Virus record (IMG/VR): IMGVR_UViG_3300044636_000973
Span: 1-49,583 of that record
Strand: one strand, 5' to 3'
Origin: a virus
DNA: 49,583 nt
Below the pieces are notes generated by a model, which was given only the letters and a program-made list of their open reading frames with translations, was not told the DNA's origin and searched no databases. The position numbers and the translations under genes were made by a program. Positions 1 to 49,583 of the stretch are shown here, piece after piece (within the stretch, counting starts at the first letter, position 1; each line of letters starts with the position of its first letter).

Positions 1-240
1 GCCGCCAACTTTTGGGTTGGGGTAGTCCACGGGGCCCCAGCTGGCCACCTCATAGAAACTCGCCGGGTCGTACTCCCTCACCTGTGGTTCGCCCTTCAGG
101 TAGAACCGGATCTGGGTGCCGTCGTAGGGCAGGCCAAACAGGTTGGGCCAGCGCGCGCCGCCCGGATTGGTCGCCTCTTCACCCCTTACAGGGACGAACA
201 GATCCACGCTCTGCCCTTCACGAGCGCCCGGCTCGTCGTA
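1..240. repeat. Left copy of 240-bp imperfect terminal repeat
   Basis: Aligns without gaps to 49344-49583. Bases 142-240 are identical to 49485-49583 (99 bp). About 18 mismatches lie in 1-141, mostly at positions compatible with the same protein. This is expected for a circular or terminally redundant genome assembled from a mixed population. Confidence 0.85.
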
Positions 241-285
241 GTAGCGCACGCCGGTGTCAGGGTTGGTCTTGATGGTGTCGGTCAT
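1..285 (-). CDS. Phage structural-region protein, N-terminal part (runs off left edge)
   Basis: The ATG at 285 lies just after the stop of the upstream fibre gene (288-290), so the two are probably co-transcribed. 95 codons are visible; the frame is open to base 1. The protein matches, with a few substitutions, the N-terminal part of the gene at the right edge (49014-49583). That copy continues for about 110 more residues and lacks this start. The simplest reading is that both are one gene split by linearisation of a circular genome and represented by two strain variants. I do not recognise a family; position beside fibre and LamG genes suggests a virion or tail-associated role. Tandem paralogues remain possible. 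Confidence 0.75.
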   Translation of the reverse strand, partial: MTDTIKTNPDTGVRYYDEPGAREGQSVDLFVPVRGEEATNPGGARWPNLFGLPYDGTQIRFYLKGEPQVREYDPASFYEVASWGPVDYPNPKVGG

Positions 286-287
286 GG

Positions 288-1568
288 TCAGACAGGGGAG
301 CGGGTGAAGATGAATTGAGCAAAGAGGCCCTGGGCGCCAGTGCCGACGCCCAGCAGATCGACGCCGACCCGATCACCAGCGGCGAAGGTGCCGCCAGTGA
401 TCGTGCCGCTGACATCTACCAGGCTGGCGCTGGCGGCCAGCGTGGCGTTGCCGGTCAGCACCGAGGTTTTCGTTCCGGCGGCTGTGCGCTTGTAGGCGTT
501 AAAGGTGCTGGAGCTGCTACCGGTGTTGTCGATGTGGCTGCCAAACCTCACCGCCGTCAGGGTGAACGATCCAGACGGCACCGGCACCGGCACCTCGGCG
601 TAGTTGGTGCCAGCGGTCGCAGTCTCGCCCTTGTTGCTGATCACCAGCACCATGCCGTCGCCGATGTTCAACAGGCTAATCGTTTGATTTGGCGCATCGT
701 AGGCCAACGGTGCTGTGGCTATAAGCGAAGGCAATGCGTGGACGTGTCCGGCGTCCGCAGCCTGCCCCGTAGTGCCTGCTGCAGGAGTGCCCGGCGCTTG
801 CGGCGTCGCCGTGCTGATCGCCACGTTGCTGGTGCCGGCGCCGATCGCCGTCCGGGCTGCTGCTGCGTCGGCGGCCGTCAGAAGTCCTCGCCCGAATGCC
901 GCTGTGGTGAGCGCAGCTATTGCCGTTAGGTCGGTGTCGAGCGGTTGGGCTCCGACGTCGCCGGGTGTCAGCGTGTGGTTCTTCCAGAGGCCATCGGCAG
1001 CCCGGCGCAGCACCTGGCCTTCGGCAGCAGAGCTGATCAGAACATCGTGCAGCTCATCCAGCTCTTGGCCGTTGATGACATTGATGTAGATGATTCCGGC
1101 GGTGCCGGCAGCCTGTTTGACGCAGAAGCCGAAGAACACGCCATGCGCCGGCTGTGTGGGGCGTGTGCTGGTGAGCTGCCCGGTGGTCTCGCTCAGCCAC
1201 ACCGCGGCGCCCTCGGTGAGCGTCGCTGTGTTGACGCCGGTGAGGACGCCGTGGGTGCGAACCATGCAGTCCGCGTTGTTGCCCACCGTCGCGACAACCA
1301 GGCCCAGCGAGCGGGCAGCGGTCGCTTCCGAGGAGGCGTCCGCAAGGGCAACCGTCGGCTTAGTGCCAGAGCTGCTGACGATGTAGACCGGTGCGCCTGC
1401 GGTTAGACCTACGCCGCTGTTGTTGCGGCACTCCACATCGGACGGGATCGCCTGGCCTGGTTGGAGGGACGCGGCGATAGCGGCTTCGAGGACGTTGAGG
1501 TTACCGTCGTGCTCGGCCGCTGTCAGCGGGGTGCCCTTGATGAGCCTGCGGATCAGTGCTAGCGGCAT
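288..1568 (-). CDS. Fibre-like virion protein
   Basis: 426 residues. The N-terminus (RRLIKGTPLTAAEHDGNL, about residues 7-24) is the opening common to phage fibre proteins. A beta-rich central part covers about 40-170. A short segment then resembles the cyanophage fibre phrase in which HDVLIS is followed by GQVLRRAADGLWKN (about 174-194). Next come A/T/G-rich repeats with GHVHALPS (about 277-284), and a C-terminal domain of about 120 residues. Probable role: trimeric fibre on capsid or tail, possibly host binding. The ATG at 1568 has AAGGAG upstream and a late box 19 nt away. The exact location in the particle is not visible from sequence. Confidence 0.75.
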   Translation of the reverse strand: MPLALIRRLIKGTPLTAAEHDGNLNVLEAAIAASLQPGQAIPSDVECRNNSGVGLTAGAPVYIVSSSGTKPTVALADASSEATAARSLGLVVATVGNNADCMVRTHGVLTGVNTATLTEGAAVWLSETTGQLTSTRPTQPAHGVFFGFCVKQAAGTAGIIYINVINGQELDELHDVLISSAAEGQVLRRAADGLWKNHTLTPGDVGAQPLDTDLTAIAALTTAAFGRGLLTAADAAAARTAIGAGTSNVAISTATPQAPGTPAAGTTGQAADAGHVHALPSLIATAPLAYDAPNQTISLLNIGDGMVLVISNKGETATAGTNYAEVPVPVPSGSFTLTAVRFGSHIDNTGSSSSTFNAYKRTAAGTKTSVLTGNATLAASASLVDVSGTITGGTFAAGDRVGVDLLGVGTGAQGLFAQFIFTRSPV

Positions 1569-1698
1569 CGGACAGGCTCTCCTTGCTCCTAGTTTTCCGC
1601 GGGCTGGGGGGTGGTGGGGACGCCGGAGCGGGGGTACTGCGGCCTGTGACCGCGGCGGCTTCTTGGGCGCGTAGGCGCCGGAAGGTCATCATGCCCAT
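1501..1698 (-). CDS. Small basic protein, uncertain
   Basis: 65 codons starting ATGGGCATGATG just below the terminator at 1719-1743. The protein opens MGMMTFRRLRAQEAAA and then has a Pro-rich linker and a basic RKTRSK stretch, a composition I associate with short cyanophage proteins between capsid genes. It overlaps the first 68 bases of the fibre gene in another frame, and the late box of the fibre gene lies inside it. There is only a weak GAG-type ribosome site. It may be a chance ORF. Confidence 0.35.
   Translation of the reverse strand: MGMMTFRRLRAQEAAAVTGRSTPAPASPPPPSPRKTRSKESLSDAASTDPQAHQGHPADSGRARR
1588..1598 (-). promoter_or_regulatory. Late box a (fibre gene)
   Basis: Minus strand GGAAAACTAGG, a perfect match to the recurrent late box; 19 nt to the ATG at 1568, shorter than the usual 23. 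Confidence 0.7.
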
Positions 1699-1718
1699 GG
1701 GCTATCCACTCGGAAGAA

Positions 1719-1743
1719 GAAAAAGCCCCGCGGAAAGCGGGGC
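1719..1743 (-). terminator. Intrinsic terminator after decoration gene
   Basis: On the minus strand GCCCCGC, loop TTTCC, GCGGGGC, then TTTTTCTTC. A perfect 7-bp stem followed by a T-rich tract, located about 32 nt past the decoration-protein stop. It would end the capsid transcript before the fibre unit. Confidence 0.85.
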
Positions 1744-1775
1744 AGCGATGTTATAGAGGGCGCGAAGCGCTCCCA

Positions 1776-2183
1776 TCACGCGGCGGCAGCGGCGACGGAG
1801 CCGAGGCCGTAGAGGGTGATGGCGGGGGTGGTGACGCCGGTGACGCGGCCGAGGAAGACCTTGGAGGCGTTCTGGGCCACGGTGGCCACGCCCGACACGG
1901 TTACGCCGTCGCCGCCTGCGAAGGTGATGGTGTTGGCGCCCGCGGAGGCGTTGATGACCACGACCTGGAAGGTGGTGCCGATCTCGCAGTCGCCGCCGAT
2001 GGCGGAGACGATCGCGGTGGCGCTGGCGGTGGTGTAGGTGGCGGCGGCGGTGGGAACGCCGCGGATGATGACGTTGTAGCTGTTGGCCGTGCTGAGGGTG
2101 GCGGTGGCCGTGGGCTCAGCCAGTTTCATCTGGCTGGGGATCAGGCCGCCGGGGATGTCGCCCAGCTCGAAGAGGGAAGCCAT
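1776..2183 (-). CDS. Capsid decoration-type protein
   Basis: 135 residues directly downstream of the major capsid gene, where siphophages usually encode a head decoration protein. Sequence is Thr/Ala/Val-rich and predicted beta-strand throughout; no transmembrane segment or Cys. A run of five Ala ends the protein. The ATG at 2183 is preceded by ACTAGGACCCACCC, so TAGGA could serve as a loose ribosome site. The role is inferred from position, size and composition. Confidence 0.6.
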   Translation of the reverse strand: MASLFELGDIPGGLIPSQMKLAEPTATATLSTANSYNVIIRGVPTAAATYTTASATAIVSAIGGDCEIGTTFQVVVINASAGANTITFAGGDGVTVSGVATVAQNASKVFLGRVTGVTTPAITLYGLGSVAAAAA

Positions 2184-2209
2184 GGGTGGGTCCTAGTGGG
2201 AAGGGAGGT

Positions 2210-2230
2210 GCCCCGCCGCGGTGGCGGGGC
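2210..2230. other. GC-rich hairpin between capsid and decoration genes
   Basis: Perfect 8-bp inverted repeat GCCCCGCC / GGCGGGGC with a 5-nt loop. No T tract follows on either strand, so it is more likely an RNA-stability or attenuating hairpin than a full terminator. It could help keep capsid mRNA more abundant than the decoration mRNA. Confidence 0.5.
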
Positions 2231-2259
2231 GGTTACCGGCGAGGGCGCTAGCCCGAGCC

Positions 2260-3315
2260 TCAGTCGTAGGAGCTGGTGACGGTGAGGCGAACGATTCCGA
2301 TGTTCTCGGTCTCGAAGACCTTTTCCCAGTTGGTGGCGGTGGCGAGGGTCTCGCGGGTGGGGTTGACGGGTCCCTTGTAACGGGAGCCGAGGGGGTGGTA
2401 GACGTTGTGCCAGTCCACGGACATCGCGCTCGACTTGGCGAGGATGTCGCGGTCGGTCTCAGAGCGGAGGGCGGCCTGTTGGCCGGTGCCCACGGCGCCG
2501 GTCGCCATGACGTAGCAGGCGTACTTGGTGGACGAGCCACTGCCGGAGGTGGGGACATCCTTGGAGCGGATCACGCGCATCCCCATGTAGAAGGGGACCG
2601 CGAGGTTGGCGGTGTAGGCCGCCGCGATGGAGCCGCCGAAGGCGTTGAGGGCCTGGATGCTACCGGCGGCCACCGTGGAGGCGGTGACGCGGGCATCGGT
2701 GGCGGTCACGAAGTCGATCGCCTTGCGCTCCTTGAGGTCGGCGTAGACCCGGGGGTGCATGAGGATGGCGCCGAGTTTGTCGGCGTCCTCGTTGAGGATG
2801 ACTTCGGCGGCGGCGATTTGGCGGGGGCCGAGGTTGGTTTCGCCCGACCCACTCGCGTCAACGCAGAGGTCCTCGAAGGCCGCGCCGGCGTTGGAGCTAC
2901 CCAGGGCGCCAAAGACACCGGTCATTGCGGCGATCAGGTCTTTCTGTTGCTGGTTAGCAATGTAGTCAGCACTCTTGTCGCCGATGGCGCCCATGGCGTT
3001 GGAGCCGGCGGCCATGCTGGCGAGGTCGCGGGCTTCCCACGCACGGCCCCGGTGGAGGATCACGCCGACCTGTTTGTCGGCGCTGATTTTGCCGGGGGTG
3101 AGGCTGGTGGTGTCGGTAAGGCGCTCGGCGTCACCGTCGAGGTTGGCCTTCCAGTTGGGGATGTTGACGGTATCGCCACCCTCGGTGGCGTTGAGGGCGT
3201 CGAGGGCGGTAACCACTCCCGACATCAGGAAACTGTTGCGGACGGTGGAAGCCTCGATGAGGTACGGCGTAAAAATCTCGGGGATGATTACGTCGCTGCG
3301 CAGGACAGCAGCCAT
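2260..3315 (-). CDS. Major capsid protein (HK97-fold type)
   Basis: 351 residues, normal for siphophage major capsid proteins without a long scaffold fusion. Opens MAAVLRSDVIIPEIFTPYL, followed by a stretch (about 40-75) resembling the N-arm/E-loop region of coat proteins of this type. The central part has LIAAMTGVF and MHPRVYADLKE (about 185-195), a typical P-domain phrase. The gene sits between a scaffold gene and a decoration gene, the classic order. There is no obvious Shine-Dalgarno before the ATG at 3315, so translation may depend on the scaffold message, 34 nt upstream. Confidence 0.9.
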   Translation of the reverse strand: MAAVLRSDVIIPEIFTPYLIEASTVRNSFLMSGVVTALDALNATEGGDTVNIPNWKANLDGDAERLTDTTSLTPGKISADKQVGVILHRGRAWEARDLASMAAGSNAMGAIGDKSADYIANQQQKDLIAAMTGVFGALGSSNAGAAFEDLCVDASGSGETNLGPRQIAAAEVILNEDADKLGAILMHPRVYADLKERKAIDFVTATDARVTASTVAAGSIQALNAFGGSIAAAYTANLAVPFYMGMRVIRSKDVPTSGSGSSTKYACYVMATGAVGTGQQAALRSETDRDILAKSSAMSVDWHNVYHPLGSRYKGPVNPTRETLATATNWEKVFETENIGIVRLTVTSSYD

Positions 3316-3349
3316 GGCTGGATCTCAGGGGTTGTGGTGGGCGTACCGC

Positions 3350-4084
3350 TCAGCCTCGAAAGGCCTCGGCTTTGTAGCGATCGTGGAGAGCGCGGTCCTC
3401 GGTGTAGAGGCGAGCGATCTCGTCGAGGTTCGGCGGGGATTGGAGGTAGGGGTTGGTCGCGGGGGCGGTGCCAGTGGGCACCGTGGGGGCGGTTCCCATA
3501 CCTCGGGCGCCGGTGGCCTTGAAGTGGTGGTCCCACCCCGAGTCGGGGGCGCGTAGGCGCGTCAGGTACTCGGAGAGGGGGACTTCAATGCCGCCGGTGA
3601 TGACTGCGGGCTTTCCACCTACCTCGGTGAGGTTGGATTTGAGGAGGTCGAGGAGTTGCTCGGGGCTGCGGGCGTCAGCTTGGCCGATCTCGACGAGGGC
3701 TCGGGAGACGAGTTTCTCGGCGGCGTTGTCTTGGCGCACGGCGTCAAGTTCGGCCCGGAGATCTGCAAGTTGGCGTTCGAGCTGGAGGTTGGTTTCCTTG
3801 GCCTCTTCCCAGAGTCGTTTGTACTCGCCGGAGTCGGCCAGCTTTTGAGTCTGGCCGTCTTTGAGCTGGGCCTGCGTCGCACGGAGCGACTCTTCCAGTT
3901 CTTGGAGGCGGGCGTTGAGGGCGGCGTTTTTCTCGCCGGCTCGCTGCTTGTCGCTGGTGACGAGTTCGAGTTTCGCCCGGAGGCGGGCAAGCTCGTCGGA
4001 AGAGTTGCCGGGTGCGTCGGGTGAGGGCATCGCGGATGCACTCGATTCCTCCACCGGAGGAACCCCGTTGACTTGTTCAGCCAC
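3350..4084 (-). CDS. Capsid scaffold protein
   Basis: 244 residues, GTG start. Pro/Ser-rich N-terminus, then a long charged coiled coil (about 30-125, repeated LxxxL with Glu/Lys/Arg), then a Pro-rich C-terminal region ending in a basic helix (about 225-244). This is the usual architecture of procapsid scaffolds, whose C-terminal helix contacts the coat protein. A late box lies 21 nt upstream of the GTG and heads the scaffold/capsid/decoration unit. No protease motif is visible. Confidence 0.85.
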   Translation of the reverse strand: MAEQVNGVPPVEESSASAMPSPDAPGNSSDELARLRAKLELVTSDKQRAGEKNAALNARLQELEESLRATQAQLKDGQTQKLADSGEYKRLWEEAKETNLQLERQLADLRAELDAVRQDNAAEKLVSRALVEIGQADARSPEQLLDLLKSNLTEVGGKPAVITGGIEVPLSEYLTRLRAPDSGWDHHFKATGARGMGTAPTVPTGTAPATNPYLQSPPNLDEIARLYTEDRALHDRYKAEAFRG

Positions 4085-4105
4085 GCGGTTAAGTGAGGGT
4101 ACACT

Positions 4106-4116
4106 CCTAGTTTGCC
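4106..4116 (-). promoter_or_regulatory. Late box b (scaffold-capsid unit)
   Basis: Minus strand GGCAAACTAGG followed by AGTGTACC; 21 nt to the GTG at 4084. Confidence 0.75.
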
Positions 4117-4145
4117 GAGCCGCGATCTACTTGGGCGGCCAAACG

Positions 4146-4952
4146 TTAGCCCCACACGGGGATAGGAATGCAGCGACAAAGGGGGTGGAGAGGTGGCGGG
4201 CCGTGGGGAAAGTCTTCGGGGGTGGCCGCGAGCGTCTTATGCAGAGGGCGGCAGATTGGGCATGTGTCGGGGTCGAGGATTGCGTTCCATCGCCAAGCGC
4301 GGGGTGGCGGGTCGGCGAGGGCGGCGGCTTCGGTTTGGACGGAGGGGACGAGCGACCAGAGGAGGGCGGAGTTGGTGGCGCGAAGGCGTTCCACCCAGGC
4401 GTTGGCGACGGTGCCTTTGCGGATGGCGGGGCCGGCGTTGGTGGCGGTGATGAGGAGGGAGGCGAGGCGGTCGTTGGGCTCGTCGCGGAGGATGGCGGCC
4501 TGGATGGTGGTGTCCAGTAAGCGTTCCAGCTGGAGGGTTAGGGGAGAGATGCCGTTGGGGGAGGGGGAGAGGAGGGCGCTGGCGGAGCGATTGAGGATGG
4601 TGGCGCTGGTGAGGAGGGCGGTGAGGGTGGGAGTGGGGAGGGCGTCGGGGGTGATGTTGAAGTAGGCAGCGTTGATGCGGCGGAGGTCGGCGTGGACCTC
4701 GGGGAGGATGGCGCGGATGGAGGTGTAGTAGGTGTTGGTGAAGGGTTGGATGAGGGCGAGGATCTCGGGGCGGAGTTGGGCGTAGAGGAAGCTGCGGAGG
4801 GGGGCGGAGGCGGTGGGGGCGAACGACTGCAGGAGGAGGGCGCGGATGCGAAGGATGAGTTCGAGGATTTGGGGGCGGAGTTCGGAGCGCAGCAGGTCCT
4901 CGCGGCGGGTGAGGGCGCGGGCGAGGGCGGTGAGAAGTTCCTGCTCGGTCAT
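4146..4952 (-). CDS. MuF-like minor head protein
   Basis: 268 residues. The C-terminal ~45 residues carry the MuF/SPP1 gp7 signature: WRWNAILDPDTCPIC (CPIC at 231-234), then HPLCRC with a second Cys pair at 259 and 261, compatible with a metal-binding knuckle. The N-terminal two thirds is helical and Leu-rich. Such proteins enter the procapsid with the portal, and the gene directly follows the portal gene (stop 4976, start 4952). Leu and Thr codon repetition makes the opposite strand look open, but that is a shadow. Confidence 0.85.
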   Translation of the reverse strand: MTEQELLTALARALTRREDLLRSELRPQILELILRIRALLLQSFAPTASAPLRSFLYAQLRPEILALIQPFTNTYYTSIRAILPEVHADLRRINAAYFNITPDALPTPTLTALLTSATILNRSASALLSPSPNGISPLTLQLERLLDTTIQAAILRDEPNDRLASLLITATNAGPAIRKGTVANAWVERLRATNSALLWSLVPSVQTEAAALADPPPRAWRWNAILDPDTCPICRPLHKTLAATPEDFPHGPPPLHPLCRCIPIPVWG

Positions 4953-4975
4953 GGGTGGTAGGGGTCAGTGCGGCG

Positions 4976-6589
4976 CTAGTCGGCGTTGCGGCCGGGGCGC
5001 ATGGGGGTGGGGAGGGTCTGGCTGTTGAGGGACTCGCCTTGGCCGGCGTTCTGGAAGGCGAGGTCCGCACCACCCGGGGAGTCGTTGAGGCGGAGGCGGT
5101 TCATGGCGAGTTGCTCTTCGAGCATTTCCTGGACGGCGGAGATTTCCTCGTCGGGGTCGAGGCTGGCGGGGAGGACCTCGCCATCGCGGAGGATGGTGAT
5201 GAGGGTCTTGTGGCTGATCGCCTTTTGCATGAAGAGTTGCAGGTAGGCGGTGACTTGGTTGCCGTCGAGGAGGCGGTTTTCGTAGTCGCGGGGGATGGAG
5301 ACTTCGGGGGGTTCGATTCCGACGTAGGCGGAGGCGATGTCGAAGATTTCGCGGATGGCGCGTTCGAGGTCGCCCGCGATGACGGCCATGATCGAGTCGT
5401 TGTCGATGCGGTCGAGGCGGCGGGACTCGGCGGCAGCGTTTGTTAAGTTTTGTTGTGTGAGCGTGTTGATGCCGAGGCGGGAGATTTGATCTTCGAGGGC
5501 GGCGAGGCACTTGAGCTGGGCGTCGAAGGCGTCCGACGTGGGCTCGACGTATTTGGCGTCGCCGCCGATGGGGAGGAGGACGGCGTTGTTGACGGAGAGA
5601 CCGGCCTCTCCATCTTTGAGTTCGGTGTCGTCGAAGCCGAGGAGGGTGAGGATGGGGGAGGCGCCGACGTGGATGGAGTGGTGGTAGTCGCAAAAGCGCT
5701 GCGCGTAGGCGATGACGAGGTGGGCGATTTCGAGGAGGGGTGGGGTGCTGAGGAGATTGCCGCGGCGGTTGGCGTAGACGGTGACGAGGGGGATCCGCTC
5801 TAGGCTGGTTGTGCCGGATTTGTAAATCTCCCAGGAGGTGGGGCCAGGGATTTGGTTGTTTGGGGGGAGGTTGGTGCGGGGGGTTTTGGGGCGCCAGAGT
5901 TCGTAGCGGCCGGGTTCGAGGACGCGGATTTGGTCGGTGATTTCCTCGCCGAAGCGGCCGAGTTCTTCGGTGAGGATGACGGTCTCGCGGATGCGGACTT
6001 GGGAGAGGGCGCTCGACCAGCTGGTGCCGGAGGTGCGCCACCCCAGGATTTGTTTGGGGGTGATGGGGACGAGGTAGGGGGTGCGGGCTTGGGCGCGTTC
6101 TTCGGCGAGGTTGGAGGCGGGGGCGGCGTCGGGGAAATCGACGATGGTGCTGTGGTGGCCGTAGAGGAAGGCGGTGATGAGTTTGGTGCGGGCGTATTCG
6201 TCGAGGGTGGTGCCGTCGCCGGTTACGTCCTTGGCCCAGGTGGTCCAGTAGTCGTCGCCCTCGATCTGGATGCCTTTGCGGAGGATGACGCCCGCGGCTT
6301 GGGAGGCAAGGCGGGTCAGGAAGGGCGGGAGGGTGGCGTGGAAGATGCGGCGGTTGTAGGCTTCGGCGTCCTCGCGGGGTTCCTTGGGGATGTATGTGGT
6401 GCTGTTGGCGCGGAGTGCGGTGGTGCCGCCGACGCAGAGGTCGATGGGGGCCCAGTCGGGCTCCATCGTTTGGACGAGTTGGGAGCGCTTCGAGGGGTCG
6501 GAGTCGTTGACGCCCGATGGAAGCGGGAGGTTGTAGGCCGGGGCTGCGGGGATGGCGGCGGCGACGGGGTAGCTGCTGTTGTCGCTCAC
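4976..6589 (-). CDS. Portal protein (DUF4055 type)
   Basis: 537 residues, GTG start. Contains the DUF4055 portal phrase: YIPKEPREDAEAYNRRI (about 86-102) and a following LPPFLTRLASQAAGVILRKG segment. A long helical region with RLGINTLTQQ (about 368-377) and AESRRLDRIDND (about 384-395) corresponds to the portal stem and wing. Portal dodecamers form the DNA entry channel and bind the terminase. A late box with the canonical 23-nt spacing precedes it. Upstream minus-strand genes are a small basic protein and the terminase, the usual packaging-head order. Confidence 0.92.
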   Translation of the reverse strand: MSDNSSYPVAAAIPAAPAYNLPLPSGVNDSDPSKRSQLVQTMEPDWAPIDLCVGGTTALRANSTTYIPKEPREDAEAYNRRIFHATLPPFLTRLASQAAGVILRKGIQIEGDDYWTTWAKDVTGDGTTLDEYARTKLITAFLYGHHSTIVDFPDAAPASNLAEERAQARTPYLVPITPKQILGWRTSGTSWSSALSQVRIRETVILTEELGRFGEEITDQIRVLEPGRYELWRPKTPRTNLPPNNQIPGPTSWEIYKSGTTSLERIPLVTVYANRRGNLLSTPPLLEIAHLVIAYAQRFCDYHHSIHVGASPILTLLGFDDTELKDGEAGLSVNNAVLLPIGGDAKYVEPTSDAFDAQLKCLAALEDQISRLGINTLTQQNLTNAAAESRRLDRIDNDSIMAVIAGDLERAIREIFDIASAYVGIEPPEVSIPRDYENRLLDGNQVTAYLQLFMQKAISHKTLITILRDGEVLPASLDPDEEISAVQEMLEEQLAMNRLRLNDSPGGADLAFQNAGQGESLNSQTLPTPMRPGRNAD

Positions 6590-6612
6590 GATCCACGCAG
6601 AGGCGGTACTAC

Positions 6613-6623
6613 CCTAGTTTTCC
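6613..6623 (-). promoter_or_regulatory. Late box c (portal unit)
   Basis: Minus strand GGAAAACTAGG, then GTAGTACC; exactly 23 nt to the GTG at 6589. Confidence 0.8.
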
Positions 6624-6632
6624 AGAGCGGTG

Positions 6633-6815
6633 CTACTTCCTATCCCGATCTTTGCCCTTGTGGGTGTCCTTGTCGCTGGATTTGCGGGGCTTGCCCCGCT
6701 TGCCCCGCTTTGAGAGGGCGATGGCTACGGCTTGCTTTTGGGTGTAGCCCTCGTCCATGAGTTTGCGGACGTTGCTGCTGACGGTCTTGCTGGACGTGCC
6801 ACGTTTGAGGGGCAT
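6633..6815 (-). CDS. Small basic conserved phage protein
   Basis: 60 residues. Core is a short helical motif ([23 protein letters not shown], residues about 13-35, described here by its key phrases SNVRKLM and QKQAVAIAL). Proteins with this core are widespread in tailed phages, function unknown. The C-terminal half is Lys/Arg/Asp-rich. Located between the portal and terminase genes, so a packaging or nucleoid role is possible but unproven. Confidence 0.75.
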
Positions 6816-6864
6816 GGTCAGGTGGTGAGGATGCCCTCACCGTAGGGCGCCCATTGGGCGTGGG

Positions 6865-7023
6865 TCACGGCTTTCTCCGTGGCAGGCGCTCGGTGATGTA
6901 CTCGGCGCAGAGTTGGGGGCCGTACACGTCCACACAAGCCAAGTAGCGAGAGCCAAAGAATGCTATGACCTGTCCAGCAAAAATTGCTAGGACCAGGCAT
7001 GGTACGAAGACGCAGGGTCTCAT
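6865..7023 (-). CDS. Small single-pass membrane protein
   Basis: 52 residues when started at the ATG at 7023. A hydrophobic N-terminal helix (about residues 3-23, CVFVPCLVLAIFAGQVIAFF) is followed by a short domain with two Cys and a basic tail (RLPRRKP). Topology resembles small phage inner-membrane proteins. No good ribosome site is visible, and an overlapping ORF in another frame exists, so confidence is moderate. Confidence 0.5.
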   Translation of the reverse strand: MRPCVFVPCLVLAIFAGQVIAFFGSRYLACVDVYGPQLCAEYITERLPRRKP

Positions 7024-7069
7024 TGTATCCACGGGATAAGCGGTTGGCGGTCTTCTATTAGTGTAGCGC

Positions 7070-8467
7070 TCAGTAGGTGGGGAAGCTGCTGGAGCCGGTG
7101 GCGTAGCGGCGGAGGGGGGCGAGTTTGTAGGCGGCGTAGCCGAGGGCGTCAACGGGGCCGGAGGGGTCGTCGAGGCCGCCGCGGCCTTTGGCGGGCTTTC
7201 CACTTGAGTCGTAGGCTTGTTGTTCGAGGGCGCGGATGAGGTAGCGGCAGCGGTTGTGGACGCGGAGGCGGTTGGCGAGGAGGAGCATGTTGACGCAGTT
7301 CACGCGGTCCTCGATTGGGGGGTTGGCGAGTTGGTTTTTGATGGGGAAGCCGGCTTTGCGGAGGATGGAGAGGTCGGACTCGGCGGCGTTGGTGGTGCTG
7401 CGGTGGCGGGAGGCGGCGTCGGGGATGATGACGATTTCGCCGGCCTTGAAGTGGGATTTGTAGGTGTCTTGGAGGAGGCGAACCATCGTGGGGGTGTCTT
7501 TGGGGTGGTGCTCGGCGACGACGTGGAACTCGGAGTCGCGGCGGACGAGGATTTCGGTGAAGACGGCGTTGATGTTGAAGTCGCAGCCGACGAATAGGCG
7601 GTCGTCGGGTTCGATTTCGGTGTCGCACCAGTGGGTGTCGCGGTCGAAGTAGGAGTAGACGGTGGTGTTTTCGAGGTTGGCGAATTGGCCTTCGAGGTAG
7701 GAGGCGAGGAGTTGTGGGGGGTAGGTGGACTTGAGGGTGTCGATGAAGCCCGGGGGGAGGTGGGGGTTGTCGGCGGTGCGGGCGCGGATGAGGCGGCGCT
7801 CGCGCTGGAGGGTGGTGAGGCGTTCCACGTTGGAGGTGGCTTCGGCGTCGTGGAAGTCCTGGACGAAGAGGCGGTGCATGGCGCGGTAGCCCTCGGGGGT
7901 GGAGGCGAGGGCGAGTTGGGGGAGCGATCCACCGCGGAGGCGGGCGAGGATCATTTCGACGGCTTTTTCGGCGATGAGTTGGGGGGAGGTGTCGATTTCG
8001 TCGGCGCAGGCGAAGGAGAGGTTTTGGCCGCGGATGCGGTTGAAGGTTTCGGTGGCGCGGCAGAGGAGGGAGGTCGTTCCACTTGGGGTGTGGATGGTGT
8101 ATTCAGGTTGGGGGGAGACGCGGAAGTCGTGGGGGATGTCGAACTCTTCGAGGAATAGGTCGAACTCGCGGAGCCACACGTCGCGGATCATGATGTTGGT
8201 GGGCTCGAACACGGCCATGACCGTGTTGGGGTTGTAGGTGGCCTGGATGATGACCTTGGCGCAGAGGGCGCGGGTCTTGCCGGCGCCGAAGCCGGCGCAG
8301 AGGCCGAGGATTTTGGTGTCCCGATCCACGCAGAAGTCGCGTTGGTGGGGGATCAGGCTGTCGAGGATGCGGGGGCGGAGCTTATCGAGGGCGTCGGTGC
8401 AGCGCGTTCCACTGCTGGTGGGGGTGGTGAGGCAGCCGCCTGCGGGGATTCGGGCCAGCAGGCTCAT
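7070..8467 (-). CDS. terL: Terminase large subunit
   Basis: 465 residues, usual length. ATPase: Walker A GFGAGKT (about 59-65), Walker B LSFACADEID (about 150-159) and coupling motif ASTPEG (about 188-193). The C-terminal RNase H-like nuclease shows LFVGCDFNI (first Asp), a middle motif VIIPDAASRH, and DALGYAAYKL near the end. It packages and cuts concatemeric DNA together with the portal and small subunit. The small subunit is split away at 9302-9646. Upstream, ATGCAAGAACTCCC opens an eight-codon leader ORF whose stop overlaps this ATG. Confidence 0.95.
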   Translation of the reverse strand: MSLLARIPAGGCLTTPTSSGTRCTDALDKLRPRILDSLIPHQRDFCVDRDTKILGLCAGFGAGKTRALCAKVIIQATYNPNTVMAVFEPTNIMIRDVWLREFDLFLEEFDIPHDFRVSPQPEYTIHTPSGTTSLLCRATETFNRIRGQNLSFACADEIDTSPQLIAEKAVEMILARLRGGSLPQLALASTPEGYRAMHRLFVQDFHDAEATSNVERLTTLQRERRLIRARTADNPHLPPGFIDTLKSTYPPQLLASYLEGQFANLENTTVYSYFDRDTHWCDTEIEPDDRLFVGCDFNINAVFTEILVRRDSEFHVVAEHHPKDTPTMVRLLQDTYKSHFKAGEIVIIPDAASRHRSTTNAAESDLSILRKAGFPIKNQLANPPIEDRVNCVNMLLLANRLRVHNRCRYLIRALEQQAYDSSGKPAKGRGGLDDPSGPVDALGYAAYKLAPLRRYATGSSSFPTY

Positions 8468-8578
8468 ACCACTTGGGGGAGTTCTTGCATAGCAATGTAA
8501 CGGGGGGTAGGGGGCAGGGTGGTAGAGTGTGAGGGTAGTTCAAAATGGGGTTGACCAGAGAGTGTTGGGTAGCACCCC

Positions 8579-8597
8579 GGGAACGATAATCATTCCC
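8579..8597. promoter_or_regulatory. Fur-box-like palindrome P0
   Basis: GGGAACGATAATCATTCCC, a 9-1-9 inverted repeat with one mismatched pair. Its core is nearly the same as palindromes P1 and P3 at 13255-13335. The layout and bases resemble Fur boxes (GATAATnATTATC type), but a phage-specific operator is equally possible. Confidence 0.6.
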
Positions 8598-8689
8598 GTG
8601 GGGGGAGGGTAACGATTTGTAACGGGGGGTCACAGGGCGCCGCGCCGTGTGGTAGTGGGGCGATCCATGCAAAGGTGGGCGTGATGATG

Positions 8690-8707
8690 TAGAGTGAGAG
8701 GTGAGAG
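8690..8707 (+). promoter_or_regulatory. Candidate early promoter (-10 and downstream repeat)
   Basis: TAGAGTGAGAGGTGAGAG matches 16 of 18 bases of the element at 9700-9717. TAGAGT fits a TAnnnT -10 box. No clear -35 is seen. Confidence 0.45.
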
Positions 8708-8830
8708 CAGGGTGCAAGGGGCGGTTTACGTGAGAGGGTGCAGCGCTGCCTTCCGTCACCACCACACCCCACCTAAGGTCCCGTGTCTCTCTGCTCCTCC
8801 CGCTCACAAGCTCCCCACCGCCCCCTCCTG

Positions 8831-9037
8831 ATGAAAACCCCTTCCATTCCTGCCAACCAAGAGACCTTTTCCCTGTTCATCAACGGGATTCAGGCAACAC
8901 GGCTAATGACGCTTACCCAGGCCCATATGCGCTGTCGTTATGTTCGCGCCGCCGCGGAAAACTGCGGAGTACCGGTCGCCGTTATGTGGCACGACTCAGC
9001 TACCGGCCGTGTGGTTCCGGTGCGGCAGCGCCGCTGA
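8831..9037 (+). CDS. Hypothetical small protein
   Basis: 68 residues starting MKTPSIPAN at 8831. An upstream in-frame ATG (8783) exists, but its 16 extra residues are low-complexity, so the internal ATG is preferred. The body is mixed alpha/beta without a motif I recognise; the end is basic (GRVVPVRQRR). First gene of the plus-strand cluster, preceded by a C-rich, Shine-Dalgarno-free leader. Confidence 0.5.
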   Translation: MKTPSIPANQETFSLFINGIQATRLMTLTQAHMRCRYVRAAAENCGVPVAVMWHDSATGRVVPVRQRR

Positions 9038-9072
9038 CCCGCTCCACACGCAACCACTACAACCGCTCCCCC

Positions 9073-9282
9073 ATGCGCCCCATCCTCTGCGCCTGCCTAA
9101 CCACCCTGCTATGGGCCCTAGTGGCCTTGACGCTCCCCCTGCTCGTGCTGGACTGCGCCACGCTCTCACGAGATCAGCGGATCCGACGCCTGGCTGCCTA
9201 TGGGTGGCCGCAACGGAAGATCGCGAGCCACCTAGGCGTAACACGCTACCGTGTCCGCGCCACGCTTGCAGCGGCAGCCTGA
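9073..9282 (+). CDS. Membrane-anchored helix-turn-helix protein
   Basis: 69 residues. Residues about 3-24 form a hydrophobic segment (LCACLTTLLWALVALTLPLL). Residues about 32-66 match a resolvase/transposase-type helix-turn-helix: RDQRIRRLAAYGWPQRKIA followed by SHLGVTRYRVRATL. A membrane anchor fused to a DNA-binding motif in so short a protein is unusual; it could tether DNA or act as a membrane-linked regulator. Start chosen at the ATG after CGCTCCCCC; earlier in-frame starts overlap the previous gene. Confidence 0.55.
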   Translation: MRPILCACLTTLLWALVALTLPLLVLDCATLSRDQRIRRLAAYGWPQRKIASHLGVTRYRVRATLAAAA

Positions 9283-9301
9283 CAGCGCTAGCCACTGTGC
9301 C

Positions 9302-9646
9302 TTAGCTGGTGCGCCCCAGGATTCCCGCAAGCTCCAGCATTAGGCGTGTGGATCCTATGGCGTTACTGCCTTGTTTCGTTTTAAGACTCATCTCTTGCAC
9401 CTTTAGCAAAGTCTCTAGCGCTTGCGCTGCAAGCTCTTTCCGATCGATCGCGTCAATATCTCGCACCATTGCTTGGCGTGCTGCGGCGATGCGGCTCTCT
9501 GCCGCGCGTGTCTTCAGGCCCCACGTTTCGCCGCACCTCGCACGGATCTCAAATGGCCGCAGTCCGTCAGAGAGCCACCCTCGCACCGTGTCTATCTGCT
9601 CCGCAGTCTCCAGAGCAGAGAACCGACGCCGTACAGGTTCTCCCAT
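9302..9646 (-). CDS. Probable terminase small subunit
   Basis: 114 residues. The N-terminal part is a helix-turn-helix (ALETAEQIDTVRGWLSDG then RPFEIRARCGETWGLK, about 11-47). The rest is helical (DRKELAAQALETLLKVQEM and a final LMLELAGILG), the arrangement of small terminase subunits that bind pac or cos DNA and assemble as rings. It is on the minus strand inside a plus-strand cluster and has its own late box at 23 nt, as expected for a packaging gene. Confidence 0.7.
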   Translation of the reverse strand: MGEPVRRRFSALETAEQIDTVRGWLSDGLRPFEIRARCGETWGLKTRAAESRIAAARQAMVRDIDAIDRKELAAQALETLLKVQEMSLKTKQGSNAIGSTRLMLELAGILGRTS

Positions 9647-9669
9647 CGACTCACAATGCCTCCCTTGTA

Positions 9670-9680
9670 CCTAGGTTGCC
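9670..9680 (-). promoter_or_regulatory. Late box d (small terminase)
   Basis: Minus strand GGCAACCTAGG; exactly 23 nt to the ATG at 9646. It overlaps the candidate -35 (TTGCCA, 9676-9681) of the plus-strand early promoter, so the two could compete. Confidence 0.7.
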
Positions 9681-9717
9681 ATCCGGCGGGAAGTGTGGTT
9701 AGAATGAGAGGCGAGAG
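9676..9717 (+). promoter_or_regulatory. Candidate early promoter
   Basis: -35 TTGCCA (9676-9681), 18-nt spacer, -10 TAGAAT (9700-9705), followed by GAGAGGCGAGAG. It drives the cluster starting at 9753. The -10/downstream stretch is repeated at 8690-8707. Confidence 0.55.
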
Positions 9718-9752
9718 GCAAGGCCGACCCGCGCCACTCTCCACGCTTCGCA

Positions 9753-10148
9753 ATGAGAAAGCTCCCACCCTTGACGCTACCGGCTGAGCCCGGCTGCGTT
9801 CCCATCACTGAAGCCCAGTGGACCGCCTACGTGCGCCCCACCCTGGAAGATGGCCGCGGCGATCTCCAAACAATCGGACCTTGGAGCCTTCCCGTCCGGT
9901 TCGTGGCGCCGTGCCTGACGTACGACTGGGGGCCGTTCTCTTCGATCGTAGCTGTGACCCTGTACGGGTCCCGTACCCTGTACGCGCTGCGCGAGGCTGG
10001 TTACGGACTAGAAGGCCGCGTCAGCGTGCTGGGCCGAACCACTACCGGTTTCACGTCAAGCCAGCTATTCCGGCTGCCAGATGGCCGACTACTGGATGCC
10101 GGAGTGATCCATGCCCGCAATCCGCAAGCCGAACAGGGGGCGGCATGA
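9753..10148 (+). CDS. Hypothetical early-type protein
   Basis: 131 residues, soluble, no Cys-rich motif or transmembrane helix. The middle (about 45-85) is beta-rich with aromatic residues; the end is a flexible tail (HARNPQAEQGAA). The ATG follows a leader lacking a Shine-Dalgarno (CTCTCCACGCTTCGCA). Its stop overlaps the next start as ATGA, so translation is probably coupled. Function unknown. Confidence 0.6.
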   Translation: MRKLPPLTLPAEPGCVPITEAQWTAYVRPTLEDGRGDLQTIGPWSLPVRFVAPCLTYDWGPFSSIVAVTLYGSRTLYALREAGYGLEGRVSVLGRTTTGFTSSQLFRLPDGRLLDAGVIHARNPQAEQGAA

Positions 10149-10324
10149 CTGGACCCCGCACCACCCTGGCAGCCGTTGCCGTGCTCGCATTTATGGTCGG
10201 CTGTCTGGGTTATTCCCTGGGGTGCGATGCGGCACGGATGCTGCAGCGCTCCACTGAGGCCCGCGCCACGCTGCTAGGTGGCGCCCCGACCGACCGTTCC
10301 ACCCTTCGCTATCTACTGCCATGA
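10145..10324 (+). CDS. Small membrane or exported protein
   Basis: 59 residues. Start ATG overlaps the previous stop (ATGA). A hydrophobic segment (about 8-24, LAAVAVLAFMVGCLGYSLGC) could be a signal anchor, and VGC at about 18-20 is lipobox-like. The C-terminal part is polar. Its stop again overlaps the next start (ATGA at 10321). Confidence 0.5.
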   Translation: MTGPRTTLAAVAVLAFMVGCLGYSLGCDAARMLQRSTEARATLLGGAPTDRSTLRYLLP

Positions 10325-10596
10325 CGACCACTACCGCCGCGCCACGCCTTCTTACGTGGCACTGTGAGCACACTGACACCTTTAACGGCGAGGCTAACTA
10401 CGCGTGGGCCCGAACGGCGACGGTTGAGCTTCCCACCTATGCGACAGACCGTGCCATCGTTAGGGCCGGGAAAGCGGCGCTAGGTCTTACGGGGGTTCGT
10501 TGTAGGACGAGCCACCTAGGGGGCTGTGAGGGGTTTGAGCTGCGACCCTATGGCAGCGCTACCGTAGCCTTTATCACCCTAGGAGAAAAAGGATAG
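10321..10596 (+). CDS. Conserved phage protein of unknown function
   Basis: 91 residues beginning MTTTTAAPRLLTWHCEHTDTFNGEANYAW. The CEHTDTFGGEANY-type opening is shared by short proteins of many phages in my memory; no function is assigned. Predicted small alpha/beta fold with two Cys in RCRTSHLGGC. Coupled to the previous gene by ATGA overlap. Confidence 0.65.
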   Translation: MTTTTAAPRLLTWHCEHTDTFNGEANYAWARTATVELPTYATDRAIVRAGKAALGLTGVRCRTSHLGGCEGFELRPYGSATVAFITLGEKG

Positions 10597-10654
10597 CACT
10601 TCCCACCTAACCCAATATAGCAAGCATCCCCACCACCGCAAGAGACCCCAAACT

Positions 10655-11179
10655 ATGGCCCACCGCGTCACAGCTAAGACTCTAGACAACCTGGCTAGGA
10701 TTCTCTCTCGAAACCTAGGCCGGCCGGATAGTCCGTACATCGGCAGACAAGCGCAAATTGGGAATATTCACATTAACCACGATGGATACGGATACGGGGT
10801 CCATCGTATCTGTAATGCGCACGGGGCAATAAACAGGCTATCCAGTAACCTTAGCGCGTCGGAGTGTTACGAATGGCTACAGGGTGCGCTGACGGTCTGT
10901 AACGAGGCCGGAATTGACGGACCCCTAGAAGAACGTTGGAACGGTTGCAGTCTGCGCACAAATGGCGATCATGCCGTGCTGGTTAAGTATATGGGCGCCA
11001 CCGATCACAAGCCCTCGCGGTGGCAAGCGAAACACTACGAAAGGGGAATAGCCTACGGGTCCTATACGGACGGACCCATAGCGGCAGCCATACGATGGGC
11101 CGCCAAGGCAGGTTTAACAAATACTGTTCCCCGCTATGTTATGCAACTTTCTCCTACTCTCTATGCTGTAGAGTTCTGA
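10655..11179 (+). CDS. Conserved phage protein, two-part
   Basis: 174 residues. The first ~80 resemble a widespread phage family: TAKTLDNLARILSRNLG, then HINHDGYGYGVHRI and a Leu-rich helix ending YEWLQGAL. The second half is unique and more AT-rich in codon use than the late genes. No catalytic motif is visible. The leader (CCACCACCGCAAGAGACCCC) is C/A-rich and without a Shine-Dalgarno. Confidence 0.65.
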   Translation: MAHRVTAKTLDNLARILSRNLGRPDSPYIGRQAQIGNIHINHDGYGYGVHRICNAHGAINRLSSNLSASECYEWLQGALTVCNEAGIDGPLEERWNGCSLRTNGDHAVLVKYMGATDHKPSRWQAKHYERGIAYGSYTDGPIAAAIRWAAKAGLTNTVPRYVMQLSPTLYAVEF

Positions 11180-11211
11180 GCCACCTTTAGCACACTTACC
11201 ACACACACCTA

Positions 11212-11397
11212 ATGGACCTTCAAACTATCTTAGACTCTGCCGAAACCTTTGTGCTTACCGGGACCGACTGTAAGGGCCGTCGATTCCGCAAGGTATCAAC
11301 AAACTGTTACTATCTCAGCTGCCATAACGTATGGCGCGGGAACCTATGGGCCGTTATTAACGGAAGAAGGTTTCGCGTTAAGAGCTGGCTGAATTAA
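11212..11397 (+). CDS. Hypothetical small protein
   Basis: 61 residues, compact, with three Cys and several aromatic residues (NCYYLSCHNVWRGNLWAV). The C-terminus is basic. Leader CTTACCACACACACCTA precedes the ATG. No family recognised. Confidence 0.55.
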   Translation: MDLQTILDSAETFVLTGTDCKGRRFRKVSTNCYYLSCHNVWRGNLWAVINGRRFRVKSWLN

Positions 11398-11422
11398 ACC
11401 TGCCCCACCGCAAAAACAAACC

Positions 11423-11809
11423 ATGATGCCATCCGAACATACGCTAATCGCGCTTCTATGGTCCGAGACAGACGATGAAGGCAACCCACTAGACTCTGGC
11501 GATTATCCCGTATCCAATAGCCTTAAGGCTAAGGTTACAGCAGATTGGGATAGCTTCCGCGAAAAGGCGGAAGCGCTAGGATTTGATGCGGAAGAACACA
11601 GGGCGATGATACTACATCCAGACTGTGAACGGGACGCCTGGAATGCTGCCGCCCATGATTTCATCCTTACCCGGAACCATCACGGTGCGGGCTTTTGGGA
11701 TACCGGGCGATGGTTAGAGCCGTGGGCAAGTAAGCTAACCACCCTGTCGCATAGTTTCGGTGAGCTTAGCTGCTACATCGGCGACGATGGGGCAATCTAT
11801 GGCGAGTGA
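11423..11809 (+). CDS. Conserved phage protein of unknown function
   Basis: 128 residues (a second ATG follows immediately at 11426). Two phrases mark a widespread phage family without assigned function: LWSETDDEGNPLDSGDY near the start, and AHDFILTRNHHGAGFWDTG (about 74-92). The C-terminus reads CYIGDDGAIY. The leader CGCAAAAACAAACC has no Shine-Dalgarno. The gene end overlaps the next start by 11 nt. Confidence 0.75.
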   Translation: MMPSEHTLIALLWSETDDEGNPLDSGDYPVSNSLKAKVTADWDSFREKAEALGFDAEEHRAMILHPDCERDAWNAAAHDFILTRNHHGAGFWDTGRWLEPWASKLTTLSHSFGELSCYIGDDGAIYGE

Positions 11810-12107
11810 TCTTACTGCAGAGACAGCGGCACAATTCGCCGCACGGTGCCTGGCAAACGGCGACGGTAGGCCGGAAGTCGCGGAATCGCTGCAAACGTTT
11901 TTCGGCGTAAGCCGCGCCACTGCCTACCGGATAATTGCCCGCGCCATGCTTGGCACGGGTGAGCCCCCTGCCGATATTGCCCGCACCGAAACTGGGGCGA
12001 TCGACCTTGCAGCGGAAGCAGCACGCCAGTACGCGGCGGCTGTCTCGAATGACGACAGCAAAGCGGCGCTTAGGTGGTTCAGTGTGCTCCAACGCCTAGC
12101 CTCGTGA
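11799..12107 (+). CDS. Helix-turn-helix protein
   Basis: 102 residues from the ATG at 11799, chosen because it overlaps the previous stop by only 11 nt; an in-frame ATG at 11760 lies inside that gene. Residues about 24-50 (RPEVAESLQTFFGVSRATAYRII) form a classic helix-turn-helix. The rest is Ala-rich helix. Candidate early transcriptional regulator or DNA-binding accessory protein. Confidence 0.6.
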   Translation: MASDLTAETAAQFAARCLANGDGRPEVAESLQTFFGVSRATAYRIIARAMLGTGEPPADIARTETGAIDLAAEAARQYAAAVSNDDSKAALRWFSVLQRLAS

Positions 12108-12172
12108 TACAGGCTCTCAGCCTGTCTCAGCACGGAACCCAGTCCCGACCTAGTTTTTCTCGTTTTCTCACC

Positions 12173-12532
12173 ATGCTCCCATCCGTCAAGACTCTAGAAA
12201 CCGCTTTCCCTGGCCATGGAAAAGAACTGCGCAAAGTCCTAGAGATGAAGCGCTCCGATCTTATGGCGCATCCTGCCGGTGAGGATAGGTTAAGGGGGTG
12301 CTATCACCCCCCTACGACCTACGATATACGCTTGCATGTTCTTAACGCTGTCGCGGAAACGTGCGGCGTAGAGTACATTGCCCACAAAGAAGACACTCAC
12401 ACGGAAGCCTACGGTTTCGATTATTTGAACGTCGGCGATCCATACATCCCCACAATTATACGATTCTCGGATGGCCGGTATCGCGTAGCGTGTTACGGCG
12501 ACATTGTAGAGCGCGACAGCGCTTACGTTTGA
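12173..12532 (+). CDS. Hypothetical protein
   Basis: 119 residues from MLPSVKTLETAF. Contains AETCGVEYIAH and a beta-rich end (PTIIRFSDGRYRVACYGDIV), a layout resembling small fold-type early proteins. The longer ORF upstream (to 12074) crosses the end of the previous gene and is less likely. The leader is U/C-rich (TTTTTCTCGTTTTCTCACC) with no Shine-Dalgarno. Confidence 0.6.
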   Translation: MLPSVKTLETAFPGHGKELRKVLEMKRSDLMAHPAGEDRLRGCYHPPTTYDIRLHVLNAVAETCGVEYIAHKEDTHTEAYGFDYLNVGDPYIPTIIRFSDGRYRVACYGDIVERDSAYV

Positions 12533-12567
12533 TCCACCTTTCGCCCGGCTGTCTGCCGGTTCTTCCC

Positions 12568-12774
12568 ATGAAACTAGGACCCCTACAACAACGCGCCATA
12601 GCCTTTCTTGTTCGCGCTGGCAAGCCGGTACATTTTAACTACCGGACGGCAAAGAATCGCCGTATTGTGGATTCCCTAGAGCGCCGGGGCCTGATCAGCG
12701 TTTATAGGTATCCACCTACAGCCTGTCGGGACGCTCTGGTGACTCTGCTGCCTACCGCCGCGGCAGCCGCCTAG
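12568..12774 (+). CDS. Small winged-helix-like protein
   Basis: 68 residues: LGPLQQRAIAFLVRAGKPV, then RTAKNRRIVDSLERRGLI and a beta-hairpin-like YRYPP. This is the length and spacing of a minimal winged helix. Possible regulator of the early cluster. The leader is C/T-rich; a small hairpin (CCGGC/GCCGG) lies just before the ATG. Confidence 0.5.
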   Translation: MKLGPLQQRAIAFLVRAGKPVHFNYRTAKNRRIVDSLERRGLISVYRYPPTACRDALVTLLPTAAAAA

Positions 12775-12799
12775 CCTTCCCACCCGGGCCCCTTCCCTG

Positions 12800-12834
12800 C
12801 CCCGTAGGTTCCCTGTGAGCCTGCGGGGTTTTCT
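12800..12834 (+). terminator. Intrinsic terminator
   Basis: CCCCGTAGG, 11-nt loop, CCTGCGGGG (9-bp stem with one G-U pair), then TTTTCT. Ends transcription 25 nt after the 12568-12774 gene. Confidence 0.85.
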
Positions 12835-12977
12835 GCTGCGCTTGCCAACCGGCACACCACAGAACGCGACTATTGGCAATGGCTCTCTGACCGTTCCACC
12901 GCGTCAGTGTGGACCCCCGAGACAGGCTGGCTTGATTGACAGCCCTAACCACCCTTCCAACATCCCCCACCCTTCCT

Positions 12978-13202
12978 ATGTCTGCAGATACTGCCCACCG
13001 CGTCGGCCAGGTGTGGCGCCCTGTGCGCTCCGATGCCCGCTATACAGTCAACCTAGAGTATTGCGGCTACAGTGTTCCTATGTACTGCCCTAGATTCTGT
13101 GGAAAGGCTATAGGATCCTGCCACACGTTTGAGCGTGCGGCGCATGTTTGCCAAACCCACAAGGTTGAGCGCGATAATGCTTTAGAGGATCCGACAGCCT
13201 GA
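12978..13202 (+). CDS. Hypothetical small Cys-containing protein
   Basis: 74 residues from ATG 12978 (MSADTAHRVGQVWRP). Has four Cys and several His (CGYSVPMYCPRFCGKAIGSCH), which could bind metal. The C-terminus is acidic. Leader CATCCCCCACCCTTCCT lacks a Shine-Dalgarno. Last gene of the plus-strand cluster, followed by a terminator. Confidence 0.5.
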   Translation: MSADTAHRVGQVWRPVRSDARYTVNLEYCGYSVPMYCPRFCGKAIGSCHTFERAAHVCQTHKVERDNALEDPTA

Positions 13203-13219
13203 ACCACCCTGGCTCCTAC

Positions 13220-13244
13220 GGTTCCCCGTGGGGGCCCTTTCTTT
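13220..13244 (+). terminator. Intrinsic terminator, end of plus-strand cluster
   Basis: GGTTCCC, loop, GGGGGCC with two G-T pairs, then CTTTCTTT. Lies 18 nt past the stop at 13202. Confidence 0.65.
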
Positions 13245-13254
13245 GCGCTGCGGT

Positions 13255-13335
13255 TGAGAATGATTCTCATTCCCGCGGTGCCCTAGCTTGTTGAGAACGG
13301 TTCTCAGTACCGCCAGGGAGTGAGAACGATTCTCA
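13255..13335. promoter_or_regulatory. Three 15-bp 7-1-7 palindromes P1-P3
   Basis: P1 TGAGAATGATTCTCA (13255-13269), P2 TGAGAACGGTTCTCA (13292-13306), P3 TGAGAACGATTCTCA (13321-13335). Each is a perfect or one-mismatch 7-1-7 inverted repeat; centres are 37 and 29 bp apart. They sit between a terminator and the convergent end of a minus-strand gene, so they may not be simple promoter operators. The shape resembles Fur/Zur-type boxes; a phage regulator or initiator could also bind them. Confidence 0.75.
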
Positions 13336-13395
13336 TTCGCACGCGGTCCCGCGGTGCCCGCACAGGCTGAACCATCACCGGGCCGTAGCGTCCCC

Positions 13396-13452
13396 ATGAA
13401 TGCAAAATCCCGGCATGAATGCGAAATACGGCTATGAATGCGATTTTTGCGC
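13396..13452. repeat. Three 19-bp direct repeats
   Basis: Copies start at 13396, 13415 and 13434, exactly 19 bp apart, each opening ATGAATGC followed by an A/T run and a GC end. Two further partial copies (TGAATGG, TTGAATGC) follow inside the adjacent coding region. Iteron-like spacing next to three palindromes. Confidence 0.65.
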
Positions 13453-14271
13453 TTCGCCCTGAATGGCCTTGAATGCGTCGAGGCGCTCTAGGAAGCCGGC
13501 CTCGGCGATGGTGAGGTCCGATCGACTGATGAATGTGAGATCGGGGGGTCCTACGCGGCGTGCGACAACGATTAGGGCACCGGCTGGGCGGAGGCCGGTG
13601 AGGTGCTCCAGCCCGAGGGAGTAGGCGCCGAGCTGCAGGGTGTAGTCGGCCAGCATGGCGGCGCTGCGCCGGTTGGCGGAGGTCTTGAAGTCAACCACCA
13701 GGGGGGCGCCCAGTTCGATCTCGTCGGTGGGCACCACTGAGAGGAGAGCGTCAGCGGTGCCTGCGAAGCCGGCGGGGTGGTGAATGGAGAACTCGCAGGC
13801 GTGGCACTGGGTTGTGTTGGCTGCGATCCACTCGGTGAGGCCGCGGGCGTAGCCCTTGGCGCTGAGCGACACCGGGGGGAGGTTGGGGAGGGTGCGCTCC
13901 ATTGCCCAGCGGAAGATGGGCGTGGGGAGGTGGGGGAGGCCGTGGGCGTCGATGCGCAGGACGCCGCGGCGGTTTGCGGTGGCACGAGCCACCTTGTTTG
14001 TGGTCTTGAGGAGGTACTCGGCCTGCGAATGGGCCTGGGAGCCGCGGGTGGCGGCCACGGTGCGGTCTTGGGCGGCGGCGCCGGGGCCGTAGATGCGGTC
14101 CTGGCGAGCGACCCACCCGTCGAGGTTGGTTTTGTCGGCGGTGGCTCCGAGGATGGTGGTGACGGAGTTGTAGACGTTGCCGGCGGGGTCGCGGTAGACG
14201 CGGGTGGGGCCGCTGTCGTCACGTACCAGCTTGGAGCGGCGCAGGGCGGCTAGGGCGTCGGTGCGATCCAC
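13432..14271 (-). CDS. PD-(D/E)XK nuclease (Cas4/RecB-like)
   Basis: 279 residues from the GTG at 14271, which overlaps the stop of the upstream gene. Nuclease signature in order: RGSQAHSQAE (about 76-85), E160 in HACEFS, D174 in GTADALLS, D194-x-K196 in VVDFKTS, and Y/Q in DYTLQLGAYSLGLEHL (about 209-224). Phage enzymes of this family act as 5'-3' exonucleases in recombination, replication or host DNA degradation. The 3' end overlaps the third 19-bp repeat. Confidence 0.85.
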   Translation of the reverse strand: MDRTDALAALRRSKLVRDDSGPTRVYRDPAGNVYNSVTTILGATADKTNLDGWVARQDRIYGPGAAAQDRTVAATRGSQAHSQAEYLLKTTNKVARATANRRGVLRIDAHGLPHLPTPIFRWAMERTLPNLPPVSLSAKGYARGLTEWIAANTTQCHACEFSIHHPAGFAGTADALLSVVPTDEIELGAPLVVDFKTSANRRSAAMLADYTLQLGAYSLGLEHLTGLRPAGALIVVARRVGPPDLTFISRSDLTIAEAGFLERLDAFKAIQGEAQKSHS

Positions 14272-14822
14272 TACGCGGCACCGTCGTTCTTCTTGAATGC
14301 GGCGCCGGTGGGGCCGCGGAAGCGGTCGTCCTCGCCCCACCCGTTGCGCTGGTATTCCATCAGGAAGAGGAGGTTGCAGATGCAGTGGGCAAGGTGGGAG
14401 AGGCCGGAGTCGGGGTCGGTGTCTTCGCCGCGCCACCAGGCCCAGGCGTGGCTCAGCAGGGCGCGGTAGCAGCGGCCCCATCGGGTGCCGTTGCACCAGT
14501 TGTAGGGGTCGTACTTTTCGGCGCCGTGGGCGAGGACACGAGCCACTTCCTCTAGGGGGGCGGTGGGGAGGAGGTCAAGGCGGGGGCGGGGTGGGGCTGT
14601 AGGTGTCTCGCCTAGGGGTTCCTGCGGTACGGAATCAGGTTCCACACGTGCTGAGCGGCGCATTGTGTCCCATAAATTGGCAGCCTCGCGCGATGGGAAC
14701 GGTCCGTATACAGTCGCGTTATACATGTCCTCTATGAAATTAGGAGAGTCTTGGCGCGATATTTGACAATGGTCGGTAGGCCGGTGCAGATACACGTACC
14801 ACCCGGGTTCGCGGTGTGTCAT
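14271..14822 (-). CDS. dATP/dGTP diphosphohydrolase-type protein
   Basis: 183 residues. The domain at about 80-157 matches the dATP/dGTP diphosphohydrolase N-terminal family (DUF5664/PF18909): RLDLLPTAPLEEVARVLAHG, EKYDPYNW, then HAWAWWRGEDTDPDSGLSHL and HCICNLLFLMEY. The first 75 residues are extra and unidentified. The family cleaves purine dNTPs and includes MazZ of the 2-aminoadenine phage S-2L, but no PurZ gene is present here. It clusters with dCTP deaminase and ThyX as nucleotide-pool genes. ATGA overlap upstream. Confidence 0.75.
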   Translation of the reverse strand: MTHREPGWYVYLHRPTDHCQISRQDSPNFIEDMYNATVYGPFPSREAANLWDTMRRSARVEPDSVPQEPLGETPTAPPRPRLDLLPTAPLEEVARVLAHGAEKYDPYNWCNGTRWGRCYRALLSHAWAWWRGEDTDPDSGLSHLAHCICNLLFLMEYQRNGWGEDDRFRGPTGAAFKKNDGAA

Positions 14823-15085
14823 GGGTTGTTCTCGGTGAGCCAGGCCATGGCGGCACGGGCGCGGGCGTCCTCTTTGAGGGCGGGGAGGTCGTCCTCGTCA
14901 ATGAAGAGTTCGACCATGTGGTCGCGGCCCAGGGCGGCGGATGTGGCTAGGGCGTTGGGGCGCACACCCTTGAATAGCGGAGTGCGCAGCTCTGCGCGGA
15001 ATGGACCTTCCCACTCAAGAGAGAGGAGCCAGTCGCAGACTTCCGGGTGCGGGAGGTGCGGATCGCGGGTGTACTTGCGGGGCAT
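14819..15085 (-). CDS. Hypothetical protein
   Basis: 88 residues, soluble, with WLLSLEWEGPFRAEL near the start and an acidic centre (ELFIDEDDLPALKEDARARA). The leader is CACACCACC, without a Shine-Dalgarno. Its stop overlaps the next start (ATGA). No family recognised. Confidence 0.6.
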   Translation of the reverse strand: MPRKYTRDPHLPHPEVCDWLLSLEWEGPFRAELRTPLFKGVRPNALATSAALGRDHMVELFIDEDDLPALKEDARARAAMAWLTENNP

Positions 15086-15118
15086 GGTGGTGTGGGTGTA
15101 CTCGACTACTCTAGCACA

Positions 15119-15304
15119 CTAGGCCCACTGCTCTAGGAGTGAGCAGCGGATCCACTCGACGCGGGGGCCGAGGAGTTCGAGGCCGCAGATGATGGCCTCG
15201 CGGCGGTCGGGGGCGTGGAGGTGCAGCTCGCCGTTGTTGGTGATGACGCGCCACACAGGGCGGGGGCGGCTAGCGCCAAAGAGTGCGGTTGTTGGGGCAG
15301 ACAT
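15119..15304 (-). CDS. Hypothetical small protein
   Basis: 61 residues from ATG 15304 (MSAPTTALFG). Middle reads WRVITNNGELHLHAPDRREAI, a short beta-hairpin plus helix. The upstream in-frame extension lies inside the next gene and is rejected. Overlaps that gene by 35 nt. Confidence 0.5.
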   Translation of the reverse strand: MSAPTTALFGASRPRPVWRVITNNGELHLHAPDRREAIICGLELLGPRVEWIRCSLLEQWA

Positions 15305-15575
15305 AGAGGTGCTCAGAACGCGGGACTGGGATGAAGAAACCACTACCGAAGTACATCCACACCGGAGTTGCTTGGCGTGTGGTTTCGGTCGCGGTGCAGT
15401 CTTCTATTAGCTTTTGTTCTTGGAGTACACATACCGCAAGTAGCGCAAGCATTGACGCTAGTGTGAACACTTTGAGCACGGCAAAACACCGCTCCTCCCT
15501 AGCACGTCGGTGTTCCTCACGGGCTAGATAGGTCTCTAGGTCGTTGTACCAGTTCCGCTTGGTGGGGCCTTCCAT
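15270..15575 (-). CDS. Single-pass membrane protein
   Basis: 101 residues: charged N-terminal helix (EEHRRAREER), transmembrane segment at about 35-51 (KVFTLASMLALLAVCVL), then an aromatic/Cys-containing C-terminal part. Topology suggests cytoplasmic N-terminus. Could be a membrane-associated early protein; too unlike holins to call one. Confidence 0.55.
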   Translation of the reverse strand: MEGPTKRNWYNDLETYLAREEHRRAREERCFAVLKVFTLASMLALLAVCVLQEQKLIEDCTATETTRQATPVWMYFGSGFFIPVPRSEHLYVCPNNRTLWR

Positions 15576-15775
15576 TAGGGACGTACGCGGCGGGGCTCAA
15601 CCCCCGTATCGAAAATATCGGCCTCCGATATGTCCCACGTAGTATGCGCTGTTTGCGGCGTCGCGGATGTGCTGAGTTCGGCTACGCGACCTTGCAGGGC
15701 GGTGAGCAGGGTGCGCAGGGTCTGGACCTCGTATTCGAGGGCGCGGATTCGCACATCAGTGTCGGGGGTGTTCAT
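15575..15775 (-). CDS. Small coiled-coil protein
   Basis: 66 residues; residues about 8-36 (VRIRALEYEVQTLRTLLTALQ onward) form a heptad-repeat helix, followed by a Thr-rich linker and an acidic end. Stop and next start share one base at 15575. Function unknown. Confidence 0.55.
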   Translation of the reverse strand: MNTPDTDVRIRALEYEVQTLRTLLTALQGRVAELSTSATPQTAHTTWDISEADIFDTGVEPRRVRP

Positions 15776-15987
15776 GGTTTGGGTGCGGTTGGGTTGCGGA
15801 GCATCTCGATGATGTGGTGGTCGTAGGCGTCGAGGGCGGTGCGCAGGGCCTCGGATAGGCGACCCACGCTGTCTACAGTGGCGGGTTTGATGTACCAGCC
15901 TTTGGTGTCGATGCCGCCAACAAGGGCGCGGGCAGCATTGGCCAATTCACCGGCGAGTTGAAGGGCCCTGGTTCGGTCTGCGGTCAT
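15772..15987 (-). CDS. Hypothetical small helical protein
   Basis: 71 residues from ATG 15987, chosen for its ATGA overlap with the preceding stop. Two helices (RALQLAGELANAARALVGG and SVGRLSEALRTALDAYDHHIIEML). Ends 4 nt inside the next gene. Confidence 0.55.
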   Translation of the reverse strand: MTADRTRALQLAGELANAARALVGGIDTKGWYIKPATVDSVGRLSEALRTALDAYDHHIIEMLRNPTAPKP

Positions 15988-16391
15988 GCCACCCCCGCTT
16001 GAATGGCGGCGGCCTGTTCGCAGATTTGCCTGCACTGCGCCTCGACATACTCTTGGGTGCGGACTAGGCCCCATTCAAAGGACGGCACGAACGACCGGGG
16101 CAGCTCGGGGTCGGGGGCGTCTCCGCCGTGTGCGCAATCGAAACCGACCCACCAGGCGTTGTCCTCACCGCCTTTGCCGCAGGGGATGTCCGCTTCGGCA
16201 AAGGTGAGGCCGCCGTGACAGTCGCAGGCAACCTCGTCGTAGTCCTGTCCGTGCCACGGGTGGCCGATCGGAACGCGAACATAACCACACCGGTAGCCGC
16301 TGCCGTTGTGGATGACGCTCCACTCGAATCCGAGGTGCTCGCCTTTGGCGAGTACATCTTCAGGGCGCTTGATTGCGATGGATAGGCACAT
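15984..16391 (-). CDS. Conserved phage protein of unknown function
   Basis: 135 residues. Contains the phrase HGGLTFAEADIPCGKGG followed by WWVGFDCAHGGDAPDPE, diagnostic of a family seen in many phages (unknown function). Cys and His positions could bind a metal. First gene of its minus-strand unit; a TAC-type -10 (TACTAG, 16434-16439) and a 26-bp repeated element lie upstream. Confidence 0.75.
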   Translation of the reverse strand: MCLSIAIKRPEDVLAKGEHLGFEWSVIHNGSGYRCGYVRVPIGHPWHGQDYDEVACDCHGGLTFAEADIPCGKGGEDNAWWVGFDCAHGGDAPDPELPRSFVPSFEWGLVRTQEYVEAQCRQICEQAAAIQAGVA

Positions 16392-16465
16392 GGTTTAGTT
16401 GCGGTGGTGTGGCAGGGCTTGTTCCCTGTGAGCCTAGTATTGCACGGCGGGCGGGGGTGGCGGCT

Positions 16466-16491
16466 GCGGGTTGTTGTGTTTCTTAACAATC
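16466..16491 (-). promoter_or_regulatory. Repeated upstream element, copy 1
   Basis: About 26 bp, differing from 19603-19626 only by one base and one indel; its core on the minus strand is GATTGTTAAGAA. It lies 44 nt upstream of TACTAG and 75 nt upstream of the gene at 16391. Candidate activator site for minus-strand early units. Confidence 0.5.
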
Positions 16492-16513
16492 GCGCAGTGG
16501 CTAGCATGGCGCC

Positions 16514-16804
16514 ATGACTCGTGCTAATGGCGGCGGATCTCAGGGCGGCCCGGGATGGGCTGGGCAGATTGCTGTGGGGTCGGTGACGGCTGTGGTGGGG
16601 TGGGCGTTGGGGGCGGGGAGTGGGATGGTCAGCTCGTTCCAGAAGATGGAGGTGACGCTGCGCGAGGTGTGCAAGCAGATGGAGGAGAAGAAGGGGGTTG
16701 ATACCCGGCAGGACAAGGAGCTGGTGGAAGGGAAGCGCCACGACGATAGGCAGGACCGGGAGATCGAGAGGATCCTGGACCACTTGAAGCTGCCGCGGCG
16801 TTAG
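16514..16804 (+). CDS. Small membrane protein with coiled coil
   Basis: 96 residues. Gly-rich start, one hydrophobic segment (about 17-38, GQIAVGSVTAVVGWALGAG), then a highly charged helix rich in Lys/Asp/Glu with heptads (DTRQDKELVEGKRHDDRQDRE). The only plus-strand gene in the 13.4-24.5 kb minus block. Layout resembles the lysis-region protein at 34075-34284; possible accessory holin or spanin-like protein. Confidence 0.55.
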   Translation: MTRANGGGSQGGPGWAGQIAVGSVTAVVGWALGAGSGMVSSFQKMEVTLREVCKQMEEKKGVDTRQDKELVEGKRHDDRQDREIERILDHLKLPRR

Positions 16805-16907
16805 AGCTTGCCATGGCTGGCGGCTAGGCGGTCGGCCGATCGTTGGTAGTCTCGGCCGAGGTTTGCCTTGCCTGCGCAGCCCCGTTCCACGCTGGGGGTG
16901 CGCTGTG

Positions 16908-18191
16908 TCACTTGATGATCACCACCTGGCCGTCGAAGCCGATGAAGGCGGTGGTGCCCCAGGGTTCGAGGGAGGCGGCTTTGGTCTCTTGGAGGAGTTG
17001 GACTGCGGCGGCTTGACCTAGGAGGAGGCCGGCGGTGATGTCGGAGCGGTAGTGGACGCCCAGGGCGACGCGGCCGAACGACTTGTTCCACGCCCATTTG
17101 CGGATCTCGCGGTGGATCGTGAGGGCGGTGGTGTTGGCGGTGACGAGGGACGTTCCATCGTTGCTGGCCTGGAGGGGGGCGCCGGGCCAGGGGCTGTCGG
17201 CGAGAAGGGCCATGAGGATCACGGCTTCTGCGGCGGCGGTGGCGGCGTGGCCGGATACCCACGAGGGGTGGAGTGGGGATCCCTCCGCGATGGGGAGGGG
17301 GAGGTAGCCGTTCCACTCGCGGAGAAGGGGGGCGCCGCGCTCGTGCCAGAGGGGGTGGAGGCGCTCGGGGGTGGCGAGGAGTTCCTCGGGGCGGGCGCGG
17401 CGTTGCTGGGGGTCGGGGTTGTACTTGACGATCCAGCAGTCGCGGAACGCTCGATCACTGGCTTCGGCGAGGAGGCACTGGGCGAAGGCGGGGCCGCCGT
17501 AGGAGGTGAAGCCGGCCTCGGCGGGGAGGGCGGGGAATAGGGAGCTGGGGCGAACTCCTAACGACTGCAGAATTAGGAGTGCGTGGAGGCCCATCAGGTA
17601 GGGCGGGTCTTGGTGCATGGCCGAGGCCAGGGCACGGGGGGTGTGGATGTAGACCGACTCGCCGTAGCGCTGGGCCTCGGTGGGCGATCCACGCAGCATG
17701 GCGGCGCGGGTTTCTGGTGTGGTGCCGTAGGCACCGGTGCGGAGGGTGTAGCGCTGCTCGGCCTTCATGGCGCCCATGGGGACGGGCAGAAGGAGGAGCT
17801 GGCTGATGTAGGGCTCGGGGGCGGTCTGCTCCTCGGGGCGGAAGACCGACGCGGATTTGGTGGGGCCCAAAAGATACACGCCTAGGCCGTCTAGGGGGTT
17901 GCCGAGCGACTGCAGGGTGGTGCGGATGTTGCGGAAGGGGGTGTCGGCGACGCGGGTTAGGAGGGTGGCGAGTTCCACCAGTTCGGCAGCAGTTTGAGCG
18001 CTGTCGTCGGCGGGGAAGGGGGGTAGGCCAACGATGGGCCAGGGGAGGATGCCGAAGCGGGGGCTGGCGAGGCGCGATCGACCCTGCAGGGCGATGGCGC
18101 GGAAGGCGGCGTCGCGCTGCTCGGGCGGGGCGAGGAGGGCGGCGGTGAGGGTCTCGGGGACGTGGCCTTTCGACCAGGGCTGGTTGGGCAT
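16908..18191 (-). CDS. Vanadium-dependent haloperoxidase/PAP2-like enzyme
   Basis: 427 residues. The C-terminal half carries vanadate/phosphate-site motifs: VKYNPDPQQRRARPEE (K256, R267-P268), HPSWVSGHAATA (S313, G314, H315) and GRVALGVHYRSD (R374, H380). The six-residue R-to-H spacing and GVHxRxD ending match vanadium chloro/bromoperoxidases more than plain acid phosphatases. Such enzymes oxidise halides with hydrogen peroxide and occur in marine Synechococcus. No signal peptide is seen. The K-to-RP gap is longer than the usual K-x6-RP. Placement amid nucleotide genes suggests an auxiliary metabolic role; a virion role is also possible. Confidence 0.8.
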   Translation of the reverse strand: MPNQPWSKGHVPETLTAALLAPPEQRDAAFRAIALQGRSRLASPRFGILPWPIVGLPPFPADDSAQTAAELVELATLLTRVADTPFRNIRTTLQSLGNPLDGLGVYLLGPTKSASVFRPEEQTAPEPYISQLLLLPVPMGAMKAEQRYTLRTGAYGTTPETRAAMLRGSPTEAQRYGESVYIHTPRALASAMHQDPPYLMGLHALLILQSLGVRPSSLFPALPAEAGFTSYGGPAFAQCLLAEASDRAFRDCWIVKYNPDPQQRRARPEELLATPERLHPLWHERGAPLLREWNGYLPLPIAEGSPLHPSWVSGHAATAAAEAVILMALLADSPWPGAPLQASNDGTSLVTANTTALTIHREIRKWAWNKSFGRVALGVHYRSDITAGLLLGQAAAVQLLQETKAASLEPWGTTAFIGFDGQVVIIK

Positions 18192-18209
18192 GGGGGTGGT
18201 TGCGGGTGG

Positions 18210-18392
18210 TTAGGGCTGGGGGCGCCTGACTGTATGGGAGTGAACTACGGTGCCGCCGCCTAGGGTGAAGCTGCCCCACCTACTGAAGGTTGTGAGGTAG
18301 CCCGGGCCGTGCATTTCGCGGATCTGGGTGTCACTGTTGTACCACCAGAAGGGACCAATGCGGCCGTAGTCTGAAGTGATTGTGAATCTCAT
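18210..18392 (-). CDS. Hypothetical small protein
   Basis: 60 residues from ATG 18392 (MRFTITSDYGRIGPFWWY), ATGA-coupled to the upstream gene. Gly- and aromatic-rich, beta-type. The longer frame upstream is low-complexity Pro/His and is rejected. Confidence 0.55.
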   Translation of the reverse strand: MRFTITSDYGRIGPFWWYNSDTQIREMHGPGYLTTFSRWGSFTLGGGTVVHSHTVRRPQP

Positions 18393-18658
18393 GGCTCTGC
18401 GGAGGTAGTGCTCAGCACGGTGAGGCGGGTGACGGTGTAGGGCTCGCCGGGGGCGGAGGCGGGGCTGGGGGTGGCGGATACTTCGATGAGCGCACCATCT
18501 TGGAGAGTGGTGAGCTGGTTGAGTATGTAGGTGTTGGTGGTTTTGAGGCGTACGAATACATCGATGTTTGGGTTTGTGCAGTGGATGCGGACTTTCCACT
18601 TGGCGGAACCTTGGGAAAGCGCTAGGTCGTAGACACGACCTACGTAGGTGTAAGTCAT
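18389..18658 (-). CDS. Hypothetical beta-rich protein
   Basis: 89 residues from ATG 18658 (MTYTYVGRVYDLAL). Alternating Thr/Val pattern suggests a small beta-barrel. ATGA overlaps at both ends. No family recognised. Confidence 0.55.
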   Translation of the reverse strand: MTYTYVGRVYDLALSQGSAKWKVRIHCTNPNIDVFVRLKTTNTYILNQLTTLQDGALIEVSATPSPASAPGEPYTVTRLTVLSTTSAEP

Positions 18659-18900
18659 GGCCGCGGCATCCATTCGGTGGGCTCCCACCGGGTTTCTATT
18701 CTCCAGAGGTGCGGCGCATCATCCGCATATAGCTGATTGGCTATAGAAGATGGGAGTACGACTCGCCAGAATCCCCGGTGCCAATTATCGATGCAGAATG
18801 TGATAGCCGCGATTTCGTCCGGGTCGTACGGTCCTAGACGCCCGAGGATGACTTCGCCGAACTCTTTGGGGGCGGTTTCAATCGGTTGCCAGTGTGTCAT
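18655..18900 (-). CDS. DUF551-like small protein
   Basis: 81 residues from ATG 18900: opens MTHWQPIETAPKEFGEVILG and closes HLWRIETRWEPTEWMPRP. The WQPIETAP...WMP frame is typical of DUF551-like phage proteins of unknown function. Two further genes here (21020, 23273) share parts of this signature. Leader ACCACCGCACACACCTCC. Confidence 0.7.
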   Translation of the reverse strand: MTHWQPIETAPKEFGEVILGRLGPYDPDEIAAITFCIDNWHRGFWRVVLPSSIANQLYADDAPHLWRIETRWEPTEWMPRP

Positions 18901-18934
18901 GGAGGTGTGTGCGGTGGTTATGTGTGGGCGAAGC

Positions 18935-19549
18935 TCACACTTTTGCGGGGGTGACGGATTCGGGTTGGTTTTGGTATTTGCCGGAGCGATCTTGGTAGGT
19001 GGTTTCGCAGGGCTCGCCCTCGAAGAAGAGGAGCTGGCAGATACCTTCGTTGGCGTAGATGCGGCAGTCCGCACCACTTGAATTGCTGAACTCTAGGGTG
19101 AGGTGGCCGCTCCATCCGGCCTCTACGGGGGTCATGTTGGCGATGATGCCAAGGCGGGCGTAGGTGCTCTTGCCGATGCACAGGCCGGTGACGTTGGGGG
19201 GCATGTTGATGTGCTCCAGTGCCACCCCAAGGCCGTAGGTGTGGGCGGGGAGGATGAAGAAGTCGCCATCCTCGTCATTGTGGAGTTCTGCGGGTTCGAG
19301 GTTTGCAGGGTTGAACCGTTTGGGGTTCATCACGGTGCCGGGGATGTGGCGGAAGATAAGAAACTCCCTTGGTGATAGGCGCAGGTCGTAGCCGTAGGAG
19401 GAGCAGCCGTAGGAGATGGCAGGCACGTTGCGCCAGAAGTGCAGTGCTGGGCCCCGGTCAAGCTGCACCTCCCGCACCAGCTCCGGCACGAAAGGTTTGA
19501 CCAGACCGAAGAGGCCCTCATCCTGGAGCCAGCGATCGTTTTTCAGCAT
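18935..19549 (-). CDS. dcd: dCTP deaminase
   Basis: 204 residues, normal length. SYGYDLRLS (about 51-59) and GKSTYARLGIIANMTPVEAGW (about 126-146) are the nucleotide-binding core. GHLTLEFSN carries the probable catalytic Glu (E153). The end YANEGICQLLFFEGEPC...YQDRSGKYQNQ is the trimer/triphosphate-binding tail. It makes dUTP from dCTP, feeding ThyX (30773-31519) in dTMP synthesis. Leader is C-rich and lacks a Shine-Dalgarno; TACACT (19573-19578) may be its -10. Confidence 0.92.
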   Translation of the reverse strand: MLKNDRWLQDEGLFGLVKPFVPELVREVQLDRGPALHFWRNVPAISYGCSSYGYDLRLSPREFLIFRHIPGTVMNPKRFNPANLEPAELHNDEDGDFFILPAHTYGLGVALEHINMPPNVTGLCIGKSTYARLGIIANMTPVEAGWSGHLTLEFSNSSGADCRIYANEGICQLLFFEGEPCETTYQDRSGKYQNQPESVTPAKV

Positions 19550-19602
19550 GGGGTGGGCTCGTGTGTGAGGGGAGTGTAGGTGGGCGTGGTAGGGGCGGCG
19601 GT

Positions 19603-19626
19603 GCGGTTGTTGTGGTTCTTAACAAT
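19603..19626 (-). promoter_or_regulatory. Repeated upstream element, copy 2
   Basis: Near-identical to 16466-16491; minus-strand core GATTGTTAAGAA. It lies 41 nt upstream of TACACT and 54 nt upstream of the dCTP deaminase start. Overlaps the 3' end of the preceding small gene. Confidence 0.5.
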
Positions 19627-19846
19627 CACCCGCGGCGGCGCGATCCTGCGCTTCGTTCCATGGATTGGCAGTGGGCGCAGCAATCGCCCCGTTGTTGCGG
19701 ATGTCCGCCCAAGACCACGACTCCGCGCCTTCTACGTGCAGGTGGAAGGTGATCTCTCCGGCTGGAAGTTCCGGGTGTCCCGTCTCCCGCAGGATTCGCT
19801 GTACCCGATCTGCAATAAGCCTTTTCTGTCTGATGCTGGACATCAC
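19619..19846 (-). CDS. Hypothetical small protein
   Basis: 75 residues (GTG at 19846 immediately followed by ATG 19843; either could start). Basic helix first (SSIRQKRLIADRVQRILRE), then beta segments with Trp residues. Follows the upstream gene after 1 nt. Confidence 0.5.
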   Translation of the reverse strand: MMSSIRQKRLIADRVQRILRETGHPELPAGEITFHLHVEGAESWSWADIRNNGAIAAPTANPWNEAQDRAAAGDC

Positions 19847-19847
19847 T

Positions 19848-20306
19848 TCACCTCCCCCATGGCTGCACCTCCGCCTCGCGCTGGGGCGCTTCGATCAGAT
19901 GGCGAACCGCCCAGGCCCGGACGTGCCGCCAACGAGACCGGCGGACGCTGACGGTATCGCCGTCGCGCCAATCATCATTGGCGCTGATGATCTCGTTGGC
20001 CAATGTTGGGGAGATGGAGTACCACTCGGCGGCTTCGTCCGGGCTCCAGTTGCCGTCATCCGTTGCCAGGTCGGCAAACGACTGCCCCCGTGCCAGCGCA
20101 ACGGCTCCCAGGGCGCATACGCAGCCGGTTCGGCGATCACCCAGGGCGCCTTCTGACAGCTCCGGTTGCGGCAGGGTATCCAGAGCGGCGACAAGCTCCC
20201 GGAGGAACGCCTGGCCACGCTTGCCTCGCAGGGTGGAGCGCTTGGCGGCCTCGTAGCGTCCCCAGTCGAGGGGATTATCGGACTCGCCCTCCCATGTGCG
20301 GCTCAC
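19848..20306 (-). CDS. Conserved phage/bacterial hypothetical protein
   Basis: 152 residues, GTG start coupled to the preceding stop (GTGA). Recognisable family phrase: WEGESDNPLDWGRYEAAKRS, then RGKRGQAFLRELVAALDTLP and CVCALGAVALARG. Widely distributed in prophages, function unknown. Helical C-terminal half. Confidence 0.75.
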   Translation of the reverse strand: MSRTWEGESDNPLDWGRYEAAKRSTLRGKRGQAFLRELVAALDTLPQPELSEGALGDRRTGCVCALGAVALARGQSFADLATDDGNWSPDEAAEWYSISPTLANEIISANDDWRDGDTVSVRRSRWRHVRAWAVRHLIEAPQREAEVQPWGR

Positions 20307-20593
20307 GACTCCACCCCCGCGCCCTCTGGCGGCTTCATGCCCCGCACGTTACCGGCGAAGCCCTGGGCTAGCTGCAGCTGACGGCGTGCTGCATTCAGAC
20401 TGGTTTCAGCTCGGCGGGTCAGTTCGGCGTGTGCCGCCTCCCATGTGTCAAACACGTCACCATCCTTTTTCTTTTGGGTGAGGTCATTATCGGAGTGAAC
20501 TCCCGTAAGCCATACAAAGGATGCGGTTTCCTCTGCGCATTTGCAGGCGTCGATTTGTGCCGCGCACCGGTGGACAACGTACTTGATGTTCAT
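20303..20593 (-). CDS. Hypothetical protein
   Basis: 96 residues: MNIKYVVHRCAAQIDACKCAEE, a Cys-containing start, then VFDTWEAAHAELTRRAETSLNAARRQL helix. ATGA overlap with the upstream gene and GTGA with the next. Unknown function. Confidence 0.6.
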   Translation of the reverse strand: MNIKYVVHRCAAQIDACKCAEETASFVWLTGVHSDNDLTQKKKDGDVFDTWEAAHAELTRRAETSLNAARRQLQLAQGFAGNVRGMKPPEGAGVES

Positions 20594-21027
20594 GGTTGCA
20601 CCTCCCCCGCTGCAGCCTGCACGGCAGCAACACCAGCGGCGGCAATCTCAGCGGCCGTGCCTTTGCGCCAGTAGGTCGGCAGCAAGCCACCGGCGGCGGC
20701 CATGTCGTGCCGGAATCGCTGAATAATCTCCTGTTGCTGCGGCGTCCAAGCCCAGACTGCTTCCGGGTTTATTTTTGCTGCTTCTCGGTAGATCGCCTCC
20801 TCCATCGCAACCTGCGCAATGCCGGCCGCTGCCAGGAATGCAGCATTATCGGGGGTGACGTTGTAGTAATACCGGGTTGACCCATCGCCGACGCAATGGG
20901 TTAGACGAAACTCGCCGGCTTGCATGCGGTCGCCGTCATGGTGCCAGTCGGCAACATTGCCGTATGGGATGTAACGGCGGCCCTTCTTGACGTAAAGGGT
21001 AGTAGTGGACTGTATGGTTTCAGTCAT
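20590..21027 (-). CDS. Conserved phage protein of unknown function
   Basis: 145 residues from ATG 21027. The opening TLYVKKGRRYIPYGNVADWH and TRYYYNVTPDNAAFLAAAGIAQVAMEEAI mark a common phage family. The second half ends in an Ala-rich helix after AWTPQQQEIIQRFRHDMAAAGG. The start overlaps the previous gene by 8 nt. Confidence 0.7.
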   Translation of the reverse strand: MTETIQSTTTLYVKKGRRYIPYGNVADWHHDGDRMQAGEFRLTHCVGDGSTRYYYNVTPDNAAFLAAAGIAQVAMEEAIYREAAKINPEAVWAWTPQQQEIIQRFRHDMAAAGGLLPTYWRKGTAAEIAAAGVAAVQAAAGEVQP

Positions 21028-21766
21028 TGCCTTTCGCCTCCTCAGCGTCCGCAACGGGCAAGGACAAAGCCCGATGTGGCATCCACGTCGTCTGGCACTG
21101 ACTGGCCCCGTAGGTTCGATCCAGCAGCTTCCACCCCCAATCGTCGTCGTAGCCGCCGAGACTGCTGATGAAAAACCAGCACCGGCCCTCCGCGTCGCAA
21201 TCCTCAGGCCCGGGCAGCCGCTCACTCACCGGCACCGGCACCGCAGCGCCGCCCCAGCGGGCAAGCGCGGCGCGGTTCCACACGGCGCGACCGTACTCGA
21301 CCATCTCTTGACTATCAACTGGGTCCGCAACGTATCCCATGATCGTGTCCCCAATCGCTCTTAGCTCCTCATCACTGATCTCCGCCCCCGCCTGCGGCCC
21401 CGCCTCGCGGGTGGCGGCCGGCGGGGCGGGGCCCGCTTCTGCCAGCACCACGGGGGCCATATCTGCCGCCACCTCTTCGGGGTCTCCGTAGTGACCTTCA
21501 ACCGTTGCGTCATGCCCGGCGGTGTAACCGGAGCGAACACCGGCGGTCACCAGGCGCAGCCGCTCATCGGCATCCACGGCCGGCGGGGTGGCCAGGGCGG
21601 CGTCAACGCGGAGTAGCACGTTGGTTGCAGTGTTGATGTGATCTGTTCCGGCCTCTCCGGCCATCACTTGGAAAACGCTGTCCAGCGCATCGTGCAGCTC
21701 CTGGCACAGCGCCCTCCAGTCGGGCGCGGCCGGCAACGGCGTGGGGGTGGGGTCAGGCGTGCTCAT
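21020..21766 (-). CDS. Modular protein with DUF551-like C-terminus
   Basis: 248 residues from ATG 21766 (MSTPDPTPTPLPAAPDW). N-terminal part about 15-75 helical (WRALCQELHDALDSVFQVM); a central Ala/Pro-rich acidic region; a C-terminal domain (about 180-240) with VPVSERLPGPEDCD and TTWMPHRALSLP, the DUF551 frame. Function unknown. Confidence 0.6.
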   Translation of the reverse strand: MSTPDPTPTPLPAAPDWRALCQELHDALDSVFQVMAGEAGTDHINTATNVLLRVDAALATPPAVDADERLRLVTAGVRSGYTAGHDATVEGHYGDPEEVAADMAPVVLAEAGPAPPAATREAGPQAGAEISDEELRAIGDTIMGYVADPVDSQEMVEYGRAVWNRAALARWGGAAVPVPVSERLPGPEDCDAEGRCWFFISSLGGYDDDWGWKLLDRTYGASQCQTTWMPHRALSLPVADAEEAKGND

Positions 21767-21938
21767 TGGCGTTCTCCGTGGGTTGGGTGGTGGATTTTGA
21801 TGGAGAGCTTGAGAGCAGGAGGCCAACGGCCAGGAACCATCCCCAGCCAGCGATGCCCGCATGGGCTAGGAAGATCGCACCGATCACGCACGCCAGGCTG
21901 GCGAGATTGGCGGCCAGGAAGATGAAAGCAGATCTCAC
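21753..21938 (-). CDS. Small membrane protein
   Basis: 61 residues, GTG start coupled as GTGA. Two hydrophobic helices (about 3-25 and 29-44, FIFLAANLASLACVIGAIFL and GWGWFLAVGLLLSS) and a polar Ser/Thr tail. Holin-like topology, but location in an early-type cluster argues against lysis. Confidence 0.5.
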   Translation of the reverse strand: MRSAFIFLAANLASLACVIGAIFLAHAGIAGWGWFLAVGLLLSSSPSKSTTQPTENANEHA

Positions 21939-22162
21939 GGCTCCACCTCCTTGCCGTCCAGCTCGGCGGCGATTGCGATGATGTCGGCGTGAATGATGTG
22001 AGGCATACCCGTTGGACCTATCCTCGCCACCTGCTCCACCAGGGCTCGGATGGCGGCGGCGATTCCCAGGGCGTCACCGCCATGTGGACCGCCAATTATT
22101 GGGGCGTCTTCGTAAGCATCAAGCACCGCCTGAGCGGCGGGCGAAAGGGGCGGGGTGGTCAT
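21935..22162 (-). CDS. Conserved small hypothetical protein
   Basis: 75 residues from ATG 22162: TTPPLSPAAQAVLDAYEDAP then GIAAAIRALVEQVA. This opening is frequent in cyanophage and bacterial hypothetical proteins. ATGA coupling upstream. Confidence 0.6.
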   Translation of the reverse strand: MTTPPLSPAAQAVLDAYEDAPIIGGPHGGDALGIAAAIRALVEQVARIGPTGMPHIIHADIIAIAAELDGKEVEP

Positions 22163-22368
22163 TTCGTGGCCTCGTATTGTTTGGCGTGTTGCTTGCAGTA
22201 GCACCCATCTGGGCCGTGGCCGCGCTTGCGGGTGCATTGGTATGGAGTCCATCCACCTCTGCCGTGAGGCCAGACCTCCTCAATGCACCTTTCAGGAATC
22301 TCGGGAAACCCTTTCGAGCAACCGGCCCACACGCCGTAGCGGCGCTCTCCGTTAATGCTGGTGGTCAT
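22159..22368 (-). CDS. Conserved small Cys-rich phage protein
   Basis: 69 residues. RRYGVWAGCSKGFPEIPERC and YQCTRKRGHGPDGCYCKQHAK are hallmarks of a common phage family with four or five Cys plus His, suggesting a small zinc-binding fold. Function unknown. Confidence 0.7.
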   Translation of the reverse strand: MTTSINGERRYGVWAGCSKGFPEIPERCIEEVWPHGRGGWTPYQCTRKRGHGPDGCYCKQHAKQYEATK

Positions 22369-23216
22369 CGGTTGGCCTCCTGCTCAAGCAAAGCGGCAGC
22401 GCTGAGGTGGCCCTCTCTATGCAGCCAACCGGCCGCTCTGAGGATTGCGGCGCGGGCTTCGGGTTGGTAGCCCAGTGGCGCGGCACGCATGGCACGCACC
22501 GCTTCCTCCACCAGCCCCCCATCCGCCGCCGGGGACGGGCTGGGCTCGGGGGTGGGCTCCGGGGTGGGCGTCCACCCTCCCTCCGCTAGCGCTCTGTCTA
22601 TTTCACCAGCGATCAAACCATGGCCGGAGAAGTATTGGGAATGCACAGGTTCCGGCTCGGGATCGGGGGTGGCCTCAGCGGCTGCCTGCTGCTCCGCCAT
22701 CGGCTCGTGGATCGCCCGGCGCAGGGTGTCCAGGATGTCGGGGAGCAGGTGGAAGGACCGACCCAAGCTGTCAACAATGCCTAGTGCTGTGCCGTGCAGG
22801 GTCTGGAAGTCGCTCGGCTCGGGCGTTGAGTCGTCAAGGATTCCTTGACTGCTTCCCTGCTCGGCGCGGCCGGCCGCTAGGCCCTGCTGGTAGCCGTGGT
22901 CGTAGCCGTGGTCGTACAGGGCGCGGTGGGCGGCGATCAGAGGTTCGGATTCTGGAGACCATACCTGCCAGCCAATGTGCGGCCTTGATTGACTCTTTAC
23001 CTTCAACTGCACCTCCCACAGCTCCTGATCCGACGGCACCGCCACAACCGGGGCAGCCGGGGCAGTCGCCGGGGATTCCCCGGGTGCTTGCTTCGCCTCC
23101 AGCGCCGCCACGCGGTCGCGGAGGTCGCAGAGACCTACGAACGCAACGCCGAACCTTTCTTTGGACAGCAACTCAATTTGCTGCCAGTCTTCTTCTGAAG
23201 CCTTGAACTGTTCCAT
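22365..23216 (-). CDS. Hypothetical modular protein
   Basis: 283 residues. Opens MEQFKASEEDWQQIELLSKE with CDLRDRVAALEA, a start I associate with Synechococcus and cyanophage proteins. Central part has YDHGYDHGYQQGLAAGRAE; the Pro-rich segment PTPEPTPEPSPSP precedes a helical end (RAAGWLHREGHLSAAALLEQE). Looks like domains joined by flexible linkers. Leader is C/A-rich. Confidence 0.6.
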   Translation of the reverse strand: MEQFKASEEDWQQIELLSKERFGVAFVGLCDLRDRVAALEAKQAPGESPATAPAAPVVAVPSDQELWEVQLKVKSQSRPHIGWQVWSPESEPLIAAHRALYDHGYDHGYQQGLAAGRAEQGSSQGILDDSTPEPSDFQTLHGTALGIVDSLGRSFHLLPDILDTLRRAIHEPMAEQQAAAEATPDPEPEPVHSQYFSGHGLIAGEIDRALAEGGWTPTPEPTPEPSPSPAADGGLVEEAVRAMRAAPLGYQPEARAAILRAAGWLHREGHLSAAALLEQEANR

Positions 23217-23272
23217 GGGTTTGTCGTTGGGGATGGGGGGATTGTTTGCGGTTACAGGTTAGTTGGTGCTGT

Positions 23273-23434
23273 TTATGCGGGGTACCACGGCTGCCCAGGG
23301 ACGACTAGCGCAAAGCGTTGGTAATTACACCTGTCAGTGCTGGGAGTATCGCCGATACAGCGTGGAATTAGCACGTCCCCGTCTGCGTCGGAATCGACAT
23401 CGGTTGGAAGGCGGTCGGTGATCCATTCGGGCAT
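23273..23434 (-). CDS. DUF551-like short protein
   Basis: 53 residues from ATG 23434: MPEWITDRLPTDVDSDADGDVLIP and a final VPGQPWYP. Corresponds to the front half of DUF551-like proteins; probably complete but minimal. Leader ACCACCACCCACTCACCAC has no Shine-Dalgarno. Confidence 0.6.
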   Translation of the reverse strand: MPEWITDRLPTDVDSDADGDVLIPRCIGDTPSTDRCNYQRFALVVPGQPWYPA

Positions 23435-23502
23435 GGTTTTTGTGGTGAGTGGGTGGTGGTGTTTGTGAGAAAGGCCGGGATAGGCTCCCGGCGGGCCGAG
23501 TG

Positions 23503-23685
23503 CTAGCGGATGGTCTTGTAAATCACCGCGGATCCGATAATCACGGGCCACGCCAGCCCGGCGATGACAAGTCCGATTCGTTCAATAGTGCCAGCGGGTG
23601 GCACCTTCCTCTCGGCTGCGAGCATCGTGCAGGCTGCCATGTACCCGTAGAGAGGACCGGCGAGCATGGCCAGCGTGTGTGTCAT
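23503..23685 (-). CDS. Small membrane protein
   Basis: 60 residues from ATG 23685 (ATGA overlap; an in-frame GTG lies three codons earlier). Two hydrophobic helices (about 4-25 and 40-57). Unknown function. Confidence 0.55.
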   Translation of the reverse strand: MTHTLAMLAGPLYGYMAACTMLAAERKVPPAGTIERIGLVIAGLAWPVIIGSAVIYKTIR

Positions 23686-23903
23686 GGGATCCACCCCATG
23701 ACGGCGCCGACTGGGGCCATGGGGATGCCCACGACACGTACGACCAGTTCACCGTCAACGTGGTTGAAGTCGCTGCGGGTTACGACGATGACGTTGCGGA
23801 CCCAGCCGACAGCGCTGCCGGTGGTGATGGCCACGGCAAGAAAGATGGCGAGGCCCGCGCCGAGTAGAGCGGCGTTGTCGTCGGAATTGTTGTAGTTACC
23901 CAT
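23682..23903 (-). CDS. Small membrane protein
   Basis: 73 residues from ATG 23903 (MGNYNNSDDNAALLGAG). One transmembrane helix (about 12-34, LLGAGLAIFLAVAITTGSAVG), then a beta-type tail (VIVVTRSDFNHVDGELVV). Forms an ATGA pair with the next membrane gene. Confidence 0.6.
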   Translation of the reverse strand: MGNYNNSDDNAALLGAGLAIFLAVAITTGSAVGWVRNVIVVTRSDFNHVDGELVVRVVGIPMAPVGAVMGWIP

Positions 23904-23938
23904 TGTGGTAGAGGCGGAGGATTTGGTGACTGCGAAGC

Positions 23939-24523
23939 TCAGCCTTCGGGCTTGAAGGGGTTGCCGCCGGTGAGGAGGCGGGAGAGGTCGAAGCCGGCCG
24001 ACTTGGCTTCTTCCCACGCGGCGGCGATGGTGACATCGCTGCCTTTCTTGCGGGGGGCGGGGCGAAGTTTGTACTCGGTGGTGAGGCCGCTGCCCTTCTT
24101 GGAGAGGGTGAAGTCCCACTCGGTCAGGTTGGCATAGTCCTCCTCTTGGGAGATCGCGTCAAGCTCGCGCAGGATCGACTTCTGGGAGACGGAGAGGACT
24201 TGGACGGTGCCGGCCTCGTACGACCAGATTGGGGCGGCGATACAGAACTTCACATCTGCGGTGCCGGGGCCGCCGCGGCCTTCGCGGGGGGTGAAGTCGC
24301 CGAGTTCGGCGAGCACGTCCTCGAAGGTGGGCTCGTAGTCGAAGCGGAAGGGCTTGGACTTGCTGGAGGCGTCGGTGCCCCAGGTCTCATAGAACTCAAG
24401 GGGCTCGTCGCTCAGGAGGGCGAAGCGGATGGAGCCACCGTCCTGGAGCTTGGAGGGCGAGAAGTAGTTGCCGCCCGCGGTGGCGTTGACGGCATCGGAG
24501 GCGGTTTTGCTGAGGAATCCCAT
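23939..24523 (-). CDS. Putative single-stranded DNA-binding protein
   Basis: 194 residues from ATG 24523. Begins MGFLSKTASDAVNATAGGN, then SIRFALLSDEPLEFYETWG and PFRFDYEPTFEDVLAELG; IWSYEAGTVQVLSVSQKSILREL follows. This resembles a cyanophage family with gp32/OB-fold-like features, and the C-terminal half has basic patches (RPAPRKKGSD). Placed head-to-head with the primase-helicase. The ssDNA-binding role is an inference. Confidence 0.5.
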   Translation of the reverse strand: MGFLSKTASDAVNATAGGNYFSPSKLQDGGSIRFALLSDEPLEFYETWGTDASSKSKPFRFDYEPTFEDVLAELGDFTPREGRGGPGTADVKFCIAAPIWSYEAGTVQVLSVSQKSILRELDAISQEEDYANLTEWDFTLSKKGSGLTTEYKLRPAPRKKGSDVTIAAAWEEAKSAGFDLSRLLTGGNPFKPEG

Positions 24524-24559
24524 AGGTGGTTGGTTTGGGGAGGACGGCGGGAGTGCCAT

Positions 24560-24660
24560 CGAGTGAGAGTGTAGCAGCTCGGAAGCCGCTGGGGGTAGTC
24601 TGGAAAAACGCCCCAGGCGGTTAGGCTCTGGGGCGGAAACCAAACATTCCACTAGGAGTC
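24560..24660. promoter_or_regulatory. Divergent control region with hairpin
   Basis: Between the minus-strand 24523 start and the plus-strand 24667 start. Minus strand shows TACACT at about 24568-24573, a -10 candidate. The plus-strand leader contains CACTAGGAGTCTAACAG just before the primase ATG, a weak relative of the late box that also offers AGGAG as ribosome site. Confidence 0.5.
24604..24635 (-). terminator. Minus-oriented terminator-like hairpin
   Basis: CGCCCCAG / CTGGGGCG, perfect 8-bp stem, with five A on the left (TTTTT on the minus strand). It would stop leftward transcription entering the ssDNA-binding gene region, for example antisense transcripts from the primase gene. Confidence 0.6.
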
Positions 24661-24666
24661 TAACAG

Positions 24667-27144
24667 ATGGATCTGCTGTCGTTTGTCAGGGCGCTGCCGG
24701 AGGGCTACGCCTATGCGCCGATCTACGCCGATGGGGCGGTGATGCCGGGCGATGGGAAGCCGAGCCGTGGCAAGTCGCCCCACGGCAGAGCGCGGTACCA
24801 CGTGATGAACCCGGCTGATGTGGCGCTGCAGATCGAGCGGCGACCCGAGGTGTTCAAGGCGGTGGGCGTGTTCACGGGACCGCGGAGCCAGGGGTTGGTG
24901 ATTTTGGATGTGGATGCCAACCTCGCTCGACTCAAGAAGAAGTGGGGGGCGACGCTGGAGGGGGCACCCTGCGTCACCAGCACCAAGGCCAATGCGGCCA
25001 AGTTCCTGTTCCGGGTGCCGGAGAAGCACTGGGGGGAGGTGAAGGGGCTGAGCCTGGCGGCCACGGGAGCGGGCTACGAGGTCCTGTGGGGCCGCCAGGG
25101 GCTGCTGTACGGCGTCTACCCGGGGTCGAGCGATGGGAAGGCCCCTGTGGGGGCGTACACGCTGTCTGGGGATTTGCGCTCCATTCCGGAGGCGCCGGGT
25201 TGGTTGCTGGCGGAGATGCGGGAGTCTGCGGCGGCGTCCGACTCGGTGGACGGCAAGGGATTCTTAAAAAATCGTAAAGCCTTGGATGTCTCAGATAGGA
25301 CTGAGGATGAGATTGCCGAGATTGCGCAGGATTGCTTGCGGGTGATTCCGCAGCAGGGGGCGGGGAGCCGGGACCACTGGCTGCAGGTGGGCATGGCGAT
25401 CCACTCGGCGCTGCCGGGGGAGTTGGGGCTGACGCTGTGGAGTGCGTGGAGTGCGGAGGACCCGGAGTATTCGGCCGAGTGGGCGGAGGGGAATCCGTGT
25501 GAGAAGCCTTGGGGGTCGTTCAAGCAGGGCGGGGGGATTGGGTTTGCCACCCTCGTGTGGCTTGCGGATCAGCAGGATCCGCTGAGGCGGCGATTTTCGG
25601 ACGCCAGCAGGGGAGTTCTTGAGGCGGCGGAAGCTCGCCAGGTTCAGGAGGTGAGGCAGGCAACGCTGTCGTTCGAGGAGGCGATGTCTCGGATGAAGGC
25701 GGTGATGGAGCTGGAGGATCCGGGGAAGCGGAACTTCGAGCTGAACCAGTTGGCGCTGCAGGCCGGGTATCGGGATCAGAGCCGGCTGGAGCAGGTGTAT
25801 GTCGATCACGTCGGCTTTGTGGAAAATCCAGGGGAGCTGACGGCGGACAAATTGCGCGACTTCGTGGTTGAGCGGGAGTACCTGATCCCTGATTTGCTAC
25901 CCACTCCGGGGGTGGTACTGATGTACGGCTCGGGGGGTGACGGCAAGAGCATGAGCGCCTGGACGCTGGGGCGGCATGTGCTGGAGGGGTTGCCATTCAT
26001 GGTTCGAGGGAGGCCGGTGCCGGTGCAGCAGGGCGATGTGGTGATCCTGAACGGGGATCAGCCGCTGAGCGACCTGCAGGAGCAGCTGCAGGAGGCGGAG
26101 TTTCCGCTGGATGAGCGCACGCTGATCCGTGGGGAGTGGTCGCTCCACTACTACGCCCAGTTCATGGAGTTGATGAAGCGGCGGCGGCCCAAGCTCGTGA
26201 TCATCGACTCGCTGATCGGGTGCGCTGGGGGTAAGGCGTTCGACGAGAACAAGAGCGAGTTTGCGCAGCCGCTGTACTGGCTCACCAGAAACAACGGGGT
26301 GCTGTATCCGGCCACGACGATCGTGGTGATCCACCACGCGAACAAGCAGGGGGGTTTCCGGGGCACCAGCGCCATTCGGGATGCGGTCAACGAGGTCTGG
26401 GCCCTGAAGAAGCCCGAGGGGGCCTTGCTGGCGGAGGTAGGGCCCGCTGCGAGGGTCATAACGATCGAGAAGTCCCGGTGCGGTCGTGGGGGCACACAGC
26501 TGCTTATGCGGATGGAGGACGACCTGTCGTTCTCGATTCGGGACTTCACGCCGGAGGTCAACCCGGATGACAGCACTCCGGCGAGCCACTCGGATCGGGT
26601 GTTGCAGCGGTTGCGGACGGTGTTCCCGCGGACGCTGCGGCAGGCGGATCTCAATAGCGACCCACTCGTTGGGGGGCGGGTGGCTGCGACGAAGAAAGCG
26701 ATCCAGCGTTTGGTGAAGAGGGGGTTAATAGAGGCTGTGGAGAGCGTGCCGGGGCCGAGGGGATCCACCGTGATCCACTACAGGGCGGTTTTGGTTCATC
26801 CTGATACCTCCACTACGCGCGCACGCGGAGAGGTTAAAAATGTGTCCCCCAGTGGGCACTTCCCTTGCGCTGCAGTCGATCGACCGGGGGACACCCCCCC
26901 TGTGGAAAAACAAAGTGTCCCCCGGTCAGAGGGTGGTTCCGGTAAGGGTGGCGCGACCGGGGGACACCTACCCGAAAAAGGCACCCCCTGTCCCCCGGTC
27001 AAAGGCAGTGATACCAATGGATCTGCCACCGGGGGACACTCTGGGGAATATCCCCCCGCGCGCGCGCGCGAGGCGGATGGCGCCGCAGAGGGTGGAGCGG
27101 TGTCTGCGGAGGCCCTAACCAACGCCGCCAACCTCTGGGAGTGA
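24667..27144 (+). CDS. Primase-helicase (prim-pol plus RepA-type ATPase)
   Basis: 825 residues. About 1-195: primase-polymerase-like domain (VILDVDANL; WGRQGLLYGVYPG). About 215-300: PriCT-2-like (RDHWLQVGMAIHSALPG). About 395-620: RecA-like ATPase with Walker A GSGGDGKS (421-428), Walker B LVIIDSL (510-516) and sensor VVIHHANKQGGFRGTSAIRDA. About 645-720: winged helix. The last ~105 residues are low-complexity Gly/Ser/Pro, encoded by the inverted-repeat array at 26842-27039. It should prime and unwind DNA for the polymerase at 28095-29927. Primase catalytic residues are less clear than ATPase motifs. Confidence 0.85.
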   Translation: MDLLSFVRALPEGYAYAPIYADGAVMPGDGKPSRGKSPHGRARYHVMNPADVALQIERRPEVFKAVGVFTGPRSQGLVILDVDANLARLKKKWGATLEGAPCVTSTKANAAKFLFRVPEKHWGEVKGLSLAATGAGYEVLWGRQGLLYGVYPGSSDGKAPVGAYTLSGDLRSIPEAPGWLLAEMRESAAASDSVDGKGFLKNRKALDVSDRTEDEIAEIAQDCLRVIPQQGAGSRDHWLQVGMAIHSALPGELGLTLWSAWSAEDPEYSAEWAEGNPCEKPWGSFKQGGGIGFATLVWLADQQDPLRRRFSDASRGVLEAAEARQVQEVRQATLSFEEAMSRMKAVMELEDPGKRNFELNQLALQAGYRDQSRLEQVYVDHVGFVENPGELTADKLRDFVVEREYLIPDLLPTPGVVLMYGSGGDGKSMSAWTLGRHVLEGLPFMVRGRPVPVQQGDVVILNGDQPLSDLQEQLQEAEFPLDERTLIRGEWSLHYYAQFMELMKRRRPKLVIIDSLIGCAGGKAFDENKSEFAQPLYWLTRNNGVLYPATTIVVIHHANKQGGFRGTSAIRDAVNEVWALKKPEGALLAEVGPAARVITIEKSRCGRGGTQLLMRMEDDLSFSIRDFTPEVNPDDSTPASHSDRVLQRLRTVFPRTLRQADLNSDPLVGGRVAATKKAIQRLVKRGLIEAVESVPGPRGSTVIHYRAVLVHPDTSTTRARGEVKNVSPSGHFPCAAVDRPGDTPPVEKQSVPRSEGGSGKGGATGGHLPEKGTPCPPVKGSDTNGSATGGHSGEYPPARAREADGAAEGGAVSAEALTNAANLWE
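26842..27039. repeat. Six alternating inverted 13-mers, candidate origin
   Basis: Consensus GTGTCCCCCGGTC. Forward copies at 26842, 26915 and 26988 (exactly 73 bp apart); inverted copies at 26882, 26955 and 27027. Each forward/inverted pair can form a 13-bp stem with a 26-27-nt loop; neighbouring inverted/forward pairs are about 20 nt apart. The forward copies fall in codon phases 0, 1 and 2, so protein sequence cannot explain them. Intervening sequence is not conserved. Position inside a replication gene recalls the lambda origin in gene O. Confidence 0.85.
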
Positions 27145-27147
27145 GCC

Positions 27148-27399
27148 ATGACGCAATCCAAGTCGCGTGAGTCTCACCGCAGGCCGATGGTGAGGTTTGT
27201 CCAGGGGGAGGTGGGGCCGGAGGTGCTGGCGGTGCTGCGCCTGACGTGGTTCCACGAGGGCCTAGCCGATACCGTCGAGGAGTTCGCGGTCTCGGACTTT
27301 GAGGGCGGCCCAACGGTCGTCCTCATGGCCATCGAGCAGGCCGAGGAGCAGGGGTACGACCTCACGGTGCTCTCGGAATGCGATTGTTACGAAGTGTGA
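27148..27399 (+). CDS. Hypothetical protein
   Basis: 83 residues; starts 3 nt after the primase stop. Contains WFHEGLADTVEEFAVSDFEGG and an acidic Cys-containing end (LSECDCYEV). No family recognised; likely co-translated with the primase-helicase. Confidence 0.6.
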   Translation: MTQSKSRESHRRPMVRFVQGEVGPEVLAVLRLTWFHEGLADTVEEFAVSDFEGGPTVVLMAIEQAEEQGYDLTVLSECDCYEV

Positions 27400-27413
27400 C
27401 GTGTGGGTGGTTC

Positions 27414-27448
27414 GGCCCGTGGTATTCCGCTTAGGGTTGCCGCGGGCC
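27414..27448. other. Intergenic hairpin
   Basis: GGCCCGTGG / CCGCGGGCC, 9-bp stem with one G-T pair and a 17-nt loop, in the 76-nt gap after 27399. No T tract follows, so it may be an mRNA-stability or processing hairpin. Confidence 0.45.
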
Positions 27449-27475
27449 TGACCGGCCGCATTCGCTAACCACCCA

Positions 27476-27850
27476 ATGAATCAACCACGTTGCCTAACCG
27501 AACCCGTACCCGTTGCCGTAGCCCCCAATGACAAGTTGTTTGCGTGGGTACTGGCGATTGAGCACGGCTGCACGGTGCTGAATAGAGAGATTGCCGAGTG
27601 CCAGAGGCTCGGCATTTCCCCGTACCATCACAAGATGATGCTGGAGGGGATGCAGGACATCCAGATGTTCCTGAGTATGTCGTACTACGAGTACAGTGAT
27701 TGGCTGGGAATGGATAGCCCGGCTATTGAGCGGTATAGGCAGTACAAGCGGAACTGCGAGGAGCGGCTTGACCTTGTGCGCAGTCTCGCAGATGAGGCAA
27801 AGGTGCACGAGGACGCCGCAGTTGCGGCACCCGAGGGAGGTGTTGCGTGA
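27476..27850 (+). CDS. Hypothetical protein
   Basis: 124 residues, mostly helical: LFAWVLAIEHGCTVLNREIAE, HKMMLEGMQDIQMFL, and IERYRQYKRNCEERLDLVRSL. Acidic Ala-rich tail. Leader CGCTAACCACCCA has no Shine-Dalgarno. Overlaps the next start (GTGA). Confidence 0.6.
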   Translation: MNQPRCLTEPVPVAVAPNDKLFAWVLAIEHGCTVLNREIAECQRLGISPYHHKMMLEGMQDIQMFLSMSYYEYSDWLGMDSPAIERYRQYKRNCEERLDLVRSLADEAKVHEDAAVAAPEGGVA

Positions 27851-28092
27851 GCGTGGTTCTTGAGATCCGTGATGTGAAGTGTGATGGCGACTTTCTTGTG
27901 GTTGATGCTGTCCTGGAGGACGCGGTGCTGCTCAGGCCGGCGACCGACTTGGACCCGCCGGAGTACGGGCCTGCCCTGTTCCGAGGCACCCTGTACGTTT
28001 CTGATGACACGAGAATCGGGCCGACAGATCGTGAGCTGATGGATATGTTTGGGCGTGAGATTGACGACTGGCAACTTATCAACAACAACTGA
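27847..28092 (+). CDS. Hypothetical protein
   Basis: 81 residues from GTG 27847, preceded by GGGAGG, one of the few good Shine-Dalgarno sites in this block. Beta-rich, acidic (LEIRDVKCDGDFLVVDAVLED). Located just before the polymerase gene (2-nt gap). Unknown function. Confidence 0.6.
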   Translation: MSVVLEIRDVKCDGDFLVVDAVLEDAVLLRPATDLDPPEYGPALFRGTLYVSDDTRIGPTDRELMDMFGREIDDWQLINNN

Positions 28093-28094
28093 CA

Positions 28095-29927
28095 ATGAAA
28101 ACCTACTTTGGGGTCCAGCACCTGCCCACGCTGGAGAATGCCGAGGTTGTGGCATTCGACTGTGAGACCACGGGGTTGAAGCCTGTGGCCGGGGGAATGC
28201 GCCTTCTGCAATTTGCCGCGGATGGTGAGTTCCCGGTGGTGATCGACTGCTGGGAGCTGGAGGACAGCGGCTGGGACGCCGTGGGTCGGTTCCTCGGGCA
28301 GCGGCGCCGCTGGGTGGCGCACAATGCCGTGTTCGACTTGGGATGGTTGCAGGCGCACGACCTTTACCCGGAGGGGGAGGTGTTCTGCACGATGCTGGCC
28401 AGCCGGGTGCTCACCAACGGGATGCCCAATATCCGGCATGGCCTCCAGCACCTCGTTTCGCGCTACCTGAAGCGCGAGCTGAGCAAGGAGGAGCAGAAGT
28501 CGGACTGGAGTTCGGAGCTGCGGCCCGAGCAGCTCCAGTACGCGGCGCTCGACGTGATGGTGCTGGTGGAGCTATGGCCGCTGCTGCTGGAGAGGCTGCA
28601 GTTTGGGGCCCTGATGGGGGCGTGGGCGCTGGAGTGCAAGGCGCTGCCGGCGATGGCGCAGTTGCGGAGGACGGGGCTGCCGTTCGACCGCGAGAAGCTG
28701 GAGGCGCTGCGGGATGAGCTGGGGGCCGACAACGTTCGACTTGGGGAGGAGTTCATCGTGGCGCTGGATGCCGCGCTGCCCGAGGAGAAGAAGTTACCGC
28801 GGGATCCTGATGGGTCGTTGAACCTGCGGCCGAAGGCGACGGGGACGGTGCGTGGTGGGGACAAGCGGCCGGCGGGGTTCAACCTGAACTCGCCCAAGCA
28901 GCTCCTCGATGTGTTCACCGCGCTGCTGGGGCAGGTGCCAAAGGATGCTGACGGGAATGCCAGCGCCAGCAGGGCGGCGCTGCGGGAGTACGTGGCGGAC
29001 CATCCGGTGGTGGCGCAGTACCTGGCGTGGAAGCGGGTGGAGAAGCGGCGGCAGATGGTTGAGTCTCTTTTGTCTCACCATGAGATTGACGGGTTCATTC
29101 GGGCCAGCTACTGGCAGATGGGTGCGGACACGGGGAGGATGAGCTGCTTCAACCCCAATCTGCAGCAGGTGCCGCGGGATCCGCGGTTCCGGGCTTGTGT
29201 TGTGGCGCCGGAGGGGCATGTGTTCGTGGTGGCGGACTACGCCCAGATGGAGCTGCGACTGGCCGCCGCGGAGTCCGGGGATGTCCGAATGGTGAGCGCC
29301 TTCCAAGCCGGGCAGGACCTGCACACGATCACGGCCATGGCGATCTACGGGCTCGACGACGAGTCGGAGGTCAAGAAGGAGCAGCGGCAGATTGCCAAGA
29401 GTGCGAACTTCGGCCTGCTCTACGGCAGCGGGGCGAAGGGGTTGCGGTCGTACGCGGGGGCCAGCGGGATTCAGATGACGCTCGACGAGGCCAACGCGAT
29501 TCGGGACAAGTTCCACGCGGCCTATGCGGGGATCTCGAAGTGGCAGCGCAACAACGCCGCGGCGGCGCAGAACTCGGGGAAGGATGCGTCGCTGCGGGTG
29601 CGGGTGTCGAACCTGCGGCGGTTCCTGCCGGGGGAGCACAACAAGCTCACCACTCGATGCAACACCCCGATCCAGGGGGCCGGTGCGGCGGTGATGAAGC
29701 TGACGCTCGGGAAGCTGTGGCCGCTGCTCAGGGAGGCGGGAGAGGCGGAGGTGCGGCTGGCGGGGGCGATCCACGACGAACTGATCCTGCTGGTGCGCGA
29801 GGATGCGGCGGAGCGCTGGGCTGTGACGCTGGCCCAGGTGATGGAGGAGGCGGAAAGCCGGTGGCTCGGGGACGTGCCACCGCTGGCTGAGGCCAAGATC
29901 GGGAGGACGTGGAGCGAGGCCAAGTAG
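28095..29927 (+). CDS. Family A DNA polymerase with 3'-5' exonuclease
   Basis: 610 residues. Exonuclease: FDCETTG (D22, E24), AHNAVFDLGW (D81), YAALD (Y149, D153). Polymerase: motif A DYAQMELR (381-388), motif B KSANFGLLYG (435-444, with Phe at the position of E. coli F762), motif C IHDE (H560-D561-E562). TGRMSCFNPNLQQVPRD precedes motif A. No 5'-3' nuclease domain. It is the replicative polymerase with the upstream primase-helicase. Preserved exonuclease residues suggest proofreading. Confidence 0.95.
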   Translation: MKTYFGVQHLPTLENAEVVAFDCETTGLKPVAGGMRLLQFAADGEFPVVIDCWELEDSGWDAVGRFLGQRRRWVAHNAVFDLGWLQAHDLYPEGEVFCTMLASRVLTNGMPNIRHGLQHLVSRYLKRELSKEEQKSDWSSELRPEQLQYAALDVMVLVELWPLLLERLQFGALMGAWALECKALPAMAQLRRTGLPFDREKLEALRDELGADNVRLGEEFIVALDAALPEEKKLPRDPDGSLNLRPKATGTVRGGDKRPAGFNLNSPKQLLDVFTALLGQVPKDADGNASASRAALREYVADHPVVAQYLAWKRVEKRRQMVESLLSHHEIDGFIRASYWQMGADTGRMSCFNPNLQQVPRDPRFRACVVAPEGHVFVVADYAQMELRLAAAESGDVRMVSAFQAGQDLHTITAMAIYGLDDESEVKKEQRQIAKSANFGLLYGSGAKGLRSYAGASGIQMTLDEANAIRDKFHAAYAGISKWQRNNAAAAQNSGKDASLRVRVSNLRRFLPGEHNKLTTRCNTPIQGAGAAVMKLTLGKLWPLLREAGEAEVRLAGAIHDELILLVREDAAERWAVTLAQVMEEAESRWLGDVPPLAEAKIGRTWSEAK

Positions 29928-29933
29928 CGCCGC

Positions 29934-29943
29934 TACACTGTCA
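29934..29943 (+). promoter_or_regulatory. Possible TACACT -10 element
   Basis: GCTACACTGT after the polymerase stop; the same decamer occurs on the minus strand near 35992. No clear -35. Could drive the 29964 gene. Confidence 0.3.
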
Positions 29944-29963
29944 TACAACTGCTTGCCTGTGGA

Positions 29964-30155
29964 GTGTCGGAGCCTGAAAGCAAGCCGGCGCTCACAGGCA
30001 GGCAGATTGTCATGGTGCGGCTTGGGAAGGCTGTGTCGCGTGCCACCGCGGGGGAGATCCTGCGGGCTGCGGCGTTTCTGGAGTTCGCGTACGACTGCAG
30101 AAAGGGGTGTCAGGACAAGCGGCGGCAGTCGAGGGCGCGGCGCAGCGGTTCTTGA
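29964..30155 (+). CDS. Small basic protein, uncertain
   Basis: 63 codons from a GTG. TGRQIVMVRLGKAVSRATAGEIL suggests a helix pair; Cys pair and very basic end (DKRRQSRARRSGS). Possibly DNA-binding. No strong ribosome site. Confidence 0.45.
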   Translation: MSEPESKPALTGRQIVMVRLGKAVSRATAGEILRAAAFLEFAYDCRKGCQDKRRQSRARRSGS

Positions 30156-30179
30156 TTGTTTGGAGTGGTACTGTAGACT
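30152..30179 (+). promoter_or_regulatory. Sigma-70-like promoter before the RHH gene
   Basis: TTGATT (30152-30157), 16-nt spacer, TAGACT (30174-30179), 20 nt before the ATG at 30200. Confidence 0.5.
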
Positions 30180-30199
30180 GACATTTTCTGTGTGACACA

Positions 30200-30457
30200 A
30201 TGGCGGTGCGCCAGGGCTGCAAGTTCTACGCTCAGGTGCTGCTGGACCCGCACAGGTACGAGCTGCTGGAGCGGGAAGCGCAGGCCAAGAACATGAAGGT
30301 GACGGCGCTGATCCGGCAGTGGGTCTACGAACGACTGCAGCAGGATCTGCCGGCGTCGGACTACCGGGCTGCCGAGGCGGCGGATGGGGCGCTGTGGGCG
30401 GAGGCGGTGCGGCGCCGCGTGCAGGGGCGCCAGCGCACGAAGCAGCAGAGTGTGTAG
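30200..30457 (+). CDS. Ribbon-helix-helix protein
   Basis: 85 residues. CKFYAQVLLDPHRYELLEREAQ gives the beta strand and first helix; NMKVTALIRQWVYERLQ the second helix, as in CopG/Arc-type DNA-binding proteins. A likely dimeric transcription regulator; proteins with this opening are common in cyanophages. It has its own promoter-like sequence, and could autoregulate or control the ThyX-sigma unit downstream. Confidence 0.75.
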   Translation: MAVRQGCKFYAQVLLDPHRYELLEREAQAKNMKVTALIRQWVYERLQQDLPASDYRAAEAADGALWAEAVRRRVQGRQRTKQQSV

Positions 30458-30522
30458 TTTTGTGACTAGGGCGCGGGCGGCGGTACTACCCTGCTAGTGT
30501 AAGTGGGTTGTTCACACAGCCC

Positions 30523-30780
30523 ATGGGCCAAAACATTAAGACCGAAACGCGCTACGGGGTATCCGCGCACGTAGACGGCACCACTGTATATGTGACCGGT
30601 TTTATACCAAACAAATCCGGTGATTTGGACGCTATGTTCACCGATGTAGCTGAAGACGCTTGCACATGGAAGCCGGAGAGCACCGCACAGCTTGTGGTTG
30701 CAGCATTAACAAAAAGTATGCAAAAGCATGGTTGGCAGGTTAATGTATATCCCGTAGAGGAGCCTACCTACAATGACTGA
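30523..30780 (+). CDS. Hypothetical protein
   Basis: 85 residues from ATG 30523 (MGQNIKTETRYGVSAHVDGT). Beta-rich first half; helix with Trp in the second. Codon use is more AT-rich than neighbours. An extended -10-like TGCTAGTGT precedes it (30492-30500). Overlaps the ThyX start by 8 nt. Confidence 0.55.
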   Translation: MGQNIKTETRYGVSAHVDGTTVYVTGFIPNKSGDLDAMFTDVAEDACTWKPESTAQLVVAALTKSMQKHGWQVNVYPVEEPTYND

Positions 30781-31519
30781 CACACCGATGGATCCGCTGT
30801 TTCGGGTGGATCTTATTACGGCTACGCCGAATCCGCAGCAGTGCATTTATGCGGCTATGCACCAAGATTATAGCGAGGGTTATGTCTACGACGATCGGGC
30901 GAATTGGCCTGATGAGACTCGTGCTGGGGAGATTTGTGTGCAGCGGTTGCTGGCGGGCGATAGGGGGCATTACGGGCCGCTGGAGCACCCGCAGATCACA
31001 CTCAACGTGGGGTGGTTCCCTCATTCGGTGATGCAGCAGGCGCGAACGCACCGTGTCGGTGTGAGCTTCGACGTGCAGTCGATGCGCTATACGGGCGAGC
31101 GCATCTGCCGCGCCGCCAATGGAGACCTCGATCTGGAAGAAGTGTTCTACCTGCGCCCAGCCGGAGACTACACCGACCGTAGTGGTACGAGTTACACCTA
31201 CACCGACATACAGCGTAAGGAAGACATACTGTTCTGCTGTAAGGACGCCGCCATTAAGTACCTTTACTGGACACGTATCTACGGCTACGCTGAAGAACAC
31301 GCCCGCGGAATGTTACCGTTCGACTACAGGCAGCATTTTGTGGTGAGCTTCAGTTTGCGTGCCATGCTGCACTTCCTGGATCTGCGGGCTAAGGCGGATG
31401 CGCAGCTGGAGATCCGGCAGCTCTGCGATTTGATGTGGCCGCATCTTGAGGCGTGGGCGCCGGAGATCGCGGCTTGGTATAAGAAGACTCGACTCACTCG
31501 CGCACGACTCGCACCATGA
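30773..31519 (+). CDS. thyX: Flavin-dependent thymidylate synthase ThyX
   Basis: 248 residues. ThyX signature RTHRVGVSFDVQSMRY (91-106), matching RHRxxSxNxxSxRY with small changes; GHYGPLEHPQITL (about 65-77) and FRQH-like YRQHFVVSFSLRAMLHFLDLR near the C-terminus. Makes dTMP from dUMP with methylene-folate and FAD, complementing dCTP deaminase. The gene is followed by the sigma gene with a 4-nt ATGA overlap. Confidence 0.93.
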   Translation: MTDTPMDPLFRVDLITATPNPQQCIYAAMHQDYSEGYVYDDRANWPDETRAGEICVQRLLAGDRGHYGPLEHPQITLNVGWFPHSVMQQARTHRVGVSFDVQSMRYTGERICRAANGDLDLEEVFYLRPAGDYTDRSGTSYTYTDIQRKEDILFCCKDAAIKYLYWTRIYGYAEEHARGMLPFDYRQHFVVSFSLRAMLHFLDLRAKADAQLEIRQLCDLMWPHLEAWAPEIAAWYKKTRLTRARLAP

Positions 31520-32451
31520 AGACGCTGACAACCGGCGAAAGCACCTCGCACGCCTACCTCAACGAGATCGGGCGGGTGCCGCTGCTGACTCCCGACCAGG
31601 AGATCGACCTCGGGAGGAAGGTGCGCAGAGCACAGGAACTCAAGGCGATGGAGCGGGAACTGACGCCGCAGGAGCGGCGGGAGGTGGCGCTTGGGGAGCG
31701 GGCGGAGCGCAAGTTTGTGCGCAGCAACCTGCGGCTCGTGGTGTCCTGCGCCAAGCGCTACAGCCGCGTCACCAAGAGCATGGACCTGATGGATCTGGTG
31801 CAGGAGGGCAACATTGGCCTCATCACGGCGGTCCACCGCTACGACCCCTCGATGGGGTATAAGTTCTCGACCTATGCCTATTGGTGGATCCGGCAGGGCA
31901 TCACACGCGCCATCATCAAGAAGGATCGATCGGTGCATATGCCCGGGAAGATCGGAGATATGGCGGCGAACTGGGGCGCTAGAACGCAGCGGTTGCGGAT
32001 GGAGCTGGGCAGGGCGCCTACAACTGCTGAGCTGGCGGAGGAGTTCGGTGTGACTCCGCAGGATGTGTTGCTCTACTTGGAGCGGGGACAGCCGCCGGTG
32101 TCGCTCGACTTGGTTGTGCGGGAGGGCGATGGGACCTCCATCGTCAACACGCTCACGGATGACGTGGAGGGCGAGGGGCCGCTGGACAACATGGTTCAGG
32201 AGGAGAGGATTGGCCTGATCATGCAGGCAGTGGTGAGATTGCCTGAGCGCGATCGGGACATCGTGAACAGGAGGCTAGGGCTTGACGGGTACACGGCGCA
32301 GAATTGGTCGGATATCGGGAAGGCCCATGGCGTCAGCCGGCAGCGGGTTTTGCAGGTCTACACGAAGGCTACGAATCGACTGCGGCTTTACATGAGTCGC
32401 ATAGAGCAGGAGTACGATCGTGCAGAGCTGCCAACGCTTCCAACTGGGTGA
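31516..32451 (+). CDS. Group 2-type sigma-70 factor
   Basis: 311 residues. Region 1.2 (about 11-36), region 2 with DLVQEGNIGL (93-102) and YWWIRQGITRAI (122-133), region 3 (about 155-200), region 4 (about 235-290). Region 2.4 keeps the Gln and Thr that contact the -10 element. Region 4.2 reads VSRQRVLQVYTKA where host factors have VSRERVRQIExxA, so -35 recognition may differ. Resembles cyanobacterial non-essential group 2 sigmas. It should redirect host RNA polymerase, probably to middle genes. Coupled to thyX by ATGA overlap. Confidence 0.92.
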   Translation: MKTLTTGESTSHAYLNEIGRVPLLTPDQEIDLGRKVRRAQELKAMERELTPQERREVALGERAERKFVRSNLRLVVSCAKRYSRVTKSMDLMDLVQEGNIGLITAVHRYDPSMGYKFSTYAYWWIRQGITRAIIKKDRSVHMPGKIGDMAANWGARTQRLRMELGRAPTTAELAEEFGVTPQDVLLYLERGQPPVSLDLVVREGDGTSIVNTLTDDVEGEGPLDNMVQEERIGLIMQAVVRLPERDRDIVNRRLGLDGYTAQNWSDIGKAHGVSRQRVLQVYTKATNRLRLYMSRIEQEYDRAELPTLPTG

Positions 32452-32635
32452 TGTGGGCAATGGCTTGGTTGAGTAACGTTTTGTAGTGCATATTTTGGCG
32501 CATGAGATCGGCGGCGATGGATAGCACCTTGTCGCATTCGGCGGGCCCTTCTGCTTGCAGCACCCGCAGGCTGTACTCCAGTTGGGCCTGAGCTGCCAAG
32601 GATGGACGTGGGATCATCCAGTCGGCCTGTGCCAT
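32369..32635 (-). CDS. Conserved cyanophage-type hypothetical protein
   Basis: 88 residues: RPSLAAQAQLEYSLRVLQAE and DLMRQNMHYKTLLNQAIAHITQLEA, a helical pattern I associate with cyanophage proteins. Its 3' end overlaps the sigma gene tail-to-tail by 83 bp. Follows the endolysin gene on the minus strand. Confidence 0.65.
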   Translation of the reverse strand: MAQADWMIPRPSLAAQAQLEYSLRVLQAEGPAECDKVLSIAADLMRQNMHYKTLLNQAIAHITQLEALAALHDRTPALCDSCKAAVDS

Positions 32636-32662
32636 GGAGCGGAAGCGCTGAACAGTGAGAGT

Positions 32663-33817
32663 CTAGCGCTTGGCGACGATTGCCCAGCCGCTTCCGGGGC
32701 CCTCGACCATCCAGCGGCGGCCGAAGTTCTCGCGACTGTAGCGACAGAAACGGGCAGGGCGGTCAAGCGTTGCCCCGGTTACGAGGTCGGCCTCGCCGAG
32801 TGGATCGTGGACGATGACGTGGGTTGGGGTGTAGCCCACGATGGTGAGCCAATGGCCGCCGCCCGCGGGAGCGGAGACGGGGCCGCGATGGAGGTAGCCG
32901 CAGGGCACAGGGATGCCGGCATCGATCAGGCGCTCCACCAGAGCGAAGTCGGCGTTCTGGATGTACTCAGCGGGGAGGCCGTACGACGCAAGAGCGCGGG
33001 TTTGGGCCAAGGGACTCGTGGTGTCTCCGAAGCTGCGGACCCGGGCGAGGTACTGATCGTCGCCGTTGGGGCCCGTGAGGAGCCCCGGTTTCAGGAATTG
33101 GAGCAGCATGGCGCACGAGCTGGAGAAGCACATGCGGCGGCCCTGATCGGTCTTGCTGTCGAGCTGCGCGAAGTAGGGAACTGGCAGCGGGTTGGTGCGG
33201 CCCGTGTTGCCGACGAAGAGAGCCACCTCCGCGGCCCGGCGGCGAACCATCCCGACCATGACGATGCCGTCCGCCTTGTTCCACCGCGGCAGCTCCTGCG
33301 GGATGACGGTGACGTACGACTCGCCCGCGAGGATGCGGCGGCGCAACATGCTGGTGTCCACCGCGGCGAGGCCCACGTCGAAGGCCCAGGAGATCAGGGC
33401 GGCCTGCTGCCTGCCGCCGAGCTTGTTGGCGCCGGGGAGGAGGCGGTGGATGCCCTCGGCGAAGTAGGTGAGGTCTTGATCGAGGAGGGTGTCGGCCTGG
33501 GCTTGGGTGATGGCGACGCCTTCGCGGACATCGAGGCCGGTGTGGCCCCACCCCAGGGTCCAAGCGTTGGCGGGGTCGAGGGAAGCCCGTAGGTGGCACG
33601 CCTCGAACTCCTTGACGATGGCGCGGGCAGGGGCCATCCAGATGGGGGTGGCGGCGGCTGCGGGGCTGCCGGTGGAGCGCCAGTCGTCGGTGAAGGTCTG
33701 GCGCTGGGTTGCGGTCAGATCGCGGTCGAGGGCCTCGAAGGCGGCGAGCTGGTGCGGGAGCAGATGGCCCTGGCGGATGGCGTGCTCTACGGCGGTGCGG
33801 ACGGAGGCGTAGGTCAT
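32663..33817 (-). CDS. Two-domain endolysin: GH24 lysozyme plus C39-like peptidase
   Basis: 384 residues. About 1-60: helical N-terminal part. About 62-205: T4-type lysozyme (catalytic Glu in VKEFEACHLRA at E70 or E72; GWGHTG at 89-94; AALISWAFDVG; RRRAAEVALF). About 210-384: C39-like cysteine peptidase with RRMCFSSSCAML (C230), GGHWLTIVGY (H322) and HDPLGEAD (D338). It would cut both glycan and peptide bonds of peptidoglycan. No signal peptide, so release depends on the adjacent holin-like proteins. Confidence 0.88.
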   Translation of the reverse strand: MTYASVRTAVEHAIRQGHLLPHQLAAFEALDRDLTATQRQTFTDDWRSTGSPAAAATPIWMAPARAIVKEFEACHLRASLDPANAWTLGWGHTGLDVREGVAITQAQADTLLDQDLTYFAEGIHRLLPGANKLGGRQQAALISWAFDVGLAAVDTSMLRRRILAGESYVTVIPQELPRWNKADGIVMVGMVRRRAAEVALFVGNTGRTNPLPVPYFAQLDSKTDQGRRMCFSSSCAMLLQFLKPGLLTGPNGDDQYLARVRSFGDTTSPLAQTRALASYGLPAEYIQNADFALVERLIDAGIPVPCGYLHRGPVSAPAGGGHWLTIVGYTPTHVIVHDPLGEADLVTGATLDRPARFCRYSRENFGRRWMVEGPGSGWAIVAKR

Positions 33818-33821
33818 CGGC

Positions 33822-34058
33822 TCAGCGCTTGGCCATGGGTAGCACGATCCCGGCGAGGATTTCGAGGGCTCGGTAGAGCTTGGGCAGGGCAGCTCCGATT
33901 GCGCCCACGGCCCGGTCGTCCTTGGGGGTCGGGGTAAGGTTGACGATCATCAAGGCCACGGCATGGGCCGCGATAACGACCTCGAAGACCTGCCGCCAGT
34001 TGTCGATCAAGTAGCTCACGACCGGCATGACTATTCTGATAGGCGTGTACGAGGTCAT
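33822..34058 (-). CDS. Holin-like membrane protein
   Basis: 78 residues: VFEVVIAAHAVALMIVNLTP (about 24-43) and a second hydrophobic helix (about 60-75, YRALEILAGIVLPMAK). Directly precedes the endolysin gene (4-nt gap), the normal holin position. Confidence 0.7.
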   Translation of the reverse strand: MTSYTPIRIVMPVVSYLIDNWRQVFEVVIAAHAVALMIVNLTPTPKDDRAVGAIGAALPKLYRALEILAGIVLPMAKR

Positions 34059-34074
34059 GCTACAGCCGCGGGAC

Positions 34075-34284
34075 TCAGCGGTCGCCGTCTGGGGCGCGGC
34101 GTTCCACGTATCGGAGGCGCTGCTCGTGGTCGCTCAGCATCTCCTGGATGCCGCTGAGGATTGTGGTGGTGCGGGCCTCGAACTTGCCCAGGCCGTTGGC
34201 GATCTTCCAGAGGGCAGCGACGCCTGCACCGCTGAGGCCGATCGCGGCAATCCCGGCGGCGAGTAGCTCAGGTCCCACAAGCAC
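34075..34284 (-). CDS. Membrane protein with coiled coil, lysis cassette
   Basis: 69 residues, GTG start. N-terminal helix (about 7-28, LLAAGIAAIGLSGAGVAALWK), then a charged helix (TTTILSGIQEMLSDHEQRLRYVERR). Similar topology to bacteriophage accessory lysis proteins. A late box lies upstream (16 nt to the first GTG, 22 to the in-frame GTG at codon 3). Heads the holin-endolysin unit. Confidence 0.65.
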   Translation of the reverse strand: MLVGPELLAAGIAAIGLSGAGVAALWKIANGLGKFEARTTTILSGIQEMLSDHEQRLRYVERRAPDGDR

Positions 34285-34300
34285 GGAAGCGGTCTTCTGA

Positions 34301-34311
34301 CCTAGTTTTCC
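34301..34311 (-). promoter_or_regulatory. Late box e (lysis unit)
   Basis: Minus strand GGAAAACTAGG; 16 nt to GTG 34284, or 22 nt to the in-frame GTG two codons later. Confidence 0.75.
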
Positions 34312-34323
34312 TGTGGCCGGTGG

Positions 34324-34776
34324 TTAGACGAAGACTCCGACCTCGAACACGTCGGGGACGTAGACGCCCTCGCCAGCCGGGACTTCGACAGGCGGCGGAG
34401 GACTCGGGATGACGAGGCGGGTTTGGCTGATCGGGCCGGTGCCACGCGGGACCGGAACGGTGTCGAGGCGGCTACCGGCGTAGGCGTAGATCAGCTTGGC
34501 GGCGGCGACTTCGACCTCGACGTAGGTGCTCCACACCACGAGGAAGATGATCCACCGCTTGAGGGTGCCGGCCTCGGAGTATTGCAGGATTGGGGTGAGG
34601 TCAGGGTCGCGGATGATGACGACCTCTAGACCTTCGGCGGTGGTTCCGGCGGGGAGGGCCTCGCCATCGGCGCGGACGGAGATGGCTGGGGTGGTCTCGC
34701 CGTTGGGCAGGGTGTAGACGCCCAGCTCGTCGGTGAGGAGGTCTTCGATCTCGGCGCGGAGCTGCAGGATGTTCAC
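34324..34776 (-). CDS. Tail-region structural protein
   Basis: 150 residues, GTG start. LQLRAEIEDLLTDELGVYTLPNGETTPAI opening and a central beta-sheet with WIIFLVVWSTYVEVEV resemble tail terminator/completion proteins. Pro-rich end (PSPPPPVEVPAGE). Late box at 23 nt upstream. Function is inferred by size and context. Confidence 0.55.
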   Translation of the reverse strand: MNILQLRAEIEDLLTDELGVYTLPNGETTPAISVRADGEALPAGTTAEGLEVVIIRDPDLTPILQYSEAGTLKRWIIFLVVWSTYVEVEVAAAKLIYAYAGSRLDTVPVPRGTGPISQTRLVIPSPPPPVEVPAGEGVYVPDVFEVGVFV

Positions 34777-34799
34777 CGCACCACTGCAGGGGGCCTGTG

Positions 34800-34810
34800 C
34801 CTAGTTTTCC
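34800..34810 (-). promoter_or_regulatory. Late box f
   Basis: Minus strand GGAAAACTAGG, 23 nt to GTG 34776. The TAG in the box (34801-34803) is the stop codon of the frameshifted tail chaperone. Confidence 0.8.
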
Positions 34811-35457
34811 CGGGTCTGCAGGAGGAGGCCGGCCTCCAGCCATGCGAAGGTGCGGCGGTCAGGGAGGATGACCGTGTAGGTGGAGAGTGGGCGATCCACG
34901 TCGCGGAGGCGGATGGGGCCGTGGAGGTGGTCACCGACTGCCACGAGGCCGCCGCGGATGTTGGGGCCTTCCCACTCGGGGCAAAGGACCCAAACCTGTT
35001 TGTCGTCGGAGTGGAGAGCGCGGATGTGGGGTGGGCGGGAGGTCTCGTCAGCGCTGGCGAGTATCTGATCCCACGCGGCGAGCAGGATGGGGGAGTCCTT
35101 GTGCTCGGCGCGGAGGGCGAGAGCGGTGGCGGCGACAGGACCGGGCAGGAGGGTGTCGTCGGTCTCGCTGCGGCGGAAGATGACAAACTCGGCAGTCGTG
35201 AACGCCTTGGGGCGGGACTTGGTGTCGCGGTTGATGTTGGCGGTGAGGGCTTGGAGGGCGGCGATGGGCAGCTCGTGGAGGTGCGCCTGATCGTGCTGGA
35301 TGCGCTGGAGGTGGCGCCAAGCAGCGAGGACGACGCCGCGAAGCTCGTCCTCAAAGGTGGTGCGGTGGAACTGGCCTGGGAAGCCGTGGGCTAGGTCCCA
35401 GAAGATTTCGTCCCACGGCGTTTGGGGGTTTCCGCGCTGTCCTGCGGCGGCTTTTTT
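34801..35457 (-). CDS. Tail assembly chaperone, frameshift extension (T part)
   Basis: Open frame without its own usable start: reads PWDEIFWDLAHGFPGQFHRT, HLQRIQHDQAHLHELPIAAL, and ends LLLQTREN at TAG 34801. Entered by a -1 slip at 35451-35457 from the gene at 35391-35966, giving a 388-residue fusion (172 + 216). This is the G/GT arrangement of siphophage tail chaperones that load the tape measure. It lies far from the tape measure here, which is less usual. Confidence 0.8.
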   Translation of the reverse strand, partial: KKAAAGQRGNPQTPWDEIFWDLAHGFPGQFHRTTFEDELRGVVLAAWRHLQRIQHDQAHLHELPIAALQALTANINRDTKSRPKAFTTAEFVIFRRSETDDTLLPGPVAATALALRAEHKDSPILLAAWDQILASADETSRPPHIRALHSDDKQVWVLCPEWEGPNIRGGLVAVGDHLHGPIRLRDVDRPLSTYTVILPDRRTFAWLEAGLLLQTREN

Positions 35458-35966
35458 AGCTCGTCCTCAGAGGGGCGGGAGGCGGGCATGTTCTCGGCGG
35501 CCTGCTCCTCGGCGGCGAACTCCAGGATTCCTCGGAAGATCGCTCCATCGAGGCCGAGAGTGTCGGCGTGGGACCAGTCGGGGCGGTTGCAGCGGGTCTG
35601 GATGAGCGCGGTGACGGTGGCCTCGTCGGGGAAGTCGTTGCTGCTTTGGAGGAGGTTGGCGATTTTGGCGATTTCGGCGGCGTGGCGCAGCATGATGGCG
35701 CGAGCCGCGGTCTCCAGGTCGGCGCCGCGCACGGCCGCCTGCACGATGTCGAAGGCTTCCGTGATGGTGATGTTCTCGGCCGTGGCGATGGCGTCGGCCA
35801 GCTTGGCGCTAGTCACCAAGGCGGATTCGTGCTCCGCCAGCATGGCCGAGATCATGCGGGACTCCTTGACGGTGAGGCCGCCGCGGATCTCCATTTCGAT
35901 GATGCCGGAGTGCTCGTTGCCGATGCGGCGGGTGGCGGCAGCGGGGGGCTGGACGTACGGCAGCAC
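35391..35966 (-). CDS. Tail assembly chaperone, G part
   Basis: 191 residues in the zero frame, GTG start. Helical domain (MISAMLAEHESALVTSAKLA; ARAIMLRHAAEIAKIANLL) with NRPDWSHADTLGLDG in the middle. After the slippery site the zero frame adds only about 20 residues and stops. The short product would be the abundant G protein and the fusion the rarer GT protein. Confidence 0.8.
   Translation of the reverse strand: MLPYVQPPAAATRRIGNEHSGIIEMEIRGGLTVKESRMISAMLAEHESALVTSAKLADAIATAENITITEAFDIVQAAVRGADLETAARAIMLRHAAEIAKIANLLQSSNDFPDEATVTALIQTRCNRPDWSHADTLGLDGAIFRGILEFAAEEQAAENMPASRPSEDELKKPPQDSAETPKRRGTKSSGT
35451..35457 (-). promoter_or_regulatory. -1 ribosomal slippery site A AAA AAG
   Basis: Zero-frame codons CTA AAA AAG form the canonical X-XXY-YYZ heptamer AAAAAAG. 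The -1 frame is open from here for 216 codons to TAG 34801. Confidence 0.85.
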
Positions 35967-36002
35967 GAGGAGTCGGCAGTTACTGGCTAACAGTGTAGCC
36001 GG

Positions 36003-36128
36003 TCAGCCTTTGCGCACCACCTGTTTGATGATGCGCAGGTTGGCCTCGCGCAGCGCCTGCGCGTAGCGGGCAGCTTGGGTTTGCTGTTGGGCCTGCTTGA
36101 TGAGGGCGCGGGGGTCTGGGGAGTTCAT
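36003..36128 (-). CDS. Short basic protein (41 aa)
   Basis: ATG 36128: MNSPDPRALIKQAQQQTQAA, then a helix ending RIIKQVVRKG. Too short for usual ORF cut-offs but complete, between two tail genes. Possible small virion or assembly factor. An imperfect CCCTAGATAGG lies about 20 nt upstream. Confidence 0.55.
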   Translation of the reverse strand: MNSPDPRALIKQAQQQTQAARYAQALREANLRIIKQVVRKG

Positions 36129-36149
36129 AGCTGCGGCACGCCCGGACAC

Positions 36150-36974
36150 CTATCTAGGGTACCCGGGCGGGTATAACTCGATTGTTGCGGGGTTTGTGTA
36201 ACCCCAACGAACGTTATCAACTTGGATAGGCGTGTTAGTATACTCCAGTGTGAACCACGCAGCATAGTAAAATGTCCGCCGCCCAAAGTACCCGGCCATA
36301 ATACCGCCGGAGTTACCGGTAGAGCTACTAAAATCGCTTACAAGAGACACTGTGTAACGATTACGGTCATTAGGTCTAAAAGGCTTCAGTCTGAGCGTAG
36401 GCTTAATGAAATGCACAATCCCAGGCACGTTTTCCGGGTTATAGTCGGGAAGTGGGGGTATGTCGTCAGATTTTGGGGTATGTCTAGTATCCAGTAGTGT
36501 GTATATGTCCCTATATGGAATACTGCTTTCAAAGTCGTCTAGCGTTTTATTTTGAGGAAGAAACAGGTACGTCCTGTTTCTGAAGTTTTGCATACTGAAA
36601 TCTAGGAGTCCGCGAAGCATTGTCACGTTGCCTGCAGTGTCCTCTACACGGACCCGACGCCTGTTCAGGTTGTCTACAAAGGCGTGGTTGAAGTTTGTGA
36701 CAACCAGGAAAGCGTCGTCGGGGAGGCGCGAGGCGGCGGGGCGGTTGGAGCGGAGGTATGGGGCGGTTTCTGTGTCGATGGGGCGGGAGGGGGCCAGGGC
36801 GCGGGATAGGGCCGGCTGGGAGGCGGTGGCGCGGAGGATCTCTTCGCGGTTGGTTTCGGCGTCGCGGGTGATGGCCTCGCGGGTCAGGCGGCCGGTGCGG
36901 GCGTCACGCTGCTGCTGTTTGGAGCGCTCGACTAGGCCGTGGCCGGTGACACTTACGTTGAGGTTGGTGGCCAT
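36150..36974 (-). CDS. Tail-tip or fibre-associated protein
   Basis: 274 residues, ATGA-coupled to the gene upstream. The N-terminal ~90 residues are GC-rich, charged helix; the C-terminal ~170 are AT-richer, with many Tyr/Asn (RNRTYLFLPQ, YYAAWFTLEYTNTP). The sharp compositional step at about 36700 suggests a swapped receptor-binding module. Function inferred from context. Confidence 0.55.
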   Translation of the reverse strand: MATNLNVSVTGHGLVERSKQQQRDARTGRLTREAITRDAETNREEILRATASQPALSRALAPSRPIDTETAPYLRSNRPAASRLPDDAFLVVTNFNHAFVDNLNRRRVRVEDTAGNVTMLRGLLDFSMQNFRNRTYLFLPQNKTLDDFESSIPYRDIYTLLDTRHTPKSDDIPPLPDYNPENVPGIVHFIKPTLRLKPFRPNDRNRYTVSLVSDFSSSTGNSGGIMAGYFGRRTFYYAAWFTLEYTNTPIQVDNVRWGYTNPATIELYPPGYPR

Positions 36975-37378
36975 CAGTCATCGGTGGCCAGTTCGATTCG
37001 GTAGGTCTGGGTCTGGCCGGCGGCCAGGGTCACGTTGGGGTCTTCGACGATCTCGGAGTGGATGTAGGTCTCGCCGTTGATGTAGACGATGATGCGGTCG
37101 TAGCTGTAACCGTCGCCGGTGGCGGTGAACTCGGCATCCACCGTTGGCATGTTGTAGCTGGCGGTGGTTTCGCTGTAGGCGCCGGTGCCGATGACCTCGG
37201 AGTAGCGGACGTAGCCGTTGCCGCTCAGCTCGACCGACTGCCAGTTGGCGACGGTGCTTTCGGCGGTGTAGCCGGTCATGCCGACTTCGCAGAGCATGAC
37301 CTTGAGAGTCTCGCCTTCGTAGCCGAGGTTTGCGAGGCGCTTCAGCTCGCGCTGGCTGATGGTGGCGGTGATGGCCAT
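36974..37378 (-). CDS. Tail-associated structural protein
   Basis: 134 residues, beta-rich, Thr/Glu-rich (GDGYSYDRIIVYINGETYIHS; GQTQTYRIELATDD). Overlaps the next gene by ATGA and follows the 37380 gene closely (1-nt gap). Likely part of the distal tail or fibre network. Confidence 0.55.
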   Translation of the reverse strand: MAITATISQRELKRLANLGYEGETLKVMLCEVGMTGYTAESTVANWQSVELSGNGYVRYSEVIGTGAYSETTASYNMPTVDAEFTATGDGYSYDRIIVYINGETYIHSEIVEDPNVTLAAGQTQTYRIELATDD

Positions 37379-37379
37379 A

Positions 37380-37814
37380 TCAGACTCCGCTGTAGGTCCA
37401 AGTCACGATGCCGTTGGCGTTCCACACAACGCGGAAGTCGGTCCCGGAGTTTGCCGTTTCCGACCCGCCGAAGTCGAGGAAGGCGATGGGGGCATTATCG
37501 ACGTTGGTGTCGTTGTAGAGGATGCCGTAGGAGGCGGTGATGGAGCCGCCGGTAGCGGTCCAAGAGGCGTCGTTGGCGTCGAGCTTGGCGTCGTTTGTGG
37601 TGACGGTGGTGAACGCTACGCCGGTCAGAGCGACGCCGTTGGTGGTGTAGCCGTTGGCGTTGGCGACCTCGGTGCCGCCGGTGTCGGCGAGGGTTACGTC
37701 GGCTGCGTCGAACGTGGCAGCGGTGAGCAGCTTGACCCGGTAGGTGTCGGTAGCGGTGAAGGTGCCGTTGGCGAACAACCGTGTCGAGTGGTTGTATAGA
37801 GCAATCGTCGCCAC
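37380..37814 (-). CDS. Tail-associated beta-rich protein
   Basis: 144 residues, GTG start. Opens MATIALYNHSTRLFANGTFT with repeated T-x-D strands (DTYRVKLLTAATFDAADVTL), typical of small phage tail/fibre proteins. Late box 23 nt upstream; first gene of a four-gene unit down to 36003. Confidence 0.6.
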   Translation of the reverse strand: MATIALYNHSTRLFANGTFTATDTYRVKLLTAATFDAADVTLADTGGTEVANANGYTTNGVALTGVAFTTVTTNDAKLDANDASWTATGGSITASYGILYNDTNVDNAPIAFLDFGGSETANSGTDFRVVWNANGIVTWTYSGV

Positions 37815-37837
37815 TGCGGAACGCGCACGGATCTACA

Positions 37838-37848
37838 CCTAGGTTACC
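37838..37848 (-). promoter_or_regulatory. Late box g
   Basis: Minus strand GGTAACCTAGG (two differences from consensus), 23 nt to GTG 37814. Confidence 0.65.
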
Positions 37849-37853
37849 GGCGC

Positions 37854-40800
37854 TCAAGCATCAGGGAATGGGGCAGTCGGTAGGGCAAGGGTGTTGGTGC
37901 CGGCGAACACGATCTTGTTCGCGTTGGCGCCGGTGCCCGTTTCGTAGCGAGCCACGCCCTTTGTGACGCGGATCTCGTCGAGGTAGCCGTTGAAGAAGCG
38001 CTGGCTGTCCCATCCGCGGCCGATGCGGGTTGGCATATCGGCGCCGGGGAGGGTGCCGCTGCGGGTGATCGTGCCGATGATGTTCTCGTTTTTGTAGAGG
38101 GAGAAAGTTGTGCCCTTGCGCACGTAAGCGAAGAAGACCCACTGATCGAGCGGGATGTCCACGGTGTCGGCTATCCAGTTCCACGCGCCGTCGTAGAAAC
38201 CTGCGTGCAGGAAGTGGTTTGCGCCAACGTCGCCGAGGCAGACTGCGAAGTTCACGGATGCACCGAAGTCGTAAGTCGCGCAGATGATGCCGCCGTTGGG
38301 GCAGCTTGCCTTGCGGTGGATCCAGCCCTCGATGGTGAAGTCGCCGGTGCCGAAGCGGACGTTGGCGTTGGACGGGGTGGTCATGTAGGCGGTCGTTCCA
38401 TCGAAGAAGGCGGAGGCGCCGCCAAACTTGCTTTCGGCGGTGCTCAGCTTGGCGCCGTCGTAGACGGTGACCGTGCTCGGTGATGGGGAGCTGTCGATGA
38501 CGGTGGTGCTGTTGTTCGCTCCATCCATGTGGAACAGGAGAGAGACGTTGGCGATGTACGGGTCGCTGCTCATGCCGACATAGGCCGGAGCGAGTGCGGC
38601 CACGGTGATGGTGCTGGCGGGGATTTCGACAGCGGCGCCTGTGGAGATTGTCGGCGGCAGGGCGGCGACGGTGATGCCGGCCGCGGGGATGGGGACCAGC
38701 AGCTTGGGGCGCACCACGTATTCGGGGGCGTGGGCGGTGACAGCGACGTCGACCGCCGGGATCATTATGTTGGCGGCGCTGCCCAGGATTTCGGGGTTGT
38801 GGGCGGTGACAGTGATGCTGGCCGTGGGGATTTCGACCTTGCGGATGCGTGCCACGCTCAGGGTTGTGCGCAGCTTGAGCGGACTGAGCACGGTGAGGAC
38901 TGGCTTCAGGCTGTAGGGCAGTGAGGTGACGTTGAGCACCGGCCCCACCGCAGCCCGGATTTCTACCGTTTCGTTATACGGTGGAATCGTTGTACCCGGG
39001 GTGAGGATGCCGTCAACGGGGGCAGGGGTGGTGGGGAGGGTGGTGATGCCGGGGGCCACGGGGAACCAGAAGGTGCCCGTTCCACCGACAGCGGCCCAGA
39101 AGAGGGCGTCGGTGCTGCAGACGATGCCGTTGGAGTCGAACGACCACTGGTTGCCGTTGGCGCGGTACTGAGCGGTGAGGCCGTTGGCCACGACGTACAT
39201 CGGGGCGAAAGGGGATTCAAGCAGCAGCTCAGGGGCGATTTGGAGGTTGATACCGTTGCGGTTGCCCAGCGCTAAGCGGTTCTGGACGCGCCCAAAGTTG
39301 GTGGCTTTCTGTGGGGCGTCGCTGACGATGACGCTGAAGGGTCCCCCAGGTGGACCGACGAATCGATCGTCGGGGGCATAGGGCATAGAGAACTCAATGC
39401 GGCGTTGGGCCGCGCCACTGCCGAGGGCGAGTTGTAGCTTTGCGGTGCTGACTTGGCGGTAGTTGTTGGCGGGATCGCCTTTCTTGGCTAAGGCGGCGGC
39501 GGCGGTGCTGCGTGGACGACCTGGGATGGTGTTGCGAGTGTTGATGGTGACGATGTTGCGCTCAAGAACAAGCCCCGCTGATGTGGCTTTATTCAGGAAT
39601 GCAGCGACCGCTGCGGCCGTGGTCAGGTTGGCGCGGTTTTCAGCGATGGCTTGTTGGCCGGGTGTGCTGACGAGCCACGCCACGTAGGTTTGCGTAGTTT
39701 GTTGTTCCGCTTCGCCAATTCGGCGATAGGTTATAGTTGTTCTTTCGCGGCGGCGCTGTCCAGAGCTTGGGAATATGACGTACGACGGGGATCCGCCGGC
39801 ACTGGTACTCGGGAACACGTAGTCAAGACTGACGCTTCCGTAGAAAGCTAGAACGTTCTCGAAGACTTCAATCTCTGTACGGACGCGGTTACCTTCCTTG
39901 TCGTATCTATTGGTTTCCACTTCCCGGCGTAGTTCGGTACGGGTAGCGCCAAAACCTATGTTGTTGTTGACGTATGCGGTTGCTATGCTTCCGGCTACTT
40001 TGGCGGTCGATCCGATTTCGGATGACACACGCCGGACGGGGACATCTATATCGCCGATAGGCGCATAGCTTATTCTCGTTGTGACCGTCTCGATACCCGT
40101 GTATGTCCTGTCACCAATGTAGTAGTAGTTTGGGCCGGCTTGGGTGATCTCGTACTCCCAGTTGCGGCGGTCTCTCGCGGTAACTGGTTCGGCCGCGTCG
40201 GGCGGTTTCAGCTTCATGGTGCTGTAGTTGACGGTTACAGCTTCGCCGGGGAGCTGACCACTGTTGATGGGGCCGTGGTCTATGATGTTGGATTCTGTGT
40301 AGACTAGCCCCGAACCACCGTTGGCTTTTAGGTCTATAATTTGTAGGACTTCGTTATAGTTTAGGTAGCCGCAGTAACACTCGGATACGAGAAGGTCGGA
40401 GAGGACATCGACGAAACCGGCGCTGAAATCGAACGACCCGATGCTGAAGGTGTTGGTTAGGGGGTTGCTGCTGGCGGTGATGCCGAGGTTGGCGAGGCAC
40501 TCGTTCATCACGTTGGCGGCCCGAATCGGCAGCGTTACGACCTTGGAGTCGTCCTGCGTGTAGGCGGAGTTTCCGGGGTCGTTGAAGACCGTCCAGTTGA
40601 CGGCGGGGCGGAGGTCGGAGAGGTAGGTGAGCTTGCAGCCCAGTTCGACTGAGGTGGTGCGGCGGTAGGGGTCGGCGAAGCTGGAGAGGACGCGGAGCTT
40701 GCGGGGGATGTTGCGGGTGACGCCGCCTTTGGTGTAGGAAAAGGTGACGATCGTGCCGATGGCAGGGGTGATCGTTCCACTGATGATGACGCTGCCGCGG

Positions 40801-40901
40801 GTGCGGATGAGGCCGTTGCCCTGGAGGTAGTCGTCGCTGATGCTGCCGCTGACGAGGGTGCCCAGCGAGCAGGTGACTGTGGCGCGGATGTCTACAGTCA
40901 T
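37854..40901 (-). CDS. Tail tip/central fibre protein with C-terminal LamG domain
   Basis: 1015 residues, ATGA-coupled to the distal-tail-like gene. About 1-300: hub-like beta domain (DYLQGNGLIRTRGSVIISG; LVSECYCGYLNYNEVLQIID). About 300-640: further beta-rich region with AT-rich DNA. About 690-790: four repeats of about 25 residues with IPxAxITVxA (for example IPTASITVTAHNPE and IPASTITVAALAPA). About 795-1015: LamG/concanavalin-like domain (SLLFHMDGANN; FTIEGWIHR; DEIRVTKGVARYE) ending PFPDA. Probable host-surface recognition; carbohydrate binding is inferred. Confidence 0.8.
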   Translation of the reverse strand: MTVDIRATVTCSLGTLVSGSISDDYLQGNGLIRTRGSVIISGTITPAIGTIVTFSYTKGGVTRNIPRKLRVLSSFADPYRRTTSVELGCKLTYLSDLRPAVNWTVFNDPGNSAYTQDDSKVVTLPIRAANVMNECLANLGITASSNPLTNTFSIGSFDFSAGFVDVLSDLLVSECYCGYLNYNEVLQIIDLKANGGSGLVYTESNIIDHGPINSGQLPGEAVTVNYSTMKLKPPDAAEPVTARDRRNWEYEITQAGPNYYYIGDRTYTGIETVTTRISYAPIGDIDVPVRRVSSEIGSTAKVAGSIATAYVNNNIGFGATRTELRREVETNRYDKEGNRVRTEIEVFENVLAFYGSVSLDYVFPSTSAGGSPSYVIFPSSGQRRRERTTITYRRIGEAEQQTTQTYVAWLVSTPGQQAIAENRANLTTAAAVAAFLNKATSAGLVLERNIVTINTRNTIPGRPRSTAAAALAKKGDPANNYRQVSTAKLQLALGSGAAQRRIEFSMPYAPDDRFVGPPGGPFSVIVSDAPQKATNFGRVQNRLALGNRNGINLQIAPELLLESPFAPMYVVANGLTAQYRANGNQWSFDSNGIVCSTDALFWAAVGGTGTFWFPVAPGITTLPTTPAPVDGILTPGTTIPPYNETVEIRAAVGPVLNVTSLPYSLKPVLTVLSPLKLRTTLSVARIRKVEIPTASITVTAHNPEILGSAANIMIPAVDVAVTAHAPEYVVRPKLLVPIPAAGITVAALPPTISTGAAVEIPASTITVAALAPAYVGMSSDPYIANVSLLFHMDGANNSTTVIDSSPSPSTVTVYDGAKLSTAESKFGGASAFFDGTTAYMTTPSNANVRFGTGDFTIEGWIHRKASCPNGGIICATYDFGASVNFAVCLGDVGANHFLHAGFYDGAWNWIADTVDIPLDQWVFFAYVRKGTTFSLYKNENIIGTITRSGTLPGADMPTRIGRGWDSQRFFNGYLDEIRVTKGVARYETGTGANANKIVFAGTNTLALPTAPFPDA

Positions 40902-41668
40902 CAGAGGATCTGCAGGGCGGTCAGGGTCACGTTGTAGCGGGTGGACTTGGCGCCGCCGGAGATGATGACCTCAGCGGTGGCGGTGGGTGGATCGACCGGG
41001 AACCAGCTCGTGGCGGTGGGCACCGCGGCGATGGTCTCGTCGTACCACGCAAGGAGGTCGTCGTAGGTGCCGGTGCTCAGATAGCCCTCGATGCGGCGGA
41101 CCTTGTGGGCCACCAAGGGGCCAGTGACGTACGAGGTGCCTGTGGAGGTCAGGGAGACCGCGGGGCCGTCCCGGCGGGTCTGCGGTGGGGAGGTGAGGGT
41201 GACGATGGGGCTGGTGCCGGTGGCGCGGGTGAAGGTGATGGTGCCGAGGTTTGGGCGGGCGGTGGCCTCCTGGTTCTGGCGGGACTTTTCGGCTTCGCGC
41301 AGCAGGACGGCGAGGGCCTGCGCGGCATCGACGAGGACGCACGACGCAGAGATGTAGGCGCCGGTTTGGGTACCCTCAGGTGGCTCGACAAACCAGCAGG
41401 CCAGTGATGTGACGCTCAGGCCGTTGGCCGGGGTGATGGTGAGGGCGATGGTGGTGCCGACCGTTCCACTGGAGAGGGTGTCGGCGTCGGTGATGCGGAG
41501 GTTGCGCCAGGTGTTGTACTCGGTGGTTAGGGCCTGCCACTGCGCGGGGGTAAGGAGGCCGGATACGCGGAAGGTGCGGGCCGTGAGGCCGGTGCGGGCG
41601 GTGCCTTCGTACCCGAAGGGTTGGGCCAAGAGGGCGTTGGTGGTGAAGGTGCCGAGGGTGATCGTCAT
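40901..41668 (-). CDS. Distal tail-like protein
   Basis: 255 residues located between tape measure and tail fibre genes, the position of the distal tail protein. Beta-rich (FRVSGLLTPAQWQALTTEYNTWR; WFVEPPEG; GYLSTGTYDDLLAWYDE). Ends VTLTALQIL, coupled by ATGA to the tail-tip gene. No enzymatic motif. Confidence 0.65.
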   Translation of the reverse strand: MTITLGTFTTNALLAQPFGYEGTARTGLTARTFRVSGLLTPAQWQALTTEYNTWRNLRITDADTLSSGTVGTTIALTITPANGLSVTSLACWFVEPPEGTQTGAYISASCVLVDAAQALAVLLREAEKSRQNQEATARPNLGTITFTRATGTSPIVTLTSPPQTRRDGPAVSLTSTGTSYVTGPLVAHKVRRIEGYLSTGTYDDLLAWYDETIAAVPTATSWFPVDPPTATAEVIISGGAKSTRYNVTLTALQIL

Positions 41669-41675
41669 GGGGCAC

Positions 41676-44600
41676 CTACAGGTAGCTGGGGACTAGATCG
41701 CCCGCGGGCTTGACCGTGCCATCTGAGGCTACCGCCACATTCACGTTCCAGTCCTTTTGGCTGAGGGTGTTGATGGCCTCGATGAGGGTGGCTTGGCTGC
41801 CGATGAGGCCGGCGTTGGAATCGACGATCGGTTTGGTTGCGATGGCGAGGGCGTCGGCGAGTTGGCGGCTCTGGTTCAGTAGCTCGGTCTCTTGACGGCC
41901 GAAACCTAGGAACGCCTGCTTGGCGGCGATGCGCTCCTGCTCCGTTCCACTGACGGTGAAGCGGATGTTGCGGCGCTCGGCCTCGGCCTGGACCTGGCGG
42001 TCGAGGTCGGTAAGGGCCTGCTGGCGCTGTTCGCCGGTGGCGAATTGACTGGTGAGGTAGAGGTCCTGGAGGGCGCGGGCGTTGTCCTCGATGCTGCGGC
42101 TGATTTCGCGGCCGGCGTCCTTGAGGGCGGTGGCGCCGTTGATGAGGCTGAGCTGGAGCTGGCGGGCGGCCTCGGGGATGTCCTTGGAGGCGATCTCGAA
42201 GGCGCGTTGCTGGCCGGTGTCGCCGCCCTGGCGCAGGGCCTCGGTGAAGGAGAACTGGGCGCGTTTCTGTCGGTCGCGGGCGGCGGCGATCGACTCGATG
42301 ACGGCCTCGCGCTGCTCCAGGGTCTGGCGGGCGATGCCGGTTTCGAGGCCGAGGCGCTGGCGGGCAAAGGCCAGTTGGCGCTGGGCGACCTGGCCTTGCT
42401 CGCGGGCGTCGAAGGTGGTTTGGCGGGTGAAGGCGGCCCGCTCCTTGTCGAGCTGGTTGAGTTGAGCGGTGAGGCGGGCCTGGGTGAGTAGGTCCTGATC
42501 TAGGATCTCGCCGCGGCGCACAGGGTCGCGGTTGCCCTCCAAGCGGAGCTGCCGCTCGGTCTCCAGCGTGGCGAGGCGGCGCTCCTCGATGAGGGCTTGT
42601 CGCTGGGCGCCCCGAGCCTGGGCGTCGATGATGGCGAGCGACTGTTGCTGAATTGCGGGGCGGAAGTCCTGCGTGATGCGGTTCTTGCGCCGCACTTCGG
42701 CAAGCTCCTCTTCGAGCTGGATGCGCTCTTTGAGGGTCTGTGTGCGGCGGGCGTCTATTTCGACTTGGAGGGCCTTGCGTTCCTCATTGCTGGTGGCCTG
42801 CTTCTGGCGAAGGTTCAGGACTCCGAGATCGACGCGCTCTTTGTCGGCAGCGACGGAGAGCTTGAGGCTCAGCTCCTGCTCTTTGTAGCCTTGGGTTTGC
42901 GCGGTGATTAGGCGCAGCTCGTTGCTGAGGAGGGAGGCGCGATCTTTTTGGGCCTCCAGGACTTCAGGCGGCGGTGGCGGTGCCGGTGGTTGCGGAGTAT
43001 TGCGGGACCTACGCGCTGCGGCGCCGGCTTCCTGCAGGGCTTTCGGAACTTGCGGAAAGAGGCCGAAACCCGAAAGGACGAAGTTACCCACCTCCGTTTC
43101 CGGGGATGGCGCGTTGAGTCCGGGGGTGGTTTGAACTAACTTTGCGTTTTTGTTGAGGTCGCTAATAAGTCCCGCTATCCCATTTGTGAGATCGGTGATA
43201 CCTGGTAGGACTAGCGTGGATAAAATACCACCTAGTTTTGTCCAGCTCCGCGCTAAATCGTCCTGGGCAGTGGACAGAGCGCGAGCGCCGTCGAGGTTGC
43301 CGTAGGTGTTAGCAAGGTCCTGCTGGATAAGTACAGCGGCTTCGCCTTCACGTCCCACTTTTATGAGGGCTTCGATGTAGCGTTCGGTGCTGCGGCTGGA
43401 AAGTTGGCTGTTTTGCTTGAGGAGGTCGAAGTTGGCGATGGGGTCGCGCAGGGCGCTGGCGAGATCCTTGGATTTGCTGATGATGATGTCGAATTGGGAG
43501 CCGACCGCGGTGCCGATGATGCTCAGTGCGAAGCCGAAGCCGCCGCCGGCCAAACCGCCCGCGAGGCCACCGATGCCGCCACCGGCAGCCGCTCCGAGTC
43601 CTTGGCCAAACAGAAGTGGGAAGCCGAAGCCAATGGTGCCAGAGCTGATGGCGTCCCTAGTGGAACCTTGGAGAAGGCCACCACCTTTGCCACCTTGGCC
43701 TAGGCCAAGGCGTTGTAGGAAGTTGCGGTTGTCTGGGCCGGGAGGTGGGGGCGGCGTAGGTGGTTTGGGGCCGAGCTGTTTGCGCATAGCAGCGGCCCGA
43801 AGTCGCTCGACTTGGAGGGTGGCTTCCTGCGTTTTGAGTTGGCGCCCCAGTTCAACACTGATGCGGCGGGAACGCTCAAAGGCGGACTCTTGGATTGCGG
43901 CTTCTTGGCGTGCCAACTGCTGACGGAAGCGGGCGACATCGACGCCGCGGGCTTCGAGCTTGTCGATGCGAAGGCGGTTGTCGAGGAGCTTCTGCTCGGA
44001 TTGTTCTTGGGCGCGAATCGGGTCACGAGCACCGCCTTGAGGACGCCGCGCCTTGGTGCGCTTCGGTTTTGCCGCCCCACTCGCGCCCTCTTCCTGGAGG
44101 CTCAGTTGCAGGTCCAGCAGATCCTGGCCGATGCGGTTGATGACGGCATCGCTGGCCTGCTGGATGGTTTCGCGGGCCTGCTTGAGGATCTGGGCGCGGC
44201 CGGCTGTCTTGGGGAGCGGGGTCTGGCCGAGTTGGCGAACGATCTCTTGGAGGCCGGGGATGTTGTAGCCTTCGGCGCTAAGGCTGCCGCGTTCCGTTCG
44301 GGCGAGAAGGGTCTCGCGGAGTTGCTGGGATCGGGCGGCGCCCACGCGGCCTGCGCCCGCACCACCGCCGCCGCGGAGGATGTCGGCGGCTTGGCCGCTT
44401 AGGCCCCCCTTCAGGATCTGCTCGATGGCGTCGTCAACAATGCGGCCGGGGTCGAGCTTTCCGCCCCCGCCGGTGCCTGCGCCGGACTGTATAAAATTGA
44501 GGCGTACGTTGTACGGGTTTGCGGTTATCTCTTTGAGCTTTGCTAGTGTGGTATTTAGACGCAGGTTTGCGGCATTTACTTGGCTGTCGGTGACGTTGAG

Positions 44601-44759
44601 GCGGTAGTTTTTTGCGAAGATATTGTTGAGGCTGATACCTACAGAATCACCGATGCGCTGCAGGGCGAGAAGTTGCGCCTCGGCGGCGTCGAGCTTCGTC
44701 TTGAAGTTGCTGGAGTTGACGTCTAGCTGTAGTTCTGCTGCGCCTAGCTGCTCGGCCAC
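41676..44759 (-). CDS. Tape measure protein
   Basis: 1027 residues, GTG start; long coiled coils (about 200-340 and 600-950, charged with QxxLxxE patterns) flank a Gly/Ala-rich hydrophobic segment (about 365-440, FGFPLLFGQGLGAAAGG and ALSIIGTAVGS). Length would set a tail of about 150 nm by the usual residue-to-length rule. Two AT-rich patches (about 43100-43400 and 44480-44680) suggest mosaic exchange. Late box 23 nt upstream. Confidence 0.92.
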   Translation of the reverse strand: MAEQLGAAELQLDVNSSNFKTKLDAAEAQLLALQRIGDSVGISLNNIFAKNYRLNVTDSQVNAANLRLNTTLAKLKEITANPYNVRLNFIQSGAGTGGGGKLDPGRIVDDAIEQILKGGLSGQAADILRGGGGAGAGRVGAARSQQLRETLLARTERGSLSAEGYNIPGLQEIVRQLGQTPLPKTAGRAQILKQARETIQQASDAVINRIGQDLLDLQLSLQEEGASGAAKPKRTKARRPQGGARDPIRAQEQSEQKLLDNRLRIDKLEARGVDVARFRQQLARQEAAIQESAFERSRRISVELGRQLKTQEATLQVERLRAAAMRKQLGPKPPTPPPPPGPDNRNFLQRLGLGQGGKGGGLLQGSTRDAISSGTIGFGFPLLFGQGLGAAAGGGIGGLAGGLAGGGFGFALSIIGTAVGSQFDIIISKSKDLASALRDPIANFDLLKQNSQLSSRSTERYIEALIKVGREGEAAVLIQQDLANTYGNLDGARALSTAQDDLARSWTKLGGILSTLVLPGITDLTNGIAGLISDLNKNAKLVQTTPGLNAPSPETEVGNFVLSGFGLFPQVPKALQEAGAAARRSRNTPQPPAPPPPPEVLEAQKDRASLLSNELRLITAQTQGYKEQELSLKLSVAADKERVDLGVLNLRQKQATSNEERKALQVEIDARRTQTLKERIQLEEELAEVRRKNRITQDFRPAIQQQSLAIIDAQARGAQRQALIEERRLATLETERQLRLEGNRDPVRRGEILDQDLLTQARLTAQLNQLDKERAAFTRQTTFDAREQGQVAQRQLAFARQRLGLETGIARQTLEQREAVIESIAAARDRQKRAQFSFTEALRQGGDTGQQRAFEIASKDIPEAARQLQLSLINGATALKDAGREISRSIEDNARALQDLYLTSQFATGEQRQQALTDLDRQVQAEAERRNIRFTVSGTEQERIAAKQAFLGFGRQETELLNQSRQLADALAIATKPIVDSNAGLIGSQATLIEAINTLSQKDWNVNVAVASDGTVKPAGDLVPSYL

Positions 44760-44782
44760 GGGGGCGGGGTGCGTTCCTATGT

Positions 44783-44793
44783 CCTAGTTTTCC
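44783..44793 (-). promoter_or_regulatory. Late box h (tape measure), divergent pair
   Basis: Minus strand GGAAAACTAGG, 23 nt to GTG 44759; only 8 bp from the plus-strand box at 44802. Confidence 0.8.
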
Positions 44794-44801
44794 GGCGGGG
44801 T

Positions 44802-44812
44802 GGGAAACTAGG
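44802..44812 (+). promoter_or_regulatory. Late box i (plus-strand islet)
   Basis: Plus strand GGGAAACTAGG then AGTACGACC; 23 nt to ATG 44836. Shows that the box is directional and follows the gene strand. Confidence 0.8.
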
Positions 44813-44835
44813 AGTACGACCCACGCAGAGGGTGT

Positions 44836-45225
44836 ATGTCGGCGTTGCAGGCTCTGGAGAACTCGACGCTGACCTTTGTGGTTCCGGCGGCGGGGACCTC
44901 GGTGGATCCCGATACCGGGAACGTGGTGGCCAACACGGAGACGGTCGAGTGTGCGGCGTACCTGAAGGCGGAGAGCGTGGCGGAGGCGACGTACCCCGGG
45001 GTGAACGTGGTAAGCACCTTGTACGAGGGCTACATCACGTCGGGGGCGCTCGACTCACGGGTTGTGGTGGGAAGTAGTGGGGAGGTGGAGTTTGCGGGGG
45101 CCGGTCCGGTGGAGTGCGAGGTCCTGGAGGCGCGGCTGCCGTACGGGACGGCCGGGCTGATGGGGGAGGTGCTCACCGGGGTGCTCGGTAGCAAGGTGAG
45201 ACTCGTGAGTCGCACCCAGAGCTGA
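44836..45225 (+). CDS. Head-tail or tail completion-type protein
   Basis: 129 residues, beta-rich (SALQALENSTLTFVVPAAG; VECEVLEARLPYG). One of two genes on the opposite strand to the rest of the tail block. Context (next to a gp10-like protein, near major tail protein) suggests a connector component. Ends TGATG with the next start. Confidence 0.5.
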   Translation: MSALQALENSTLTFVVPAAGTSVDPDTGNVVANTETVECAAYLKAESVAEATYPGVNVVSTLYEGYITSGALDSRVVVGSSGEVEFAGAGPVECEVLEARLPYGTAGLMGEVLTGVLGSKVRLVSRTQS

Positions 45226-45731
45226 TGGCGCGGACGAGGCTGGTGATCAAAGAGTGGAACGCGGCGGCGCTGGTGCAGCGTTCCACGCGGATCCTTGGGG
45301 ACTACGCGCCGATCATCGCGGAGGAAGCGCGAACGCAGATCAAGACGGTCAAGTGGGTGTGGCCCAATGCGACGCTGCGGTTTCAGAGCCTGTTCATGCG
45401 CGGCCAGACAGTGCAGACATCCCGGGGGCCGCGGGTGCTGATCCCGAAGGGCGAGCGTGACATTGTGGACACCGGAAGGCTGCTGGCATCACAGCAACCG
45501 CCGCAGGTTGCCAATGGGAGGCTAACCATCGCGTGGACAGCGCCGTATGCGATGGAGGTGCTGCGGGGGTCGTACCCTGACGCCTACTCCAACCCGCTTT
45601 CGCGGAGGGGCACACCAGCGTCCAACAAAGAACGGCCCCGAAACTGGATCGGGGCCGCTCTGGAGGCGCAACCACCGCTGCCGTTCTTTGTGCAGCGGTG
45701 GAGGCAGTTGGCGGCGGAGCAGGCGCCTTAG
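45225..45731 (+). CDS. Tail completion (HK97 gp10-like) protein
   Basis: 168 residues. RSTRILGDYAPIIAEEARTQIK, then IVDTGRLLASQQPPQV and PYAMEVLRGSYP resemble gp10-family minor tail proteins that join head and tail. The end of the gene meets the major tail gene with a 4-nt convergent overlap. Confidence 0.65.
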   Translation: MARTRLVIKEWNAAALVQRSTRILGDYAPIIAEEARTQIKTVKWVWPNATLRFQSLFMRGQTVQTSRGPRVLIPKGERDIVDTGRLLASQQPPQVANGRLTIAWTAPYAMEVLRGSYPDAYSNPLSRRGTPASNKERPRNWIGAALEAQPPLPFFVQRWRQLAAEQAP

Positions 45732-46489
45732 GCGACGGTGGCCACGGTGAAGACCGGGACCACATCGGCGCCCGCTCCACCCACGTCGCCGAGGGCGACG
45801 GTGAGGGTGTCGCCGACTTTGAAGTTGCTGCCGCCGGAAACGACGGTGGGGGCTGCGGTGACGGTGCCACCGGCGGCGACGACGATGCTGGCGGTGAGGC
45901 CCTTGCCGGAGCCGACGCCGGGGGCTGGGCTGACCGGGATCAGGGCGACGTTGCTGTAGGTGGCAGCGGTGAGGCCGGAGCCGGCGCTGGTGACGGTCAA
46001 GGTGGCGGCGGCTTTACCCTGACTGTAGAAGTCGTACTTGCCGTAGCCGTTGAGGGTGAAGCTCACCTTGGCGATGGTGCCGGCGGTGATGTCCTCGGAG
46101 AAGTCGCTGACCTGAGCGAGGCCGGAGTGGACTTCGGGGTTGCTGCCCGAGCCATCGGTGACTGGGGTTTCGCGGTACCACTCAAGGAGGACGCCGCTGG
46201 CGGCTTGAAGGGAGGCGATTTTGAGGATCTCATAGCCAGCGTCGCTGACATCGAGGTTCAACGAGCAGGGGATGCTGTAGTTCTGGCTCGTGATTAGGTT
46301 GTTCTGGAAGCCGAGCTCGGAGTCGTAGTCGAGGACAGAGGTGGATTCGCTAGTGCCCCGGATGCCGGTGTTGTCCAGCGACAGGATGCGGGTCATCCCG
46401 GCGGACGTGGTGGGGATGGCGCTGGCGCTGGTGCCGAGTTTGACGAAGGTCTTGTAGCCCAGGGCTGCAAAAAATCTGCCGGTGGCCAT
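45728..46489 (-). CDS. Major tail protein
   Basis: 253 residues. Opens MATGRFFAALGYKTFVKLG, followed by ITSQNYSIPCSLNLDVSDAGYEILKIA and VSFTLNGYGKYDFYSQG, typical of siphophage tail-tube proteins. The C-terminal ~80 residues form an Ig-like Gly/Ser/Thr/Val-rich domain. Late box 23 nt upstream. Located upstream of tape measure, separated by the plus-strand islet. Confidence 0.8.
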   Translation of the reverse strand: MATGRFFAALGYKTFVKLGTSASAIPTTSAGMTRILSLDNTGIRGTSESTSVLDYDSELGFQNNLITSQNYSIPCSLNLDVSDAGYEILKIASLQAASGVLLEWYRETPVTDGSGSNPEVHSGLAQVSDFSEDITAGTIAKVSFTLNGYGKYDFYSQGKAAATLTVTSAGSGLTAATYSNVALIPVSPAPGVGSGKGLTASIVVAAGGTVTAAPTVVSGGSNFKVGDTLTVALGDVGGAGADVVPVFTVATVA

Positions 46490-46512
46490 CGTGAGTCCTG
46501 AGACGCTATACG

Positions 46513-46523
46513 CCTAGTTTGCC
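46513..46523 (-). promoter_or_regulatory. Late box j (major tail protein)
   Basis: Minus strand GGCAAACTAGG, 23 nt to ATG 46489. The TAG at 46514-46516 is the stop of the mini sigma gene. Confidence 0.8.
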
Positions 46524-47059
46524 CCTATCAGCTCGGGGGACTCCAGCTCGCTGAGTTCGAGTACGTCCCATGGCGTGGGGCGGGGGCAGATGTGGTCGCG
46601 GAAGCCGCGGATGTCGTGGTCGAGCGACTGCACGGAGAAGATGGCGAGTTTGAGGGCCTCGGGGGTGGTGCCGAGTTCCTCGCATACGAAGTCGGGGGAG
46701 AGGCCGGCGCGGAGCATGTAGCGGGCGCGGAGGCCGAGCGATCGCACAGAGGCGGGGGCCTTGACGGACCAGTTCTGATCGCGGATGAAGTGGCGGACTT
46801 CGCCGACGCTGAAGACGCCTAATAGGGTAGAGAATGTGCCCTTGTCGGGGTTCCACGCCCGGCAGGTTTTGATGAAGGCGACGTTGATGCAGCTATAGAT
46901 GTCCTCGGCGCGGACGCCCTTGTACTTGCGGCAGAGTTTGCGGCCCATGTGGTTCACGAGGCCGCCGTGTTCGCGGTAGAGACGTGCCACCCGGCGCTGT
47001 TCCTCGCGGTCGAGCGGGGTGGCGAGGTAGCCGCGGGGTTGGGTCTTCTTGGTGCTCAT
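46514..47059 (-). CDS. Mini sigma factor lacking region 4 (gp55-like layout)
   Basis: 181 residues. About 23-100 match sigma region 2: GLVNHMGRKLCRKYKGVRAED, then WNPDKGTFSTLLGVFSVGEVRHFIRD, as in SigF/SigB-type factors (compare FSTYAVPxIxGEIxxFLRD). About 103-142 look like a region 3 helix-turn-helix (SPDFVCEELGTTPEALKLA). No region 4 follows; the tail is 40 acidic/Pro-rich residues. T4 gp55, the late sigma, is similarly short and also lacks region 4 and -35 recognition. Sits amid connector and tail genes and has a late-box variant upstream. Likely late promoter factor. Confidence 0.78.
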   Translation of the reverse strand: MSTKKTQPRGYLATPLDREEQRRVARLYREHGGLVNHMGRKLCRKYKGVRAEDIYSCINVAFIKTCRAWNPDKGTFSTLLGVFSVGEVRHFIRDQNWSVKAPASVRSLGLRARYMLRAGLSPDFVCEELGTTPEALKLAIFSVQSLDHDIRGFRDHICPRPTPWDVLELSELESPELIGAN

Positions 47060-47080
47060 GCGAGCAGCCTAACGACTACC

Positions 47081-47091
47081 CGCAGTTTTCC
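47081..47091 (-). promoter_or_regulatory. Late box l variant (mini sigma gene)
   Basis: Minus strand GGAAAACTGCG then GGTAGTCG; the CTAGG half is changed to CTGCG. 21 nt to ATG 47059. Could allow weak autoregulation. Confidence 0.5.
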
Positions 47092-47104
47092 ATGTTTGGG
47101 GTGG

Positions 47105-47674
47105 TTAGCTGCGCACCCGGTTGATGATGCGGCTCGTACCACCCGGAATGGTGCTGGTGGTCAGGCAGCCAAGGGTTGTGGCTAGGTGGGGGAGGACTGT
47201 GAGTGGGTTGACGATGGCTTGGGCGCTGGCGGATACGTCCGACCGGAAGGTGAGTTCGAGAACATCGGCTTTGAGTTTGGAGAGAGTGCGGTTGGGGATT
47301 CCGGGGATGAGGGAGGTGCTGCTGGTTGGGGGTGTGAGGAGAAGACCGGGAGTGGTGAGGAGGGCGTTGGCGAGGTCGAAGGTGGCGTAGAGGATTGGGG
47401 TGGGGATGATGTTGTCGGCGTAGTCCGTGCCATCGCAAGAGGCGTCGGTGCGGGGCCAGTCGAGGGCCTGGGTGGCGGTGGTTTTGGAGCCGATCCATCC
47501 GAGGGTGTCGAGGCCGCGGGTGGCGGTGATGAGGGCGCGGGTTTTGGAGTCGGAGGAGGCGGTTGTCCACGCCAGGGTGCCGAGCATGGCCTCGGTGAGG
47601 GTGTCGGCGGCGGCCACCGTGATGTAGCTGTTGGCGCTGGCGCCGCCGATTGTGGCGTCGATGGTGGCGGGCAT
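47105..47674 (-). CDS. Head-tail connector (DnaT-like domain) protein
   Basis: 189 residues. SYITVAAADTLTEAMLG, then SKTRALITATRGLDTLGWIGSKT and ALDWPRT match the phage connector-like family often labelled DnaT-like. C-terminal helix with RSDVSASAQAIVNP. It likely sits between portal and tail. Starts 4 nt after the upstream gene stop. Confidence 0.7.
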   Translation of the reverse strand: MPATIDATIGGASANSYITVAAADTLTEAMLGTLAWTTASSDSKTRALITATRGLDTLGWIGSKTTATQALDWPRTDASCDGTDYADNIIPTPILYATFDLANALLTTPGLLLTPPTSSTSLIPGIPNRTLSKLKADVLELTFRSDVSASAQAIVNPLTVLPHLATTLGCLTTSTIPGGTSRIINRVRS

Positions 47675-47678
47675 GGGG

Positions 47679-48044
47679 TTACACCACCGGGATGCAGTGC
47701 AGGAAGCCGTCAGCGGTGCTGCGAATCACCGTGAAGTGGGTGACGCCAGCAGGGACGCGCAGCGTGAATAGGGCGTCCGCGGGGAGTGGGAGGACGGTGG
47801 CGTCGGTCGCGGAGGAGGCGGCTACGTCGGAGGTGCCGAATCGGATGAAGCAGCGTGTCGAGGACACGAGCAGGATCTCGCGGGAGGCGCCTAGGGTGCC
47901 GATTGCGACAGCAGCGGAGGAAGCGGTGGCTACCGCGGTGCGGGTGGCTGCTGCGAAGTTGTACTGCCGCGTTCCATTGCCGAAGGCGTCGGTGGGGCTG
48001 CTGGCGGTGTCACCACCGCCGCCGCCTAAGAAGGTTGACGCCAT
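47679..48044 (-). CDS. Small virion-type beta protein
   Basis: 121 residues, Gly/Thr/Ala-rich start (STFLGGGGGDTASSPTDAFG) and beta pattern (REILLVSSTRCFIRFGTSDV; FTLRVPAGVTHFTVIRS). Similar small proteins occur near connector genes and in fibre networks. Late box 23 nt upstream. Confidence 0.55.
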   Translation of the reverse strand: MASTFLGGGGGDTASSPTDAFGNGTRQYNFAAATRTAVATASSAAVAIGTLGASREILLVSSTRCFIRFGTSDVAASSATDATVLPLPADALFTLRVPAGVTHFTVIRSTADGFLHCIPVV

Positions 48045-48067
48045 GGCTCGTTAGGTGGTTACTTGAC

Positions 48068-48078
48068 CCTAGTTTTCC
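48068..48078 (-). promoter_or_regulatory. Late box k
   Basis: Minus strand GGAAAACTAGG, 23 nt to ATG 48044. TAG 48069-48071 is the stop of the preceding gene (residues EN then stop). Confidence 0.8.
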
Positions 48079-48275
48079 GCGAAGCTCGGCTGCAGGGCCG
48101 CCACAAACTCAGCCGGCAGGTTGCACTCTGTCGCCTTGCCGACGATCGCGGCCGGCAGGGCATCCTCCGCCAGGGGCATGAGCCGGCCGGAGTAGGCCCG
48201 GCCCTGCAGCGATGGCGCCGCGGCCTGGAGGCGTGCGACGAAGGCGTTGCGGAGGAGGGTGCGGCGGCTGGTCAT
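48069..48275 (-). CDS. Small tail/connector-region protein
   Basis: 68 residues: TSRRTLLRNAFVARLQAAAP then YSGRLMPLAEDALPAAIVG, resembling the N-terminal part of minor tail/terminator proteins, much shortened. ATGA-coupled to the LamG gene; its stop lies within late box k. Confidence 0.55.
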   Translation of the reverse strand: MTSRRTLLRNAFVARLQAAAPSLQGRAYSGRLMPLAEDALPAAIVGKATECNLPAEFVAALQPSFAEN

Positions 48276-49030
48276 CAGGCGTCAGGGAATGGAGCGGAGG
48301 GCACCACGGAAACATCGCGGGCGATGCCTTTCGTGATGCGAAGTTCGTCAACGTTTCCGCTCAGGAACTGTCCAGGCGAAAAAGTATTAGGTGCACTTTG
48401 AGACGCACCTACCGCCCAAAAGGAATCAGACGGTGACGCCAGTGCGTAGCTTTGCGGGTTTGCTGCGCTAGCCACTTCTGCGCTATCCCTAAACAAGCGC
48501 ACGATACCGTCGCTTTTAATCGCGGCGATATAATAAAATTGATTTGTCGCCCATGTCAGTTGCGGAGATGTCACGTCCCACGCGACAAGGTTTCTGCCAA
48601 GCCTTAAAGTACTATCACCAAGCCTCCTAATCATTAGTGTCCCGTTGGTTGGGCCGACCCCACCGACTATTGCTATATCGCCACTTGTGCCAAATCTGCA
48701 CCACGCTTCAACAGTAAAGTTGCCTGTCTCGAAATCAAATGCAGCCGATCTTGGAACTTGCAGGTAGCTGCCGCTCCCATCAAGCGCAATACTCGCCCCG
48801 TCAAACCTGCTCTGCGCCGTACTGATCTGTGCGTTACCAGCAGCCGTCACAGTCTTTGGCGACGGGCTGCTGTCAATGATCGTGGTGCTGCCGTTGGCGC
48901 CGTTACCGTGGAGCAGCAGGGATACGCTGGAGAAGAATGGGTCGGTGACTCCTACCCTCCGCCTCGGAACAATCAGCATCCGATTGCCTCCCACATAGGG
49001 CCCCTTGCGCCACTCATGCCGGTAGCTCAT
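48275..49030 (-). CDS. LamG/concanavalin-like domain protein
   Basis: 251 residues from ATG 49030, which overlaps the upstream gene by 17 nt. After a ~40-residue basic N-terminus comes one LamG domain: SVSLLLHGNGANGSTTIIDSS, GNFTVEAWCRFG, DELRITKGIARD, ending PFPDA. The same domain terminates the 1015-residue tail protein (37854-40901). The middle of the gene (about 48340-48720) is AT-rich. Likely an adhesin on the virion; ligand unknown. Confidence 0.75.
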   Translation of the reverse strand: MSYRHEWRKGPYVGGNRMLIVPRRRVGVTDPFFSSVSLLLHGNGANGSTTIIDSSPSPKTVTAAGNAQISTAQSRFDGASIALDGSGSYLQVPRSAAFDFETGNFTVEAWCRFGTSGDIAIVGGVGPTNGTLMIRRLGDSTLRLGRNLVAWDVTSPQLTWATNQFYYIAAIKSDGIVRLFRDSAEVASAANPQSYALASPSDSFWAVGASQSAPNTFSPGQFLSGNVDELRITKGIARDVSVVPSAPFPDA

Positions 49031-49583
49031 TGACCCAGCCCGCAGACAGGTCGAATGGCTGGCCTGCTTCAATCTGGGCCTTCAGCTCAGCAGCGCGCTC
49101 GATGTTGGCGTAGCCGGCTGCAACCAGCGACTGATGCCGCTGCAGCAGATCCACCATAGTGGCGGTTGCCGTGCCCTCTTGATCCCTGCGGATCGCCTCC
49201 GCCAGCAGCACGGCCAGCATCGGATCCTCGTTCGACGGATACAGCCGGGCGTTGGCCTGCAGCCGAGCGGCCTCCACCTGGTTCAGCAGTTCCTCCACGG
49301 GCCGGCGCTTCACCTCCAGCGTCTCCTCCCACGTCCCCACCGGGCCGCCAGCCTTTGGGTTGGAGTAGTCCACGGGGCCCCAGTTGGCCTCTTCAAAGAA
49401 GATTGCCGGGTCGTACTCCCTGACCTGAGGCTGGCCCTTCAAGTAGAACCGAATCTGGGTGCCGTCGTAGGGCAAGCCAAACAAGTTGGGCCAGCGCGCG
49501 CCGCCCGGATTGGTCGCCTCTTCACCCCTTACAGGGACGAACAGATCCACGCTCTGCCCTTCACGAGCGCCCGGCTCGTCGTA
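49014..49583 (-). CDS. Phage structural-region protein, C-terminal part (runs off right edge)
   Basis: About 190 codons, open to the right edge, where it begins YDEPGAREGQSVDLFVPVRG. The N-terminal 15 residues are missing but are present in the left-edge copy (1-285). The C-terminal half is helical: EELLNQVEAARLQANARLYP and MLAVLLAEAIRRDQEG, ending GWVNELPA. Upstream neighbour across the join would be the fibre gene. No family recognised. Confidence 0.75.
   Translation of the reverse strand, partial: YDEPGAREGQSVDLFVPVRGEEATNPGGARWPNLFGLPYDGTQIRFYLKGQPQVREYDPAIFFEEANWGPVDYSNPKAGGPVGTWEETLEVKRRPVEELLNQVEAARLQANARLYPSNEDPMLAVLLAEAIRRDQEGTATATMVDLLQRHQSLVAAGYANIERAAELKAQIEAGQPFDLSAGWVNELPA
49344..49583. 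repeat. Right copy of 240-bp imperfect terminal repeat
   Basis: Gap-free match to 1-240, with the terminal 99 bases identical. Confidence 0.85.

Follow-up and report, generated by a model that had tools for sequence, protein, structure and literature searches.

Locus and predicted protein

The window, the whole stretch of DNA that was analysed, is 49,583 nucleotides of the IMG/VR virus record IMGVR_UViG_3300044636_000973. Judged by its terminase, whose best matches are from Synechococcus and Prochlorococcus siphoviruses (38-42%), the phage is a cyanophage-like siphovirus. A near-identical stretch is found at both window ends (1 to ~240 and ~49343 to 49583), in frame within one gene; the two may be copies from a tandem duplication, or mark the place where a circular genome closes.

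On the minus strand, positions 46514-47059 form an open reading frame of 181 codons with an ATG start, and the plus strand of this stretch has stops. The initial annotation had described a small sigma factor of 181 residues at this place without giving a strand. The gene is real, the sigma region 2 residues then quoted (KGTFSTLLGVFSVGEVRHFIRD) are present in the minus-strand translation, and its place among tail and connector genes is borne out by its immediate neighbours. The late module around it is on the minus strand throughout, apart from an inverted pair of presumed neck genes. The genes and the leader discussed below are:

47105..47674, minus strand: head-tail adaptor Ad1 gene, directly upstream of the mini-sigma gene
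47060..47091, minus strand: mini-sigma leader, GGMAWACTGCG and then GYTAGSCTG-N5-ATG, conserved in most of the family
46514..47059, minus strand: mini-sigma gene, 181 aa (ORF call, Pfam, NCBIfam, profiles, AlphaFold model)
45728..46489, minus strand: major tail protein gene (PHROG tail protein)
44836..45731, plus strand: inverted pair of presumed neck genes, 129 and 168 aa, named by position and without a family match
31516..32451, plus strand: full-length sigma factor, 311 aa, with Pfam regions 1.2, 2, 3 and 4, in a block with polA and thyX

In the leader, GYTAGSCTG stands exactly 5 nt from the ATG and the gap between the two elements varies. By way of suggestion, GYTAGSCTG-N5-ATG may be a separate TAnnnT-type promoter for the first expression of the mini-sigma.

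The mini-sigma protein comprises sigma region 2 (residues ~22-97), a region 3-like part (~101-145) and the motif CPRPTPWDVLE (158-168), with no region 4. For Pfam Sigma70_r2 there is a match at residues 27-97 with E=2.1e-5, its 24.6 bits lying just above the cut-off of 24. Among curated families NCBIfam TIGR02980 (SigB/F/G) is the best; it aligns with residues 31-115 at 4.9e-9, a score far below the family cut-off. Profile searches match the protein to Staphylococcus aureus SigB, starting in region 2 and running on into region 3. Region 3 itself was aligned by profiles and by predicted structure, without a Pfam region 3 match.

Domains were read from an AlphaFold model built with 17 relatives in the alignment (mean pLDDT 72), which was preferred to a weak first model (12 sequences, pLDDT 64). 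Confidence is high over residues 21-90 and 101-140 (pLDDT ~81-95), where the model consists of the region 2 helices and a three-helix region 3-like unit; a low-confidence tail follows. Whole-chain rmsd values are high because the domain arrangement is not fixed, and therefore only the identities of the matches and the region 2 fit were used as structural evidence. The top PDB matches listed are sigma factors or RNA polymerase-sigma complexes, and the region 2 part of the earlier, 12-sequence model fits the solved domain 8b3z at 2.1 A over 79 columns. Both the Pfam score and the predicted fold thus uphold the original region 2 assignment, for which a structural comparison had been proposed. The "region 3-like helix" of the same annotation was right about the likeness to region 3 but not about a single helix: the part in question is a helix-turn-helix unit, which can be aligned with region 3 of group 3 sigma factors.

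The reported lack of region 4 also stands. No Pfam region 4 match was found in the mini-sigma at E up to 1, and in relatives whose whole sequence could be read the protein stops soon after CPRPTPWDVLE or a closely similar peptide, without region 4. This C-terminal tail may represent a truncated region 3.2 followed by the very start of region 4.1, or else a gp55-like binding peptide; by eye, TPWDVLEASEE resembles SPSLDFLYEAND of T4 gp55.

Relatives of the mini-sigma are encoded in 28 other viral contigs (58-100% identity), with the same neighbour genes wherever the contig extends far enough. In the most diverged of them Pfam scores are sub-threshold or absent. A pattern scan of bacterial genomes found none, and phage records gave weak partial matches and nothing better. 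The ratios of computed distances to three close relatives correspond to a dN/dS of ~0.08-0.10, and the gene is under purifying selection. In several relatives a gene with cysteine-rich repeats lies between the mini-sigma and tail genes (L012 8513-9278, L007 1408-2020, L020 2498-3258 and others). This inserted gene was considered as a region 4 partner and rejected, as its cysteine-rich repeats look like a homing endonuclease.

The late box

Inspection by eye first revealed the sequence AAACTAGG, which forms an inverted repeat in the spacer separating the tape measure gene from the inverted neck genes. It occurs 12 times in the window against 0.41 expected from shuffles, and is among the top 8-mers in an unbiased ranking. 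Sites from five genomes give the late box consensus GG[AC]AA[AC][CT]TAGG-NN-WA-N-A (GGMAAMYTAGG-NN-WANA), for which the search pattern dictated the core and left the flanks free. A short A-rich element lies downstream of the box at fixed spacing. No second conserved, -35-like block was found in the 40 nt upstream of the box in the five-genome site alignment. The 11-base box has 11 sites in the window (0.6 expected):

48068..48078, minus strand: GGAAAACTAGG, 23 nt before a 121-aa gene; heads the unit of 121-aa gene, Ad1 and mini-sigma
46513..46523, minus strand: GGCAAACTAGG, 23 nt before the major tail protein start
44802..44812, plus strand: GGGAAACTAGG, 23 nt before the inverted neck gene
44783..44793, minus strand: GGAAAACTAGG, 23 nt before the tape measure gene, back to back with the preceding box
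37838..37848, minus strand: GGTAACCTAGG, 23 nt before a 144-aa gene
34800..34810, minus strand: GGAAAACTAGG, 23 nt before a 150-aa gene
34301..34311, minus strand: GGAAAACTAGG, 16 nt before a 69-aa ORF beside an endolysin-like gene
9670..9680, minus strand: GGCAACCTAGG, 23 nt before a 114-aa gene
6613..6623, minus strand: GGAAAACTAGG, 23 nt before the portal gene
4106..4116, minus strand: GGCAAACTAGG, 21 nt before a scaffold-like gene
1588..1598, minus strand: GGAAAACTAGG, 19 nt before a 426-aa gene

Ten of the 11 sites are oriented along the late (minus) strand, and the sole plus-strand box stands before the one late gene pair that is inverted. Each of the 11 lies 16-23 nt before a start codon, 8 of them at exactly 23 nt; ten stand 19-23 nt before listed late genes and the eleventh before the 69-codon ORF. 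The 114-aa gene, which has no Pfam match, is perhaps the small terminase, by position. The stop codon of the mini-sigma gene falls inside the box of the next gene (46513-46523). The neck gene inversion, with its back-to-back boxes at 44783-44812, is kept in most relatives.

That a sigma factor without region 4 and a compact late box travel together is supported in outline. Zero copies of GGNAANYTAGG were found in nine contigs that encode a full-length sigma (35-42% identity to that of the window) and have no mini-sigma match, several of these contigs being fragments or read to 40 kb. The cultured phages KBS-S-2A and S-CBS1 have none; in P-SS2 and in S-CRES1 a single copy was seen over 50 kb. 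In the two contigs with the most diverged mini-sigma (G023 and G047, 58-60% identity) the box has shifted to GGMAANYTMGS, in forms such as GGAAACCTCGG and GGCAACTTAGG, at the portal, scaffold, Ad1, tail and tape measure genes. A box changed at many sites at once points to a changed reader. The mini-sigma is a natural candidate for this reader, and not the only one, since other genes there have diverged too, among them the full-length sigma. The box and the mini-sigma could also share a lineage without a direct link.

Candidate readers of the late box

The mini-sigma is quite probably a phage late sigma factor reduced to region 2, region 3 and a conserved tail, which directs core RNA polymerase to compact late promoters. 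In the proposed mechanism it would most likely join the host core enzyme through region 2 and, by analogy with T4 late promoters, bring it to GGMAAMYTAGG-NN-WANA sites late in infection. The contact with a -35 element is normally made by region 4; here the box would be read by regions 2 and 3 alone, without such a contact. Another protein may help at the box because, if WANA is the -10 element, the box extends upstream past the known contacts of region 3. A late promoter of the kind that the mini-sigma would read stands upstream of its own gene, so that the protein, once made, would amplify itself. The self-reinforcing late transcription proposed in the initial annotation fits the map: the nearest upstream box (48068-48078) heads the unit that contains the mini-sigma, and in several relatives a box stands directly before Ad1, both of which make such feedback plausible.

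The full-length sigma, encoded in the early block, probably serves an earlier phase. It occurs together with the mini-sigma in the window and six other contigs. In the genome as a whole there are two region 2 domains and a single convincing region 4: in a genome-wide Sigma70_r4 search the full-length sigma was the one clear match, and a further match at 9199-9267 scored 14 bits, below threshold. A split sigma of the SigO/RsoA type, with region 4 on a separate protein, was sought with a region 4 profile in all frames and rejected, the hits being the full-length sigma and weak, unrelated helix-turn-helix proteins. No clamp family and no sliding clamp gene was found in the genome.

The presence of a full-length sigma in the same genomes raises the alternative that it, or a host sigma, reads the box, while the mini-sigma for example competes for core and so shuts off host or early transcription, for which region 2 alone could suffice by occupying core. 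Yet the box is missing from the nine contigs that have a related full-length sigma and no detected mini-sigma, and it lacks the -35 partner expected for a factor bearing region 4. It also changes with the mini-sigma in G023 and G047, though the full-length sigma diverged there too. This reading is considered unlikely. A conserved block of 17 bases is long for regions 2 and 3 alone, and the genome encodes small helix-turn-helix proteins; the box might accordingly be an operator for a separate activator or repressor, with the mini-sigma working alongside that protein (in the style of gp33 and the clamp) or with a hidden region 4 (SigO/RsoA). Such an arrangement is improbable too: a second convincing region 4 is missing from the genome, weak region 4 scores come from small proteins that differ from relative to relative and are unrelated to one another, and the fixed A-rich element adjoins the box downstream, as in a promoter.

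The narrow spacing to start codons could instead mark the box as a translation signal in the mRNA. The box is, however, too far upstream for a usual ribosome site, and its distance to the tail gene start varies from 22 to 32 nt across orthologues. It is also absent before tightly packed internal genes (major capsid, Ad1, head morphogenesis), and promoters therefore fit better than ribosome sites; a translation signal is very improbable. Recognition of the box as a late promoter by the mini-sigma is the preferred reading.

Comparison with known sigma factors

The standard example of a sigma factor that functions without region 4 is T4 gp55, which requires a clamp and a co-activator. The T4 protein has 185 aa, made up of sigma region 2, a helical unit next to it and a short hydrophobic-acidic tail, and T4 late promoters consist of a -10-type box alone, with no need for a -35 element or region 4 (PMC2988020, PMC7892883). 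The mini-sigma is alike in its small size, in the order of region 2, helical unit and short tail, and in having no region 4. The late box, whose use as a promoter is predicted, resembles T4 late promoters in being compact and without upstream conservation. The two systems differ in that gp55 works with the phage clamp and gp33 and the genome here has no detected clamp, in the sequence of the late box, which is unrelated to that of T4, and in the position of the mini-sigma gene inside the tail block. Descent from gp55, to which the initial annotation had likened the protein, finds no support in profile comparison (hhalign probability 0.2%); cyanosiphovirus group 3 sigma factors of the SigF/B type match instead. 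The mini-sigma thus does not belong to the gp55 family by sequence, and by analogy probably works like gp55.

Among those tested, the nearest described relatives by profile are P-SS2 gp003 (213 aa; NC_013021, 2091-2732) and S-CRES1 gp20 (244 aa; OQ587939, 12308-13042), both annotated as group 3/SigF-like sigma factors, which match the mini-sigma profile from region 2 to region 3 (96-97%). Both are small sigma factors in phages that also have another sigma, and region 2 is the only Pfam sigma domain that scores in them, with no Pfam region 4. They adjoin the large terminase, and unlike the mini-sigma they are longer, have another C-terminus and occupy another gene position. No shared late box was found in P-SS2 or S-CRES1. 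The class of sigma factors without region 4 may be wider than the mini-sigma lineage. Passages of the P-SS2 description assign gp003 to group 3, with a specific regulon as its expected target, and already record two sigma factors in one cyanosiphovirus (PMC2784084).

Members of the SigB/SigF/SigG family (TIGR02980), the best curated match, have region 4. KBS-S-2A, S-CBS1 and related cyanosiphoviruses encode a related full-length sigma (~40% identity), and in KBS-S-2A the terminase is related as well, but these phages have no annotated or matched mini-sigma and no GGNAANYTAGG box.

It is somewhat more probable than the opposite that the mini-sigma represents a second, independently evolved solution of the gp55 kind, in which a group 3 sigma factor lost region 4, moved the late regulon of a small siphophage to compact promoters that cover both the -10 and the extended -10 region, changes together with its box across the lineage and is expressed from its own late promoter. 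Sigma and box have diverged in natural pairs, and with these pairs the recognition of promoters by a sigma factor that makes no -35 contact can be tested directly; they could also yield an orthogonal promoter set for cyanobacteria. Set beside T4, a much smaller phage appears to do the job of gp55 with one protein derived from the SigF type and a well-defined box, and with no clamp gene found.
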